Shown here in pieces: positions 1-64,000 of a stretch of DNA of 64,000 nt (its first letter is position 1; each line of letters starts with the position of its first letter). The DNA is from Dolichospermum flos-aquae CCAP 1403/13F. GTDB lineage: Bacteria > Cyanobacteriota > Cyanobacteriia > Cyanobacteriales > Nostocaceae. The position numbers and the translations under genes are program-made. The notes below the pieces were generated by a model. That model saw only the letters and a list, made by a program, of their open reading frames with translations. It had not been told where the DNA came from and did no database searches. The DNA lies in assembly GCF_012516395.1 (NCBI RefSeq), contig NZ_CP051206.1, positions 1,426,001-1,490,000 of the forward strand. The letters are read 5' to 3'.

Positions 1-70
1 CCCTTCCCTGCAAGGGAATGGGAGTTTTAAAGCCTCTCCCCTTGCAGGGGAGAGGTTTGGAGAGGGGTCA
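1..70. repeat. G/C-rich palindromic intergenic repeat
   Basis: Two short inverted arms around CCCTTGCAGGGGAGAGG and a trailing GGAGAGGGG stretch make this a self-complementary spacer of a kind common between cyanobacterial genes. The window starts inside it, so its full length is unknown. No gene is seen before base 188. Confidence 0.4.
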
Positions 71-187
71 GTCTATACATTCAAAACTTTTCAAACATCC
101 TCTTAACCAGAGTGGATTTTAACGCACTTTAGCTAAATTGGTAAAAGACTTGACAATAATTTCAGAATTATTAAAAAAGGAAAAATT

Positions 188-760
188 ATGCAATCTCCTC
201 TTTACTTTTTCACTGTCGAAGAATATCTAGAATTAGAACAATCTAGCGATATTCGTCATGAATATTTTGCTGGTGAAGTCTTTGCTATGGCTGGAGGTAG
301 TAAAGAACATAATATAATATCTGGAAATGTTTACTCGCTTTTACGTTCTGGGTTACGGGGTAGTTCCTGTAATGTTTTCATGTCAGACATGAAAGTGAAA
401 ATAAATTTAGCCAATGACAATAAAACTATATTTTACTATCCTGATGCGATCGTTAGTTGCGACACTGAAGATCAAGACCGTTATTTTTTAAATTATCCTT
501 GTTTAATTATCGAAGTGCTATCACCAAGTACAGAAACTATAGATAGACGGGAAAAACTGGTTAATTACCGCAGTTTAGCAAGTTTAAAAGAATATGTTTT
601 AATTTCTCAAAATGAAATCAAGGTAGAAGTTTATCGTCAAGATGAAAAAGGAAATTGGACTATACAAATTTTGATTAATCGTGATGATAAATTACATTTA
701 GATTCCGTTGGGTTGATTCTAGAAATGGCAGAAATATATGAAGATATTATCAATATTTAA
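188..760 (+). CDS. Uma2-family PD-(D/E)XK endonuclease-like protein
   Basis: This is a 190-residue protein of the Uma2 (DUF820) family, which is expanded to many copies in cyanobacteria and has a restriction-endonuclease fold. Visible motifs are the N-terminal FTVEEYLELEQ, the YFAGEVFAMAGGS turn, the acidic PDAIV, the IIEVLSPSTE strand with its Glu and Ser-Pro-Ser-Thr, and the RREKLVNYRSL...EYVLI end. Length is normal for the family, and a purine-rich AAAAAAGGAAAAATT stretch precedes the ATG. The cellular role of these proteins is not established. It stands alone, upstream of a foldback repeat. The family call is firm; any function is inference. Confidence 0.85.
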   Translation: MQSPLYFFTVEEYLELEQSSDIRHEYFAGEVFAMAGGSKEHNIISGNVYSLLRSGLRGSSCNVFMSDMKVKINLANDNKTIFYYPDAIVSCDTEDQDRYFLNYPCLIIEVLSPSTETIDRREKLVNYRSLASLKEYVLISQNEIKVEVYRQDEKGNWTIQILINRDDKLHLDSVGLILEMAEIYEDIINI

Positions 761-862
761 TTGTTTAATTTAGTTAGAGAAAAAAATAGCAGATAGATTA
801 AATAGACCACAATTCAGACAGAAACTTCTAATGAAGAAAATATCCCAACCTGTAGTACAAGC

Positions 863-1105
863 GTAGGGGTTTAGCAGTGCTAATAGGTGTCAACTTAAGT
901 TAAAAATGGCTTATCTGTTTGCTTCCACACCCGCCCAGAAATGAATTTCCGGGCTAATAGCCAAAGTAAACTAAAGTTTACTCAAAAATTTTTGGGTTAT
1001 TTAGTCATCTTTAGATGACTTTTGCTATTAGACTGGGAATTCATTCCCAGTCGGGATATGGGTTTTACGTTAAGTTGACACCATTAAGCAGTACTAAACC
1101 CCTAC
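863..1105. repeat. About 243-bp foldback (MITE-like) element
   Basis: The outer arms GTAGGGGTTTAG-CAGTGCTAATAGGTGTCAACTTAA (from 863) and the reverse complement of 1067-1105 match over about 38 bases with a few differences. The inner parts also pair: a CCC-GAAATGAATT-CCGGGCTAATAGC segment near 930-965 matches the complement of 1024-1055. The whole piece therefore folds into one long hairpin. It ends a few bases before the stop codon of the next gene. It carries no gene of its own. Confidence 0.6.
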
Positions 1106-1108
1106 CCG

Positions 1109-6262
<5,154 letters not shown>

Positions 6263-6290
6263 CGTTTAATAACAAACCGTAATTTTCAGA

Positions 6291-6305
6291 CATTGTTATG
6301 GCCTC
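6291..6305 (-). promoter_or_regulatory. Alternative start codon with Shine-Dalgarno, currently out of frame with the giant gene
   Basis: An ATG at 6293-6291 is preceded by GAGG at 6305-6302, with 8 bases between: a better initiation site than that of the ATG at 6262. Translation from it (MSENYGLLLNDDKDQ, then SINQ repeats) leaves the repeat in the wrong frame and stops at 6126 after 55 residues. It lies 31 bases upstream of 6262, so losing one 4-bp repeat unit would place it in frame with the 1.7-kb-residue body. Confidence 0.55.
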
Positions 6306-6733
6306 ACTGGTTTTAAATACATTTATTTGTGGTGAAAATACCACAAAAATAGGGTTGTTTGTCAATTTTTGATACAAAAATACAAAAAATGGTAGCTAGA
6401 ATAACTAGACTACAATCCAGTGTATTCAATAACACAAAACCCAAGTGATTTTAAAAGTTTATCAAACCCATGTCATCTATCTAAAGACGTAGATTAAAAG
6501 ATTTTTAGTAAAATTAAGCACGATTTATAGAAAGCAGCGCACTAAAAAAGGGAGTTGTGGAAATAACCCCCTGACTTAATGCTTTATGACTGGACAAATT
6601 AAAACGTTTACTTATAGATATGTAAAGAAAAATTTCCTAGGAGGCTACTGTATGCTACGGAAACACATACTCACAGAGAATTAACAGTTTCAAACCCACA
6701 TAGAGTGCGGGGGAAAATAACCCAATCCCCAAC
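6306..6733. other. Intergenic region upstream of the giant gene
   Basis: AT-rich spacer. On the minus strand a TTGACA lies at about 6357-6362 ahead of an AT-rich GTATTTT, a possible promoter for the giant gene, but the spacing is poor and I do not call it. No other gene, RNA or repeat is evident. Confidence 0.3.
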
Positions 6734-7309
6734 TTAAAATGAAGAACCAGGTTCTTCCAAAAATTCTTCTTCCTCTGGGGTAGAAATACGTCCTAAAATG
6801 GCGTTACGATGGGGAAAACGACCAAATCGGGCAATTATTTCCTTGTGTCGAAAAGCTGATTCAATCGCTTTTGCACTATAGGGATCATGACTAAGTTGTT
6901 GAAATAGCTTAATGCACTTGCGTTGATCAATCGGGTCTTCACTGTGTTCAAAGGGTAAATATATGAACCAGCGTTGCACAGCCAATAATTTTCTATCATA
7001 GCCTTTGTTTGTGGCGTGTTGCGCTAATGACAGTGCTTCCCAGTCCGTTGCAAAGGCTTGTGGGGTATCACGAAACATATTTCGGGGAAATTGATCTAGC
7101 AACAGAATTAAAGCTAGACAAGTTTCTGGTGAATTCATCCAATCATGCAAATATCCGGCTACCGCTTGTTGGTAATCTTCCAGAAAAAGGTCGCGGACTT
7201 TAGCATCGAAATCCGGTTGTTTTTCAAACCAAAATGGTTGAATTTTCCCGTAGTTTGGGTCATTAGGATGACCAAACCAAAAATCCAAAATAGTTGTTAC
7301 CTGTGACAT
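6734..7309 (-). CDS. DUF924 family protein
   Basis: This 191-residue protein is typical of DUF924, an all-helical, TPR-like family found in bacteria and plants. Characteristic pieces are ILDFWFGHPNDPNYG at the N-terminus, LALILLLDQFPRNMFRDTPQAFATD in the middle, the YLPFEHSEDP motif, and FGRFPHRNAILGR near the end. Biochemical function is unknown for the family. It lies 5 bases downstream of the SRPBCC gene on the same strand, so the two are probably co-transcribed. Full length and intact. Confidence 0.88.
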   Translation of the reverse strand: MSQVTTILDFWFGHPNDPNYGKIQPFWFEKQPDFDAKVRDLFLEDYQQAVAGYLHDWMNSPETCLALILLLDQFPRNMFRDTPQAFATDWEALSLAQHATNKGYDRKLLAVQRWFIYLPFEHSEDPIDQRKCIKLFQQLSHDPYSAKAIESAFRHKEIIARFGRFPHRNAILGRISTPEEEEFLEEPGSSF

Positions 7310-7314
7310 TGCTA

Positions 7315-7881
7315 TTATTGATGATTACAAAGCACCTGTCGCATTTTACATAGATTTGCTGGTAACTCCAAATTCATTGCTTGTTCAATAAAAATTGAGG
7401 GAATGGGAATATTGGGAGTGGCTTGTACCGTATAAGCTAACAGAGTACCATTACCCATATCTTTAAGTTCTAACTTGGCGTGAAAATCTGTAAATGAGCC
7501 TTTTTCCATCTGAAAGTGGATTTGCTGTCCTAATACTTCCACCACAGTCAGATAAATTTCTACTTGGGCTGTAAAAAATAAAAAAGCTTTTTGTGCTGCT
7601 TGATACAGACGCTTGACATCACCTCTGGATATAACTTCGCTTTTAGTAACATCGGGAAAATATTGTACCCAACGGGGGTAATCTGTAATTTGTTGCCAGA
7701 CATGGGATCTAACTAGTGGTACATACATACAAGCGGTAACAGCACCGCCCCAGTTAGTATGAGAGCGAATTTCTGTGAAGACTTCTCCCTGAATGAGTAA
7801 TCTTTGCTGATCTTGATTCCAAAGGGTATCTAATAGAGGTAGCTTGGCGTAAGCGACATTTTTAAGATTTGAGGTTGACAT
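7315..7881 (-). CDS. SRPBCC (START/cyclase-like) family protein
   Basis: This 188-residue protein has the pattern of a polyketide-cyclase/START-like lipid-binding fold: an N-terminal strand followed by VPLVRSHVWQQITDYPRWVQYFPDV, then alternating strands (VEIYLTVVEVLGQQIHFQME) and a C-terminal helix IEQAMNLELPANLCKMRQVL. Cyanobacterial members are conserved but mostly uncharacterised; binding of a hydrophobic ligand is inferred from the fold only. It is first in a likely two-gene operon with the DUF924 gene. Confidence 0.75.
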   Translation of the reverse strand: MSTSNLKNVAYAKLPLLDTLWNQDQQRLLIQGEVFTEIRSHTNWGGAVTACMYVPLVRSHVWQQITDYPRWVQYFPDVTKSEVISRGDVKRLYQAAQKAFLFFTAQVEIYLTVVEVLGQQIHFQMEKGSFTDFHAKLELKDMGNGTLLAYTVQATPNIPIPSIFIEQAMNLELPANLCKMRQVLCNHQ

Positions 7882-8175
7882 ATATAATGCAGATATAGTG
7901 ATTTTGGTAACTTTTTAAGTGATTAACCTTGATGATTTCATTGAGTTTAACTCACTTAATTCTAATTACAGTTCAACTTATGGAGTTTTCGCAGATAATT
8001 AGTCTCAAGTTCATTTTCAATAATAGTACCTTAGCCATTTCTTGTAGCGTCTTGATTGTCAAGCGATAGCGCAACCCAACGCATTTGTTGGGTTATGGCT
8101 CCACCACACTATGGCTAACGCCTCCCTTGAGGGGTAGAAACAGCTTGATAATTTCTACCCATAACTAGCCTTATG

Positions 8176-8344
8176 TTACTGTTTGTCCAAGTCTTCAATA
8201 AGTTGATCAACAAAATCCCTCAACCGTTGCTGCTGTGTCAGGGACGGCTTTAATTTTTTCCCTGACTCCAGGTAAAACCTTAAATTGCAAAGGTGATTTA
8301 TCGTACGCTACCTGATTTTGTGGTTTAAATTTAATCCGAGGCAT
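8176..8344 (-). pseudogene. Frameshifted small gene divergent from tnpB
   Basis: Reading from ATG at 8344 gives MPRIKFKPQNQVAYD...PGVREKIKAVPD and then a short out-of-family tail to a stop. Moving one frame at about 8237 continues as QQQRLRDFVDQLIEDLDKQ, ending at 8176, a natural helical continuation. I read this as a roughly 55-residue protein broken by a single-base frameshift. Small basic proteins of this look are often seen divergently beside tnpB in cyanobacteria (from memory, not checked). The gap to the tnpB start is about 60 bases. Confidence 0.4.
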
Positions 8345-8390
8345 TGCCAAATCCTAATATGTCTGATATACTAGACATCATAGCACAACA

Positions 8391-9095
8391 TTGAAGGTCG
8401 AATCAATGCTTTTATCATTCAAAACTGCACTAATTCCAAATAACCGACAGATTACAGCTTTTCGCAAGGCTTCTGGAGTCGCTAGACACGCTTACAACTG
8501 GGCAAATGCTCAAATCATAGATATTTTAGCTACTCGCAAAGAAGGCGAAAAACTTAAATTACCATCAGCGATTGACTTGCATAAAAAGTTAGTCGCCGAG
8601 GTTAAATCTGAACACGCTTGGTATTACGAAGTTAACAAAAATGTCCCACAAAAGGCGTTAACTGACTTACGCCAAGCATGGGATAGGTGTTTTTCCAAAA
8701 CATCGAAACAACCCCGATTCAAGAAAAAAGGACAGCACGATTCTTTTTATTTAGAGTCAGGGACTAAGGCGAAACCGTTAATTAAAAACGATGGTAAAAG
8801 AATTGAATTACCGTCAATTGGCTGGGTACGATTAGCCATACCTTTACCGATTACAGTAACTCATAATTGCGTGATTTCTAGACAGGCTGATAAATGGTTT
8901 ATTTCTGTTAAATACGAAGTTGAAAGCGTAGCGGTTCCTTTGAGGAACTACGGTCAGAAACGGTAAGTTCTACCGAGATTGTTTGTGGAGCGGGCAAACA
9001 AGATTGGAAGTCATTCTAAGACCGCGATGAAGCAGGAAATAAACACTAAGATTATCGCTGTCCAGATGTGTCTAGACTTTGGTAATTTTGGGTAA
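8391..9095 (+). pseudogene. Truncated IS200/IS605-family TnpB (OrfB) remnant
   Basis: The N-terminal 190 residues of a TnpB-type RNA-guided nuclease are readable: LSFKTALIPNNRQITAFRK, ARHAYNWANAQI, the KNVPQKALTDLRQAWDRCF helix, the basic PRFKKKGQHDSFYLESG, and ISRQADKWFISVKYE. A full protein is about 400 residues. The RuvC catalytic acids and zinc finger are absent, and the frame ends at 8966. A possible C-terminal scrap (MKQEINTK...LDFGNFG) is readable to 9095, suggesting an internal deletion. The real start is more likely ATG 8406 than TTG 8391. No TnpA gene is present. It should be inactive. Confidence 0.7.
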
Positions 9096-9780
9096 GTTTT
9101 ATAGAACGGAACTGGATTATAAAATTAAGACAGATTAATAATTGCTATCTCAAGCATGATTCTAACACACAAGCGTTGGTTATTATCTTATTGGTTGGGT
9201 ATCTTAGCTGCTCTTTTATTCAATTCATAAATGAGATAAACATAAAATGCACAATTTTTTAAATTTCAAAAAAGAAAAATTACTGCGTCAATAACTCCCC
9301 CACCGTTCTGATGTTATTGATGATTATTGATTTCAAACAAAGATGCAAAATTATTCTTAGCGTCTTTACGCGAAATTAAATCAGCATATATCAAGTTATT
9401 AGTAAACGAAGTGCTAAAAAATGCTAATGACTCTGCAAAAATTAGCATTGTTAACAAACACTAGCTAATCATAAGCTTAACAGTAACAACCAATAAGTAT
9501 GATGAACACAGTAGCAGAGGGATAAAACCAGAAGTTAATTTTTCCTAGACTTTGGTAAATAGCCATTAAACATAGTTTAACAATGAATTATGGCTAAATT
9601 CTGACTTCTAAATTTTTGCTAAGTTGAAGTAGTTTAAATCATTAAATATTAGAGAAAATAGGGGAAATCAGTAATTAAGCTGCTCACTACAAGCATATCC
9701 TCAATATTCTTAAACTTGACTTTATCTAAACCTAGTGCAATAGTATTACTATATTTTTAGTGGGTAGCCTAATCCAAATT
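9096..9780. other. Intergenic region without recognised gene
   Basis: About 680 AT-rich bases between the tnpB remnant and the riboswitch. The longest plausible frame is a 24-codon hydrophobic one at 9156-9230 with no ribosome-binding site, which I do not accept. The promoter for the riboswitch-usp transcript should lie at the right end of this stretch. Confidence 0.4.
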
Positions 9781-9895
9781 CATGAAAGCTGAATTTGAAG
9801 CGGAGGAACCAAGTATTTGGGGCTAATCTTATGAGAGACACCTTCCAGTCTTAGCCCGTCAGCTAACTCCGTCGGCAATGGAAGGAACCTCCAAA
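9781..9895 (+). promoter_or_regulatory. c-di-AMP riboswitch (ydaO/yuaA class)
   Basis: The conserved blocks of the ydaO/yuaA aptamer are present in order: CGGAGGAACCA at 9801-9811, GGGGCTAATC at 9819-9828, CACCTTCC at 9839-9846, AGCCCGTCAGCTAAC at 9853-9867, CCGTCGGC at 9869-9876, and the closing GAAGGAACC at 9881-9889. It precedes a universal stress protein gene by about 140 bases in the same direction. This class normally turns genes off when c-di-AMP is high and is tied to osmotic and wall stress. GGGGCTTCC near 9925 may belong to the expression platform, but I could not define a terminator. Confidence 0.85.
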
Positions 9896-10032
9896 ACTTT
9901 GGCTGTAACACCAGTTATGATTGGGGCTTCCTTAATCAATTGCGGATTTTGGATTTAAGATAAATCTAATATCTAAAATTGTTATCCCTGCTTCTCGTTG
10001 GTTAATCGTTTCAAGGGAGAGAAGTTAAAACT

Positions 10033-10692
10033 GTGAAAATCAAAACAATGTTGGCACGTTTGCAAAGTGCGATAGGTCGTGATGACTTAATTGAACAAAT
10101 GGTGCTATTACCAGAGACTCAAAAATCATTGGCTAAAAGAGGTTCCCAGACAAAATCAGCTAACTTAATTGTCGGCTATAATGGTTCACCTCAAAGTCAT
10201 ACAGCCCTAGATATTGCCTGTTGGATTGCCTACCAAACGAGTTTAGCAACTAACTCGCAAGTTACAGTTCAAGCTGTTTATGTAGTAGAAGAAAACTGCA
10301 ATTATCAGTATGTTGATATATTCAATGTTGCTGATAATAAAGCTCAATTAGAATGCCAATTAAGTAATATATCAAAGCCAGTCACGTTCCGATTAAATCA
10401 ACCCAAAAGAACAGCAATTTTACCGCAGTTAGAAAGAGAATCGAGAACTTATCTCCAGGAAGCAGATAGAATTCTTTGGCAAGCAAAAACTTTAGCCGAA
10501 GAATGGCAGGGTTCATTTAAATCTCATTTACGGTTTGGTAACATTGTTAAAGAACTTAATCAGGTTGTGGAATTAGAAACTGCTGATATTCTATTTTTAG
10601 GCTGCAAATCTATCAATCATCCGCTGATTGAAACACTAGGTCATAATTTTCCTTGTGCAGTTTTAGGTATTCCTAATTGTATTGATGAATAA
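10033..10692 (+). CDS. Universal stress protein (UspA) family
   Basis: A 219-residue protein whose core, from about residue 45, is a UspA domain: LIVGYNGSPQSHTALDIACWIAY (first strand, loop and helix), a central linker, then LAEEWQGSFKSHLRFGNIVKELNQVVELETADILFLGCKS and a final strand. The glycine-rich nucleotide loop seen in ATP-binding Usps (G-2x-G-9x-GS/T) is not clear, so ATP binding is uncertain. The GTG start at 10033 follows AAGGGAGAGAAG. The upstream c-di-AMP riboswitch makes second-messenger control likely. The first 40 residues are an extension beyond the usual domain. Confidence 0.8.
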   Translation: MKIKTMLARLQSAIGRDDLIEQMVLLPETQKSLAKRGSQTKSANLIVGYNGSPQSHTALDIACWIAYQTSLATNSQVTVQAVYVVEENCNYQYVDIFNVADNKAQLECQLSNISKPVTFRLNQPKRTAILPQLERESRTYLQEADRILWQAKTLAEEWQGSFKSHLRFGNIVKELNQVVELETADILFLGCKSINHPLIETLGHNFPCAVLGIPNCIDE

Positions 10693-10743
10693 TCTCGGTT
10701 TTGAATTACAGTAAGTAGAACGGCTTGAATAATTCAAAGTTTG

Positions 10744-10790
10744 TAGTGAGGAATTTATTCCTCATTTGAGGGCTGAAGCCCTTACTACGA
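10744..10790. repeat. Short palindromic repeat
   Basis: TTTGTAGTGAGGAATTTATT pairs with the mirrored ...CCCTTACTACGAAA end: arms GTAGT/ACTAC flank two inner hairpins (GAGGAATTTATTCCTC and GGGCTGAAGCCC). This is a typical dispersed cyanobacterial spacer palindrome downstream of the usp gene. Confidence 0.6.
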
Positions 10791-10930
10791 AATCATCTCC
10801 AGATTTTTTACATTACTTAATCTACTTTGATTTATTTTCGTCTACTTACTTAATTTGAAATTCCATTCTTACAGAGGAAACAAAGAACTGGCAAGAGGGT
10901 GGGGTCTAAATCTCACCCAAAACTTGCTAC

Positions 10931-11052
10931 TTACAGCACTTTCCGGTGTTATGAGGTACATATATAGCGGGCAAGACTTGTACTGAGCTTGCGATGCCCT
11001 GAGCCTGTCGAAGGGTCGAAGTATGCCTGCACTACAAGAGTTTCATAATTCA
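10931..11052. repeat. Dispersed repeat, copy 1 (inverted copy at 14146-14217)
   Basis: ACAGCACTTTCCGGTGTTATGAG, then AGCGGGCAAGA and CACTACAAGAGTTTCATAATTC, match the reverse complement of 14146-14217. This copy holds about 45 extra bases containing GCCCTGAGCCTGTCGAAGGG, itself a common cyanobacterial repeat, so it looks like one repeat nested in another. Confidence 0.7.
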
Positions 11053-11277
11053 AGTTGGTATCTCATTAGAGCGAAATCTGCTGTATAAAAGTAGAAGAGT
11101 AGAGGTTTTGTGACTTCCGTCGTTGGAGACAGGAAACAAACGCACAAATATTTGTACTGAGTTTTTTCATAATTAAAAATACTTAAAAAGCCTGTATCGT
11201 CTCCTTTTTAATTATTAATTTTTAATTCTGCCCTGCGGTACTAGCCAATTTTTAAGCGATAATGGGAACATAAGAAA

Positions 11278-11376
11278 ATGGAGTTAATAAATAATACCTT
11301 CACCAAATTGGAAAAAGCCTTGATTCGTAACAAAAATGCCAAAGGTATTGAGAAAAATACTCCTTTTGTTAAATAA
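11278..11376 (+). CDS. Possible 32-residue peptide
   Basis: An ATG frame encodes MELINNTFTKLEKALIRNKN and ends NTPFVK. It is charged and could form an amphipathic helix. Only a weak GGGA lies upstream. It is listed because a better small gene follows 31 bases later on the same strand and the two could be one transcript. It may be chance. Confidence 0.22.
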   Translation: MELINNTFTKLEKALIRNKNAKGIEKNTPFVK

Positions 11377-11407
11377 CTAGTTAAGCACTAGTAAGTAGAG
11401 GTGGAAT

Positions 11408-11524
11408 ATGACAACCCAAAATTTGCTGATCCCTCATGCTTATACGTATCTGCTTGTGAAAATTGGTGTTTTAGTTCTAGCATTGTTGCTGTGGTTTATA
11501 TTTACAGCAGCCCCTGTTATTTAA
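11408..11524 (+). CDS. Small single-span membrane protein (38 residues)
   Basis: ATG at 11408 is preceded by GAGGTG at a suitable distance and followed by a hairpin terminator 15 bases after the stop, so it looks like a real small gene. The product has a short polar N-terminus (MTTQNLLIPHAYTYLLVK) and one hydrophobic span (IGVLVLALLLWFIFTAAPVI) reaching the C-terminus. It is in the size range of small photosynthetic or respiratory subunits but matches none that I recall (PsbX, PetM, PetN, PsaM and PsaX were considered). Function unknown. Confidence 0.5.
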   Translation: MTTQNLLIPHAYTYLLVKIGVLVLALLLWFIFTAAPVI

Positions 11525-11539
11525 TTGCATTCATCACTT

Positions 11540-11563
11540 AGAGATGTTTAATCAAACGTCTCT
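11540..11563 (+). terminator. Hairpin terminator between the small membrane protein and corA
   Basis: AGAGATGTTT and AAACGTCTCT pair over 10 bases (one G-T) around a 4-base loop, followed by ATTTTAT on the plus strand. It sits 12 bases from the corA stop, so it may act for both converging genes. Confidence 0.7.
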
Positions 11564-11575
11564 ATTTTATCGAAT

Positions 11576-12727
11576 TTAGCGATGAATATCTTTTTGAAAA
11601 TTAACAGAATTAGTCAACCAACCCCGTCGCCAAAAAAAGTATAGTAAACTGATTGCCACTAACGCCATTACTCCTAAACATAGCGGGTAGCCCCAATACC
11701 AATTTAATTCCGGCATATTGTGGGGTGATTTTTCGGTATTGAAATTCATCCCATATACCCCAGCAATAAAAGTCAAAGGAATAAAAATAGAAGAAACCAC
11801 CGTCAGCAGTTTCATGATTTCATTCATTTTATTACTAATTGCTGATAAATACACATCCATTAAACCAGCTACTAATTCTCGATAAGTTTCCACTATATCC
11901 ATGACTTGAACTGCGTGATCATAACAGTCTCTTAGATAAATTCTCACATCATCACTAATTAATTCACTCCCATCTCTAATTAAAGAATTAATTGCATCTC
12001 TTTGTGGCCAAATTGCGCGACGTAGTTGTAATAATTCCCGCCGAATTTGATATATTTTTTGCAATGTTTGTTGACTAGGATTAACGATTACTTCCTCCTC
12101 TAAATCATCAATTCTTTCCCCATACAGTTCTAAAACTGGGAAAAATCCATCAATAATTGCGTCTAATAAAGAATAAGCCAAGTAATCACTATTTTGTCTG
12201 CGGATAATACCTTTATTCTTATTAATTCTCATTCTCACCCCATCAAAACAATCATGTTCTGGTTCTTCTTGCACTGTCAAAACATAATATTTACCTAAAA
12301 CTAAACTCACTTGTTCACTATAAAAACCGCCATTATTATGATTAGGTACAACCATGTGGGCAATAATCACTAATTGCTCTTCATAATCCTCGATTTTTGG
12401 TCGTTCTACCATGTTGACAATATCTTCTAAAATTAGAGTATGTAAATCAAAAGTTTGACCTAAACGATGCAAAATATCTGTACTACCTAAACCTTGAACA
12501 TCTACCCAAGAAACGGATTCTGTATCCAAATAATTAAGACATTCTTCTGGATAACTTATTTGTTTCTGAATCAGTTGAGTTTGGTTATAGTCAATCAGAA
12601 AAATAATTGGTTGTTCAGCATTTTCATCAACAATGATTGTTCCTGGTGGAGTTCCTGCTTGGTGAAAAAATTCTTTATCGCGTGACTTGTGGATAACTTT
12701 GGAAACTCGGCGAATTTTCTTAACCAT
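11576..12727 (-). CDS. corA: CorA-type magnesium/cobalt transporter
   Basis: A 383-residue inner-membrane divalent cation channel. The cytoplasmic funnel covers about residues 1-300, with long helices (DDLEEEVIVNPSQQTLQKIYQIRRELLQLRRAIWP). The first membrane span ends in the family signature YGMNF (within FIAGVYGMNFNTE), the periplasmic loop is acidic, and the second span is YPLCLGVMALVAISLLYFFW. The basic tail RRGWLT is typical. Full length and intact. It transports Mg2+ and possibly Co2+ or Ni2+ by family knowledge. It is convergent with the small membrane gene and divergent from the next gene. Confidence 0.95.
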   Translation of the reverse strand: MVKKIRRVSKVIHKSRDKEFFHQAGTPPGTIIVDENAEQPIIFLIDYNQTQLIQKQISYPEECLNYLDTESVSWVDVQGLGSTDILHRLGQTFDLHTLILEDIVNMVERPKIEDYEEQLVIIAHMVVPNHNNGGFYSEQVSLVLGKYYVLTVQEEPEHDCFDGVRMRINKNKGIIRRQNSDYLAYSLLDAIIDGFFPVLELYGERIDDLEEEVIVNPSQQTLQKIYQIRRELLQLRRAIWPQRDAINSLIRDGSELISDDVRIYLRDCYDHAVQVMDIVETYRELVAGLMDVYLSAISNKMNEIMKLLTVVSSIFIPLTFIAGVYGMNFNTEKSPHNMPELNWYWGYPLCLGVMALVAISLLYFFWRRGWLTNSVNFQKDIHR

Positions 12728-12817
12728 AAACTTTAAGTCTCTAGATATTACTGATTTAAATCTTAACGCATATCATATAATACTTCTAATTTATCCAGAT
12801 ATAAAAAGCAGAGAAAT

Positions 12818-13285
12818 ATGCTTATGCAACCAAATCAGCAAACATTTTGGTTAATTGAACCTGAAGCAAAACCATTGCAGCAGATTATAGGTGGTGGTTT
12901 TATTTTACCAGATGGACAAGTAGCGATGGCTAGAATTTTACCACATTCCAGTTATGCCACCTTTCCATCTCTACCATCTTTTCAACAACTGCAAAATCAA
13001 AGAGGGAGAAAATTAGTATTTGGAGAAAACTCACGAAATAACTATCATCTCCAAGGTTTTAAACTAGTAAGGGATCAAGATGTAACAGGTATCAGCGGCA
13101 CTGGTATAGTTGCCATAGGATGTTATTTTCAACTTTTCCATCAAGATATTAGTCAACATTCTGCTAATATTGCAGTTATGCAATGGTTGAAATCACCTAA
13201 ATCCACAGCCTGGTATACTCAAGGATGGGAACAAATTGCCTTAATTCATGGACATAAAGGTAAAACCAAAATTATTGTAGATTAA
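12818..13285 (+). CDS. Conserved cyanobacterial hypothetical protein
   Basis: A 155-residue soluble protein with no family I recognise. It begins MLMQPNQQTFWLIEPEAKPLQQ and has a glycine-rich strand GGGFILPDGQVAMARILPHSSY; predicted content is mostly beta, with no signal peptide or membrane span. The second methionine (MQPNQQ) is an equally possible start. It lies 29 bases upstream of the NAD(P)-binding protein gene in the same direction, so the two are probably co-transcribed. Confidence 0.65.
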   Translation: MLMQPNQQTFWLIEPEAKPLQQIIGGGFILPDGQVAMARILPHSSYATFPSLPSFQQLQNQRGRKLVFGENSRNNYHLQGFKLVRDQDVTGISGTGIVAIGCYFQLFHQDISQHSANIAVMQWLKSPKSTAWYTQGWEQIALIHGHKGKTKIIVD

Positions 13286-13314
13286 ATATACCCTATTCCA
13301 GAGATATTCCATTT

Positions 13315-14121
13315 ATGAATACTAGTGAAAATCTGATCTTAGTTGTTGGTTCTACCGGTGGAGTTGGACAACTTGTAGTTAGTAAACTATTAGAAAAAGG
13401 CTTACCAGTTCGTATTCTCACCAGGAATGCCGAAAAAGCCACAAAAATGTTTAATAACAAAGTAGAAATTGCAATTGGTGATATCTGTAAACCCAGCACA
13501 TTGACAGCAGCAATGGCAAATATTACCGCCATTATTTGTTGTACAGGAACTACCGCTTTTCCCTCCGCAAGATGGGAATTTAATCAAACCCCCAATATGA
13601 TCGAATTGGTAATAACTGCATTTAATCCCCAATTTCTAGAAGACAAAGCGAAAAATACCCCGACTAAAGTTGATACTCAAGGTGTAATTAATCTGATCTC
13701 CGCAGCACCAAAAAACTTAAACCGCTTCGTGTTTGTTTCTTCCTGCGGAATTCTCCGTAAACATCAATTTCCTTTTAATATTTTGAATCTTTTTGGTGTA
13801 CTTGATGCTAAAGAAAAAGGAGAACAAGCCATTATTAATTCGGGAATCCCTTATACTATCATTCGTCCCGGACGTTTAACCGATGGCCCTTATACATCCT
13901 ATGATCTCAATACCCTACTCAAAGCCACAAGTGAAGGTAAATTAAACGTCATTTTTGGAAAAGGAGATACAATTTCCGGTGATACTAGCCGAATTGATGT
14001 AGCTGCAACTTGTGTAGAAAGTTTATTTTATCAAAATTCTATTAACAAAGTTTTTGAAATAGTCAATCAAGGAGATAGACCGACTATCATTGATTGGCAA
14101 AATCTTTTTTCACAATTATAA
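13315..14121 (+). CDS. NAD(P)-binding SDR / NmrA-like protein
   Basis: A 268-residue atypical short-chain dehydrogenase. The Rossmann nucleotide loop is VVGSTGGVGQLVVSKLL near residues 10-26, followed by VRILTRNAEKA (NADP-preferring basic residues). FVFVSSCGILR takes the place of the catalytic-serine strand, and IPYTIIRPGRLTDGPY is the conserved C-terminal strand. The canonical YxxxK is not clear, as in many NmrA-like or tic62/ycf39-like members, so it may bind NADP without classic catalysis. The substrate is unknown. Confidence 0.82.
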   Translation: MNTSENLILVVGSTGGVGQLVVSKLLEKGLPVRILTRNAEKATKMFNNKVEIAIGDICKPSTLTAAMANITAIICCTGTTAFPSARWEFNQTPNMIELVITAFNPQFLEDKAKNTPTKVDTQGVINLISAAPKNLNRFVFVSSCGILRKHQFPFNILNLFGVLDAKEKGEQAIINSGIPYTIIRPGRLTDGPYTSYDLNTLLKATSEGKLNVIFGKGDTISGDTSRIDVAATCVESLFYQNSINKVFEIVNQGDRPTIIDWQNLFSQL

Positions 14122-14145
14122 AAAAGAGAGCAAAAAAACATGAAT

Positions 14146-14217
14146 TATGAAACTTTTGTAGTGCGGGCATCTTGCCCGCTGGATATGTATCTCATAACAC
14201 CGGAAAGTGCTGTATAT
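14146..14217. repeat. Dispersed repeat, copy 2 (inverted copy at 10931-11052)
   Basis: GTAGTGCGGGCATCTTGCCC is a small palindrome, followed by ATCTCATAACACCGGAAAGTGCTGTA. The same unit in opposite orientation occurs at 10931-11052 with an insertion. Related GCGGGCAAGATGCCCGC palindromes occur at about 20041-20060 and 37490-37515. Confidence 0.7.
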
Positions 14218-14288
14218 CCCAATGCCAAAATTTCCCAAGAATTAAGTTCCCTTGCCATAACAACAATTTTTCCCGTCTACCTACTTAC

Positions 14289-14744
14289 TTAAAAAAACTT
14301 CAAAGAATCTAATCTTCCCAGAATAGTCATATCTTCAGCATCTAATTCCACAGGAATACCACTGCGAATTAGTTCTGAAAAATCCTCATTAGGAACCATA
14401 ATTGTTAAGGCATAAAGACGATTTTTACCAGTATTTTTAATTAAATGTGTCCCTGTTGGTGGTACTAACAAACTATCTCCAGCTTTGATATTTACTGTTT
14501 TCCCATCACAAATTGCAATGCCTTCTCCTTTAAGGATAAAAAACATTTCTACAGCCCATTGATGCCGATTTGGTGGTGTTTGTCCACCAACATCAAAGAT
14601 TTCCACACAACAAGTTAAAGAAGTATTAGCACTGGCAGAATCAAAGATAATTGCTAATCGGTTAGAGTCACGGGGACTAATTCGATATGCTTGATAATCT
14701 TTGGGAGATTTAATAATGGGAATTACACAACTAGTATCGTACAT
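14289..14744 (-). CDS. Cupin-domain protein
   Basis: A roughly 151-residue small cupin. The double-stranded beta-helix motif is visible: RHQWAVEMFFILKGEGIAICDGKTVNIKAGD covers the first cupin motif (H...E...G), and PPTGTHLIKNTGKNRLYALTIM covers the second (P-x-x-H-x-x-x-N). The metal ligands His and Glu are largely in place. I prefer ATG 14744 (MYDTSCVIP) because the longer frame begins at a TTG without a ribosome site. Substrate unknown; cupins range from sugar isomerases to binding proteins. Confidence 0.8.
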   Translation of the reverse strand: MYDTSCVIPIIKSPKDYQAYRISPRDSNRLAIIFDSASANTSLTCCVEIFDVGGQTPPNRHQWAVEMFFILKGEGIAICDGKTVNIKAGDSLLVPPTGTHLIKNTGKNRLYALTIMVPNEDFSELIRSGIPVELDAEDMTILGRLDSLKFF

Positions 14745-14909
14745 ATTTTTAATGGGTAATTGGTGATGAAGAAATGGGTAGAAAATCCCCAAAAACAGGA
14801 CTTACTAACTAAAGTAAGCCCTGATAGATTTTAATCTCAAGTTATACCCATTTGAAAAATAGATGATTGCAAAACCAATTCACTATCCCAATGGGATAAA
14901 ATAGAATGA

Positions 14910-15329
14910 CTAAGGTTTTTTCTCTGTCTTCACTTTAGCTTCTACTTTGACACTTTTCACACCAGCTACTTCCTTGATTAAAGTTTCAGCTTGTGTGATT
15001 TCTTGCTGAGAAGTTGCTGTTCCTTTAAGGATAATTGCCCCATTTTTGTTGACTACTTCCAACTTATTCTCAGGTAAACTGGCTTTTAGTTTTTTGCTAA
15101 TTTCAGTTTTTAAGTCGGTTGTAGATGTAGAAGTTGCAGAAGGAGTTGCAGTAGGAGTTGCAGTAGAATTATCTATAATCCGCGTCGTATCAGAAGCGGG
15201 TTTGGCTGGTACAGCAGGAGTTTCACTGGTAGTACCAGTAGTTTCTGAACCTGTTTTTGGTGCTTCTTGACAACCAACCATACCAGCTAATAAAACGCTA
15301 CTAACGAGAAAAGGAATGAGCTTTTTCAT
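14910..15329 (-). CDS. BON-domain lipoprotein
   Basis: A 139-residue protein starting MKKLIPFLVSSVLLAGMVGC: a lipoprotein signal with Cys20 as the predicted acylation site (the -3 residue Met is slightly unusual). A Thr/Pro/Ser-rich low-complexity linker follows to about residue 70. A single BON domain follows, from LKTEISKKLKASLPENKLEV to GVKSVKVEAKV, with the conserved GAIILKGTA strand. BON domains bind phospholipid surfaces and act in envelope integrity (family knowledge). ATG 15329 is chosen over an upstream TTG because it places the signal peptide correctly. Confidence 0.85.
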   Translation of the reverse strand: MKKLIPFLVSSVLLAGMVGCQEAPKTGSETTGTTSETPAVPAKPASDTTRIIDNSTATPTATPSATSTSTTDLKTEISKKLKASLPENKLEVVNKNGAIILKGTATSQQEITQAETLIKEVAGVKSVKVEAKVKTEKKP

Positions 15330-15626
15330 GTTGATTTCCAAAATTGAATACTTGAAGTGATGGATTTTACTGTGAGTGATGCCCAGGAGCAAATCTTAAA
15401 AAAGAATTAAATTGCTACACCCAAAAGTCATAAACCAAATACCTGGATAACTGACAATATGACAACTTTCCAATAACTAAATTAAAACGCTTTTATTGAA
15501 AAGAGCCAATTTAATTGTACTCATGGCTATAGAATATTGACGGTTTGATGCTCACTGATAGCCACTATCTCTATATTCTCTATCATAGAGACTCAGCCGC
15601 ATCTTTTTTGGGATTGATAATTGGGG

Positions 15627-15740
15627 ACTGGGGACTGGGAAGTGGGGGAAGTGGAGGAAGTGGGGGAAGTGGGGGAAGTGGGGGAAGTGGGGGAATATTT
15701 CTTCCCAATGACAACCGACAACCGACAACTGACAACCGAC
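15627..15740. repeat. Tandem repeats: 9-bp AGTGGGGGA array and 7-bp GACAACC array
   Basis: About six copies of a 9-bp G-rich unit (15640-15695) are followed by about four copies of a 7-bp unit (15707-15740), preceded by GGGGACTGGGGACTGGG. The region from 15393 to 15881 otherwise holds no convincing gene: open frames across it only translate the repeats. Confidence 0.85.
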
Positions 15741-15881
15741 AAAGAGAGGATATTGCACCTGAATTGTTCGGTTATACCACTTTCTATCTTCACACTAATG
15801 ACGATAATCTCGTAGATATAGTTTGCAAATGTCTAAATATAACCACCATTAGCTGCTGAAGCAATCAAGAGGTGAAAACCT

Positions 15882-17324
15882 GTGTACGAATGGATTTTGC
15901 CAAGTCTCAAGGAAGTTTTATCTGAAAATCAATCTCATCTTGCTGAGTGTTCCTCGGCTAAAGCAGAACAGCAATGGCGTGTCAGTCTCGCAGCCACGGA
16001 AAACTTGCTGTTGAAAACTTTAGCTGCAACTTCACCTGATACTACTCCAGGTTTGGTATTAGCCGCACCTGCACCTTTATTTAGTCACCCCCAACTAACA
16101 CAACGGTTACAAACGGTAACTTTTACAGCCAGACCTTTTAACCCTTTGGCGTTGATGCCATTCATTATGCCATCAGAAATGGCGCGGAATATAAATAATA
16201 TAGAAACAAATACTTCCGATAATACTACTTTTCAAGAATCTATCTTACCTTTATTACCGGCTGATCCTTTGGGTGCGGAACAGTTTTGTTTGGTGTTTAC
16301 AGATAAATTTAGATTAGTTTTGGTTTTGGGGGAACATCAAAATGGTAAAAAAGAGTTTTTGTTTTCCTTTGAACCGGAAATAGTCAAAAAAGCTTGGCAA
16401 TCTTTAGGTGCTAGGGTAGTTTTAACTAATCCAGAATTGTTTGCTGATTTAGATATTCAGGTGCAAAACTATCCTTTGGTTGCACCAGATTATCACACTA
16501 TAATTCAATTTAGTCAGTTATTACTTCAAGAATTAACAATTACAGGAAATAATCCAGTTACACATACTTCATCACATTTTCATTCACCAACTCCACCGCC
16601 AAAATCTCCATCTCGTTCTGACATAGAATTACTCCAAGCCTTTGCCCATGAAGTTCGTACTCCATTGACAACTATTCGGATGATGACACGGTTACTATTA
16701 AAACGGCAGGATTTGCCGGGGAATGTAATCAGTCGTTTAGAAGTTATTGATCATGAATGTACTGAACAAATTGACCGAATGGAGTTATTATTTAAAGCAG
16801 CAGAATTAGAGAATTTATCACAACCTTTAAAATTGGCTAATTCACACTTGACCCCAATGTGTTTAGAGGATATTTTACTGCAAAGTATTCCCCGTTGGCA
16901 ACAAGCAGCAACTCGGCGTAATTTAACTTTAAATGTGGTTTTACCGAAGCAATTCCCCACGGTGGTTAGTAATCCGGCGATGTTAGACCGGGTACTTACT
17001 GGTTTAATAGAGAATTTTACTCGCAGTTTACCTGCTGGTAGTTGTATTCAGGTGCAAGTAATGACTGCTGGTGATCAGCTAAAATTGCAATTATCTCCTC
17101 AGTTTGATTGTCAAGATAAAGGCTATACAACAACACCACCAATTCGCAAATCTTTAGGTCAATTATTAATGTTTCAGCCGGAAACAGGGGCAATTAGTTT
17201 AAATATGGCAGCAACTAAGCATTTATTTCAAGCAATTGGTGGAAAGTTGATTGTGCGTCAACGTCCTCAAAATGGGGAAGTATTAACAATTTTCTTACCT
17301 TTGGAAGTCGGTCATCAAGTTTGA
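15882..17324 (+). CDS. Sensor histidine kinase with degenerate ATPase domain
   Basis: A 480-residue soluble protein. Residues 1-240 are a cyanobacterial sensory region I do not recognise. A HisKA domain follows with FAHEVRTPLTTIRMM, phospho-acceptor His256, and then RLEVIDHECTEQIDRMELLF. The C-terminal part aligns with a HATPase domain: LTGLIENFTRSL stands for the N box, but the DxGxG (G1) loop is missing and replaced by QFDCQDKGYTTTPP. The final GGKLIVRQRPQNGEVLTIFLPL strand is kept. ATP binding may therefore be impaired. The start is GTG 15882 behind AGAGGTG. There is no response regulator next door and no membrane span. Confidence 0.8.
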   Translation: MYEWILPSLKEVLSENQSHLAECSSAKAEQQWRVSLAATENLLLKTLAATSPDTTPGLVLAAPAPLFSHPQLTQRLQTVTFTARPFNPLALMPFIMPSEMARNINNIETNTSDNTTFQESILPLLPADPLGAEQFCLVFTDKFRLVLVLGEHQNGKKEFLFSFEPEIVKKAWQSLGARVVLTNPELFADLDIQVQNYPLVAPDYHTIIQFSQLLLQELTITGNNPVTHTSSHFHSPTPPPKSPSRSDIELLQAFAHEVRTPLTTIRMMTRLLLKRQDLPGNVISRLEVIDHECTEQIDRMELLFKAAELENLSQPLKLANSHLTPMCLEDILLQSIPRWQQAATRRNLTLNVVLPKQFPTVVSNPAMLDRVLTGLIENFTRSLPAGSCIQVQVMTAGDQLKLQLSPQFDCQDKGYTTTPPIRKSLGQLLMFQPETGAISLNMAATKHLFQAIGGKLIVRQRPQNGEVLTIFLPLEVGHQV

Positions 17325-17763
17325 CACTCTCAGGTCTAAAGACACTGAGATTCTTTAATCAATGAGCCAACTTACAATTGCTGGATTACTCCAACAAAAA
17401 CAGAGGTCGATTCTCCTAAAGCGTTAATGACCGTATCCCTACCGTACTCGATTTTTGTATTTCATTTTTCACCAAATTTAGCTTTCCTAAACTGCAATAC
17501 TGTTAGGTATGACTACGCACTCAACCAAATTAGTTAAGTTTTTACGTTGTTTAGTTATACTTAAATTATGGAACTTTTGAAAGTATATCACACCTACTGT
17601 TACTAGTCAACGAGTTAGGCTAAATATTTTCGCCCGTGTCGCTTATATCTCAGCACGCTTTGTGACTGAGCTTTACGCTTACCGAGTAATCTTGTAAAAT
17701 AGATTTTTTGCAACTTGGTGCGAAACAAGGGCGGGGAAACCCCACCCCTTGAAGATGGGTTAA
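17325..17763. other. Intergenic spacer between histidine kinase and murE
   Basis: About 440 bases. GGCGGGGAAACCCCACCCC near 17730 is a small spacer palindrome also found near 42930. No gene, RNA or clear terminator is seen. Confidence 0.4.
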
Positions 17764-19254
17764 TTAATTTTGGCTATTTATTCTTTGCTGTAAAGCTTCC
17801 CGTGCTTGTTCTCTGTCGTCAAAATGAATTTTTTCAGTACCTAGAATTTGATAGTCTTCGTGACCCTTCCCGGCTAATAATACACCGTCTCCAGGTTGAG
17901 CCTGTAAAATAGCCGTCCGAATTGCGGTAGCGCGATCGCTCACAACCATTGGTTGTACTATATCAGGAATACCTGCTAATACGTCCTGTAATATCTTTTC
18001 TGGGTTTTCTGTACGGGGGTTGTCTGATGTCACTACTGCTAAATCTGCGAGTTCAGCCGCTATTTTACCCATTTTTGGACGTTTAGTGCGATCGCGGTCT
18101 CCTCCACAACCAAACACACAAATCATTTTACCAGGAATAAACGGCCGGGCAGCTTTCAGTAAATTCTCCAAACTATCGGGAGTATGGGCATAATCTACAA
18201 TCACGCTAATATCTTGCTGTGGATGAATTTGCACCCGTTCCATGCGGCCAGGAACGCCGGGAAACCCAGGAATGGCATTTGCTACCAATTGCAAATCTAA
18301 ACCCACATGGACAACCGCACCCACAGCAGCTAAAAGATTTTCTAAGTTATATTGACCAACTAAAGGACAACTAAAATCTACATTTTCTTGGGGAGTATGT
18401 AAAATTCCGCTCACACCATTTGGTTGATAATTTAAATCACTCATCCAAAAATCAGCGGTACTATCATTAACGCTATAACTCCAAACCTGTTCTGGACTCA
18501 AGGACGCAATTATCCGTTTACCATAAGCATCATCAGCGTTGATAATTGCCCGTCCGTGGAGATAATTGGGACTAAATAACAACGCTTTCGCGGCAAAATA
18601 GTCCTCCATATCCTTGTGATAGTCCAAATGGTCTTGGGTAAGGTTGGTAAATACCCCCACTTCAAAAGCACAATTCAAAACTCTACCCTGGTGCAAAGCA
18701 TGAGAACTAACTTCCATTACCCCAGTTTCACAACCAGCATTCATGGCCTTAGCTAATTGTTGCTGCAAATCTACTGCAAAAGGAGTAGTATTCACAGCAG
18801 TTTCCTCAAAACCAGGCCAGCGGGTGTAAAGTGTGCCTATTAACGCCGTCGGTAAATTAGCGTGAGTTAGGAAATATTCAATCAGGTGAGTGGTGGTAGT
18901 TTTACCATTTGTCCCCGTCACACCCACCATTTTCAGTTTTTGTCCAGGATAACCATAAAAAGCTGCGGCTATTTGAGCGCAGGCTTTAGTCATATTATCG
19001 GCACTAATGACTACAGAGTTAGCTGTAGGCGGATTTTTCTGCATTGCTTCCGAAGAAATAATCGCCGCTACAGCACCAGCAGCTAAAGCACCTGGCCAAA
19101 ACTCTCCACCGTCTACTCTAGTTCCTGGCATTCCGATAAACAAATCTCCCACCGTGCAAGCATGGGAATTAGTTTTAAGTCCCTGAATATCAATATCTGG
19201 TATATTTACAGAATTAATCCCATCTACAGTCGCTAATAATTCCCGTAATTTCAT
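17764..19254 (-). CDS. murE: UDP-MurNAc-L-Ala-D-Glu:meso-diaminopimelate ligase MurE
   Basis: A 496-residue cytoplasmic Mur ligase that adds meso-diaminopimelate in peptidoglycan precursor synthesis. The P-loop TGTNGKTT is at residues 113-120, the central domain has NLTQDHLDYHKDMEDY, the C-terminal domain has VDYAHTPDSLENLL and GCGGDRDRTKRPKM, and the substrate-specificity motif DNPRTENP near residue 411 marks the diaminopimelate type rather than the lysine type. Full length. It is downstream of, and on the same strand as, the glutaredoxin-like gene (54-base gap). Confidence 0.96.
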   Translation of the reverse strand: MKLRELLATVDGINSVNIPDIDIQGLKTNSHACTVGDLFIGMPGTRVDGGEFWPGALAAGAVAAIISSEAMQKNPPTANSVVISADNMTKACAQIAAAFYGYPGQKLKMVGVTGTNGKTTTTHLIEYFLTHANLPTALIGTLYTRWPGFEETAVNTTPFAVDLQQQLAKAMNAGCETGVMEVSSHALHQGRVLNCAFEVGVFTNLTQDHLDYHKDMEDYFAAKALLFSPNYLHGRAIINADDAYGKRIIASLSPEQVWSYSVNDSTADFWMSDLNYQPNGVSGILHTPQENVDFSCPLVGQYNLENLLAAVGAVVHVGLDLQLVANAIPGFPGVPGRMERVQIHPQQDISVIVDYAHTPDSLENLLKAARPFIPGKMICVFGCGGDRDRTKRPKMGKIAAELADLAVVTSDNPRTENPEKILQDVLAGIPDIVQPMVVSDRATAIRTAILQAQPGDGVLLAGKGHEDYQILGTEKIHFDDREQAREALQQRINSQN

Positions 19255-19308
19255 CTGGTGAACCTCGCCACAAGCTTGTCTTGCGCTTATTCTGCATCAT
19301 TTTGTCAT

Positions 19309-19572
19309 CTATTGGGAGACATATTGACCTAACATTTTTTCTAAACGTTCGATACTGAGACGGGGAGAAGGACGGGGTATCAGTTTTTCTGTGCCGTCCC
19401 TGGTGACTAAATGCAGTACCGGGATTTCGTATTGATATGCTGCAAACCAATCTTCACGGGTGGTAATATCTCGAATTTCTAGCTGGAAACTGAGATTTTT
19501 GATTTGTGCTAGTTTTTCCTGTAAGCCTTCACAAAGATGACAACCGGGTTTGCTGTAGAGAATTAATTGCAT
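19309..19572 (-). CDS. Glutaredoxin-like (DUF836 type) protein
   Basis: An 87-residue thioredoxin-fold protein. LILYSKPGCHLCEGLQEKL carries a CxxC active site (Cys-His-Leu-Cys), and EIPVLHLVTRDGTEKLIPRP supplies the cis-proline strand. It probably works as a thiol-disulfide oxidoreductase in the cytoplasm; the partner is unknown. Probably co-transcribed with murE. Confidence 0.82.
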   Translation of the reverse strand: MQLILYSKPGCHLCEGLQEKLAQIKNLSFQLEIRDITTREDWFAAYQYEIPVLHLVTRDGTEKLIPRPSPRLSIERLEKMLGQYVSQ

Positions 19573-20090
19573 GGGTGGAGATTTAAACGATGAAAATGTA
19601 TTTTATGATTATTTTAACTGAATATATAAAAAATGTCAGAATTAGGATACTCACCGATTAAAGGATTAACAGGATAAGAAAGTAGATAATAGTTAATAAA
19701 ATTTTGTAGATATTAAAATTATATAGATGATAATTTTAACTATTTTTACGTGTTATTTCTCAAAAATCCATGGCCAAGTAGATTTATTCTGTCTGATTAA
19801 TGTTTGCTAACTTTCACAGAAAATCTACAAACTGCAATCCTGTACATCCTTAAATCCTGGATATCCTGATTCTGACAAGGAAGCCAGGGAATTAATTCCC
19901 TGTCTAAAAGCTAAAGTCGGTTTAAACCGACTATTGGGAATAATTGAATCTTACATTTATTTTCATCAGGTAAAAAGTCAATCAAATCCTGTAAATCCTA
20001 AAATCCTGGATATGCTGATTCTGACAATTAAATATTGAGGCGCGGGCAAGATGCCCACCCCACAAGATGATAGAATTATCTAAACTACAA
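19573..20090. other. Repeat-rich intergenic region
   Basis: The phrase AAATCCTGGATATCCTGATTCTGACAA occurs near 19852 and again in diverged form near 20000, separated by a GGGAATTAATTCCC palindrome and CGGTTTAAACCG. GCGGGCAAGATGCCC near 20042 belongs to the dispersed palindrome family. No gene seen. Confidence 0.45.
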
Positions 20091-20777
20091 CCCACATTCC
20101 GCACCCCAAAATGTTACAGAGGGAAATTACGGAGATGAAAATCAAAGGGAGCATCAAAACAAACAGATAAAGTGAAAAAAGGCATTTGAGAAACAGTAAA
20201 TCACCAAAAATGTCATCAAAATCTATTCTCAATAAGAAGCAATAAGAATGCACACCACCTGGAGAGGTCAATAGATAAGCGAAAGGAGATATTCAAGAAA
20301 TAATTATAAGTTAGACTAATCAATTAAAGTAAAAAACGAAATTATAGACATAGTAAAATGGAGCTATAAATCAAAGAGATTAGCTCATCTTTACTCATAG
20401 AAATTAAATTTATAGAGATGATAATTAGCTGACTAATTGATAGTAACGTAAACAATCATCTGGTAAAAGACTCAAGATAAAATCTCTGTCCTTATTCCAA
20501 TTAGAAATATGTTTCTCCTGATTGAGTGTAACCAAATGAATACACTGAAAGCATTGAAAAATCCAGCGTAAAGTAGGACGATTAGTTGCTTTGCCTAATT
20601 GATTTTTAATCCCACATTCCGCACCCCCCGGTGTCACAATCGGTAATTTCGGACTTTTTAATATATTAAAGGATGATTTTTATACAAAAAGGTCGAAATT
20701 TTATGTGGCTATCGCTAATCCCAAATCCCCCAACGACCATTTTTCGTTGTGTGACAGTTTAGGGTGCGGAAGATGGG
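20091..20777. mobile_element. Decayed insertion sequence with inverted terminal repeats
   Basis: The left end CCCACATTCCGCACCCCAAA (20091-20118 with ATGTTACA) and the reverse complement of 20750-20777 agree at 23 of 28 positions. A third copy in the left orientation lies inside at 20611-20638. The 687-bp element contains only the C-terminal part of a transposase (minus strand, 20425-20637). The internal copy could mean a nested partial element or a small derivative spanning 20611-20777. Confidence 0.6.
20425..20637 (-). pseudogene. Transposase C-terminal fragment (IS1634-like)
   Basis: Seventy residues, of which KATNRPTLRWIFQCFQCIHL and the final FILSLLPDDCLRYY resemble the C-terminus of IS1634/DUF4277-type transposases (family recalled, not searched). 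The first residues are translated from an inverted-repeat copy, so the N-terminal catalytic part has been lost. Non-functional. Confidence 0.6.
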
Positions 20778-20983
20778 TTAAAAGAAGATAATATTCCTAT
20801 TCCAGAGTCTTCACCTACAAGTAATCTCATCAATGAACTTCGTAAAACTCCATCATCTGACCTTTTAGAAAGCTGTATATTTTGTCGTCCTGAAAAACAT
20901 CAATGATTTATTTAAATCTACTCACCTGGCTTTAATTGCTTCTAAAGCATACCTTTAGTTTTTGAGTAGCCGCAGTATTTTAA

Positions 20984-21211
20984 TTATACATGATAAGCAG
21001 TGATTACCTTTTTCTGATCAGGAGTATAAATAGATTCTACTCTTGGGTATTGTTCATGAACCCACCAAACTTTAATTCTGTTACCTTGCGCTGGAGCAGT
21101 TCCCGATATAGAATAACCAGCATCAATCATTAATTTTTCAAATTGATTTGCATCTAAAATTGTACATTTAAACTTTGGTAGTCCCTGTATTTGATGCTTA
21201 TTGAGGGTCAT
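20984..21211 (-). CDS. Small unknown protein, second of an overlapping pair
   Basis: A 75-residue protein, MTLNKHQIQGLPKFKCTILD, with a middle NRIKVWWVHEQYPRVESIY and end KKVITAYHV. The last two strands have the look of a small nuclease or toxin-like beta-sheet, but I cannot place it in a family. Its start overlaps the end of the upstream 88-residue gene by 14 bases, implying translational coupling. Confidence 0.55.
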   Translation of the reverse strand: MTLNKHQIQGLPKFKCTILDANQFEKLMIDAGYSISGTAPAQGNRIKVWWVHEQYPRVESIYTPDQKKVITAYHV

Positions 21212-21464
21212 AACTACCCTGATAAGTTGTGAATATCTTATAACCTGGTAATACTAAAGCCATACCCACATTACTATGTATCGTACCTGGATATCTGTAA
21301 GGTTGATCATCAGGAATAGCACCACCAAACCGAATATGTATTCCTGGTAGCCATAAGTAAAATCCAGGAATTAATAAATCCATACTGTAAGCTATTTCTC
21401 TCATTGCTTCATGAGTGAAGTTATTGCTTGTCAGTGTAAAATTGGTGTTTGTAATGTTCAACAT
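21198..21464 (-). CDS. Small unknown protein, first of an overlapping pair
   Basis: An 88-residue protein starting MLNITNTNFTLTSNNFTHEA with an aromatic and proline-rich middle (IPGFYLWLPGIHIRFGGAIP). No signal peptide or membrane span is evident. It overlaps the 75-residue gene. The pair sits between a decayed insertion sequence and purF; such tight two-gene units with unrelated small products often are toxin-antitoxin or toxin-immunity pairs, but nothing in the sequence proves that here. Confidence 0.55.
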   Translation of the reverse strand: MLNITNTNFTLTSNNFTHEAMREIAYSMDLLIPGFYLWLPGIHIRFGGAIPDDQPYRYPGTIHSNVGMALVLPGYKIFTTYQGSYDPQ

Positions 21465-21603
21465 AAGTTTTCAATCTCCAATTAGGAATTGTGACAAGAG
21501 GAATTAGTTTCAATTAATGTTCTATTTTATCCCCAAAATTGACAATTGACAATTATAAATTATCAATTATCAATTTAATTACTTCTTGGATATTCCCGAT
21601 TTC

Positions 21604-23064
21604 CTAAACTACAACCTTTTCCAAAATCAACTTAGAACGCTTCATTTTTTCAGGAATAGCCACGGGATAATTACCAGTAAAACAAGCTGAACAAAAACTA
21701 TTAGTATCTTCTCTGGTGGTTTCTAACATTCCTTCCCAACTCAAATAAGCCAAACTATCAACTTGTAATTGCTTGGCTATTTCTTCGACTGATTTTGTCG
21801 CCGCAATTAATTGATCTTGGGTATCAGTATCAATACCATAGAAACAAGGATGAGTTACAGGAGGAGAAGAAATTCTCATGTGGACTTCGGACACACCAGC
21901 ATCACGCAAGGCTTGCACAAGTTTGCGGCTAGTAGTTCCCCGGACAATGGAATCATCAATAATTACAACTCGCTTACCGAATAAGACATCTTTAAGGGGA
22001 TTAAGTTTCATTTTAATCCCTGATTCCCGCATGGCTTGGGTAGGTTGAATAAAGGTGCGACCGACGTAGCGATTTTTAATCAGTCCTTCACCATAAGCTA
22101 TACCAGAAGCTTGGGAAAAACCAATGGCCGCAGGAATACCAGAATCAGGAACACCAAACACTAAATCAGCTTCTACAGGGGCTTCAGCCGCCATTTTCCG
22201 TCCTAACCGCATTCGATAACTATATAAAGTTTCGTTGTGCATGAGGCTATCAGGACGGGCAAAATAGATCATTTCAAAGATGCAAAGTTTGCGTTCTGAT
22301 TGTTGATGCCATTGAAATGATTCTAAACCAGTTTCAGTGATCCAAACCAATTCTCCAGGGGCAACATCACGCAGATATTCCGCACCGATAATATCTAAAC
22401 CGCAGGTTTCGGAAGCGAGAACATAACGGACTGGGTTACTATCTAAAGTACCAATAACTAAGGGACGAATGCCGTTGGGGTCACGGACTCCCATTATACC
22501 ATCAGGTGTGGCAATAGTCAGACTAAATGCACCCTCGCAACGATGAAAGGCACTCATAGCCCCTGTTACCCAATCTGCACCAGCGTTGACTTCTTGAGCG
22601 ATCGCATAAGCAATCATTTCCGAGTCCGTGGTCGTGATTAAGTTAAACTTATCTTTGAGCAACTCTTCTCGCAATTTTACGGTATTGACTAAATTACCAT
22701 TATGTGCTAGAGCTAATAAACCCAACCGAGTTTCTACTACAGCGGGTTGGGCGTTAACTTTGCGACTAGAACCGGTAGTGGAATAGCGATTATGACCAAC
22801 TGCCAAATTTCCGGGTAATTGATCTAAAATGATTTCATTAAAGACTTGAGACACCAAACCCATATCTTTGTGCTGGTGGACACGCGTACCCTCAAAGGTA
22901 GCAATTCCAGCAGATTCTTGACCCCGATGCTGAAGAGCATACAATCCAAAGTAGGTCAATTTAGCAACGTCTTGTTCTGGGGCATAGATGCCAAACACAC
23001 CACAAGCTTCTTCTGGCTTGTCACAGGCGTTTTCATCCGAGGTAACGGAATTAAGGGGAATCAT
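21604..23064 (-). CDS. purF: Amidophosphoribosyltransferase PurF
   Basis: A 486-residue enzyme for the first committed purine step (PRPP + glutamine to phosphoribosylamine). A 20-residue propeptide precedes Cys21 in ACGVFGIYAP, the Ntn-glutaminase nucleophile. GHNRYSTTG and LALAHNGNLVN are glutaminase signatures, VVIIDDSIVRGTTS is the PRPP-binding loop, and CFYGID plus FCSACF contain cysteines of the Bacillus-type 4Fe-4S enzyme. A Shine-Dalgarno AGGAG lies upstream of the ATG. It follows purL on the same strand with a repeat-filled 296-base gap. Confidence 0.96.
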   Translation of the reverse strand: MIPLNSVTSDENACDKPEEACGVFGIYAPEQDVAKLTYFGLYALQHRGQESAGIATFEGTRVHQHKDMGLVSQVFNEIILDQLPGNLAVGHNRYSTTGSSRKVNAQPAVVETRLGLLALAHNGNLVNTVKLREELLKDKFNLITTTDSEMIAYAIAQEVNAGADWVTGAMSAFHRCEGAFSLTIATPDGIMGVRDPNGIRPLVIGTLDSNPVRYVLASETCGLDIIGAEYLRDVAPGELVWITETGLESFQWHQQSERKLCIFEMIYFARPDSLMHNETLYSYRMRLGRKMAAEAPVEADLVFGVPDSGIPAAIGFSQASGIAYGEGLIKNRYVGRTFIQPTQAMRESGIKMKLNPLKDVLFGKRVVIIDDSIVRGTTSRKLVQALRDAGVSEVHMRISSPPVTHPCFYGIDTDTQDQLIAATKSVEEIAKQLQVDSLAYLSWEGMLETTREDTNSFCSACFTGNYPVAIPEKMKRSKLILEKVVV

Positions 23065-23109
23065 GCTGGTATTGCTCCTGGTGGGGTGTCGATTCAGTGG
23101 GAACTAGGA

Positions 23110-23256
<147 letters not shown>

Positions 23257-23360
23257 TCTTAACAAATCTTTAACCATCCATTAAAACAGTACCGTAAATT
23301 GGTTAAGAATCAAGTGCGAATTGTGAATTTTCGTATTCAAACCTTGATTTTTGCTGTTGA

Positions 23361-26300
23361 TTAGGTATTGGTGTAGATAGCGAGACGTTTAGAGATTGCC
23401 TGAGAATAGCGATCGCTCATATCTTCGAGACTAACCTGGAGTAACTTATGGTTATCTGCGGTTAAAATCTCTAAATTACCGGAATTATTTACTGTTCCCA
23501 GTTTTTGCCAATTCTCTGGAAGAGTTCGGTGTAAATAGGATTCCCATTTTTCTTGGTTTTCTCCACTCACAGAAACTAAAATTCTCGCCCCACCTTCACC
23601 AAAAAGAACTTCATCAAAACGGGAATCGTGATTTGCACTAATTGGGAAATTAATTTCCGCCCCCAAATTCCCAGAAAGACAAGATTCCGCTATAGCAACA
23701 GCCACACCACCCTCAGCCGAATCATGGGCAGAATTTACCCAACCAGCGCGAATACCCTCACGACAAGCTTTTTGTACCAGTCGTTCTAAATCAAAATCAA
23801 TTCTAGGGGGCTTACCAGCGATCGTATTATGAATAGTTGCCAAATATTCAGAAGCACCCAATTCTATTTTATATTTTGGATTTTGGATTTTGGATTGAAT
23901 TGATAAACCTAGAAGATAAATTATATCATCTGCATTTTGCCAACCTTGTCCGCAAATTTTGGTTAAATCAGGAATCAATCCCACCATACCCACAACCGGA
24001 GTCGGATAAATTGGTTGGGGATTACCTTCTGCGTCAAAAGTTTCATTGTAGAGAGAGACATTCCCCCCAGTTACCGGCGTTCCCAACTCCCGACAACCCT
24101 CACTCAAACCCCGACAAGCGGACGCTAATTGCCAATAACCAATGGGTTTTTCTGGACTACCAAAATTGAGGTTATCCGTCACAGCGATGGGTTCAGCACC
24201 CACACAGCTAAGATTGCGGGCAGCTTCCGCGACTACTGCCTTTGCCCCTTCATAAGGATCAAGATAGACATAACGAGAATTACAATCTACCGTAGCCGCA
24301 ACACCGGATTTTAGATTTTGGATTTTGGATTTTGGATTTTGGGGTGCTTCTAAGGGACGGATACGAATGACAGCCGCATCAGCACCACCGGGTAACAATA
24401 CGGTATTATTTTGAACTTGATGGTCATATTGGCGATAAACCCAGCTTTTAGAAGCAATAGAGGGAGTATCTAACAAAGTCAATAGAATCTGATTCCAACT
24501 TTGCAGACTTCCTGCAATTTCAATACCCGCAGCATTGCCAACAGGTAAACTATCACTTGTCCATTGCCATGCTTTTTGGGCATATTCGGGGGCTTCTGTT
24601 AATAATTCTCTTTCATACAAAGGCGTATTTTCCGCCAAAGCATCAGCCGGGATTTCGGCAGCTATTTTCCCCTGAAACCAAATTCTGACAATGGGTTCTG
24701 CAATAACTGTCCCCGCAACCACCGCTTGCAGTCCCCAACGGTGGAAAATATCAATTAATTCCTGTTCTCGTCCTTTTTCGGCAACAAACAACATTCGTTC
24801 TTGAGATTCCGAAAGCAGGTATTCATAGGGAATCATTCCCGATTCCCGCACCGGAATTTTATCTAAATCGAAGTCAATCCCCACACCACCTTTTGCAGCC
24901 ATTTCCGAAGTGGAACAGGTGATACCCGCAGCCCCCATATCCTGTGCCGCAACTACAGCCCCGGTTTTAAATGCCTCTAAACAAGCTTCAATTAAGGACT
25001 TTTCGACAAATGGATCTCCTACTTGCACAGCGGGACGGTTATCCATTGATTCCTCAGTCAATTCCGCACTGGCAAAACTTGCGCCGCCCATGCCATCCCG
25101 TCCGGTGGTTGAACCCACATACAGCACGGGATTTCCTAAGCCTGAAGCCCCTGATTTGACAATTTCCGCCGTTTCCATCAAACCCAGCGCCATGACGTTG
25201 ACAAGGGGATTGACCGAGTAGGCGGAGTCAAAATACACTTCACCACCTACAGTCGGCACTCCAACGCAGTTATGAGTAACAATCCCAGATGAAGTTACAA
25301 AAAGATGGGTGTTATCTACTTCCACATCGTAAACATCACATTCATCAACGGCTTGACATTCGATACTTTTAATTTTGACAACAGCCACATCTGCCGCAGA
25401 CTGAGTAAAGCGGGGAAATGAATATTTACTGCCATTGTAACGATTCAGGGCAACTGCTAATTCTGCATTGCGCTGTTGACTAAAGACAGTTGCTAATTCT
25501 TTTAATCCCGCAAAATTACTAACTTCCAATTGCCATAATGGTTTGTGAATGTGCTTACGTCCCTCTATTTCTCCTTCCCCCGCTGGTCTTTGATAAATAT
25601 AGGGCATGACTCCTTGACTTTGCAGCAGGATAACTGTTTGTTCAAACAATTGATGGCTGGTTGTCCCAAAACTGATTTTGGCATGATTACCATTAGTTTT
25701 TGTAGTCATTGAACCGTCACCACGCAGTAAGCCTTTCAGGGCTTCACGCTGCAAATTTTGTGACCATTGAAAAATACAAGCGGGAAAAGCCTTATTACTG
25801 GCTTGAGTTCCACATTGCCATACATTTTTGAGGAAATGCCCTAATAACCACGAAGTTGCATAAACAGCGATAGTAGAAGCGCGTTTTTCCACACAGGGGC
25901 GTAATCCTAATTGCTTCAATCCAGCAATTACATCTTCAACATACTCTGTTTCATGGTGGGCAAAGGTGAAAATAATTTTGTATGTGTTGCCATTTTGGGA
26001 AACGCAACCTTCAGACAAGAAATAGCCAATTAATCGGGCAAATAATTCATTTGGCTGAATAACTGCTGGCATATAGTTAGCTTTGCCACGTCGGAATAGA
26101 CTAATATCACTGCGGGAAACGTTAAGCAGCAGTTCTAGGGCTAAAAAGTGAGAAAGTGGGAGTCTACCAGTGCTTAAATAGTGATGACGATTAGTAGCTG
26201 AAGGTTCAATTAACCGCAATGCAGTCCGCACAACTTCCGTGACTTGCCAATTTTCCGGTAGTTGTACATAAACATCTTTACCACTAGCATCTTCTGGGTT

Positions 26301-27191
26301 TAAACCAGCAATTAAGTCTAGGGGTGCGTTTTGGTTTTCTCCTGGTTCTAATTCCGGTAAAGCGGTGATAATGGGAATTTGATCACCCACTTTTAAAGAT
26401 TGTGCTGGGGATACATCCCATTGACCTTCTGCACAAATTAGCATGGGATGGTCTGGGGTAACTATCAGCTTACGCCCCAAAGCGGTGCGGATAGTCATGA
26501 GATTTTGGGTACAACGTTTGAAAATACGGCGGACACGCTGCCAACTTACAGTATGCTGATCTGGGTCTAAGGACAGGGTTGTAACTGCATTAGCATCGTC
26601 TATCTCTAAAGTGTGGACATTAGCAGGTAAGCGCGATTCTACAAAATTACCAATCGTATCAAAATGCACACCTTCTTGATCTTTCCAGATAAATGTTTCG
26701 CCACTGACCAAACAGTTACCATAATGGGAGATTCCCGCAACTACACCCGTAAATAATCTTTGGGTTTTGGGATCATTCAAATCCCCAAACCGCAAAGAAT
26801 TTAATAAGGCTATGGGACGTGCCCCCATGGTAAAGATATCTCTTAATATCCCACCTACTCCCGTGGCTGCACCTTGAAATGGTTCAACGGCGGAAGGGTG
26901 GTTATGGGATTCTATTTTAAACGCTAATTGTAGTCCGTCGCCGATATCCACCACTCCGGCATTTTCACCGGGTCCCACAAGAATGCGGGGGCCTGTGGTG
27001 GGAAACTGTTTGAGTAATGGGCGGGAATTTTTATAACAGCAATGTTCTGACCACATCACCCCAAACATTCCTAGTTCGGCTTTGTTGGGGTGACGGCCTA
27101 AGCGGCGGACGATTTCGGTATATTCTTCTGGTTTTATGCCTTCTGAGGCTATTTCTTGGGGGGAGAAGGGATTTTCACCAAATGTGGTCAT
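23361..27191 (-). CDS. purL: Phosphoribosylformylglycinamidine synthase PurL, intein-containing precursor
   Basis: A 1276-residue precursor. Removing residues 160-641 (intein) leaves about 794 residues, the size of small-type PurL, which works with PurS and PurQ in the fourth purine step. Extein marks: [41 protein letters not shown], then HYGN joined to [28 protein letters not shown] and [17 protein letters not shown]. Two stretches ([12 protein letters not shown] and [13 protein letters not shown]) are unlike the family and are translated from 7-bp repeats at 24308-24345 and 23870-23898. The gene precedes purF on the same strand. Activity depends on intein splicing. Confidence 0.96.
24308..24345. 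repeat. Heptanucleotide repeat within purL
   Basis: About four copies of TTTTGGA (TTTAGATTTTGGATTTTGGA...) lie inside the purL frame and are translated as [12 protein letters not shown]. The run length keeps the frame open. A second, shorter copy of the same unit is at 23870-23898. Confidence 0.9.
25269..26714 (-). mobile_element. Intein with LAGLIDADG homing endonuclease in PurL (482 residues)
   Basis: The intein starts at Cys160 ([10 protein letters not shown], block A) and ends VTHN at residue 641, followed by extein Cys642. Block B is [12 protein letters not shown], with the TxxH of Thr245 and His248. Two LAGLIDADG-type helices are LIGYFLSEG (acidic Glu394) and LKGLLRGDG (Asp492), so the homing endonuclease looks intact. 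Block F/G is [18 protein letters not shown] with the terminal His-Asn. Joining the ends restores [17 protein letters not shown], the conserved PurL sequence. All splicing residues (Cys1, block-B His, penultimate His, terminal Asn, +1 Cys) are present. Confidence 0.95.
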
Positions 27192-27481
27192 GGAAGTTAT
27201 GCACCAAGAGGACAGAGAAATATTCTATCTGAGATTCCCAACTTCTTTTTTTTTAATCTTGTCATTGACAAAAATTTCTGGTAAATGGGCTGGAATCGTA
27301 TCAGGTTTGTGTATAAATGCTGCACTGACATTTTATGTTGAATGTAGAATCCCCGTATCTTTAGACCGGGGAGTGTCAAATATTTCAGCTAAAGGTCCTT
27401 TGGGACTGATTACTGTAGTAGTCAAGCAGAATCAAATCCGTTTAGTTGCAGAAAAACCTACCATAGATCCTCGTTAATTTC

Positions 27482-27658
27482 CTAACTCAACTGATTGCGA
27501 AACTTACTCACACTAATACTCAATAAAACCACAGCAAAACCAAGTAATGCTAAAGCATGAATCCACAGTACATTTAATCCTAAGCATTCGGCTAATTGTG
27601 CAATTTTGAGTTCTGCTTGTTCAGCCCTGATTCTTGAGAATTGGGCTTTTTTTTGACC
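27482..27658 (-). pseudogene. Possible remnant of a small membrane protein
   Basis: A minus-strand frame of about 58 codons ends LGLNVLWIHALALLGFAVVL followed by LSISVSKFRNQLS, a plausible membrane span with basic tail, preceded by a charged helix (IRAEQAELKIAQLAE). It has no start codon in frame; the only nearby ATG is in another frame, suggesting a frameshifted or truncated gene. AGCCCTGATTCTTGAGAATT followed by GGGCT and eight T on the plus strand (about 27633-27657) forms a hairpin overlapping its 5' end. The surrounding stretch 27192-27887 shows nothing else certain. Confidence 0.25.
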
Positions 27659-27887
27659 ATAAACCTAATTCTACTCCTCAAGGTAAAATAGAATAATGTC
27701 GACATTCATTACTATGGGATGAACAATGAAACAAATAGTCGGTTCTGATACGGCATTTCTATTGCTATCAAGAGATAATAATTAAATCTTCAATCAATCT
27801 TCATTACCATCTGACACAAAATTAATAATTAGTTTCATAACTAATGACTAATAACTGATGATTGATCACTAATTAGGTCTTGTTCTG

Positions 27888-28496
27888 ATGTCAAATATTT
27901 ACAATACCCAAGAGTTAATTCAAATTTTGGCAACTGAACGCCAAGCTTGCTTAAAAGGTGAACGTTTAAAGTTAGATGTAACTGTTTCTGGTAATCCATT
28001 TATAGACCAGTTTGTCAGAACCGACGGACTGCAAAGATTCACGGCCTACCAAGATTTTAAAACCTCTATTCATGAATATCAACGAGAAAATCAAGTTTCT
28101 GGAATTATCTGGAAAGATATGACTGTTAAAGGTAAAAACCTGCATTATCCAGAAATTGATACTGAATTAATTGCTTTAGAAAGTGATTTAGCAATATTGA
28201 AACCTGCCAAAGATACAATTTTAGAATTTTGGTATTTAGTCACAGGGGAAATGGATTTATATTTAAGTTTTAGTAATGGTAAACAACATCAAAAAATTGC
28301 CAAAGTAGATGTAGAAAGAATTGTCCAAAGAACAGAATGGGCAACTTTATTAAAATGGGAAAATCCGAACTTTCTAGAAATCATTTTACAATTAGGTTGG
28401 GGACAACCTCAAGAAGCAGCTTATAAAAGAGGAAGACCACTAGCGGGGAGTGAATTTATTCATGCAGTTAATCCGGGATGTTATCCTATCGGTTAG
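27888..28496 (+). CDS. Conserved cyanobacterial hypothetical protein
   Basis: A 202-residue soluble protein starting MSNIYNTQELIQILATERQA. It has mixed alpha/beta character with ILEFWYLVTGEMDLYLSFS and a C-terminal AAYKRGRPLAGSEFIHAVNP. No signal or span. I do not recognise a family. It converges on the DnaJ-domain gene, with one base between their stop codons. Confidence 0.65.
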   Translation: MSNIYNTQELIQILATERQACLKGERLKLDVTVSGNPFIDQFVRTDGLQRFTAYQDFKTSIHEYQRENQVSGIIWKDMTVKGKNLHYPEIDTELIALESDLAILKPAKDTILEFWYLVTGEMDLYLSFSNGKQHQKIAKVDVERIVQRTEWATLLKWENPNFLEIILQLGWGQPQEAAYKRGRPLAGSEFIHAVNPGCYPIG

Positions 28497-28497
28497 A

Positions 28498-29187
28498 TCA
28501 ACTCACCGATTCTTGCGCTTCCCGATACAATCTTTTAGCTATCCGAAATAACTCTTGTCCTGTGTGTAAATAGCGATGATCATAACTTAATGGAAAGTAT
28601 GCTAATTCCTCAATTCCATCTCCCACTTGACTCATACAATAGTAAATATGGGCTGCTGCTGCTGCAAAACTAGCGGGATTTGGCAAAGAACGAAACTTAA
28701 TTTGTGCGTCCTTCAAATCTTCCCGACAGGATGCTAAATAATCTTGAAATTCGTCTAAAAGATCATCATCAAAAGGATCGGCTGCTAACTCCTCAATTTG
28801 TGATTCTAAAGAATTAAGAATTGTACAAAGTATCCGATTTACTGGTTTATAAACTAAACGTATCCATTCCTCAATATTTTCATCAATATCTTTTCTAGTT
28901 TTCCTCGCTGCTTTGTAATGTTGTTGGGCAGATTCTGCGCGTTTTTGGCGAACCTGATGAAATTGTTGCTGACTGTGACGAAGTTTTTCATCATAATCAA
29001 GACGACTTTTACTATCACTTAAAACTTCATAGGCAGCATTAACACGAATAATTTGCTCATTATCTGTGATTTCTTGATTACTATCAGGATGAAAAATTTT
29101 CACCAAGCGGCGATAAGCTTGTTTAATCTCCGCTTGACTGGCATGATTACTAACTTTGAGGGTGTTGTAGTGGTTAAAATCGGACAT
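28498..29187 (-). CDS. J-domain (DnaJ-like) protein
   Basis: A 229-residue protein with a J domain at residues about 3-68: FNHYNTLKVSNHASQAEIKQ, AYRRLVKIFHPDSNQ (HPD motif present), and AAYEVLSDSKSRLDYDEKL. The rest is helical without the G/F region, zinc finger or C-terminal substrate domain of true DnaJ, so it is a class C co-chaperone that should stimulate an Hsp70 on a specific client. The client is unknown. It follows cysK closely (15-base gap), suggesting co-transcription. Confidence 0.88.
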   Translation of the reverse strand: MSDFNHYNTLKVSNHASQAEIKQAYRRLVKIFHPDSNQEITDNEQIIRVNAAYEVLSDSKSRLDYDEKLRHSQQQFHQVRQKRAESAQQHYKAARKTRKDIDENIEEWIRLVYKPVNRILCTILNSLESQIEELAADPFDDDLLDEFQDYLASCREDLKDAQIKFRSLPNPASFAAAAAHIYYCMSQVGDGIEELAYFPLSYDHRYLHTGQELFRIAKRLYREAQESVS

Positions 29188-29202
29188 GAATCCAATAGAT
29201 TG

Positions 29203-30165
29203 TTAATTGGTACTAGTTGCGGTTTTCGCTTCTAGGTCTTGGAATAAAGGTGTACTTAAATATCTCTCACCGAAACTAGGCTGAATCATCACAATTAAGC
29301 GTCCCTGATTTTCTGGACGTTGGGCGACCCGAACCGCCGCACAAAGGGCTGCACCAGTGGAGATTCCAGACAATAATCCTTCCTCCCTGGCTAATTTGCG
29401 ACCAAAGGCGATCGCATCCTCATCAGTAACCGTAATTACCTCATCAATCAATTCTAACTTTAACACTTGGGGAATAAAACCCGCCCCAATGCCCTGAATT
29501 TTATGGGGACCCGGTTTACCTCCCGATAATATCGGGCTATTAGCTGGTTCGACAGCGATCGCCTGAAAACTCGGTTTCCGGGCCTTCAAAACTTCCGCCA
29601 CCCCCGTAATCGTCCCTCCAGTCCCCACTCCCGCCACAATCATATCCACCAATCCATCCGTATCCTCCCAAATTTCCTCCGCCGTAGTTTCCCGGTGAAT
29701 TTGGGCATTAGCCGGATTGCGGAACTGTTGCAACATATAAGAGTATGGTGTTCTATCCACAAGCTCCTGCGCCCGCCGAATCGCCCCACTCATCCCCGCA
29801 ATTCCCGGAGTGAGTTCCAATTGGGCCCCATAAGCCCTTAACATCGCCCGCCGTTCCGCACTCATCGTTTCCGGCATAGTTAAAATTAATTGATACCCCT
29901 TAGCCGCCGCTGCCATAGCCAAAGCAATCCCAGTATTTCCCGATGTTGGTTCTACCAGAATCGTCTTCCCAGGGGCAATTAATCCTTCCTTTTCCGCCGC
30001 CGTAATCATACTTACCCCAATGCGGTCTTTCACCGATGACGAAGGGTTCATACTTTCCAATTTCACGAGAATTGTAGCCACACAAGCTAATTCTTGAGGA
30101 ATCCGGTTTAGCTTAACTAGAGGTGTCCGCCCCACCAACTCCGTAATATTTTCAACAATCCGCAT
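29203..30165 (-). CDS. cysK: Cysteine synthase A (O-acetylserine sulfhydrylase)
   Basis: A 320-residue PLP enzyme making cysteine from O-acetylserine and sulfide. [13 protein letters not shown] holds the PLP lysine (Lys46), [17 protein letters not shown] is the substrate loop, and [15 protein letters not shown] is the phosphate-binding glycine loop. The C-terminal regulatory part is short, as in CysK/CysM. It is immediately downstream of an Rrf2-family regulator on the same strand. Confidence 0.94.
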
Positions 30166-30182
30166 GATAAATTTTTATGCCT

Positions 30183-30620
30183 TCAAATGTAGTACATGAT
30201 ATCCAACTGCTTCCGGGAATCCCGTTTTTCACAAAGATCCTGAAGCGAATAATTTTGTAACACTGAATTTGCCGCCTGACGTGCTTCTTGCCAAATTTCT
30301 GACACCACAGAATTATCTAAACTTGTGAGGTTAGTATTTTGTTCACCAGTCTGCACATCTAAACCTTCCAAACATTCTAAAATCTCAAAGATACTAATTT
30401 TCCGAGGTTCTCGCGCCAATAAATAGCCGCCTTTTGAACCCCGTTGACTTTTAACTATACCCCCCCGCCGCAAAGTTGCTAACAGTTGTTCTAAATAGCG
30501 ATCAGGTATCTTTTGTTGCAGAGCGATTTGCCGAATTTGCATCGGTTCACCGTTTTCATAATGAGTAGCCATCTCTAATAACGCCAAAATTGCGTATTCA
30601 GATTTACATGATAGTTCCAC
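30183..30620 (-). CDS. Rrf2-family transcriptional regulator (CymR-like)
   Basis: A 145-residue winged-helix regulator: ELSCKSEYAILALLEMATHY, IRQIALQQKIPDRYLEQLL (recognition helix region) and LRRGGIVKSQRGSKGGYLLAREP (wing). I place the start at GTG 30620, which gives the family's normal N-terminus; a longer frame to 30725 runs past the conserved start. The three clustered cysteines that bind Fe-S in IscR are absent, so it is more like CymR or a redox-insensitive member. Its position 17 bases upstream of cysK points to cysteine or sulfur control (inference). Confidence 0.87.
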   Translation of the reverse strand: MELSCKSEYAILALLEMATHYENGEPMQIRQIALQQKIPDRYLEQLLATLRRGGIVKSQRGSKGGYLLAREPRKISIFEILECLEGLDVQTGEQNTNLTSLDNSVVSEIWQEARQAANSVLQNYSLQDLCEKRDSRKQLDIMYYI

Positions 30621-30725
30621 AAGTAATAATCCAAGATGAAAGTTGAAGCATGAAGTTGAGCAAAACCTTACAGTTAATCTCTTTTCCAGTATACTCCGGT
30701 TCTTAACTGGGGTTTTTCTCTCCAC

Positions 30726-30751
30726 AAAAAAACCCCGCCATGAGGCAGGGT
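30726..30751 (-). terminator. Intrinsic terminator of the porin gene
   Basis: On the minus strand ACCCTGCC-TCAT-GGCGGGGT is followed by seven T. It lies 38 bases past the porin stop codon. Confidence 0.85.
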
Positions 30752-30789
30752 CAAATCACGTTGAAACTTATCAACAAACTTTTAACTAT

Positions 30790-32547
30790 TTAGAAGCTAA
30801 AAGTTGTTCTGAGTGTACCAACAAAGGCATCATTACTGGTATTATTTTGTCCAGGAGATGTCATCCAAATAACTCCAGGAGTTACGGATACATTTTCAGA
30901 AACGCGATACTTATAGAAGCCTTCTACTTGGTATGGAGTCTCTCTACCAGTCGCACCTAGTGAGTAAGGTTGAGCGCCACCGAAGATACCCAAGACGTTA
31001 CCTTTCTTACCAAAATCAGGTAAAGCTAAACCTGCACCATAGCTCCAAGCTTCTTTATCATCATTAGCTCCAAAGCCTGTAACATCATGGTAGGAAACGA
31101 AACCACTCAAAGACAGTTTATCGCTAGGCTTGATAGCTGCGGAAATACCGTAGGAGTTGCTGGAAGAGGCACTAGTTGATGGAGCATTGAGAATTGTTCT
31201 GTCCGCACCTAAAGAATTCGCTTGTGAAGTACCTACTAAAGCACCACCATCAAATCCTGAATCAAATAAGCTGCTACCTGCTTTATGATAACCATGTACA
31301 TAAGTAGCAGCCAATGCAACGCGATTACCAACATTAAAGTTCAACTGACCTAATGCCGCATAGTTACCGTCAAACAAGCCATTACTTGGGGCAGGACTAG
31401 CAGCATTTGAGACCGAGTTATTTGAAGCCAAGTAACCTAATGTGATTGAACTTGGTTTCAAGAAACTACTACCAGGTTTACCAAACGGGACATTCAAGGC
31501 AATACCAGAACCACCACCAATCCGGTAGATGGGGTTTTCAGAAGCAAAGGTACTTAAAGCCCCCTTACCACCATCTGTTTTATCAAAGAAGTAAGGATTG
31601 TTAACAGCCGCATAATCACTATGTTGCCCACCACTAGCTGAAAGATAAACTCTTGCAGGTCCTAAAGGAGCTTCATAAGTTAATTTGTCAATTTTAACGC
31701 TGTTAGCAGGAATAGTGCTACCGACTTCAAAGGTTTGCTTACCAACTCCACCAGCATTAATAGGATTACCAGTTTTATCTCGGAGACTAAAGCCTGTGGC
31801 ATTACCAGCAGCCAAACGGGTTGTTAATATATCTCTACCCGTAAAGCTGGTTTCCAAGCCTAAACGGACTCTATCTTGGAATACTGCCCGGTTAGCTTTG
31901 CCTGTTTCGCTGCCAAAAGCATCAGTGACAGCAAAAATAGCTTCACCTTTTAATTTAGTGGTAGTGGAGAATTGATTGGCTTCTAATTCAGCAGTCCGGC
32001 CTTCTAAAGCATCTACCCGGCCACGTAAAGTTGCCAATTCCGCAGAAAACTCTTCTTGCAAACGCTGTAATGTTGCTAGATCCTGTTTTGTCACCATATC
32101 AGCCGTTGCTGTGGCAATCAATTCATTCACACGATCTAAACAAGCATTCAAACCAGCCGCAAATTCGTAACGGCTTAAAGCCCGATTACCACGAAATGTG
32201 CCATTGGGATAACCCGCAATACAGCCGTAGCGTTCAACCAAGGACTGCAAAGCTTGGAATGCCCAATCTGTAGGTTGCACATCAGAGAATTGGGAAACTG
32301 ATGTTACCTGATTTATGGAAGTATTGTTCTCGTTGCTGTAGCGGTTAACCTGAGCTAAAACTTGAGCTTCTTTGGTTTCTGTCGCCAATACTGCTGGCTG
32401 TTGGGAAACTTCTGCTGTAGAGGAAGTTTCAATTGATGATGCTCCCTTGGTGGTACTTGGTGCGGCTATCGCTGTTGAAGATACTAACAACGCTGCTCCC
32501 AAAATTGCTGGGCTAACCACCAGGGATTTCCACAAAATATTAGACAT
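30790..32547 (-). CDS. SLH-domain outer-membrane porin (OprB family)
   Basis: A 585-residue cyanobacterial porin. The signal peptide is MSNILWKSLVVSPAILGAAL to about residue 29. An SLH domain follows (DVQPTDWAFQALQSLVERYG, YPNGTFRGNRALSRYEFAAG) that anchors to peptidoglycan-linked polymer, then a coiled coil (LQRLQEEFSAELATLRGRVDALE), then an OprB beta-barrel ending in VGTLRTTFSF with a terminal Phe, the outer-membrane assembly signal. I chose ATG 32547 behind GAGGAGAAAAGGA; a GTG six codons earlier sits inside that ribosome site. It passes small solutes or ions across the outer membrane; the exact substrate is unknown. Confidence 0.92.
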   Translation of the reverse strand: MSNILWKSLVVSPAILGAALLVSSTAIAAPSTTKGASSIETSSTAEVSQQPAVLATETKEAQVLAQVNRYSNENNTSINQVTSVSQFSDVQPTDWAFQALQSLVERYGCIAGYPNGTFRGNRALSRYEFAAGLNACLDRVNELIATATADMVTKQDLATLQRLQEEFSAELATLRGRVDALEGRTAELEANQFSTTTKLKGEAIFAVTDAFGSETGKANRAVFQDRVRLGLETSFTGRDILTTRLAAGNATGFSLRDKTGNPINAGGVGKQTFEVGSTIPANSVKIDKLTYEAPLGPARVYLSASGGQHSDYAAVNNPYFFDKTDGGKGALSTFASENPIYRIGGGSGIALNVPFGKPGSSFLKPSSITLGYLASNNSVSNAASPAPSNGLFDGNYAALGQLNFNVGNRVALAATYVHGYHKAGSSLFDSGFDGGALVGTSQANSLGADRTILNAPSTSASSSNSYGISAAIKPSDKLSLSGFVSYHDVTGFGANDDKEAWSYGAGLALPDFGKKGNVLGIFGGAQPYSLGATGRETPYQVEGFYKYRVSENVSVTPGVIWMTSPGQNNTSNDAFVGTLRTTFSF

Positions 32548-33248
32548 TTTTCCTTTTCTCCTCACACCTTATATGGATAACATGAGTTCGCTATAGCTAA
32601 CTGTTTACAAACGCGAAGTCTTGTTGAAACCTGTGCAATAGGTATGGCTGACACCAATTCCACAATCATAGCTTTCACAAGGCTAACAATTGATTAATTA
32701 ATCGTTAAACTTCCATGCAATTAACTTATGCAAAAACTTTCTGACCATATCCTGCCATTATATTATAGTTTTTTCTAATAATCAACATAAGATTTTTTGA
32801 TTAAGTAGATGTCAATTTTTCTAGTAGTATATTATTAGTTACACCAAGTAGATTTGACTTCTTTAAACTCATATCGAGCTTTTCTTACACTGAAGATTAG
32901 CGAATAAGCTTCGGCATTGAAGAATTTAGACAGGTTTTGAAATATACTTTCAATCAAAACCTTTCCACATTAATTATCATTTGTTCGCAATGGGTGTTTT
33001 GTTTTCACTCCAAAAACCTGACAAATATAAATGATAGGCGATCGCTAACAAATGTTCCACAACAATAATTTACGTTGGTAATTGTTGTCAGCAAATATCT
33101 AAGTATTGTCTTATGCTACTGGTTAAAAATTACTACTTAGTACCATAAAACAAAATCAAAAAATTAGATCAAACAAGCTTTTTCGGCTTTTTAAATAGTT
33201 AATTCACTGACTCGGTTGTGTACTGGTTTAAACCAAAAACCACCCTTA
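32548..33248. other. Porin upstream region, about 700 bases
   Basis: AT-rich spacer that must contain the porin promoter (minus strand). One HIP1 GCGATCGC is at 33049-33056. No gene or clear RNA is found; a long leader for the porin is possible. Confidence 0.35.
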
Positions 33249-33294
33249 AAAACTATCCGCCCTGATTTAGATCAGATAATCTAAGTCAGGGCGG
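33249..33294 (-). terminator. Strong intrinsic terminator of the unknown small transcript
   Basis: On the minus strand CCGCCCTGA-TTAGAT pairs with ATCTAA-TCAGGGCGG over about 16 bases, followed by ATAGTTTTT. It closes the transcript that begins near 33544. Confidence 0.88.
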
Positions 33295-33544
33295 TCTAGC
33301 GGGTCTTCAAGTTGCAACCAGACTGCCGGAAGGAACTCCGATGTTAAGCCTAGTTAGTTGAGCTAACTTAGTATCTCAAGAGAACTAAAGCTAACTTTTA
33401 GAGAACAGCCCCGGCACACAGCCGGCTAACTGCAACTTGACGACCCATGGGTATACTACTTTCTATCATGGGCATCACCTCCTTATTGCCTAAACGGTCT
33501 TAATTTCAAAAGGGGCAAAGCAAAATGCTTTGGTCTTGTAACCT
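33295..33544 (-). ncRNA. Candidate structured RNA carrying a 23-codon reading frame
   Basis: Between a promoter (33551-33578) and a terminator (33249-33294) the minus strand is densely self-complementary. Outer arms GGGTCGTCAAGTTGCA (33449-33434) and TGCAACTTGAAGACCC (33316-33301) pair (GGGTC/GACCC and CAAGTTGCA/TGCAACTTG). Inside are GTTAG-CTCAA-CTAAC, TTAGTTCTCTTGAGATACTAA and CGGAGTTCCTTCCG hairpins and a CCGG...CCGG element. It does not match tmRNA, RNase P, 6S, SRP RNA or Yfr1 as I know them. The 5' half overlaps a short reading frame with an excellent ribosome site. Confidence 0.6.
33398..33469 (-). CDS. 23-residue peptide with near-perfect Shine-Dalgarno
   Basis: The frame reads MIESSIPMGRQVAV and ends CAGAVL before TAA. 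AAGGAGGTGAT, almost the full anti-16S complement, lies upstream, 8 bases before ATG 33469; an ATG two codons earlier (33475) is too close to it. Codons 9-13 are also the 5' arm of the outer stem of the RNA described at 33295-33544, so ribosome transit would unfold that structure. Function unknown; it could be a leader peptide or a bona fide small protein. Confidence 0.5.
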   Translation of the reverse strand: MIESSIPMGRQVAVSRLCAGAVL

Positions 33545-33550
33545 GAGACT

Positions 33551-33578
33551 ACTATAGCACAACTACAAAAATTTGCAA
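33551..33578 (-). promoter_or_regulatory. Sigma-70-type promoter for the small structured transcript
   Basis: TTGCAA at 33578-33573 and TATAGT at 33556-33551 on the minus strand are separated by 16 bases. The predicted start lies near 33544, about 75 bases before the peptide start codon, and the promoter follows the psbD terminator, so the unit is independent of psbD. Confidence 0.6.
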
Positions 33579-33603
33579 TACCTGAATTTAAATTTCTCCT
33601 TAT

Positions 33604-33630
33604 AAAAAAACCCCTACCAATAGGTAGGGG
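33604..33630 (-). terminator. psbD intrinsic terminator
   Basis: On the minus strand CCCCTACC-TATT-GGTAGGGG is followed by seven T, 21 bases past the psbD stop codon. Confidence 0.92.
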
Positions 33631-33651
33631 CTAATTCAAAGATGATAGGTT

Positions 33652-34707
33652 TTAGAGAGCGTTACCGCGTGGTAATACTTCTTCTGGGAATACGAACTGT
33701 TCGTGGGGTTGATCTTGAGGAGCCATCCAAGCGCGGATACCCTCGTTTAGTAAAATGTTTTTGGTATAGAAAGTTTCAAACTCTGGGTCTTCTGCTGCCC
33801 GTAATTCTTGGGAAACGAAGTCATAAGCCCGGAGGTTTAATGCTAAACCAACGATACCAATGGAACTCATCCACAAGCCTGTCACAGGGACAAACAACAT
33901 GAAGAAGTGTAACCAACGTTTGTTGGAGAAAGCAACTCCGAAAATCTGTGACCAGAAACGGTTTGCTGTCACCATGGAGTAGGTTTCTTCAGCTTGGGTG
34001 GGGTTGAAGGCGCGGAAGGTATTTGATCCTTCACCATCTTCAAATAGGGTGTTTTCTACTGTCGCACCATGAATGGCACAAAGTAAAGCTCCACCTAAGA
34101 TTCCCGCTACACCCATCATGTGGAAGGGGTTGAGTGTCCAGTTGTGGAAACCTTGTAGGAATAGGAGGAAACGGAAAATTGCGGCTACTCCAAAGCTAGG
34201 GGCAAAGAACCAGCTAGATTGTCCTAAAGGATACATCAGGAACACACTGACGAATACGGCGATAGGACCGGAGAAAGCAAGAGCGTTATAAGGACGAAGA
34301 CCGACGAGACGGGCGACTTCAAATTGGCGTAACATGAAGCCAATCAAACCGAATGCGCCATGTAGGGCTACGAAAGGCCACAAACCACCGAGTTGAATCC
34401 AACGGGTGAAGTCACCTTGAGCTTCAGGACCCCACAGGAACAACAGGGAATGCCCCATGCTGTTGGCTGGTGTGGATACTGCTACTGTTAGAAAGTTAGC
34501 TCCTTCTAAGTAAGAAGATGCTAGTCCGTGGGTGTACCAGGAAGTGACGAATGTTGTACCGGTCAGCCAACCGCCTAATGCGAGGAAGGCACAGGGGAAT
34601 AATAATATTCCTGACCAACCTACGAATACGAAGCGATCGCGCTTTAGCCAGTCGTCTAATACGTCAAACCACCCTCTACTGGGGGCGCGTCCAACTGCGA
34701 TGGTCAT
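33652..34707 (-). CDS. psbD: Photosystem II D2 protein
   Basis: A 351-residue, five-span reaction-centre subunit in the thylakoid membrane, with typical D2 sequence: start [20 protein letters not shown], first span [40 protein letters not shown] near the chlorophyll ligands, [21 protein letters not shown] with the His for P680/iron, and end [12 protein letters not shown]. Ribosome site TTGGAG precedes the ATG. psbC normally overlaps the end of psbD; here a terminator follows at once, so this is a monocistronic (psbD2-type) copy and another psbD with psbC is expected elsewhere. Confidence 0.98.
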
Positions 34708-35001
34708 GAGAGCAAATCTCCAAAATGTTTTATAATTACGGATTTTATGCGTTTATAGATGGCGAATATGAGCCACCTACACAAAATTAACCAGATTGTC
34801 AATCTAGTTTACAATTTTTTACGCTCTCTATCATAATAGGTGAAAATCTCTAATTTTGCTAGTGCGCTAGAAAGAAAATTTTATTTGAGAATTGGAAGGG
34901 TAGGAAAGTAGGGAAAAATTTCTTAGCAACTGACAACCGACAACTGACAACTGACTAATGACGCTAGAATGGGTTTTAAAGTGAAAATTCATTAATTCTA
35001 A

Positions 35002-35274
35002 ATGTTTACCATTGACTTAAGCATCAGAAATACTGCTTTCCCTATATCAGTACAACGCAAGTCTACTGAAGATGCCGAAGCTGTTTATCAGCTAATTTTG
35101 GCAGCCATGCGCTCTGGTAATCCTGATATTGTGGAACTCAATTGCGAAGGCAAAACAGAGAAAAAAATTGCTGTCCGTGCTAGTGAGATTTCGGGAGTTC
35201 AGATTATCCAAAAAGATAGTGCAGCTACTAGCAGTGGTAGAGCGCCTGGCTTTGCTGCTTTTAGTGCTGAGTAA
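35002..35274 (+). CDS. Small conserved cyanobacterial protein
   Basis: A 90-residue soluble protein: MFTIDLSIRNTAFPISVQRK, EDAEAVYQLILAAMRSGNPD, IVELNCEGKTEKKIAVRAS, then a Gly/Ala/Ser tail. A beta-alpha-beta layout is likely. I do not know a function. It lies 14 bases before an ABC ATPase gene, so the two are probably one operon. The upstream spacer (34708-35001) carries GACAACC/GACAACT 7-bp repeats near 34928-34956. Confidence 0.7.
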   Translation: MFTIDLSIRNTAFPISVQRKSTEDAEAVYQLILAAMRSGNPDIVELNCEGKTEKKIAVRASEISGVQIIQKDSAATSSGRAPGFAAFSAE

Positions 35275-35288
35275 CCCAAGGTGTAAAC

Positions 35289-35957
35289 ATGACAGCAGTG
35301 GGCATTGAAGTTAATAATTTAAACTTCTTTTGGCCTAATGGGGAGCAAGTGATCAAATCTTGCTCTCTTCAAGTACCTAAAGGTGAGTTTTGGATGCTTC
35401 TGGGGACAAATGGCAGTGGTAAATCTACGCTTCTGAGATTAATAGCGGGTTTATTAGCTCCTCAATCTGGGGAAGTTATGGTTTCACCTCCTGTTGGTTT
35501 TGTGTTCCAAAATCCTGATCATCAATTGGTCATGCCAACGGTTGGTGCAGATGTGGCTTTTGGCTTGGTGGCGGAAAAGTTACAACCTGCTATGGTGAAG
35601 GCTAGGGTTGAGGAAGCTTTAGGGGCAGTAAATTTATTGTCTCTACAGCGACGACCTATTTACGCCCTTTCTGGGGGACAAAAACAACGGGTGGCTATTG
35701 CTGGAGCGATCGCTCGTCACTGTGATGTTTTATTATTAGATGAACCCACTGCTTTACTAGATCCAGATAGTCAACTCGATTTAGTCGCTAGTGTGCGTAA
35801 TTTAGTTAAAAGTCGCGGGATTACGGCTTTGTGGGTAACTCATCGGTTAGAAGAGTTAAATTACTGTGATGGTGCTTTTTTATTGGAAAAAGGTGGTTTA
35901 GTTGATTCCGGTGCGGCAGAACGGCTCAAACAGCGATTAATTCAAGTACACCATTAG
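35289..35957 (+). CDS. ABC transporter ATP-binding protein (cobalt/ECF type)
   Basis: A 222-residue ATPase subunit. Walker A is GTNGSGKST near residue 40, Q-loop VGFVFQNPDHQLVMPTVGAD, signature ALSGGQKQRVAIAGA, Walker B VLLLDEPTALLDP and switch WVTHRLEEL. The NPDHQ form of the Q-loop is typical of CbiO/EcfA-type and related energy-coupling ATPases. No permease or substrate subunit is adjacent, so the substrate cannot be told; in cyanobacteria such orphans may serve unlinked transporters. Confidence 0.87.
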   Translation: MTAVGIEVNNLNFFWPNGEQVIKSCSLQVPKGEFWMLLGTNGSGKSTLLRLIAGLLAPQSGEVMVSPPVGFVFQNPDHQLVMPTVGADVAFGLVAEKLQPAMVKARVEEALGAVNLLSLQRRPIYALSGGQKQRVAIAGAIARHCDVLLLDEPTALLDPDSQLDLVASVRNLVKSRGITALWVTHRLEELNYCDGAFLLEKGGLVDSGAAERLKQRLIQVHH

Positions 35958-36349
35958 GTTTAGTAGGAGTCACCGAGTCAGGAGTCACCGAGTCAGAAAA
36001 AAGAAGAAGAAAGAAGGAAGAAGAAAAAAGAAGAAGAAGTAAAAGCCCTAATTTTGAGAAATTTTTGACCAGATGCCAGAATACAGGATGCTGTATAGGT
36101 ATCTGGTTTTTTAATATAGCGAAATATAAAATTTTGCAGATTGGGAAAAAATATTTTTTTAGAGAAAACAACTTCAGGAAGCCTGATTTTTAGGGGTATT
36201 TCCGGAATTATGGCTTCTATCTTAGGGTCTATTTTTGATTGAAAGAAGCATTTTTTATTTTTTGTAACATGGGGTTACAAGCAATGCTTCATTTAATATA
36301 AGTCTTATGAATGATTTTTGTTAACTCTAGATAATTGTGATTAAAAACC
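35958..36349. other. Intergenic region with purine-rich and 7/12-bp repeats
   Basis: GGAGTCACCGAGTCAGGAGTCACCGAGTCAG (split here: two GAGTCACCGAGTCAG units) near 35966-35997 is followed by a long GAA/AAG purine run to about 36040. No gene found. Confidence 0.5.
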
Positions 36350-36898
36350 ATGTCTCGTTCCATAGTCCCGGCCGTTCTCTTAGTAGACGGTTACAATATT
36401 ATAGGCGCTTGGCCTTGCTTGATAAAAACCCGTGATTATGCCGGACTTGAGGCTGCACGGGGTGAGTTGGTGGAAGCAATGACTAATTATAGTGCTTTCC
36501 AAGGTTATGACACTCAGGTAGTGTTTGATGCTCAATATCAAAACACTCCTAGCAACAGAGAAACTATTACAGATTTTTTAACAGTACATTATACGGATTT
36601 TGGCCAGACCGCAGACACATATATCGAAAAAACCTGTGCGTCTCTCCGTCACCAAATAGCCCAATCTTTACTTTCTCGGATGATTGTCGCTACATCAGAT
36701 CGGGCGCAGCAGTTAACAGTTCAAGGATATGGTGCGGAATGGTTGTCAGCGCATCAGCTATGCGGTGAAGTGGAAACTACTGTTTGTCGGATGCGCCATA
36801 GGTATCAGTCACAGAAACAACCTAAAAGTAGATTTCTGATGAATGGAATTGATGCTAAAGCCAGACAAAGACTAACGGAATTACGCATGGGATTATAG
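36350..36898 (+). CDS. YacP-like NYN-domain ribonuclease
   Basis: A 182-residue NYN (PIN-like) nuclease of the YacP/Rae1 family. AVLLVDGYNIIGAWP holds the first catalytic Asp and the Asn, YDTQVVFDAQYQ the second acidic strand, TADTYIEKTC the third, and MIVATSDRAQQLTVQGYGAEWLSAHQ the fourth with Asp. In Bacillus, Rae1 enters the ribosome A-site and cleaves mRNA (family knowledge); the same role here is inference. Length is normal. Confidence 0.85.
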   Translation: MSRSIVPAVLLVDGYNIIGAWPCLIKTRDYAGLEAARGELVEAMTNYSAFQGYDTQVVFDAQYQNTPSNRETITDFLTVHYTDFGQTADTYIEKTCASLRHQIAQSLLSRMIVATSDRAQQLTVQGYGAEWLSAHQLCGEVETTVCRMRHRYQSQKQPKSRFLMNGIDAKARQRLTELRMGL

Positions 36899-37056
36899 AT
36901 TTTATAATTGATAAATCTCTGAATGTCGCTGCTGGAAAGGGTTTAGGGTATTAAAAGTGAGAGGTTTCAGCAGCAACCAAAAAAATTTAAAAAATTTTGC
37001 CAAAACCACTTGCATTAATTTGGATTTCGGTTTATTATAGCTAAAGTTAAGAGCGT

Positions 37057-37128
<72 letters not shown>

Positions 37129-37139
37129 TTTAAATAAAT

Positions 37140-37182
37140 AAAGCATGAGGCAGAAAATAATCAGCTTCATGCTTTGTTTTTT
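37140..37182 (+). terminator. tRNA-Asn terminator
   Basis: AAAGCATGA pairs with TCATGCTTT across an 18-base loop, followed by GTTTTTT. Confidence 0.8.
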
Positions 37183-37773
37183 GTCTGCAAACAAACATGA
37201 CAGCATTATCAGGAATTTCATGATCTGAAGATCTACGGACTGTTCTGTATTCTGCCCAATTTATCGGATTGGTGATAAAATACGCTACCTGTTGAGTTAA
37301 CCCAACTTTGGATCTTAGGGAACACCAAAAAATAAATTACCCAACTTTGGTATCGGCTCAATAATCCGGGGTAAATCGTTCAATGACAAGCCTCAAATGG
37401 CGTAAAATCGTTCCCGAATAGGTAGTCCGCCCCCATTTATTGAGCGGTTACCAATTTTGTGGGATGGGCATCCTGCCCGTCCTTGATGATTAGCGGGCAA
37501 GATGCCCGCACTACAAGAAATTTTTGGGGATTTTATTTCTTGGAAGTCCCTAATAAAAAATCAAGGTTTTTAACCGACGTAGGTGGGTTTCGCCTGTGTA
37601 GCCGTGACTTCTAGTCGCCAGGTGGGTAATAAATTAGACTTATTCATTCAACCTCTTAGAGATATCTGAGTCTTTATTAATTTCAATATGACAGCTTGTC
37701 TTTTGACATTGTTGCTATTAATACGAGAAAATCATAATCAGTAATTGTTGTTACCGGGTGTGAGTTCAGAAAT
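37183..37773. other. Repeat-bearing spacer upstream of the TonB-dependent receptor
   Basis: Contains GATGGGCATCCTGCCCGTCC and GCGGGCAAGATGCCCGCACT (37463-37522), members of the dispersed palindrome family, and GCCTGTGTAGCCGTGACTTC near 37590, a phrase I recall from other Nostoc spacers. No riboswitch or Fur box could be confirmed. Confidence 0.4.
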
Positions 37774-39849
37774 ATGAATAAGAGTTGTTTTTTTCTGCCA
37801 GTTTCTTTACTAAGTTTACTGGTAGTTGTTCCTGTCGTGGCTGCTGATCATCAAAATACAGTAAATTCAGATATTCCTAGTTTAAATGAAATCGAATTAC
37901 CCACCACAAATGCTGAATTATTAACTCAACAACCAGCAGTAAATGAAGTTAAACAAGAACCTACACCGGAACCAGATTTAAATCCTACAAATGATCCGGA
38001 TATATCTATAGAAACCATTGGCGAAAAAGATATTCTTCCCGAATCTACTCCTACTTATGTAATTGAAAAAGCAGAAATTCAAAAACAGGGTGCAACTAGC
38101 GTTGCTGATGTTTTAAAAAAAATGCCCGGTTTTGCTATCAATGATGTTGGACATGGTGCAGATATTCACACAGGTACATACTATCGAGGAGCTTCAATTA
38201 ATCAGTCTGTATTTCTGATTAATGGCAGACCAATTAATACGAATATCAGTACATATCATGGAGGAACTGATTTAAATAGTATTCCTGTAGAGGCTATTGA
38301 AAGAGTTGAATTATATAGCGGTACCGCTGCTTCCTTATATGGTTCTTCAGCCTTTGGCGGAGTTGTCAATATCATTACTAAAGAAGGTTATGGTAAACCT
38401 AAATTAACTGGTAGTGCAGAATTTGGCTCATTAAATTTAAATAATCAACAGGTAACTTATGGGGGTTCAACGAATAAAGTTAAATACAACTTTAGCTTTG
38501 AAAGATTTTTTATAGATAACCGTTATCTTGTTCCTGTTGGTGCAGCAAATCGTGATACCCAGGGATATTTATTTAATGCTGATACAGCTACAAGCACTTA
38601 TTTTGGTAGCGTCGGAATAGATTTAGATCCTAAAAACTCTTTGAATTTAGATGTAACTACACTTAGTAGTCGTCGGGGGTTAATTTATTTCGGTTTCCCT
38701 TTACAAAAAGACCGATTAGATCATGATGGTTTAAATCTTGGCTTATCTTGGAAAACTCGACTTGGTAAGGAAGAAAATTCTAATTTAACAACTACATTGG
38801 GTTATAACCGAGACTATTTTAGCACTTATGGACCAACTGGGGCAACATTTTACAGAACCGGAATTTTAGATACTCAACAATTCAAAACTCGGATAGATCA
38901 TGAATGGAAAATTACTCCAAATAATCAATTACGATGGGGGTTGGATTTAAAAAATACTGATTTAATTGGTGATGTTATTAGTACAAATCCTGCCCTAATT
39001 TCTAAAAACGAAAAAGAAGATAGAAGTGTTTTGAATACGGCTTTATTTGCTGTGAATACTTGGAAAATTAGCGATGCTTTCCAAACTGATTTAGGAGTAA
39101 GACAAAACTTTGATAGCCAATTTGGGAATTATTTTCATCCTAGTTTTGGTTTACGTTATGCTGTTAATCCAGCTATTGCATTGCGTGGAAGTTGGGCAGG
39201 GGCGCAACGCAATCCTGGGTTGGATCAATTATATGTTTTTGATACGGTTCATAATTGGAATCCTAACCCAGATTTAAAACCAGAAATTGGTTCTACTTGG
39301 ACTGCGGGAGTAGATATGAGATTGTCGGAAAAATTGTTAGGAAAATTTACTTATTTTGGCAATAGTTTAGATAATCGTTTGGGCGTAATTAATGGGAAAT
39401 GGCAAAATATTGGTTTAGTTGATACTAATGGTTTAGAAGCAGCATTGCAATTAAAAATTGCCCGTGAGTGGTCAACTTTTCTCAACTACACTTATACAGA
39501 TGCTCAAATCAAAACTGGCACTGAAAAAGGATTACAGTTAGGGTTAATTCCCTACTCTTTGCTGCAAACTGGAATTGGTTATCAAAAGAATGGGTGGCAA
39601 GGCAATTTATATGCTACTTATAATGGTGGTTCTCGTCGTTCTATTTTTAGTAGAAATCTACCGGGAGAAAGAAGTACAGATTTTGCACCGTCTTTCTTTA
39701 ATTTAGATTTTAGTGGCCGGATTCCTGTCAGTAAAAATTTGGGACTAACTTTTTACCTAGAAAATATTCTGGGTGAACAATATGAACGAGTTAATCGGAT
39801 TTATAGCCCTGGTTTTACTTTCCGTGTGGGTTTAAATTCTAGTTTATAA
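37774..39849 (+). CDS. TonB-dependent outer-membrane receptor
   Basis: A 691-residue receptor. The signal peptide is MNKSCFFLPVSLLSLLVVVP to about residue 24, followed by a Pro/Glu-rich linker. The plug domain is TYVIEKAEIQKQGATSVADV, YYRGASINQSVFLINGRPIN and ERVELYSGTAASLYGSSAFGG. The 22-strand barrel follows, ending FTFRVGLNSSL. There is no AMIN domain, unlike many cyanobacterial ferric-siderophore receptors; the plug is nearest to BtuB/CirA-type receptors. The substrate (siderophore, cobalamin or other) cannot be decided. It is monocistronic as far as seen. Confidence 0.88.
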   Translation: MNKSCFFLPVSLLSLLVVVPVVAADHQNTVNSDIPSLNEIELPTTNAELLTQQPAVNEVKQEPTPEPDLNPTNDPDISIETIGEKDILPESTPTYVIEKAEIQKQGATSVADVLKKMPGFAINDVGHGADIHTGTYYRGASINQSVFLINGRPINTNISTYHGGTDLNSIPVEAIERVELYSGTAASLYGSSAFGGVVNIITKEGYGKPKLTGSAEFGSLNLNNQQVTYGGSTNKVKYNFSFERFFIDNRYLVPVGAANRDTQGYLFNADTATSTYFGSVGIDLDPKNSLNLDVTTLSSRRGLIYFGFPLQKDRLDHDGLNLGLSWKTRLGKEENSNLTTTLGYNRDYFSTYGPTGATFYRTGILDTQQFKTRIDHEWKITPNNQLRWGLDLKNTDLIGDVISTNPALISKNEKEDRSVLNTALFAVNTWKISDAFQTDLGVRQNFDSQFGNYFHPSFGLRYAVNPAIALRGSWAGAQRNPGLDQLYVFDTVHNWNPNPDLKPEIGSTWTAGVDMRLSEKLLGKFTYFGNSLDNRLGVINGKWQNIGLVDTNGLEAALQLKIAREWSTFLNYTYTDAQIKTGTEKGLQLGLIPYSLLQTGIGYQKNGWQGNLYATYNGGSRRSIFSRNLPGERSTDFAPSFFNLDFSGRIPVSKNLGLTFYLENILGEQYERVNRIYSPGFTFRVGLNSSL

Positions 39850-39907
39850 TTAGTATGTTTGGGTTAAAAATTAGCCACTGAGTTTTTCGCTTACCAAGTG
39901 TTCCTAT

Positions 39908-39942
39908 AAAAACAAAAACCCCAGAAGTAAAACTTCTGAGGT
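39908..39942 (-). terminator. Terminator on the minus strand after the GT4 gene region
   Basis: ACCTCAGAAGT-TTT-ACTTCTGGGGT followed by TTTTG on the minus strand. It probably ends the hgdB-to-GT4 transcript or a short RNA before it; it lies about 200 bases past the GT4 stop codon. Confidence 0.75.
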
Positions 39943-39979
39943 ATAAAGAGTTTTAGGAACGATTGAGAACAATAGCAAT

Positions 39980-40022
39980 CTTGTGATCAGTTGGAGTAGG
40001 CAATCTTTAGACTGATCACAAG
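39980..40022. other. Perfect 12-bp stem hairpin, possible small RNA
   Basis: CTTGTGATCAGT and ACTGATCACAAG pair perfectly around a 19-base loop. On the minus strand it sits between the GT4 stop codon and the terminator at 39908-39942, so it is either a 3' UTR structure or part of a separate RNA of about 130 bases. Confidence 0.5.
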
Positions 40023-40138
40023 CTGGCTTTGTCAGCATCTCAAACTAAGAACCTAAAAGCCCACAGGTCAACTACTTAAATACTCTAGCAGAGGTCTTTT
40101 TATCTCAGTAGCCAAGTTGGCATTTTTTAAATTCTCCA

Positions 40139-41395
40139 TTAGATATCTATCTTTCGACGGATATTAACTAATTCGTAAAGCTTATTTTCAAACTTTTGGG
40201 TACAAGCTGACCAATCAAATTCCAGAATTGAAGGACGTGCTTGTGCAGTTAATTGATTTTTAAGATCAGGATTTTCCAGAATGGTAATTACCTTTTGAGC
40301 AAAGTCTTGAGGGCTATTAGGTGCAGCTAGAAAACCATTCACTCCAGAAATTACCTGTTCAGTTGTTGAAGGTGCAAGAGCCGCTACTACTGGAGTTCCA
40401 GAAGCAAGAGCTTCGTTAGTTGTAGTACAGAAATTTTCTGTAACTGAAGGGTTAACAAATATATCTGCTCTGGCAAACCATCCTAAAAGTTCCTGACCAT
40501 GAGATTCACCCCAAAAAGTTACGCCATTGGGGAACTTTGCAGCGCGACGGCGAATTTCTGCATCTAATGGACCACTACCAATAATTACTAAATGAACATC
40601 AGGAATTTTGGCAGCAATTAGAGGATAAATATCTAATAGTTGACTAACATTTTTTTCTGCGGTAATGCGTCCCACAAATAAAAGAGTTGGGCGTTTATCA
40701 TCAGGAATTGGATCATAACAAATATTTCGGGGATGAAATTTCTCACAATCAATTCCTTGATAGGGAAGATATTCACTTCGTTGAGCTTTTAATTTTTTGT
40801 ATTTAGCTAATTGTCCACGGGAACAAAATAAACTTAAATCGTAGGTTTCACTGAACTGTTTTACTAAAATTGGTAGGAAAGGACGCACCAAATTAAAGAA
40901 CAAATTCCCGAAATAATATTGGATATAGGCAATGATATCTGTATGAAAAACTGAAATAATGGGTGTCTTTGTTCTTTTTGCGTATTCTACTCCCACAGAG
41001 CGTCCATAACCTTGTAAGAAGCCGGAATATAAACCTCTCATTTGTGGAGCTTCTTCCACAATGATAATATCAGGTTGAAAGTGACTAAGTAATTTTGTAT
41101 CACTCCAATGACGATAGTTTAATGGTTGGGGTAAAGATTTATAAAATATCAGTGGTTCTGTCGGAAATGAATAGGAAGAAAAATTGATAAAAGTTTCTAG
41201 TTCTTCTATTCCCGACATGGGACGATTTCCCACTTGTTTAGGATATTTATTATTGATTTCTGGGTGGATTAAAAAAACTTCATGTCCTTGTTTTAATAGC
41301 CAGTGAACTCGTTGATGAACAGCGACAGAAACTCCTGTTAAAAATGGAGCATATAATCCTGTAAATAAAGCAATACGAAGAGGTTTCTTTTTCAT
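40139..41395 (-). CDS. hglT: Glycosyltransferase family 4, HglT-like
   Basis: A 418-residue GT-B enzyme. The N-terminal domain opens MKKKPLRIALFTGLYAPFLTG, with the glycine-rich acceptor loop. The C-terminal domain has RPTLLFVGRITAEKNVSQLLD, VHLVIIGSGPLDAEIRRRA and ADIFVNPSVTENFCTTTNEALASGTPVVA, the E-x7-E donor-binding motif. It is last in the hgdBCA-type operon, the place where HglT (the transferase that puts glucose on the heterocyst fatty alcohol in Anabaena) is found. The symbol rests on this context and family. Inner-membrane-associated, cytosolic side. Confidence 0.75.
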   Translation of the reverse strand: MKKKPLRIALFTGLYAPFLTGVSVAVHQRVHWLLKQGHEVFLIHPEINNKYPKQVGNRPMSGIEELETFINFSSYSFPTEPLIFYKSLPQPLNYRHWSDTKLLSHFQPDIIIVEEAPQMRGLYSGFLQGYGRSVGVEYAKRTKTPIISVFHTDIIAYIQYYFGNLFFNLVRPFLPILVKQFSETYDLSLFCSRGQLAKYKKLKAQRSEYLPYQGIDCEKFHPRNICYDPIPDDKRPTLLFVGRITAEKNVSQLLDIYPLIAAKIPDVHLVIIGSGPLDAEIRRRAAKFPNGVTFWGESHGQELLGWFARADIFVNPSVTENFCTTTNEALASGTPVVAALAPSTTEQVISGVNGFLAAPNSPQDFAQKVITILENPDLKNQLTAQARPSILEFDWSACTQKFENKLYELVNIRRKIDI

Positions 41396-41575
41396 GATTT
41401 TGAGGTAATATTTTGTGCAAGAATAGATTACTGATGCGCTGGTTTATAATAATTGTTGAATTGGGGATTTTAGATGTTGAAGTGAAATAGAAAATCTAAA
41501 ATTCTCCCATTCTCTTAAATAGATATGTTGGGTTTTCTCAACCCAACCTACATTTGGTTGACTGAGGAATATTAC

Positions 41576-42835
41576 TTAAAGAGATGTTTTGGGATCAATT
41601 GGTTGATCTAGCCATTGGTAAGGACGGTATTCAATTAACCGAATATTTTCACGTCCTTTAATGCGATAAGTCAGTCCACGCCAAGTAATTGTTGATACCC
41701 ACAAAGAAGATAATATTGTTAACCCGTAAACCCATTGTGTTAGGGGAATAACTATCAACATTTTCAGGATAATTAAAGGTGACAATTTTGGTATTTTTTC
41801 ACCTTGATTGTGCAGCACTTGATGTATGCCAAATTCCATCAATAGCATTAATAAAACTAAGCCAATGGTGTAGGAGATATAGACGGAAAATAATAAAGCC
41901 GCAGCGTCCCATTGAGCCTCCAGCAATAGCTGGAAAATAACGATGATGACTACATTGGGGACGATGATACTAGAATATGCTTCACTGATTATGGCTAACC
42001 ACCGGGGATGATAAAGTTTAGAACCAATTATTAACCTTTTTAATGATTCTAGTAAGTTACGTAGACTACTTTCTTCCCGATTTAGCATCAATAAAGAAGG
42101 AATAAATTTGATTTGCAACTTTTCTTGCTTGATAAGTTTATGGAGAAGCATATCATCTGTTAATACTTCCCCCCACTTATCTAAAAGTTTGATGCGGTTT
42201 AATACTTCTGTTTTGATAGCTAATGTTCCACCCCAAGGAATCTGAAAGAGAAACATTTGCACTACGGTGGAAACGTTACCGGAGTAGCGAACTAATGAAC
42301 CCCAATAATTACCTGTGGGAACATACCAACGATTTCCGGTTGTTAGTCCAACTTGATCATCAATGAGGGGGGTAACTAATTCTCGTAACCAATTAGGATG
42401 AGCTACGGTATCAGCATCTATAAAAGCTATAATTGGATAAGCATTATCCAAATCAGAAACAGCTTGAACTAGAGAACTACATTTAAGACTACAATTATGA
42501 CGAACTGCTCTTAATGTGCTAATTTCGACGTTAGTTGCACCCAGTTGATTGATGGTTTCGGTGGCAATTTTAAAAGCTGGATCTTCTTTACTATCAATGA
42601 TTAGCTTTAAATCATATTCTGGGTAATTTTGTTGTAACAGCGATCGCAAACAATTAGGTAAAAAAGGATCAGCCCCCCGCAAACAGAGGATTACTGCCGT
42701 TTTTGGTAACTGTTCATCTGGTAATGACTTGGGTTTGTGTGAACGTAAATACCATAAAAATACTAACGTTAAACAAGTTTGAATTACCAGCCAACCGAAC
42801 AAAGACTTAGATAGAAATATCATAAAATCTGGCAT
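41576..42835 (-). CDS. Membrane glycosyltransferase family 2/21
   Basis: A 419-residue processive-type GT2 resembling ceramide glucosyltransferase/HpnI. The N-terminal span is FLSKSLFGWLVIQTCLTLVF. The catalytic domain has TAVILCLRGADPFLPNCLRS, IIAFIDADTVAHPNWL (DxD-like), WGEVLTDDMLLHKLI (acceptor-side Asp-Asp) and a C-terminal SKLYHPRW in place of Q/RxxRW. Three or more C-terminal spans follow. It lies between the DUF2141 and GT4 genes and so may modify the sugar or lipid of the heterocyst glycolipid (inference). Confidence 0.82.
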   Translation of the reverse strand: MPDFMIFLSKSLFGWLVIQTCLTLVFLWYLRSHKPKSLPDEQLPKTAVILCLRGADPFLPNCLRSLLQQNYPEYDLKLIIDSKEDPAFKIATETINQLGATNVEISTLRAVRHNCSLKCSSLVQAVSDLDNAYPIIAFIDADTVAHPNWLRELVTPLIDDQVGLTTGNRWYVPTGNYWGSLVRYSGNVSTVVQMFLFQIPWGGTLAIKTEVLNRIKLLDKWGEVLTDDMLLHKLIKQEKLQIKFIPSLLMLNREESSLRNLLESLKRLIIGSKLYHPRWLAIISEAYSSIIVPNVVIIVIFQLLLEAQWDAAALLFSVYISYTIGLVLLMLLMEFGIHQVLHNQGEKIPKLSPLIILKMLIVIPLTQWVYGLTILSSLWVSTITWRGLTYRIKGRENIRLIEYRPYQWLDQPIDPKTSL

Positions 42836-42852
42836 TATTTCTATAGTCTTAG

Positions 42853-42905
<53 letters not shown>

Positions 42906-42965
42906 GAGAAAGGAGAAAGAAGTTAGTAGGGGCGGGGTTTCCCCACCCAATATTCAAATTCTCAA

Positions 42966-43424
42966 TTAGGGATCAAGAGAATATTTGAGAAAGATGTTAA
43001 TGGTAGTATTCTTGTCAACCTTGAAACTGGAATTATTGAACTTTGGTGAGCCAGTGCTGATAGAAACAGTAGGATTTTTAGAAATCCCAAAACCTTCTTT
43101 AGGAATGCCAAAAAAGTCTTTATTGAGTTTGTGATCACCATTTTGATCATCAACTACAGCTACAGCATAAGTACCAGGTTTTAATCCAGAAAATACCTGC
43201 TTTACAGAATTGCCTGTAATTTGAGTACAACCGCTTTTAACTTCACTTTTAGCATTATTGGGAAATCCTTTTTCAGAGTTATAAACTCTCATACAAATTT
43301 CCCCAGTTTTGTTACGAATGCCATTAACAACAACAGTTAAAGATGTTGTTGATTCAGCCTGGGCTGCTTCTGCAAAACTGATAGTTAGTAACGTAGCAAT
43401 CAACAGATTCACAATTTTTAACAT
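42966..43424 (-). CDS. DUF2141 secreted protein
   Basis: A 152-residue protein with a signal peptide (MLKIVNLLIATLLTISFAEA, then AQA). The DUF2141 domain follows: LTVVVNGIRNKTGEICMRVYN, VKQVFSGLKPGTYAVAVVDD, DQNGDHKLNKDFFGIPKEGFG with a calcium-like loop. It is exported to the periplasm and its function is unknown. It is consistently placed in the operon with the epimerase and glycosyltransferases; Anabaena PCC 7120 has a similar gene at the same place (recalled). Confidence 0.82.
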   Translation of the reverse strand: MLKIVNLLIATLLTISFAEAAQAESTTSLTVVVNGIRNKTGEICMRVYNSEKGFPNNAKSEVKSGCTQITGNSVKQVFSGLKPGTYAVAVVDDQNGDHKLNKDFFGIPKEGFGISKNPTVSISTGSPKFNNSSFKVDKNTTINIFLKYSLDP

Positions 43425-43471
43425 TAGTTAATACTTCCTTTTTGTGAAAATTTACTTGTGGGGAATTTGAT

Positions 43472-44476
43472 CTATTTCATCAGTTTTTGAATGTCAGTTT
43501 TTTGCAACCATTCATTGGTGCGGCGCATTCCTTCTGCTAAATCAATTTTTGCTTGATAATTCAAAATATTTTGCGCCTTTGCAATAGAATAGGCATAAGG
43601 ACGACTCATAAAATCAACTGATTCTGGGAGAATATCAGCTTTTTTACGAAATAGTTTTTGCCCCTGAAGACGCACTTTCAAAAATAATTTCATTTCCTCT
43701 TTAGGTAAAGACATTGGTGCTGGTAAATTTTCCAATGATGCTAAATGAATAAAATACTCTTTCCAGGAAGTTTCTTTACCGTCGGTAATGTTAAAAACCT
43801 CTCCATAAGCGGATTTTTCTATGGCTAAAAAGATGGCATCAATTAGGTTATCTACATATAGATGATTCATCACACCCTTGCCTTCATTAGCATAGGCAAA
43901 TAATTTTTGTCGCATCATCTGAATTGGCCGCACAATCCAAGGCAGACTTCCTGGCCCATAAACATCTCCAGCCCGAATAACAATTACTCCAAATTCTGGA
44001 GCATTATTAAGTTTTAAAACTTCGATTTCCGCTTCAATTTTTGTTTGACAATAAGCATTGTTTTCACCAGAAAGCACACCTGATTCTGTGACTTTATCTG
44101 AGTAATCAAACCCATATACTAAAGCAGTAGACAGATGAACAAATGTCTTCACACCAGCTTGTTTAGCAGCCTTAGCAATGTTTATAGTACCGCTAACATT
44201 TATTTCTCGAAAATGCTTAATATCCCCGGCTTCTTCGGCAAGTTGAGCATTGTGTAAAACTATATCTACTCCCTGACAAGCTTTTGAGCAAATTGCCGGG
44301 TCAGTGATATTACCGACAAAAATTTCTACACCTAACTTTTGGGCTGTTTGATCTTTAACTTGAGAACTTTGGATACCTTTAACTTTCATGCCTTGTGCTA
44401 TGGCTAATTCGGCTGCACGTAAACCAATAAATTCGTCAATTCCAGTAATCAGCAGAGTTTTGTTTTGGAAGTTCAT
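43472..44476 (-). CDS. hgdA: NAD-dependent sugar epimerase, HgdA-like
   Basis: A 334-residue extended SDR. The N-terminal NAD loop is LLITGIDEFIGLRAAELA, where Asp-Glu replaces the usual small residues of TGxxGFIG. FVHLSTALVYGFD supplies the catalytic Ser/Thr and AYCQTKIEAE the Tyr-x3-Lys. It is close to UDP-galactose 4-epimerase and 3-beta-HSD-like members. Anabaena HgdA is described as a UDP-galactose 4-epimerase needed for heterocyst glycolipid composition. It follows hgdC by about 200 bases on the same strand. Confidence 0.78.
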   Translation of the reverse strand: MNFQNKTLLITGIDEFIGLRAAELAIAQGMKVKGIQSSQVKDQTAQKLGVEIFVGNITDPAICSKACQGVDIVLHNAQLAEEAGDIKHFREINVSGTINIAKAAKQAGVKTFVHLSTALVYGFDYSDKVTESGVLSGENNAYCQTKIEAEIEVLKLNNAPEFGVIVIRAGDVYGPGSLPWIVRPIQMMRQKLFAYANEGKGVMNHLYVDNLIDAIFLAIEKSAYGEVFNITDGKETSWKEYFIHLASLENLPAPMSLPKEEMKLFLKVRLQGQKLFRKKADILPESVDFMSRPYAYSIAKAQNILNYQAKIDLAEGMRRTNEWLQKTDIQKLMK

Positions 44477-44670
44477 GGGGATATAAATAAGTGTTCGGTA
44501 ATGGAAAAGTTATACAATCTAAGTTGAAAAATTGCGATTAAATGCAACTAGGAACTGTTGTATTTGCAAAAGAATTCTACTGTTGTGAATAACATTAAAC
44601 TTCTATCTTTAGTTGGTTTTAGTCTAGAGAATATTTGGCAGAATTTGATAAATTTTAATGCAACAAATCT

Positions 44671-45849
44671 CTAGAAACTATCAGCCGGATCAGCAGAACG
44701 GAGTTTATTAATAGCTAACGCTCCAGAGGTGATGCAAATTAAGACTGTAGATACCAGAACAAGTAAGGCATTATTACTTGTCATCATGATCGGTAATTTA
44801 GTTGCTTTCATGGCAAAATCATACAAACCAATGGAAACAATGAAGCCAGGAATATAACCTAATAATGCTAAGATTAATGCTTGTTGAAAAACAACATTTA
44901 ATAAATATCCATTAGCATAACCAATAGCTTTTAAAGTTGCGTAGGCAATAAATTGAGTGGCGATATTGCTATACAAAATTTGGTAAACAATTACCACACC
45001 GACTACAGAAGCCATAATTAGCATCAAGTTCAGAATAAAACCAATGGGGGTTCTGACTGACCAATATTGTTTTTCAAAATCAATAAATTCTTGACGAGTG
45101 AATATTTTTACATCATTTGGTAGATTGGCTTTTAAATTGGCTAAAACCTGTTTTATATCAGCACCGTCTTTGAGTTTAATTACCCCCATATCTATTTTTT
45201 CAACTGGACGGCTATTGGGATTTATTCTTAAAAAAGTCGAATCGCTCACAATTAAATTACCATCTACACCAAAGGAAGGTCCTAAACTAAATAAACCACC
45301 AACTCTGACTCGATAACCTTTGACAGCATCAAAGGGAAATATTTCAATTGGCTGTTCAGTATTTCCCTGATTAAATAATTCGGCTATGGGTCCAAATTCT
45401 GGACGGGCATCTCTATCAAATAGCATGACATCAGAGATTTTGAGTTTATCCAAATTTTGTTGAACTTCTGGAATATCTAGCACGGATTTTCCAGGGTCAA
45501 AACCAATGACATAAATTGAATATTTTTCACCACTAACGGGATTTTTTAATTTTGCAAATTGCAAATAAATTGAACTAACTGAATCAACACCATCAAACCC
45601 TAAAGTTTGGTATAACCGAGTGCGAGAAAAACTTTGAATTGCTGTCAAAGATTTGTATTGAGAACTAACTAAAAACAAATCACCATGCAATCGTTGATGT
45701 AGTGCTGTAGCGCTAGAATATAGTGCATCTTGGAAACCAAGTTGGATAAACATTAACAGCACAATAAAGCCAATTCCGGCTACAGCTATCACAAAACGAA
45801 GTTTCTGTTGGACAAGCTGTAGCCATCCTAAAGGAATTTTGAAATTCAT
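44671..45849 (-). CDS. hgdC: DevC-type ABC exporter permease, HgdC-like
   Basis: A 392-residue MacB/FtsX-type permease: the N-terminal span LRFVIAVAGIGFIVLLMFIQ, then a long periplasmic domain (about residues 45-265), then three spans (FILNLMLIMASVVGVVIVYQ, VVFQQALILALLGYIPGF, NALLVLVSTVLICITSG). It partners the membrane fusion protein encoded 116 bases upstream. Together with TolC and an ATPase the DevBCA-like complex exports glycolipid to the heterocyst envelope. No ATPase gene is adjacent. Confidence 0.85.
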   Translation of the reverse strand: MNFKIPLGWLQLVQQKLRFVIAVAGIGFIVLLMFIQLGFQDALYSSATALHQRLHGDLFLVSSQYKSLTAIQSFSRTRLYQTLGFDGVDSVSSIYLQFAKLKNPVSGEKYSIYVIGFDPGKSVLDIPEVQQNLDKLKISDVMLFDRDARPEFGPIAELFNQGNTEQPIEIFPFDAVKGYRVRVGGLFSLGPSFGVDGNLIVSDSTFLRINPNSRPVEKIDMGVIKLKDGADIKQVLANLKANLPNDVKIFTRQEFIDFEKQYWSVRTPIGFILNLMLIMASVVGVVIVYQILYSNIATQFIAYATLKAIGYANGYLLNVVFQQALILALLGYIPGFIVSIGLYDFAMKATKLPIMMTSNNALLVLVSTVLICITSGALAINKLRSADPADSF

Positions 45850-45851
45850 AT

Positions 45852-45922
45852 TAATTGTTAGTTGTTAGTTGTTAGTTGTCAGTTGTCAGTTGTCAGTTGT
45901 CAGTTGTCAGTTGTCAGTTGTA
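45852..45922. repeat. Heptanucleotide repeat (TTAGTTG/TCAGTTG) between hgdB and hgdC
   Basis: About three TTAGTTG and six TCAGTTG units, followed by AATAACCAATAACTAATCAC-type repeats, fill the spacer between the two transporter genes. Confidence 0.92.
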
Positions 45923-45965
45923 GAAAATAACCAATAACCAATAACTAATCACTAATAACCAATCA

Positions 45966-47177
45966 CTAAATCTGGATTGCAACATCAACTTGCAAGTTAG
46001 TTAATCTCGATATCTTTTGACTATCGGTGGGATTATCAATAGATATTTTGACTTCAATTACTCTGCGGTCTGCATCAGAATTGGGATTAATACTAAAGAT
46101 GCCTTGTTTATTAACTTGCCAACCAACTTCTCGGACAGTTCCTTGTAATTTGCCGGGAAATGTGGTGCTGGTAATGATAGCTTTTTGTCCAACTCGAACA
46201 TTTTGAATATCAGTTTGATACACTTCTGCTAGAACTTGCATTTTTGATGTATTGCCAATTTCTGCAAAACCGGAAGTACCAATTACTTCGCCATTTCTGG
46301 CATTAATTCGCAAAACTGTACCATTTATAGTAGCAGCAATGTAAGTTAAATCATGGTCAGCTTTGGCTTGTTGCACTGCCGTTTCCGCGCTTTTGATTTC
46401 ACTTTTTGCTAACTCTACATCTACGGTTCTAACTTCTTTAATACTATTAAGTTTGGATTTTCCTTCTTTGATTTGATCTTGGAAAGTATCTTGTGTCCGT
46501 TTGAGAGTAGCTTCAGCTTCTTTTAACTGCTGTTGTGTAGTTTTGAGAACTAAATTTTTACTATCAAAAACAGAAGCAGAAACAGCACCGTCTTTTGATA
46601 ATTGCCGATAGCGATTACTCTCTTTTTGAGCATTTTCAACTTCAGCCCGAATGCGGTTAATTGTTGCTGCTTGAGCCGCAATGTCTCCTTTAAATTGAGA
46701 ATTTAACCTGGTAATTGTGGCTTTTTGAGCATTGATATCTCCAGTTTTTGCTCCAGCTTGTACCTGTGCAAGTTTAGTTCTGGCAATTAACAATTTATCA
46801 AATGCCTGTTGGATAGCTGCTTGAGAACGAGCATAGTTTTCTAGATAAGCTAATACTTGTCCTTTTTTAACATCATCTCCTTCCTTGACCAACAGTTTTT
46901 CTACTCGTACACCATTGATAGAATTAGGAGCAGATAAATAAGTAATTTTATCTTGTGGTTGCAATCTTCCTAAAGCAGTTACGGCAACTTTAACGGGAAT
47001 GGGTTGAGATTTAATAATGGGAGCAATAGCAGAAGATTGAGTCTGGGAATTTATCTTTAATTGATGAAAAATGTATAAAGATACTAAACCCGTAGAGAAA
47101 GTTAGAGAAGTTGCCAGAATTATTCTCCACTTTAACGCAGTTAGGTTGAATAATTGGCGTTCTTTATTTACTGCCAT
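45966..47177 (-). CDS. hgdB: DevB-type membrane fusion protein, HgdB-like
   Basis: A 403-residue HlyD-family adaptor. One N-terminal span (WRIILATSLTFSTGLVSLYI), a lipoyl-like half (VAVTALGRLQPQDKI, VEKLLVKEGDDVKKGQVLAYLENY), a long coiled-coil hairpin (about residues 120-260), then the second half (AATINGTVLRINARNGEVIGT) and a beta-barrel ending QVDVAIQI. It spans the periplasm and links the inner-membrane permease to TolC. It is first gene of the minus-strand glycolipid operon, divergent from hglE. Confidence 0.87.
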   Translation of the reverse strand: MAVNKERQLFNLTALKWRIILATSLTFSTGLVSLYIFHQLKINSQTQSSAIAPIIKSQPIPVKVAVTALGRLQPQDKITYLSAPNSINGVRVEKLLVKEGDDVKKGQVLAYLENYARSQAAIQQAFDKLLIARTKLAQVQAGAKTGDINAQKATITRLNSQFKGDIAAQAATINRIRAEVENAQKESNRYRQLSKDGAVSASVFDSKNLVLKTTQQQLKEAEATLKRTQDTFQDQIKEGKSKLNSIKEVRTVDVELAKSEIKSAETAVQQAKADHDLTYIAATINGTVLRINARNGEVIGTSGFAEIGNTSKMQVLAEVYQTDIQNVRVGQKAIITSTTFPGKLQGTVREVGWQVNKQGIFSINPNSDADRRVIEVKISIDNPTDSQKISRLTNLQVDVAIQI

Positions 47178-48657
47178 ATTTTTATTCCAATGGTGTTATG
47201 TCGGAAAATACTCGTAATGGTTATAGACGGATTCTCTGTTACTTTTATAAAAGAGATATGTCTAATTATTTATGTATGAATTGTTGTCAGCATTTTTAGC
47301 TGTTATAAATACCTAAATTAGCGGTGTTTTTACTTCTAATCATCCATGAGGATCGCCACGCTACGCTATCAGTTTTATCTTGAATTGGCATTTAATTAAG
47401 TAGCCTAAAATACGATAGCTCTAGGGAGAAATAAAAATCTTCAATTCCCAAGTGGTGATGATGCTAATAACTTGGGGAATGAATAAACTTATCTGCAATT
47501 ATCCCAAATAACTTTGATATTGTCAACTAAATTTAGTTGCTTTAATTAATAAAATCCTTGACTAGATACTATATTTAATTACTCATAAATTAATCTAAAA
47601 ATCTGTATTTTTTTTAGCAAATTCTCATAAATAAATACAAATTGTCCATATTTCATCACAATTGATATGTTTACAGGTTAGTGTTCAACATCCAACAAAT
47701 TAATGTTTGGTTTATAAATAACCAATTGTCTAGAAAAGGTGAGTTATCTTATAAATTCATCAAAAACCAAGACTTGATTATGATAGTTTGCTCAAAAAAC
47801 ACCCAATTATGTGCAAATATTTCTATTGTATATTTATTGATTAGTTACTTATGAGACAATTTAGATAAAATCCCTGAATTATCAGGAAAAGATTGATGTT
47901 AAATCCGTAATTACCCAAGATATGTTATTCACAAATTCAGTTCTAGATTATACTCAGATAATTATGTTTTATTTAAAAGGAGATCAATTAACAAATATTT
48001 TCCTCCAAAAATTAGCAAAAATGAACTATTCCATTTTCATAAGCTGTGCTAGTCTTTTTATTAATTCAACATTTATGAATGAAAAATAAATTGTTGAGTT
48101 TATTTCTATAAACAGAAGAAATACTAAAATCCACTCAGCTTTGTACAGCAGAATTGCCTAAAGAAACAAAACCTATTCTTTGATAAACCGGGGTTTTGCA
48201 TCTCACTAAGTTACAAACTGCTAGACTATTGAAAAGCTGTTTAAGTATTTTTTCACTATTCACAGAATTTGCCACAGAGTGCTGATTATTTTGTAACGAT
48301 TTTGGCAGCTTTTATCAGTCTAATCATCTAAAATAGGTTATCCTGGACTTTAAAAACTGGCAACTGCTATATCAACATACAGAACATTATTCCTCCATAG
48401 GTAAAACATTCAATGATTAAGAGATAAAACCGTTTCTGTATTCATACATATCCTTCAGATTAAGTATGTTCTATTGCCAGTTCGCTTGGTGTTAAAGAAA
48501 TGTAGGTTAGTAATATCCAAACAAAATTATGAAATGTTGGGTTGCGTTCCTTAACCCAACCTACTTGCGGTGATTGGGTGAATGTAGATAGTTATTCTAT
48601 CTGCTAATAGCTTAATTTACTGCACAATTTACCGTACTCAAAATTAGTCTATGTCCT
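47178..48657. other. Divergent control region between hgdB and hglE operons
   Basis: A 1.48-kb AT-rich spacer that must hold both promoters. I looked for NtcA boxes (GTA-N8-TAC) by eye and found none convincing. TTGGGTTGCGTTCC-TTAACCCAACC near 48537-48562 is a spacer palindrome whose relative is near 41531. No gene seen; long untranslated leaders are usual for heterocyst genes. Confidence 0.45.
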
Positions 48658-51600
48658 ATGTCTTCCCCCCTTCAAAAGATAGACACGATAAATAGTTCTT
48701 TGACGGAATTAGAAGCCCAAATTAATAGTTTTGAACAGGCTGTGCTGAAGTTTATAGAGGAAGGAAAAATGAATTCAGGAAACCTAGAAAATTCGATAAA
48801 TTCCATGTCAACTAAGGAAATTAATAGAAAACTACACACAACTCCCATAGCTATTATTGGCATGGCTTCCTTAATGCCTCAATCGAGAACATTAAGGGAT
48901 TACTGGCAAAATATTGTTAATAAAATTGACTGTATCACTGATGTTCCTTCTACTCATTGGAGCGTAGAAGATTACTATGATCCTAATCCGAGAACAGCAG
49001 AAGATAAAACCTATTGTAAACGTGGTGGTTTTATTCCTGAAGTTGATTTTAACCCTATGGAATTTGGTATTCCTCCCAGCATTTTAGAAGTTACAGATGT
49101 TTCTCAACTATTAAGTTTAGTAGTTGCTAAAGAAACAATGGAAGATGCTGGTTATAGCGAATCCCGTGAATTTAGCCGCGAAAATATCGGCGTGATTTTG
49201 GGTGTAGCTATGGGCAAACAATTGGGAATGCCATTAACTGCCAGATTGGAATATCCGGTTTGGGAAAAAGTTCTCAAAAGCAGTGGTCTATCTGACGAAG
49301 ATACTAAAAAGATTGTTGATAAAATCAAATCTGCTTATGTGAAATGGGATGAAAATGCTTTCCCTGGAATGTTAGCAAATGTGGTGGCTGGCAGAATTGC
49401 TAACCGTCTCAACTTTGGCGGTACAAACTGTGTAGTTGATGCGGCTTGTGCTAGTTCCTTTGGGGCATTAAAAATGGCCATTAGTGAATTAGTTGAACAC
49501 CGTAGCAATATGATGTTAACCGGTGGAGTAGACACCGATAACACAATCATGGCTTACATCTCATTTAGCAAAACTCCAGCAGTTACTCCTAGCGAGAATG
49601 TGAAACCATTTGATGCTAAATCTGATGGGATGATGTTAGGTGAAGGTATTGGGATGATTCTCCTCAAACGCTTAGAAGATGCCCAAAAAGATGGGGATAA
49701 AATCTATGCGGTAATCAAGGGAATTGGTACTTCTAGTGATGGGCGTTATAAGAGTATTTATGCCCCTAGAAAAGAAGGACAAGTTAAAGCCTTAGAACGG
49801 GCTTATGATGATGCTGGATTTTCTCCGGCAACTGTGGGTTTAATGGAAGCACACGGTACAGGAACAATGGCAGGAGATCCCATAGAATTCAGTTCTTTAA
49901 GAGATTTCTTTGGTAAACATGACACCCAAAAACAACATATTGCTTTGGGAAGTGTAAAATCACAAATTGGACATACAAAAGCCGCCGCAGGTGCAGCCAG
50001 CCTTATTAAAACTGCCCTAGCATTGCATCATAAAGTATTGCCAGCAACCATCAATATTACCGAACCAAATCCCAAATTAGATATTGAAAATTCCTCCTTT
50101 TATCTCAATACTCAAACTAGACCTTGGATCAAAGCAGAAGGTGAAACTCCCCGACGTGCGGGGGTGAGTGCCTTTGGTTTTGGTGGCACAAATTATCACG
50201 TTGTTTTGGAAGAATACGAACCAGAACAACAAAGTTCTTATCGTTTACATGGTGCAGCCGGTGAAGTGCTATTATTTGGTGCTACTCATGCGGAATTAAT
50301 TAGCAAGTTAGAAGCAACTTTAAATAATTTGCAAGCTAACGACGGCGAAAGATTCTATTCTCAATTATTGTTAGATTGTCAATCTTTAGCTATTCCTACA
50401 ACTGCCCTAAGAATTGGTTTTGTATCTGAGAATTTACAAGAAGCTTGTAAGTTACTGCAAGTTAGTCTTGGTTTACTCAAAAGTAAGCCTGATGCAATTT
50501 ATTGGGAACATCCTCAAGGTATTTATTACCGTTCTTCGGGAATGGATTTAGGTGGAAAAGTTGTCGCTTTATTCTCTGGACAAGGTTCTCAATACTTGGA
50601 AATGGGCAGAGAAGCGGTGATGAATTTCCCCAGCTTGCGACAGTTATATGGCAAGATGGATCATCTGTTCAAGCAAAGCAATTTACAACCAGTTTCTGAA
50701 GTTGTTTTCCCTCATTCTACCTTTGATGAAGTTGAGAAAAAAGCCCAAGTTGCAACTTTGCAAAGAACGGAATATGCCCAACCGGCAATTGGGGTTTTTA
50801 GTGCTGGGTTGTATGGAATTTTGCAACAAGCTGGGTTTAAGGCAGATTTCACCGCAGGACATAGTTTTGGTGAATTAACCGCTTTGTGGGCTGCGGGAGT
50901 ATTGAGTGAGGGTGATTATTTGTTCCTGGTGAAAGCTAGAGGACAGGCAATGGCCGCACCCAAAGACCCAGATCATGACGCTGGTAGTATGTTAGCGGTG
51001 AAGGAAGATATCAGCAAAATTGAACCGGTGCTGAAGCAGTTTCCAAAAGTAAGTATTGCTAACTTTAATTCTCCTACCCAAATTGTTTTAGCCGGTCCAA
51101 AGTTAGAAATTCAAAAAGTTCAAGATGCTTGCGAAAAGTTAGGATATAGTGCAGTTTTATTGCCTGTGTCTGCGGCTTTCCATACTCCATTAATAGCATT
51201 CGCGCAAAAATCCTTTGCCATTGCTACTAAATCGGTAACTTTCCACAATCCCCAAATTCCGGTTTTTAGTAATGTCACTGGTAAACATTATCCCCAAAAT
51301 GCAGCGGCAATTCAAAAGAACGTAGAAAGCCATTTGGCTAGTTCTGTATTGTTCAAACAAGAGATTGAAAATATCTATGGGGCTGGTGGTTATTGCTTCG
51401 TAGAATTTGGACCAAAACGGGTGTTAAGTAACTTGGTAAAAGATACATTAGGCGATCGCCCCCATCTTACCATATCTCTAAATCCCAGCGCCTCCAAAAA
51501 CAGCGATCGCTCTTTGCGAGAAGCCGCAGTTCAGTTGCGAGTTATCGGCATGAATTTGGGCAATCTTGACCCCTACAAACTCCCTGCCGTATTCCCTCCC

Positions 51601-54036
51601 ATTGCCAACAAAAAGACCCTCAGCGTCAAATTAACCGGGATTAACTACATTTCCGACAAAACCAAAAATGCCTTTACAGAAGCATTAGCGGACGGACATA
51701 AAATTTCCGGAATTCAGGAGTTCAGGAATGCCTCCGCTGGAGGAGCTTCGCTAACAGAAGTTCAGGAGTTCAAGAGTTTAGAAATAGAGACTCCCGTAAC
51801 TGGCAAAATTTCCCCAACCAACGGACATAACGGCAACGGTAACGGACATAAAAAACAACCCCTCATTGAAACTGAGTTACAGCCACAGATGACTACTACT
51901 GCAACCATCATAAAAGAACCTCAAAAAGAACCCAGATCAGAATTGTTCACGCAGCAACTCGAAGGGAAGATGCAAACACCAGATAAACTGATAAATTGCC
52001 AACAAATTCTCACCAGCTTAGGAACACTTTTGAGCCAGTTCCAGCACAACCAAAGCGAGAATTTAGAAGTTCACGGCACATATCTTAATAATCAGATAGA
52101 ATACGCGAAAACTTTCTTTCAATTAATGCAGCAGCAAAACACCTTATTTGCTAATGCTAAATCTTCTGCTGAAGCTGCTCAAATTAAGCAAGTGATCATG
52201 GAAAGCTTAGAGCGGAGTATGATGCAGTTTCATTCCCAACAAGGTGAAACCCTCCGCATTCATGAACAATATCTGCGGGAACAGATAGAATATACCAAAC
52301 ACTTTTTCCAACTCATTCAAGAAGAATATTCTCAACTCATTTCTGATACCCAAGCAGCAGCACCAGCAAATATATATGCTGCTCCAGAAGAAGCACCTGT
52401 AGCTCCTACTGTCACCATAATTCCCCCTCAAGCATTACCAGTAATTGAGCTAAAAGTTCAATTAGCAGAACCTATTCCCCCAGTAATTGAAGTTGCAAAA
52501 CCTGTAATTGCTGCACCAGTAATTGAACCTGAACCAATTATTATTCCCCAGTCCCCAGTTGCATTCATACCAGAACCCGCAACTAGCAGCCTAAATCTTG
52601 ATGATCTAGCTAACAATCTATTAAGTATCACCAGCGAAAAAACTGGTTATCCTATCGAAATGCTAGAACTCGATATGGACATGGAAGCCGACTTAGGTAT
52701 TGACTCCATTAAACGGGTAGAAATTCTGGGAGGATTGCAAGAATTATACCCCAACTTACCTAAACCCAACCTGGAAGAACTGGCAGAAAAACGCACCATT
52801 GGTCAAGTTGTCGAATATCTGCAAGGACAACAACAGGTAACAGCAGAAATCACACCTGAACAAATTATCATTCCTCAAGTGCAAACCCAGGTAATAGAGG
52901 AAGTAATACCAGAATCAATTTCCGTTCCCCAGTCCCCAGTCCCCAATCCCCAGTACCAAGATTTAGGACAAACCCTGTTAAACATCACCAGTGAAAAAAC
53001 AGGTTATCCAGTGGAAATGCTGGAACTGGACATGGACATGGAAGCCGATTTAGGCATAGATTCCATCAAACGGGTAGAAATACTGGGAGCAATGCAGGAA
53101 GCGTATCCTGACTTACCCAAACCCAATATTGAAGAATTAGGCGACTTACGGACAATCGGGCAAATCGTTAACTACCTCCAATCACTGGTGGGAGGTGAAA
53201 AAAAAAAGCCGCAGTTTGATGTTAACCAGATAACCCCCCTTAATCCTCCCTTGTTCAGGGGGGAAACCACAGAGGTGGTTGATTTAACCCCACCTCCTAT
53301 CGTAGACATCAATCTTCCCCGTCGTCCAGTTAAGCTAAGAACCTTACCCAGACCAGATTTTTTGGAAGCGCAGTTACCCCAAGGACACATTGGTTTAATC
53401 ACTGATGATGGTTCTTTAACTACCACCAAACTAGCCCACGCACTGATAGAACAAGGTTGGAAAGTAGTAGTTTTAAGTTTCCCCCAATCGTTAGTTGCAT
53501 CGCAATTGCCATTACCCGCAGGTGTTACCCGCGTCACATTGGCAAACATGAGTGAACAACATCTGCAATTATTATTGCAAAGTGTGACTACTAAACACGG
53601 ACCGATTGGGGCATTTGTTCACCTACATCCTCAATTTACACCGGAAAAACCTGGACATATTTCCTATCCAGAAGCAGAAAAGGCAATTATTAAACGAGTG
53701 TTTTTAATGGCAAAACATCTGAAAACAACTTTGAATAATGCCGCATCTTTAGCAGGAAGAACCAGTTTTTGTACAGTAGCCCATCTTGACGGTGAATTGG
53801 GCTTAGGACATCAAACTAATTTTAGTGCAATTGGTGCTGGTTTGTTTGGTTTAACGAAGAGTTTGCGCTGGGAATGGCCACAGGTATTCTTCCGAGCAAT
53901 TGACCTGAATCCCACTTTAGATCCTCATGAATCTGCTGAATATATCGTTGCTGAATTGCACGATTCTAATCGCTATATTGGCGAAGTTGGTTATGGTAAT
54001 CAAGGAAGAGTAACGCTGGTGGCAAAAAGTGAGTAA
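48658..54036 (+). CDS. hglE: Heterocyst glycolipid polyketide synthase HglE (KS-AT-ACP-ACP-KR N-half)
   Basis: A 1792-residue PUFA-synthase-like megasynthase. An N-terminal helix precedes a ketosynthase (Cys264 in VVDAACASSFG, His in EAHGTGTMAGDP and IGHTKAAAG). The acyltransferase has FSGQGSQYLEMG and GHSFGE (Ser736). A helical linker carries two similar repeats (HNQSENLEVHGTYL and SQQGETLRIHEQYL). Two almost identical ACPs have Ser1350 and Ser1469 in LGIDSIKRVEILG. The last 230 residues are only the structural half of a KR. Start 48658 has a weak ribosome site; ATG 48769 (Met38) has GAGGAAGG and is an alternative. Several linkers are translated from spacer repeats. First gene of the plus-strand operon. 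Confidence 0.93.
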   Translation: MSSPLQKIDTINSSLTELEAQINSFEQAVLKFIEEGKMNSGNLENSINSMSTKEINRKLHTTPIAIIGMASLMPQSRTLRDYWQNIVNKIDCITDVPSTHWSVEDYYDPNPRTAEDKTYCKRGGFIPEVDFNPMEFGIPPSILEVTDVSQLLSLVVAKETMEDAGYSESREFSRENIGVILGVAMGKQLGMPLTARLEYPVWEKVLKSSGLSDEDTKKIVDKIKSAYVKWDENAFPGMLANVVAGRIANRLNFGGTNCVVDAACASSFGALKMAISELVEHRSNMMLTGGVDTDNTIMAYISFSKTPAVTPSENVKPFDAKSDGMMLGEGIGMILLKRLEDAQKDGDKIYAVIKGIGTSSDGRYKSIYAPRKEGQVKALERAYDDAGFSPATVGLMEAHGTGTMAGDPIEFSSLRDFFGKHDTQKQHIALGSVKSQIGHTKAAAGAASLIKTALALHHKVLPATINITEPNPKLDIENSSFYLNTQTRPWIKAEGETPRRAGVSAFGFGGTNYHVVLEEYEPEQQSSYRLHGAAGEVLLFGATHAELISKLEATLNNLQANDGERFYSQLLLDCQSLAIPTTALRIGFVSENLQEACKLLQVSLGLLKSKPDAIYWEHPQGIYYRSSGMDLGGKVVALFSGQGSQYLEMGREAVMNFPSLRQLYGKMDHLFKQSNLQPVSEVVFPHSTFDEVEKKAQVATLQRTEYAQPAIGVFSAGLYGILQQAGFKADFTAGHSFGELTALWAAGVLSEGDYLFLVKARGQAMAAPKDPDHDAGSMLAVKEDISKIEPVLKQFPKVSIANFNSPTQIVLAGPKLEIQKVQDACEKLGYSAVLLPVSAAFHTPLIAFAQKSFAIATKSVTFHNPQIPVFSNVTGKHYPQNAAAIQKNVESHLASSVLFKQEIENIYGAGGYCFVEFGPKRVLSNLVKDTLGDRPHLTISLNPSASKNSDRSLREAAVQLRVIGMNLGNLDPYKLPAVFPPIANKKTLSVKLTGINYISDKTKNAFTEALADGHKISGIQEFRNASAGGASLTEVQEFKSLEIETPVTGKISPTNGHNGNGNGHKKQPLIETELQPQMTTTATIIKEPQKEPRSELFTQQLEGKMQTPDKLINCQQILTSLGTLLSQFQHNQSENLEVHGTYLNNQIEYAKTFFQLMQQQNTLFANAKSSAEAAQIKQVIMESLERSMMQFHSQQGETLRIHEQYLREQIEYTKHFFQLIQEEYSQLISDTQAAAPANIYAAPEEAPVAPTVTIIPPQALPVIELKVQLAEPIPPVIEVAKPVIAAPVIEPEPIIIPQSPVAFIPEPATSSLNLDDLANNLLSITSEKTGYPIEMLELDMDMEADLGIDSIKRVEILGGLQELYPNLPKPNLEELAEKRTIGQVVEYLQGQQQVTAEITPEQIIIPQVQTQVIEEVIPESISVPQSPVPNPQYQDLGQTLLNITSEKTGYPVEMLELDMDMEADLGIDSIKRVEILGAMQEAYPDLPKPNIEELGDLRTIGQIVNYLQSLVGGEKKKPQFDVNQITPLNPPLFRGETTEVVDLTPPPIVDINLPRRPVKLRTLPRPDFLEAQLPQGHIGLITDDGSLTTTKLAHALIEQGWKVVVLSFPQSLVASQLPLPAGVTRVTLANMSEQHLQLLLQSVTTKHGPIGAFVHLHPQFTPEKPGHISYPEAEKAIIKRVFLMAKHLKTTLNNAASLAGRTSFCTVAHLDGELGLGHQTNFSAIGAGLFGLTKSLRWEWPQVFFRAIDLNPTLDPHESAEYIVAELHDSNRYIGEVGYGNQGRVTLVAKSE

Positions 54037-54037
54037 T

Positions 54038-54178
54038 GTCTAAACTGTGATTTGTTTGATTAGTTTGATTTTTTTGATTGAATTATTTGCTGAGTTTACT
54101 GGATTCATTTCTTGTTTATTTTCTCATCAATCAATAAATCATCCCCATCAAACAAATCACATAAATCATAGTTTAGAC
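54038..54178. repeat. Long inverted repeat between hglE and the KR-DH gene
   Basis: GTCTAAACTGTGATTTGTTT (54038 on) pairs with ...AAACAAATCACATAAATCAT-AGTTTAGAC (to 54178); the right arm has 9 extra bases. The repeat starts 1 base after the hglE stop codon and lies within the longest open frame of the next gene, which is why that gene's start is placed after it. Confidence 0.75.
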
Positions 54179-54211
54179 GAATTAATCAAATACATCCTAC
54201 AAATCATAGTT

Positions 54212-55942
54212 ATGACTGCAACTGTTCAAGTTAGCCCATCTTCTGTCTTTGTTGTCAGTGGTGGCGCAAAGGGAATCACTGCTCAATGTACTATTAAATT
54301 AGCTCAACATCAACCTTGTAAGTTTATTCTTTTAGGTCGTTCGGAAATTACCACAGAACCAGAATATGCTCATAATTGTTTAGATGATTCGGCTTTGAAA
54401 AAGCGCATTATGGAAAATTTGATTTCTCAAGGTGAGAAACCAACACCCATGATGGTACAAAAGATATTTAATCAGATTAATTCTAGTCGGGAAATTAAGA
54501 AGACTTTAGCAGCTATTGAAGCTACAGGAGGAAAGGCTGAATATATTAGTGTTGATGTCACTGATACTGTAAAATTACAAGCTAAACTTCAAGAAATTTC
54601 TGATAAAGTTGGTCAAATTACCGGAATTATTCACGGTGCTGGTAACTTAGCAGATAAGTTAATTGAAAAAAAGACAGAAGATGATTTTGAGAAAGTTTAC
54701 ACTGCTAAAGTTCAGGGTTTAGAAAATCTCCTATCTTGTGTTAATCCCCAGCAATTACAACATTTAGTATTGTTTTCTTCCGTGACGGGATTTTATGGTA
54801 ATATCGGTCAAAGTGATTATGCGATCGCTAATGAAATTCTCAGTAAATCAGCCCATTTGATGAAACAATATAACCCTAATTGTCATGTAGTGGCAATTAA
54901 CTGGGGTGGTTGGGATAGTGGCATGGTGACACCACAATTAAAAAAAGCATTTGCAGAAAGAGGAATTAGTATTATTCCCGTAGAAGTTGGGACACAAATG
55001 TTAGTTAATGAACTACATCCAGCCTATCAAGATCATCCACAAGTTGTCATTGGTAGTCCCATGAAACTACCACCTGCTCCTTTAGGTTTAGAACTTCGTA
55101 GCTATCGCATTCGCAGAAGAATGACATTAGCAGAAAATCCATTTTTGCATGATCATACAATTGCAGGTTCACCAGTTTTACCAGCAACCTGTGCTAAATC
55201 ATGGATGGTAAATGGCTGTGAAGAAATTTATCCAGGTTACACATATTTCAGTTGCCAAGACTTCAAAGTTTTAAAAGGAATCACCTTTAATTCTACCTTG
55301 GCTAAAGAACATATTCTAGAAATCCAAGAAGTTGCCAAAGTTGATGGTGATTTTGTCGAATTTCAGACCAAAATATTGAGCAAAACCCCCGAAGGTAGAA
55401 CTCATTATCACTTTAGTTCTCTGATAAAACTGGTAAAAAATATGCCAGAAGCGCCCATTTATGAAGCAATGGATCTCAGAGAAGATAATATCGTCACTGA
55501 TACAGCCAAAGACTTCTATCAAAATGGTGATTTATCCCTATTTCATGGACCAGCTTTCCAGAAAATTACCAAAGTTTTAAATATTAGCTCAGAAAAACTC
55601 ACAGCCGAATGTTGTTGGCAAGAAATCACAGCCAAAGAACAAGGACAATTTCCCGTAAAATGGCACAACCCTTACATCATTGACTTGAGTACCCAAACAT
55701 TATGGTTATGGTTAAATTATATCCATAAAGAAGTTTGTTTACCAGGACAATTAACATACTGTGAACAATATCTAGCAGTACCATTTAACGTCCCATTTTA
55801 TGTTTCCTGTGAAATCATAGGTAAAACCGACACAGGTGCAACAGTCAACTTCATTATTCATAATCGTCAAGGAAAAATCTACTCCAAAATCTTAGGAGCA
55901 AAAGCAGTAATCTGGCCAATGAAAATGTTAAATAAAAAGTAA
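54212..55942 (+). CDS. Ketoreductase-dehydratase protein of the heterocyst glycolipid synthase
   Basis: A 576-residue protein from ATG 54212; an in-frame extension to 54047 only translates the inverted repeat. Residues about 8-290 are the catalytic half of a KR: VFVVSGGAKGITAQCTIKLA, FILLGRSE, GIIHGAGNLADKLIEKKTED, and SSVTGFYGNIGQSDYAIANE with Ser and Tyr. Residues about 310-570 are a hot-dog dehydratase: FLHDHTIAGSPVLPATCAKS (H-x3-G-x4-P) and DLSLFHGPAFQ as the Asp/Gln helix. It completes the KR begun at the end of HglE and adds dehydration. It corresponds to hglF or hglG of Anabaena; I am not sure which. Confidence 0.85.
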   Translation: MTATVQVSPSSVFVVSGGAKGITAQCTIKLAQHQPCKFILLGRSEITTEPEYAHNCLDDSALKKRIMENLISQGEKPTPMMVQKIFNQINSSREIKKTLAAIEATGGKAEYISVDVTDTVKLQAKLQEISDKVGQITGIIHGAGNLADKLIEKKTEDDFEKVYTAKVQGLENLLSCVNPQQLQHLVLFSSVTGFYGNIGQSDYAIANEILSKSAHLMKQYNPNCHVVAINWGGWDSGMVTPQLKKAFAERGISIIPVEVGTQMLVNELHPAYQDHPQVVIGSPMKLPPAPLGLELRSYRIRRRMTLAENPFLHDHTIAGSPVLPATCAKSWMVNGCEEIYPGYTYFSCQDFKVLKGITFNSTLAKEHILEIQEVAKVDGDFVEFQTKILSKTPEGRTHYHFSSLIKLVKNMPEAPIYEAMDLREDNIVTDTAKDFYQNGDLSLFHGPAFQKITKVLNISSEKLTAECCWQEITAKEQGQFPVKWHNPYIIDLSTQTLWLWLNYIHKEVCLPGQLTYCEQYLAVPFNVPFYVSCEIIGKTDTGATVNFIIHNRQGKIYSKILGAKAVIWPMKMLNKK

Positions 55943-55961
55943 AATAATATGAAACTCTAAT

Positions 55962-56012
55962 TCTTTGCGCCTTTGCTCCTTTGTGCCTTTGCGCGAAACA
56001 AATTCATATTAT
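55962..56012. repeat. Spacer repeat TTTGCGCCTTTGCTCCTTTG, copy 1
   Basis: This stretch, with GCGCGAAACA-ATTCATAT at its end, recurs at 60793-60845. Both copies sit in spacers of the hgl operon. It is open in the hglD frame, but that extension is not coding. Confidence 0.8.
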
Positions 56013-56062
56013 TAATCCTTGCCGATTGGGGGAATAGCGTAAATCCTTTTCAGTCACGTCTT

Positions 56063-57439
56063 ATGCCCCAACGAGGATTTTCAAAAGTGGAAAAAATAGC
56101 AATCATCGGGTTATCTTGCCTATTTCCCGATGCTAATAATCCTGAAGAATTTTGGCAGAATCTCACCGCAGAAAAAGATTCCACATCATCTATAACTGTA
56201 GCGGATTTGGGAATAGATCCCGCTATATTCTACGATGAAACCAAAGGTAAACCGGAAAAATTCTACTTTCAAAAAGGTGGTTTTATCCGCGACTTTAAAT
56301 TTGATGCCAACGAGTATAACTTACCTGCGGCATTTGTTGAAAGCTTAGATAATACCTTTAAATGGTCATTGTACGCTGCCAAACAAGCCATCATTCAAAG
56401 TGGCTATCTGGGAAATCAAACTGCACTTGCAAAATGTGGCGTAGTTTTAGGAACTTTGGGATTACCAACCAAAGCTTCTAATAGTCTATTTGCTCCTATT
56501 TATCAGCAAAATATTGAACCTGCAATTAGTGAACTATTACAGGAAAAAGACTTTCATTTAGGAGGTTCATCAACCTCCACAAAAGTCTCTCCATACAATG
56601 CTATGGTTTCCGGTTTACCCGCTGCCATAGTTTCCAAAGCCTTTTCTTTATCTGCAACTCATTTCTGTATAGATGCTGCTTGTTCGTCATCATTTTACGC
56701 CATTAAATTAGCATCCCATTATTTACAATCTGGCAAAGCAGATTTGATGTTAGCTGGTGCAATTAGTTGTGCAGATCCATTATTTGTCAGAATGTTATTT
56801 TCTGGTATTCAAGGATATCCAGATAATGGCATTAGTCGTCCTCTCGATAAGTCATCACGCGGGTTAATTACCTCCGAAGGAATTGGGATGGTAATGCTCA
56901 AAAGATACAGTGATGCTGTGAGAGATGGTGACAAAATTCTCGCCACAATTTGTGGTAATGGACTATCTAATGATGGCAAAGGGAAACATCTTCTCAGTCC
57001 TAATCCTCAAGGGCAAACTCTGGCATATCAAAGAGCTTATTCAGAGGCTAAACTTAACCCCCAAACTATTGATTATTTAGAGTGTCATGCCACTGGCACT
57101 CTATTGGGAGATACCACAGAATGTAACTCAATTGAAGGCTTTTTTAGTCCATATAAAGCAGCACCATTAGTAGGTTCAACCAAAACAAATGTTGGTCATT
57201 TACTTGTGGCTGCGGGCATGGTAGGCATAACCAAGACAATTTTAAGTATGTCTCATGGGGTTATTCCTCCAACTATTCAGGTGACTCAACCCATAGGTTC
57301 TGAAAACAATGTTGTCTCTCCAAAAAGCATTGTCAGAACGCCGACGAAATGGCCGAGTCAAGAAACTAAAAGAGTAGCTTTAAGTGCGTTTGGTTTTGGT
57401 GGAACAAACTCTCATATCATTCTAGAACAGGGGAAGTAA
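56063..57439 (+). CDS. hglD: Heterocyst glycolipid ketosynthase HglD
   Basis: A 458-residue stand-alone beta-ketoacyl synthase. From ATG 56063 it begins MPQRGFSKVEKIAIIGLSCL; the open frame upstream to 55973 runs through a spacer repeat and is rejected. The catalytic triad is intact: Cys207 in CIDAACSSSFYAI, His in ECHATGTLLGD, His in TNVGHLLVAAGM; the end is SAFGFGGTNSHIIL. It elongates the acyl chain with the next protein as partner. The naming follows the Anabaena hglD-hglC-hglB order (recalled). It is 4 bases from hglC. Confidence 0.8.
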   Translation: MPQRGFSKVEKIAIIGLSCLFPDANNPEEFWQNLTAEKDSTSSITVADLGIDPAIFYDETKGKPEKFYFQKGGFIRDFKFDANEYNLPAAFVESLDNTFKWSLYAAKQAIIQSGYLGNQTALAKCGVVLGTLGLPTKASNSLFAPIYQQNIEPAISELLQEKDFHLGGSSTSTKVSPYNAMVSGLPAAIVSKAFSLSATHFCIDAACSSSFYAIKLASHYLQSGKADLMLAGAISCADPLFVRMLFSGIQGYPDNGISRPLDKSSRGLITSEGIGMVMLKRYSDAVRDGDKILATICGNGLSNDGKGKHLLSPNPQGQTLAYQRAYSEAKLNPQTIDYLECHATGTLLGDTTECNSIEGFFSPYKAAPLVGSTKTNVGHLLVAAGMVGITKTILSMSHGVIPPTIQVTQPIGSENNVVSPKSIVRTPTKWPSQETKRVALSAFGFGGTNSHIILEQGK

Positions 57440-57443
57440 GCAA

Positions 57444-60400
57444 ATGAATATTCAGCAAAACAAGACTGCAAAAATGGCAATTGTGGGCATGGATGCCTTT
57501 TTTGGAGAATGTCAGGAATTAGATGCCTTTGAGAGCAGCATTTATGATGGAAAACAGCATTTTATTCCTCTACCAGAATCAAGATGGCATGGTATTAATG
57601 AACAAGAAACTTTACTGCGAGAGTATGGTTTAGAAGCAGGAAAAGTCCCCCAAGGAGCATATATTGATGATTTTGAAGTTGATACTTTAGCTTACAAAAT
57701 TCCTCCTAATGAAGTTGAAAAAATCAACTCTCAACAACTTTTATTATTAAGAGTTGCTGACCGCGCCCTCAAAGATGCCGGACTTTCACCTAATAATAAT
57801 GTAGCGGTAATTATCGCCGCAGATACAGAATTATCTGTACATCAACTCCAACAAAGATGGAATTCATCTTGGCAAATAAAAGATGGTTTGAATGGGGCAG
57901 AAATTGCCTTATCACCAGAAAAAATCAATCAACTAGAAGGCATTGTTCAAGATAGTATTCACAATCAAGTTGAATTGAGTGAATATCTGAGTTACGTTAC
58001 CAATATTATGGCTAGTCGGATTTCCTCTTTATGGAATTTTTCTGGTCCATCTTTTACCATTAGTGCCGTCGAAACAGCCGCTTTTAAAGCCCTAGAACTA
58101 GCGCAAATGCTGCTAGATACTAATGAAGTAGATGCTGTAGTTGTGGGTGCTGTTGACTTAGCAGGAGGGGTAGAAAATGTCTTATTGCGAAGTCAATTTG
58201 GCACAATTAATACAGGAGTCAATACTTTAAGTTTTGACGAAAAAGCCAATGGTTGGAATGTGGGAGAAGGTGCAGGTGCAGTTGTTCTTAAACGCCATGA
58301 TACGGCGTTAGCAAATAACCAACGTATCTATGCAGTAATTGATGGTATTAGCATTGGTCAAGCTCCCTCAATGGCTGTAGATAGCCATACCATTAGCCAA
58401 GTATGTCAACAAGCTTTTCAACAAGCCGGAATTGAACCCACAAAAGTCAATTATTTGGAAGTCTGCGCTAGTGGTATTCCCGCAGAAGACGAAGCCGAAA
58501 TTAACGGTATCCTTCAAGCTTATCCTGCCGTTGGTGATGGTTTACACTGCGCTATAGGTAGCGTTAAAGCTAATATTGGTCATACCTTCGTTGCGTCCGG
58601 AATTGCCAGTTTAATAAAAACTGCACTGAGTATTTATCACAGATATATTCCCGGAACTCCCAATTGGTCTGGTGTCAAAACACCGCAAGTATGGGAAGGT
58701 AGTCCTTTCTATGTTGCAACTGAGTCCAGACCTTGGTTTTTGCAAAAAGAGGTCAAATCTCGAATTTCCGCGATTAATAGTATTGGTTGTGACGGTTCTT
58801 TTGCCCATATCATCCTATCAGAAGAAACCGCACAACCAGAACGTACCAGCACATATTTAGAATCAAGACCTTTGCATTTATTACCCATTGCAGCAGATGA
58901 TCAATCTAGCTTATTAGCAGCGTTGGATCATTTGCAAGCAACAATTGAAAATGCTGATTCTCTCAAAAATATTGCTAGTCAAACCTTTGTTAAATTTCAA
59001 CAAAACTCTGACAGCAAATATACACTTTCCCTAACTGGACGCAACCAAAAAGAATTAATTAAAGAAATTAATTCTGCTAAAAAAGGTGTAACTAATGCCT
59101 TTGTAAATGGCAAAGATTGGCAGACTCCCATAGGTAGTTATTTCACACCCAAACCCCTGGGGAAAAATGGAGAAATTGCCTTTGTTTATCCCGCTGCTGT
59201 TAATACTTATTTAGGAATTGGTCGGAGTCTTTTCCGTTTATTTCCTAAAGTCTTAGATGATGTCATTATCAAAAGTCTTGACGAACGAGCAGCAGATGTG
59301 GAAAAGTTGGTATTTCCGAGAAGTTTGAGTAAATTATCAACTCGACAATTGGAAACATTAGAAAAGAAATTGCTGGATGATTCCTTAGCAATGTTTGAAG
59401 CAGAAGTGCTTTTTACCAGATTAATCTCCACAATTATCACCGAGGATTTTAACATTAAACCTAAATATGTCTTCGGATATAGTTTAGGTGAAACTAGCAT
59501 GATGGTTGCTCAAGGAGTATGGAGCAATTTTTATGAAGTTAGTCATACTTTTAATTCATCAGCTTTATTTGGAGATAGATTATCTGGTTCCAAAAACGCT
59601 GTCCGTGAGTATTGGGGACTACCAAAAACTGACACAAATCCAGAGAATAAGTTATGGGCTAACTACGTTCTTATGGCTACTCCAGCCCAAGTTAGAGAAT
59701 GTTTAAAAAATGAAACCCGTGTTTACCTAACACAGATTAATACTCCAGAAGAAGTATTAATTGCCGGAGAACCAGCAGCTTGTGAGCGAGTAATTAAAAC
59801 CCTGGGTTGTAATTCTTTTCCTGCTCCTTTTGATCATGTGATTCATTGTCAAGCAATGCAATCAGAATCTCAAGAATTAGAAACCTTATACACATTACCA
59901 GCACAAAAAATCCCCGGAATCAAGTTTTACTCCGCTGCTGAATATCAATCAATTGAAATTGAAAGCAACCAAATTGCCCACAATATTGCCACAGGATTAT
60001 GTCAACAACTCGACTTTCCCCGCTTAGTTAATCGCGTCTATGGTGACGGAGCAAAAATCTTTATTGAAGCCGGTGCAGGTGGTATTTGTTCACGCTGGAT
60101 AGATAAAAATCTGGGTAATCAAGAACATCTTACCGTATCCCTAAACCGACGGGGTACAGATGACCATAGTTCCCTAATTAAAGCATTAGCAAAACTATTG
60201 AGTCATCAAGTAAACTTGAATCTCGCTCCTTTGTATAACCTATCCTCAGAAAACACCCAACAGAAAAAAGCTGCACTGAGGAAAGTTACATTAGGTGGTA
60301 ATTCCATGACTTCTGCAATTTTGAATGCAGAAAATCGCCAAATATTTGCTAATAACCAAAAGCAAACAATTTCTACTCATCAAGAGTATAAAATCATCAA

Positions 60401-60746
60401 TTCCCTACAGACATCGGAGAAGATAGCGCCCACAGAAATTTACCCCAAACCACAGAAAAATACCATGAAAACGATCATGGAGAACGGTTTGGAATTGTCA
60501 AAGAAACTAAAATTCTTTGAGTCAACAAAAATCATTAAGCAAAACATAAATCAAGAATCTAGTGGAAAAATTAGCATGAATGATTTAAAAATTGCTCAGT
60601 ATCAAAACCTGAGTAACAACACCGCCAAATTAACTAAAACACACACAAGTTTCTTAGCAGCTAGACAAGATTTTAGTCAACAAATGAGCGAAATCATTCA
60701 ATTGCAATTAGCTTGCGCTCAAAACCTACTCAACGAAGAAAAATAA
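57444..60746 (+). CDS. hglC: Chain-length-factor/acyltransferase protein HglC
   Basis: An 1100-residue protein. Residues about 10-465 are a ketosynthase fold without catalysis: the nucleophile position in SFTISAVETAAFKALE is Glu210, not Cys, and the first His motif is replaced by CASGIPAEDE; only NIGHTFVASG keeps its His. This is the chain-length-factor pattern. Residues about 570-930 are an acyltransferase-like domain with VFGYSLGE (Ser680). The C-terminal helix FLAARQDFSQQMSEIIQLQL resembles the repeats in HglE and may dock. The start follows GGGGAAG overlapping the hglD stop, implying coupling. Confidence 0.82.
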   Translation: MNIQQNKTAKMAIVGMDAFFGECQELDAFESSIYDGKQHFIPLPESRWHGINEQETLLREYGLEAGKVPQGAYIDDFEVDTLAYKIPPNEVEKINSQQLLLLRVADRALKDAGLSPNNNVAVIIAADTELSVHQLQQRWNSSWQIKDGLNGAEIALSPEKINQLEGIVQDSIHNQVELSEYLSYVTNIMASRISSLWNFSGPSFTISAVETAAFKALELAQMLLDTNEVDAVVVGAVDLAGGVENVLLRSQFGTINTGVNTLSFDEKANGWNVGEGAGAVVLKRHDTALANNQRIYAVIDGISIGQAPSMAVDSHTISQVCQQAFQQAGIEPTKVNYLEVCASGIPAEDEAEINGILQAYPAVGDGLHCAIGSVKANIGHTFVASGIASLIKTALSIYHRYIPGTPNWSGVKTPQVWEGSPFYVATESRPWFLQKEVKSRISAINSIGCDGSFAHIILSEETAQPERTSTYLESRPLHLLPIAADDQSSLLAALDHLQATIENADSLKNIASQTFVKFQQNSDSKYTLSLTGRNQKELIKEINSAKKGVTNAFVNGKDWQTPIGSYFTPKPLGKNGEIAFVYPAAVNTYLGIGRSLFRLFPKVLDDVIIKSLDERAADVEKLVFPRSLSKLSTRQLETLEKKLLDDSLAMFEAEVLFTRLISTIITEDFNIKPKYVFGYSLGETSMMVAQGVWSNFYEVSHTFNSSALFGDRLSGSKNAVREYWGLPKTDTNPENKLWANYVLMATPAQVRECLKNETRVYLTQINTPEEVLIAGEPAACERVIKTLGCNSFPAPFDHVIHCQAMQSESQELETLYTLPAQKIPGIKFYSAAEYQSIEIESNQIAHNIATGLCQQLDFPRLVNRVYGDGAKIFIEAGAGGICSRWIDKNLGNQEHLTVSLNRRGTDDHSSLIKALAKLLSHQVNLNLAPLYNLSSENTQQKKAALRKVTLGGNSMTSAILNAENRQIFANNQKQTISTHQEYKIINSLQTSEKIAPTEIYPKPQKNTMKTIMENGLELSKKLKFFESTKIIKQNINQESSGKISMNDLKIAQYQNLSNNTAKLTKTHTSFLAARQDFSQQMSEIIQLQLACAQNLLNEEK

Positions 60747-60792
60747 CCAAAAATCGGCGTTGCTAAATTGACGTATGAAATTGAAAAATCTC

Positions 60793-60845
60793 AAACTTTG
60801 CGCCTTAGCTCCTTTGCGTCTTTGCGCGAAACATATTCATATATT
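60793..60845. repeat. Spacer repeat TTTGCGCC...GCGCGAAACA, copy 2
   Basis: Near-copy of 55962-56012, in the same orientation, between hglC and the PfaD-like gene. Confidence 0.8.
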
Positions 60846-60912
60846 TGATCAGCAACGCCAATTTTTTTACTTCATTTCAAATACCCTGCTTATAAATTGA
60901 GGAATAACTACC

Positions 60913-62580
60913 GTGACAACAATCGAGACGGTACTAAATAAACATGATAATGGACTGGGTTTTTTTACCTGTAATCATCAAAACCAAATTTGGAAAGGTT
61001 CATTAGATTGTGTTAGCTTTGAAAAAAGTGCCATCAAAGATAAACTATTAACATCAGATAAACCCTGCTATATTATTAAAATATCCGGGAAAATTGGTGC
61101 TACTAATGATGGCTATTTAGCACCTAATGATAATGTTTCATCTGGACAAGCAGAACTTTTAATCTCACTCCCTCCCCTCCGGTTACAACAACTTGGCGAC
61201 CCTAGTTTTCTCGCTGCTTATGGTGTAAAATACGCCTATATGACCGGAGCAATGGCTGGGGGTATTGCTTCCGAAGAAATGGTAATTGCTCTGGGAAAAG
61301 AGAAAATTTTAAGTTCCTTTGGTGCAGGTGGTTTACTTCCAGAACGGTTAGAAAGTGCGATTAATACTATTCAACAAGCATTACCTAATGGACCCTACGC
61401 TTTCAATTTAATTCACAGTCCTAATGAACCAGCTATTGAACGTCGGGCTGTAGATTTATATTTGAAATATGGTGTCAGAATTGTAGAAGCATCAGCATTT
61501 TTAGACTTAACTCCTAACATCGTTTATTATCGAGTTGCTGGGTTAAGATTAAATGCAGCTAATCAAATTGATATCAGAAATAAGGTCATTGCTAAAGTTT
61601 CCCGTCGGGAAGTTGCGACTAAATTTTTGCAACCAGCACCAGAAAGAATCCTCAAAGAATTACTTGAGCAAGGACTAATTACAGAATTGCAAGCTAATTT
61701 GGCAAGACAAGTGCCAATGGCTGATGATATTACCGTTGAGGCTGATTCTGGTGGTCATACAGATAATCGTCCTTTAGTATGTTTATTACCTTCAATTATT
61801 GCCCTCAGAGATGAAATTCAAGCCCAATATAATTACTCAGTTCCTATTAGAATTGGCGTGGCTGGAGGCATTGGTACACCAGAAGCAGCTTTAGCTGGTT
61901 TTATGATGGGTGCTGCTTATATAATGACGGGTTCAATTAATCAATCTTGTGTGGAATCTGGTGCTTGTGAACATACTAAAAAATTATTAGCACAAGCCGA
62001 AATGGCAGATATGATCATGGCTCCCGCAGCCGATATGTTTGAAATGGGAGTCAAATTGCAAGTTCTCAAACGCGGGACAATGTTCCCCATGCGAGCGCAA
62101 AAATTGTATGAATTATATCGCACTTACGACTCTATTGAACAGATTCCCGCAGCCGAAAAAGATAAGCTAGAAAAACAAATTTTCCGTAAAAGTCTTGCGG
62201 AAGTTTGGGAAGGTGCAGCGGCTTATTTATCCCAAAAGAATCCTGAAAAATTGGGTAAAGCTGTTAATAATCCTAAGTTGAAAATGGCTGTAATCTTTCG
62301 CTGGTATTTAGGGTTATCTTCCCGCTGGTCTAGCACTGGTGAAAAAGGTCGGGAAGTTGATTATCAAATATGGTGTGGACCAGCTATGGGTGGCTTCAAT
62401 GACTGGGTGCGTGGCTCTTATTTGTCAGAACCTAATCAGCGTCATGTTGTTGATGTTGCTGACCAAATTATGAAGGGGACAGCATTTTTATATCGTAGTC
62501 ACAGTTTAAAAATGCAGGGTTTACAAATGCCTGCTTATTACAGTCAATATCAACCAATTCCTTCTACATTGGAGAAGTAA
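60913..62580 (+). CDS. PfaD-like enoyl reductase (FMN, trans-acting)
   Basis: A 555-residue protein of the PfaD/2-nitropropane-dioxygenase-like TIM-barrel family, which provides enoyl reduction in trans for PUFA-type synthases. Marks: YMTGAMAGGIASEEMVIALG, SSFGAGGLLPERLESAINTI, YAFNLIHSPNEPAIERRAVD, ITVEADSGGHTDNRP (FMN and catalytic region), and IGVAGGIGTPEAALAGFMMG. The C-terminal WCGPAMGGFNDWVRGSYL is typical of PfaD. The start is GTG 60913 behind GAGGA. It is 3 bases from hetM. I do not assign a symbol because naming of this gene in Anabaena is unclear to me. Confidence 0.87.
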   Translation: MTTIETVLNKHDNGLGFFTCNHQNQIWKGSLDCVSFEKSAIKDKLLTSDKPCYIIKISGKIGATNDGYLAPNDNVSSGQAELLISLPPLRLQQLGDPSFLAAYGVKYAYMTGAMAGGIASEEMVIALGKEKILSSFGAGGLLPERLESAINTIQQALPNGPYAFNLIHSPNEPAIERRAVDLYLKYGVRIVEASAFLDLTPNIVYYRVAGLRLNAANQIDIRNKVIAKVSRREVATKFLQPAPERILKELLEQGLITELQANLARQVPMADDITVEADSGGHTDNRPLVCLLPSIIALRDEIQAQYNYSVPIRIGVAGGIGTPEAALAGFMMGAAYIMTGSINQSCVESGACEHTKKLLAQAEMADMIMAPAADMFEMGVKLQVLKRGTMFPMRAQKLYELYRTYDSIEQIPAAEKDKLEKQIFRKSLAEVWEGAAAYLSQKNPEKLGKAVNNPKLKMAVIFRWYLGLSSRWSSTGEKGREVDYQIWCGPAMGGFNDWVRGSYLSEPNQRHVVDVADQIMKGTAFLYRSHSLKMQGLQMPAYYSQYQPIPSTLEK

Positions 62581-62583
62581 AAA

Positions 62584-64000
62584 ATGAATTTAAAACAGTC
62601 TTATAATGCTGAAAGTATTCAAGCATTTCTAGTTTCTCATCTTGCGGAAGTTGTCGGAGTCGAAACCGCAGAAGTTGACGTTGACGAAAACTTAGAAAAT
62701 TATGGTTTGGATTCTGCTCAAGCCATGATGATCATTAGTAAATTAGAAGAATTACTAGGATTTAAGCCCTCTCCTATTTTACTTTGGCATTATCCTAACA
62801 TTGCTGCCCTTTCTCAGCGATTAGCAGACGAATCAAGTGATGATTCTCAAGTAAAAGATGCAGGGTCTGGGACAAATTCTCCTGTTAGTTTTGCTCCTCC
62901 TCTGCTAGATTTGGGTGCGGAAGCTGTCCTAGACCCCACTATTCAACCCGTAGGTACTGCTGTTTCTGTTACTAACCCTAAAAATATCTTTTTAACTGGG
63001 GGAACAGGTTATTTAGGCGCTTTCATTATCAAGGAATTACTAGAAGTATCGAACGCAACTCTTTATTGCTTAGTCCGTGCTAGTAGTTTGGAAGAAGGTA
63101 AAAGCAAATTAGAAAATAATTTGCAACAATATGGCATTTGGCAAGATCATTATAGTGGCAGAATTATTCCTATAATTGGTGATTTAGCACAGCCACATTT
63201 GGGGATTAGTGCAGAACAATTTGAAAATCTAGCTGCTAACATTGATACTATTTATCATAGTGCCGCTTTGCTGAATTATGTTTATCCTTACTCAGCATTA
63301 AAAACAGCGAATGTTTTGGGTACACAGGAAGTTTTGCGGTTAGCTTGTCAAACTAAAGTTAAGCCATTGCATTATGTTTCTAGTGTGGCTGTTTTTGAAT
63401 CAACGGCTTATGCTGGTAAGTTAGTTAAAGAAGATGATGATTTTCATGACTGGGAAGGTATTTTCCTCGGTTATTCCCAAACTAAATGGGTAGCAGAAAA
63501 ATTAGTAAAAATTGCTGGTAGTCGAGGATTACCTATTACTATTCATAGACCTCCTTTAATTTCTGGAGATAGTCAAACTGGAATTTGTAATACTCATGAT
63601 TTCATCAATTTGATGATTAAAGGTTGTCTGCAAATGGGGTCTTTCCCTGATGTAGATTATATGTTGGATATGTCTCCTGTTGATTATGTCAGCAAATCAG
63701 TTGTTTATCTTTCTCGACAAGAAACATCTGTAGGTAAGGCTTTCCATTTACAACATCCTCAACCTGCTTCCTTAAAATCTTTAGTTGATTGGGTGCGTTC
63801 TTTCGGATTCTCACTGAAGATGATTCCCTACGAAGAATGGCAAGCAGAATTAATTAATAATGTCACATCTCAAGACAATCCTTTATATACTTTGCGGCCA
63901 TTTTTACTAGAACGTTGGTCAGATGAACAAATCACTATTCCTGATTTGTATTTACAAGCGAGAAGACCAATTATTAGTTGTGAAGAAACCCTAGAAGCAC
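62584..64000 (+). CDS. hetM: HetM/HglB: ACP plus thioester reductase, cut by window end
   Basis: 472 codons are visible and the frame runs off the right edge; the Anabaena protein is about 506 residues, so about 35 are missing. Residues about 10-85 are an acyl carrier domain with [20 protein letters not shown] (phosphopantetheine Ser). Then an NAD(P) reductase: [31 protein letters not shown], and [18 protein letters not shown] with Tyr-x3-Lys. It releases the finished chain as aldehyde or alcohol, giving the aglycone. ATG 62584 is preceded by GGAG overlapping the upstream stop. hetN and hetI usually follow. Confidence 0.93.

Follow-up and report, generated by a model that had tools for sequence, protein, structure and literature searches.

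A short coding frame that is predicted to form one arm of its own messenger's main helix lies on the minus strand of a stretch of DNA from the cyanobacterium Dolichospermum flos-aquae CCAP 1403/13F. The stretch, called the window below, is the whole 64,000 nucleotides analysed (contig NZ_CP051206.1, positions 1,426,001 to 1,490,000). The new observation, as read from aligned sequences, is that codons 9-23 of a 23-codon frame are one arm of a long hairpin, the other arm being a conserved 3' segment. The unit is very probably ncl0160, and by its sequence matches the family is spread through the window's taxonomic class.

The unit is ordered as promoter, ribosome site, frame, stem, and terminator with a T run (Table 1). 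A sequence-only reading of the window had noted the promoter, the ribosome site, a start at ATG 33469, the 23-codon frame, and a strong terminator, and all of these are present. Transcription would start near 33544. Promoter-like sites number 5 in 2 kb vs 3.9 +/- 2.3 expected, and the promoter match in the window alone is not above chance; the extended -10 element holds its position throughout the aligned upstream regions, with TGTG in 9 of the 12. In 62 of 86 sequences, a leader motif of the form CC-N(3-5)-AGG lies 5' of the ribosome site; the rest lack it. The same reading had held the unit to be insulated from psbD, and psbD indeed has a separate terminator at 33632-33609. It had also put the porin start 700 bases downstream, which is about right: the porin frame starts at 32565, some 680 bases away. 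No dehydratase frame was found downstream of the unit in the window.

Table 1. Parts of the unit, with positions counted in the window
Feature	Position	Strand	Basis or remark
Promoter TTGCAA-16-TATAGT with upstream TG (extended -10)	33551..33578	-	TGNTANNNT in 12/12 aligned loci
Leader motif ACCGTTTAGG	33489..33498	-	between start site and ribosome site
Extended ribosome-binding site AAGGAGGTGAT	33474..33484	-	11 nt complementary to 16S rRNA 3' end
23-codon frame MIESSIPMGRQVAVSRLCAGAVL and stop TAA	33398..33469 (ATG 33469)	-	frame of 23-24 codons in 129/130 loci
5' arm of long hairpin (codon 8 last base to codon 23)	33401..33446	-	RNAalifold
Apical region, variable, sequence unconserved	33339..33400	-	alignment
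Conserved 3' arm, predicted partner of frame	33301..33338	-	RNAalifold and pair counts
Terminator hairpin CTAGACCGC...GCGGATAG, conserved internal loop	33253..33299, T run 33252-33248	-	RNAalifold, shuffles

Evidence that frame and 3' segment pair comes from an alignment of 86 of 130 sequences; the 44 excluded were 10 of the 11 loci without the terminator end motif and 34 near-duplicates, chosen by eye. Compensatory changes, which the sequence-only reading had named as a check, are seen in hairpin and terminator: RNAalifold predicts 47 pairs, 26 of them with two-sided change. These comprise 18 of 30 pairs in the hairpin of frame and 3' segment, 8 of 14 in the terminator, and 0 in three others. 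The paired part of the frame begins at the third base of codon 8 and extends through codon 23, with a four-base bulge. At the base of the stem, GGGTC (33446-33442) faces GACCC (33305-33301); across the alignment this helix is 99.5% paired, with 5 two-sided cells, a result reached by 0 of 500 shuffles. The GCCGGGG/YYCCGGC helix is 99.0% paired with 21 two-sided cells, again reached by 0 of 500 shuffles, and slid versions are 27-68% paired.

These comparisons refine the structure first proposed for the unit. The 16-base outer stem is real and is made up of GGGTC/GACCC, a 2-nt loop, and then 9 pairs; its 5' arm lies at 33446-33431, three bases off the 33449-33434 first given, and faces 33316-33301. 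Three further hairpins proposed within it are returned by a single-sequence fold, whereas the 86-sequence comparison gives a continuous stem. The expectation that translation and folding interfere agrees with the comparison, in which the frame is paired with the 3' segment.

Exchanges between pair types are frequent along the hairpin. Columns 77-324 are AU in 36 sequences, UA in 26, and CG in 6; columns 79-321 are AU in 29 and GC in 27; columns 83-314 are AU in 30, GC in 29, and CG in 5. Pairs that are mostly CG also change on both sides, with CG 70 and UA 12 at columns 90-310, CG 77 and UA 9 at 102-301, and CG 81 and UA 5 at 73-332. The UA form occurs in families f14, f20, f25, f29, and f32 at 102-301 and in families f10, f13, f14, f29, and f32 at 73-332; since each is found in five families, it is probably not one event. 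The peptide changes along with the pairs: codon 11 alternates between Q and L in step with A-U and U-A at 77/324, and codon 10 becomes F or S where C-G turns to U-A at 73/332 (5 sequences). Judged from these substitutions, the exact mid-peptide residues seem secondary to base pairing.

When the excluded sequences are added back, the 34 near-duplicates keep a mean of 29.2 of the 30 pairs and the ten without the terminator motif 25.1, vs 29.0 for the 86. GGGUC/GACCC is complete in just 4 of these ten. Five loci (L099, L120, L121, L122, and L125) have no terminator end motif and an incomplete GGGUC/GACCC and keep GCCGG/CCGGC; they are possibly a partly decayed or altered form. Two other pairings were considered. 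A T-loop-like hairpin in the 3' segment (P3) is unsupported, with its central pair in 34 of 86 sequences. A GCCCATG/CATGGGT pairing that would hide the start codon keeps its pairs in 77-86 of 86 sequences but shows little two-sided change; it is uninformative and is not claimed. A version of it nonetheless entered the covariance model (R1) through a misalignment of GACCC at the end of alignment A2.

The upper stem can be drawn in two ways. A local hairpin inside the frame, CCGGC/GCCGG, is paired in 97.9% of cells; with 5 two-sided cells vs 21 for the long-range helix, it was rejected as the main structure and kept as an alternative fold. In the window, the single-sequence fold contains such a local hairpin, at -57.4 kcal/mol, and the long-range pairing is 2.4 kcal/mol weaker. 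Constrained energies of the two folds, which are rough, differ by a median of -0.1 kcal/mol over the 86 sequences: the long-range pairing is better by >1 kcal/mol in 37, the two are within 1 in 19, and the local hairpin is better by >1 in 30. Of the 14 sequences (out of 86) with U at column 90, 12 form U-A with the long-range partner and 1 does so with the local partner. Two pairings of similar computed energy may leave room for a switch and are not proof of one.

The unit as a whole folds more stably than expected, at -102.3 kcal/mol vs -80.3 +/- 5.0 for shuffles (z -4.4; 1 of 200 shuffles equally low). The z score against shuffles is -4.0 for the stem part and -7.1 for the terminator hairpin, a hairpin that a simple terminator scan did not list. 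The end motif of the terminator is present in 119 of 130 loci and missing from 11. Within the terminator stem (33253-33299, minus strand), an unpaired GA or CA opposite A is kept (alignment, RNAalifold). This internal loop is almost invariant, a conservation greater than plain termination requires.

The ribosome site is set apart by its length. We scored each site by its longest stretch, no more than 20 nt from the start, that matches the complement of the 16S tail, which we take to be AAAGGAGGTGATCC. The window's own site matches over 11 nt; of the 130 loci, 112 reach 10 contiguous nt or more and 120 reach 9 or more. Among 43 other window frames of at least 100 codons, each scored at the best-matching of its many candidate starts, no match is longer than 7, and 5000 random places give none longer than 8. 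The 11-mer occurs 8 times in the genome vs 6 for its reversed control; thus, it is the placement that is unusual and not the word itself. GGAGGTG is invariant in 86 of 86 sequences, and GGAGG is present in 130 of 130 loci.

The frame is kept with similar constancy. It has 23 codons in 117 of 130 loci and 24 in 12; the last, L101, is the sole frameshifted micro-frame, owing to sequencing error or decay. Starts are ATG in 128 loci and GTG in 2, and stops are TAA in 81 and TAG in 49. In the 86 sequences, the third base of the stop is A (55) or G (31) with no C or T, and the column after it is free (A 30, C 33, G 13, T 10). Stops are present in the +1 frame of 103 loci and in the +2 frame of all 130. 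Lengths differ across loci by whole codons, and the residues RLCAGAVL are nearly fixed at the C terminus of the 23-codon form. A frame of 17 codons occurs in the four loci of family f40, in L173, and in 35 of 35 loci examined in family f41 (of 80 matched genomes); 17-codon frames without RLCAGAVL are found in several lineages. A substitution test, also proposed in the sequence-only reading, was weakly positive when alignment columns were shuffled: the frame-0 substitution score was reached by 15 of 300 shuffles and the synonymous fraction by 74 of 300. It covered 85 rows of the alignment (all but L101) and no insertion columns, and base pairing constrains the same letters. The peptide had no match in Pfam or NCBIfam, a result that is uninformative at 23 residues.

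The unit is single-copy in its own genome and is conserved well beyond the strain. A DNA match at E <= 0.001 is found in 132 of 148 genomes of the order, representing 73 of 80 genera, which greatly exceeds chance; loci were fetched from 130 of the 132. Across the phylum, a covariance model built from 44 sequences matches 98 of 291 genomes under strict filters, with each match listed within the window's own class. The divergent family f36, which we guess to be Gloeobacter-like, is matched in 6 of 6 genomes. Family f41 has small genomes (1.0-4.0 Mb), from which we infer picocyanobacteria of the marine Prochlorococcus/Synechococcus lineage; it gives five weak model matches, and a pattern with at most 3 mismatches matches 80 of 151 genomes, with 0 for the reversed control. 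Its form keeps GGGUC and partner, a GCGGA/UCCGC helix, GCCG, and a separate terminator-like hairpin. Loci of Microcystis, Hydrococcus, and Synechocystis salina were found with a pattern made for one relative group. A renewed search of 20 match-less genomes (16 at the level of the order and 4 at that of the phylum) with the covariance model and laxer filters was empty throughout, so the unit is dispensable in some lineages. Two of the 20 belong to genus g5, in the window's own family (G142 and G330), and are assembled in one and two contigs, which indicates that the unit can indeed be missing. Plasmid and phage DNA gave no match (blastn, one query each).

The sequence-only reading had called the unit unrecognised and knew no family like it. 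This is not supported, as homologs of ncl0160 that share a conserved frame and have a predicted structure were already published (PMC4734099). That work, based on mapped transcription start sites and predicted terminators of Nostoc sp. PCC 7120, describes ncl0160 of Synechocystis sp. PCC 6803 with 83 homologs among 89 genomes compared, and credits its first report to Mitschke et al. 2011 (PMC4734099). The homologs have a conserved frame of 23-25 residues, a predicted structure, and a terminator; they start at ATG, rarely GTG, always have a ribosome site, and stop at TAA (47), TAG (34), or TGA (2) (PMC4734099). Frame length, start and stop usage with a ribosome site, and wide spread (132 of 148 genomes in the order) all agree with the present unit. 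On this close match of features, the two are very probably the same. The marine Prochlorococcus/Synechococcus lineage was left out of the ncl0160 study (PMC4734099), in contrast to the 17-codon form found here in family f41, taken for that lineage. A literature search on the name ncl0160 returned this one paper, whose parts on ncl0160 report no function. In addition, a published list of proteins of at most 50 residues starts at 26 residues (PMC5126843), so a 23-residue peptide is missing from it.

Rfam covariance models (6S, tmRNA, SRP, Yfr, and riboswitches) gave no gathering-score match to the unit, in the window or at 10 divergent loci, and ARAGORN found no tmRNA in the window. Elsewhere in the window, Rfam places a c-di-AMP (ydaO/yuaA) riboswitch at 9777-9892 on the plus strand (64.9 bits). 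Among known cyanobacterial RNAs, Yfr6 of Prochlorococcus is similarly structured and has a conserved small frame, but by its description it is set apart: its frame has 33 residues and begins far into the transcript (PMC1242208, PMC2518516).

The neighbouring genes recur without being constant. Upstream, the two nearest called genes include psbD in 38 of 130 loci and a cobB-like gene in 17, counts that are lower bounds as many contigs stop just upstream. Contigs end a few hundred bases upstream at many loci (e.g., L004, L015, and L017), perhaps owing to psbD copies acting as repeats. Downstream, the two nearest called genes, named from Pfam on example proteins, include a pterin-4a-carbinolamine dehydratase in 53 of 130 loci, an SLH/OprB porin in 58, and either in 87. 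Divergent loci show the same genes: the dehydratase follows at L163 and the SLH porin at L170, while L173 and L177 are flanked, by eye, by psbD and a dehydratase-like frame. With its start codon placed by protein length, the dehydratase starts at most 60 nt from the terminator in 25 of 51 measurable loci and at most 30 nt in 10; there, it is probably expressed by read-through. At 20 of 129 loci the next called frame is read from the other strand, though a few such frames are probably spurious; the unit thus needs no gene downstream. The Synechocystis salina locus has the cobB-like gene upstream and a convergent glucose-dehydrogenase-like gene downstream. In the window (29203-32565, minus strand), an Rrf2-type regulator and a cysteine-synthase-like (PALP) gene lie downstream of the porin; at 9 of 130 loci, one of the two nearest called genes downstream of the RNA belongs to cluster c7, which by eye resembles a gene of this region.

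The likeliest reading, still tentative, is that the unit is a small mRNA in which translation and folding are mutually exclusive, that is, a ribosome-operated switch. Since the conserved stem leaves out the ribosome site, the start codon, and the first codons, ribosomes could load at the exposed site and start. Each elongating ribosome would have to open the hairpin, which begins at frame nucleotide +24, and translation and folding would thereby exclude each other. The two pairings of the upper stem are of similar computed energy, so that both folds may be populated and a passing ribosome would select one or the other. In this manner, ribosome loading or progress on the micro-frame would set the fold and, through it, RNA stability, exposure, or read-through; read-through into the pterin dehydratase, where it starts within 60 bases of the terminator, is one plausible output. 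The changes at codons 10 and 11 in step with their partners, together with the 17-codon frames, argue that the act of translation or the RNA itself matters more than the whole peptide. The sequence-only reading is partly supported: the comparison agrees with a structured RNA that has a conserved frame, promoter, and terminator. Of the two alternatives it had offered, a peptide-controlled regulatory RNA or a small-protein gene with a structured 3' part, either may apply, with the 3' part appearing as the pairing partner of the frame.

Other explanations draw on the same observations. An ordinary small mRNA for a functional micropeptide, its hairpin only protecting the RNA or setting the translation rate, would account for the retention of start, stop, and frame (129 of 130 loci), for lengths that differ by whole codons, and for the nearly fixed RLCAGAVL of the 23-codon form; we consider it rather unlikely, as the residues at codons 10 and 11 track their pairing partners and the frame ends at codon 17, without RLCAGAVL, in several lineages. 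The frame could instead belong to a dual-function small RNA, one that encodes a peptide and pairs in trans with target mRNAs. SgrS/SgrT and SR1/SR1P keep frame and regulatory part in separate stretches, unlike the present unit, where the frame itself supplies one strand of the main conserved helix. Porins are classical targets of small RNAs, and in 58 of 130 loci the unit has the SLH/OprB porin gene nearby; its promoter and terminator, single copy, and varied neighbours also suit this explanation, but the 3' segment is accounted for by its pairing with the frame and few conserved free stretches are left, which makes such a role doubtful. The likeness to SgrS/SgrT and SR1/SR1P, both mentioned in PMC5126843, is that of a small RNA with a short frame.

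A cis-acting leader with an attenuator that acts on the pterin dehydratase and porin genes is improbable, although 87 of 130 loci have one or the other among the two nearest called genes downstream, the dehydratase start is often close to the terminator (<=60 nt in 25 of 51, <=30 nt in 10 of 51), and even divergent loci keep the dehydratase (L163) or the porin (L170). The neighbour is not constant: 20 of 129 loci have a next called frame of opposite orientation (some probably spurious), and the unit in the window is separated from the next gene by about 680 bases. The trp and his leader-peptide attenuators also carry a short frame in a hairpin, with a terminator, and share with some genomes here a close downstream gene; they differ in that the present unit has no regulatory-codon run and no competing antiterminator that we could see, and some loci have no same-strand gene after it. 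An antiterminator pairing of the leader motif with the 3' strand of the terminator was considered by eye and is not claimed. Least credible, and very improbable, is a type I toxin mRNA whose own 3' end silences it. In hok and aapA mRNAs, the coding part pairs over a long range with the 3' end, and the unit shares this pairing as well as a short frame. It differs from them in its single copy and wide conservation, in a ribosome site and start region outside the conserved stem, and in peptides that are not toxin-like, with no obvious membrane segment by eye that would mark a small hydrophobic peptide.

The reading of the unit as a ribosome-operated switch can be carried further, to a class-wide ribosome gauge, an idea that is unlikely as it stands: a 10-12-nt anti-16S site would capture ribosomes; their passage, and not the peptide, would flip a two-state hairpin; and the device would have been kept since early cyanobacterial evolution. 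If true, translation capacity would be read out through a free-standing RNA. The unit is very widely conserved in cyanobacteria. Given the conserved pairing between its frame and 3' end, its long ribosome site, and the porin gene that recurs beside it, what was a catalogue entry becomes a case in which control of RNA folding by translation can be tested, and these features would justify an Rfam family.
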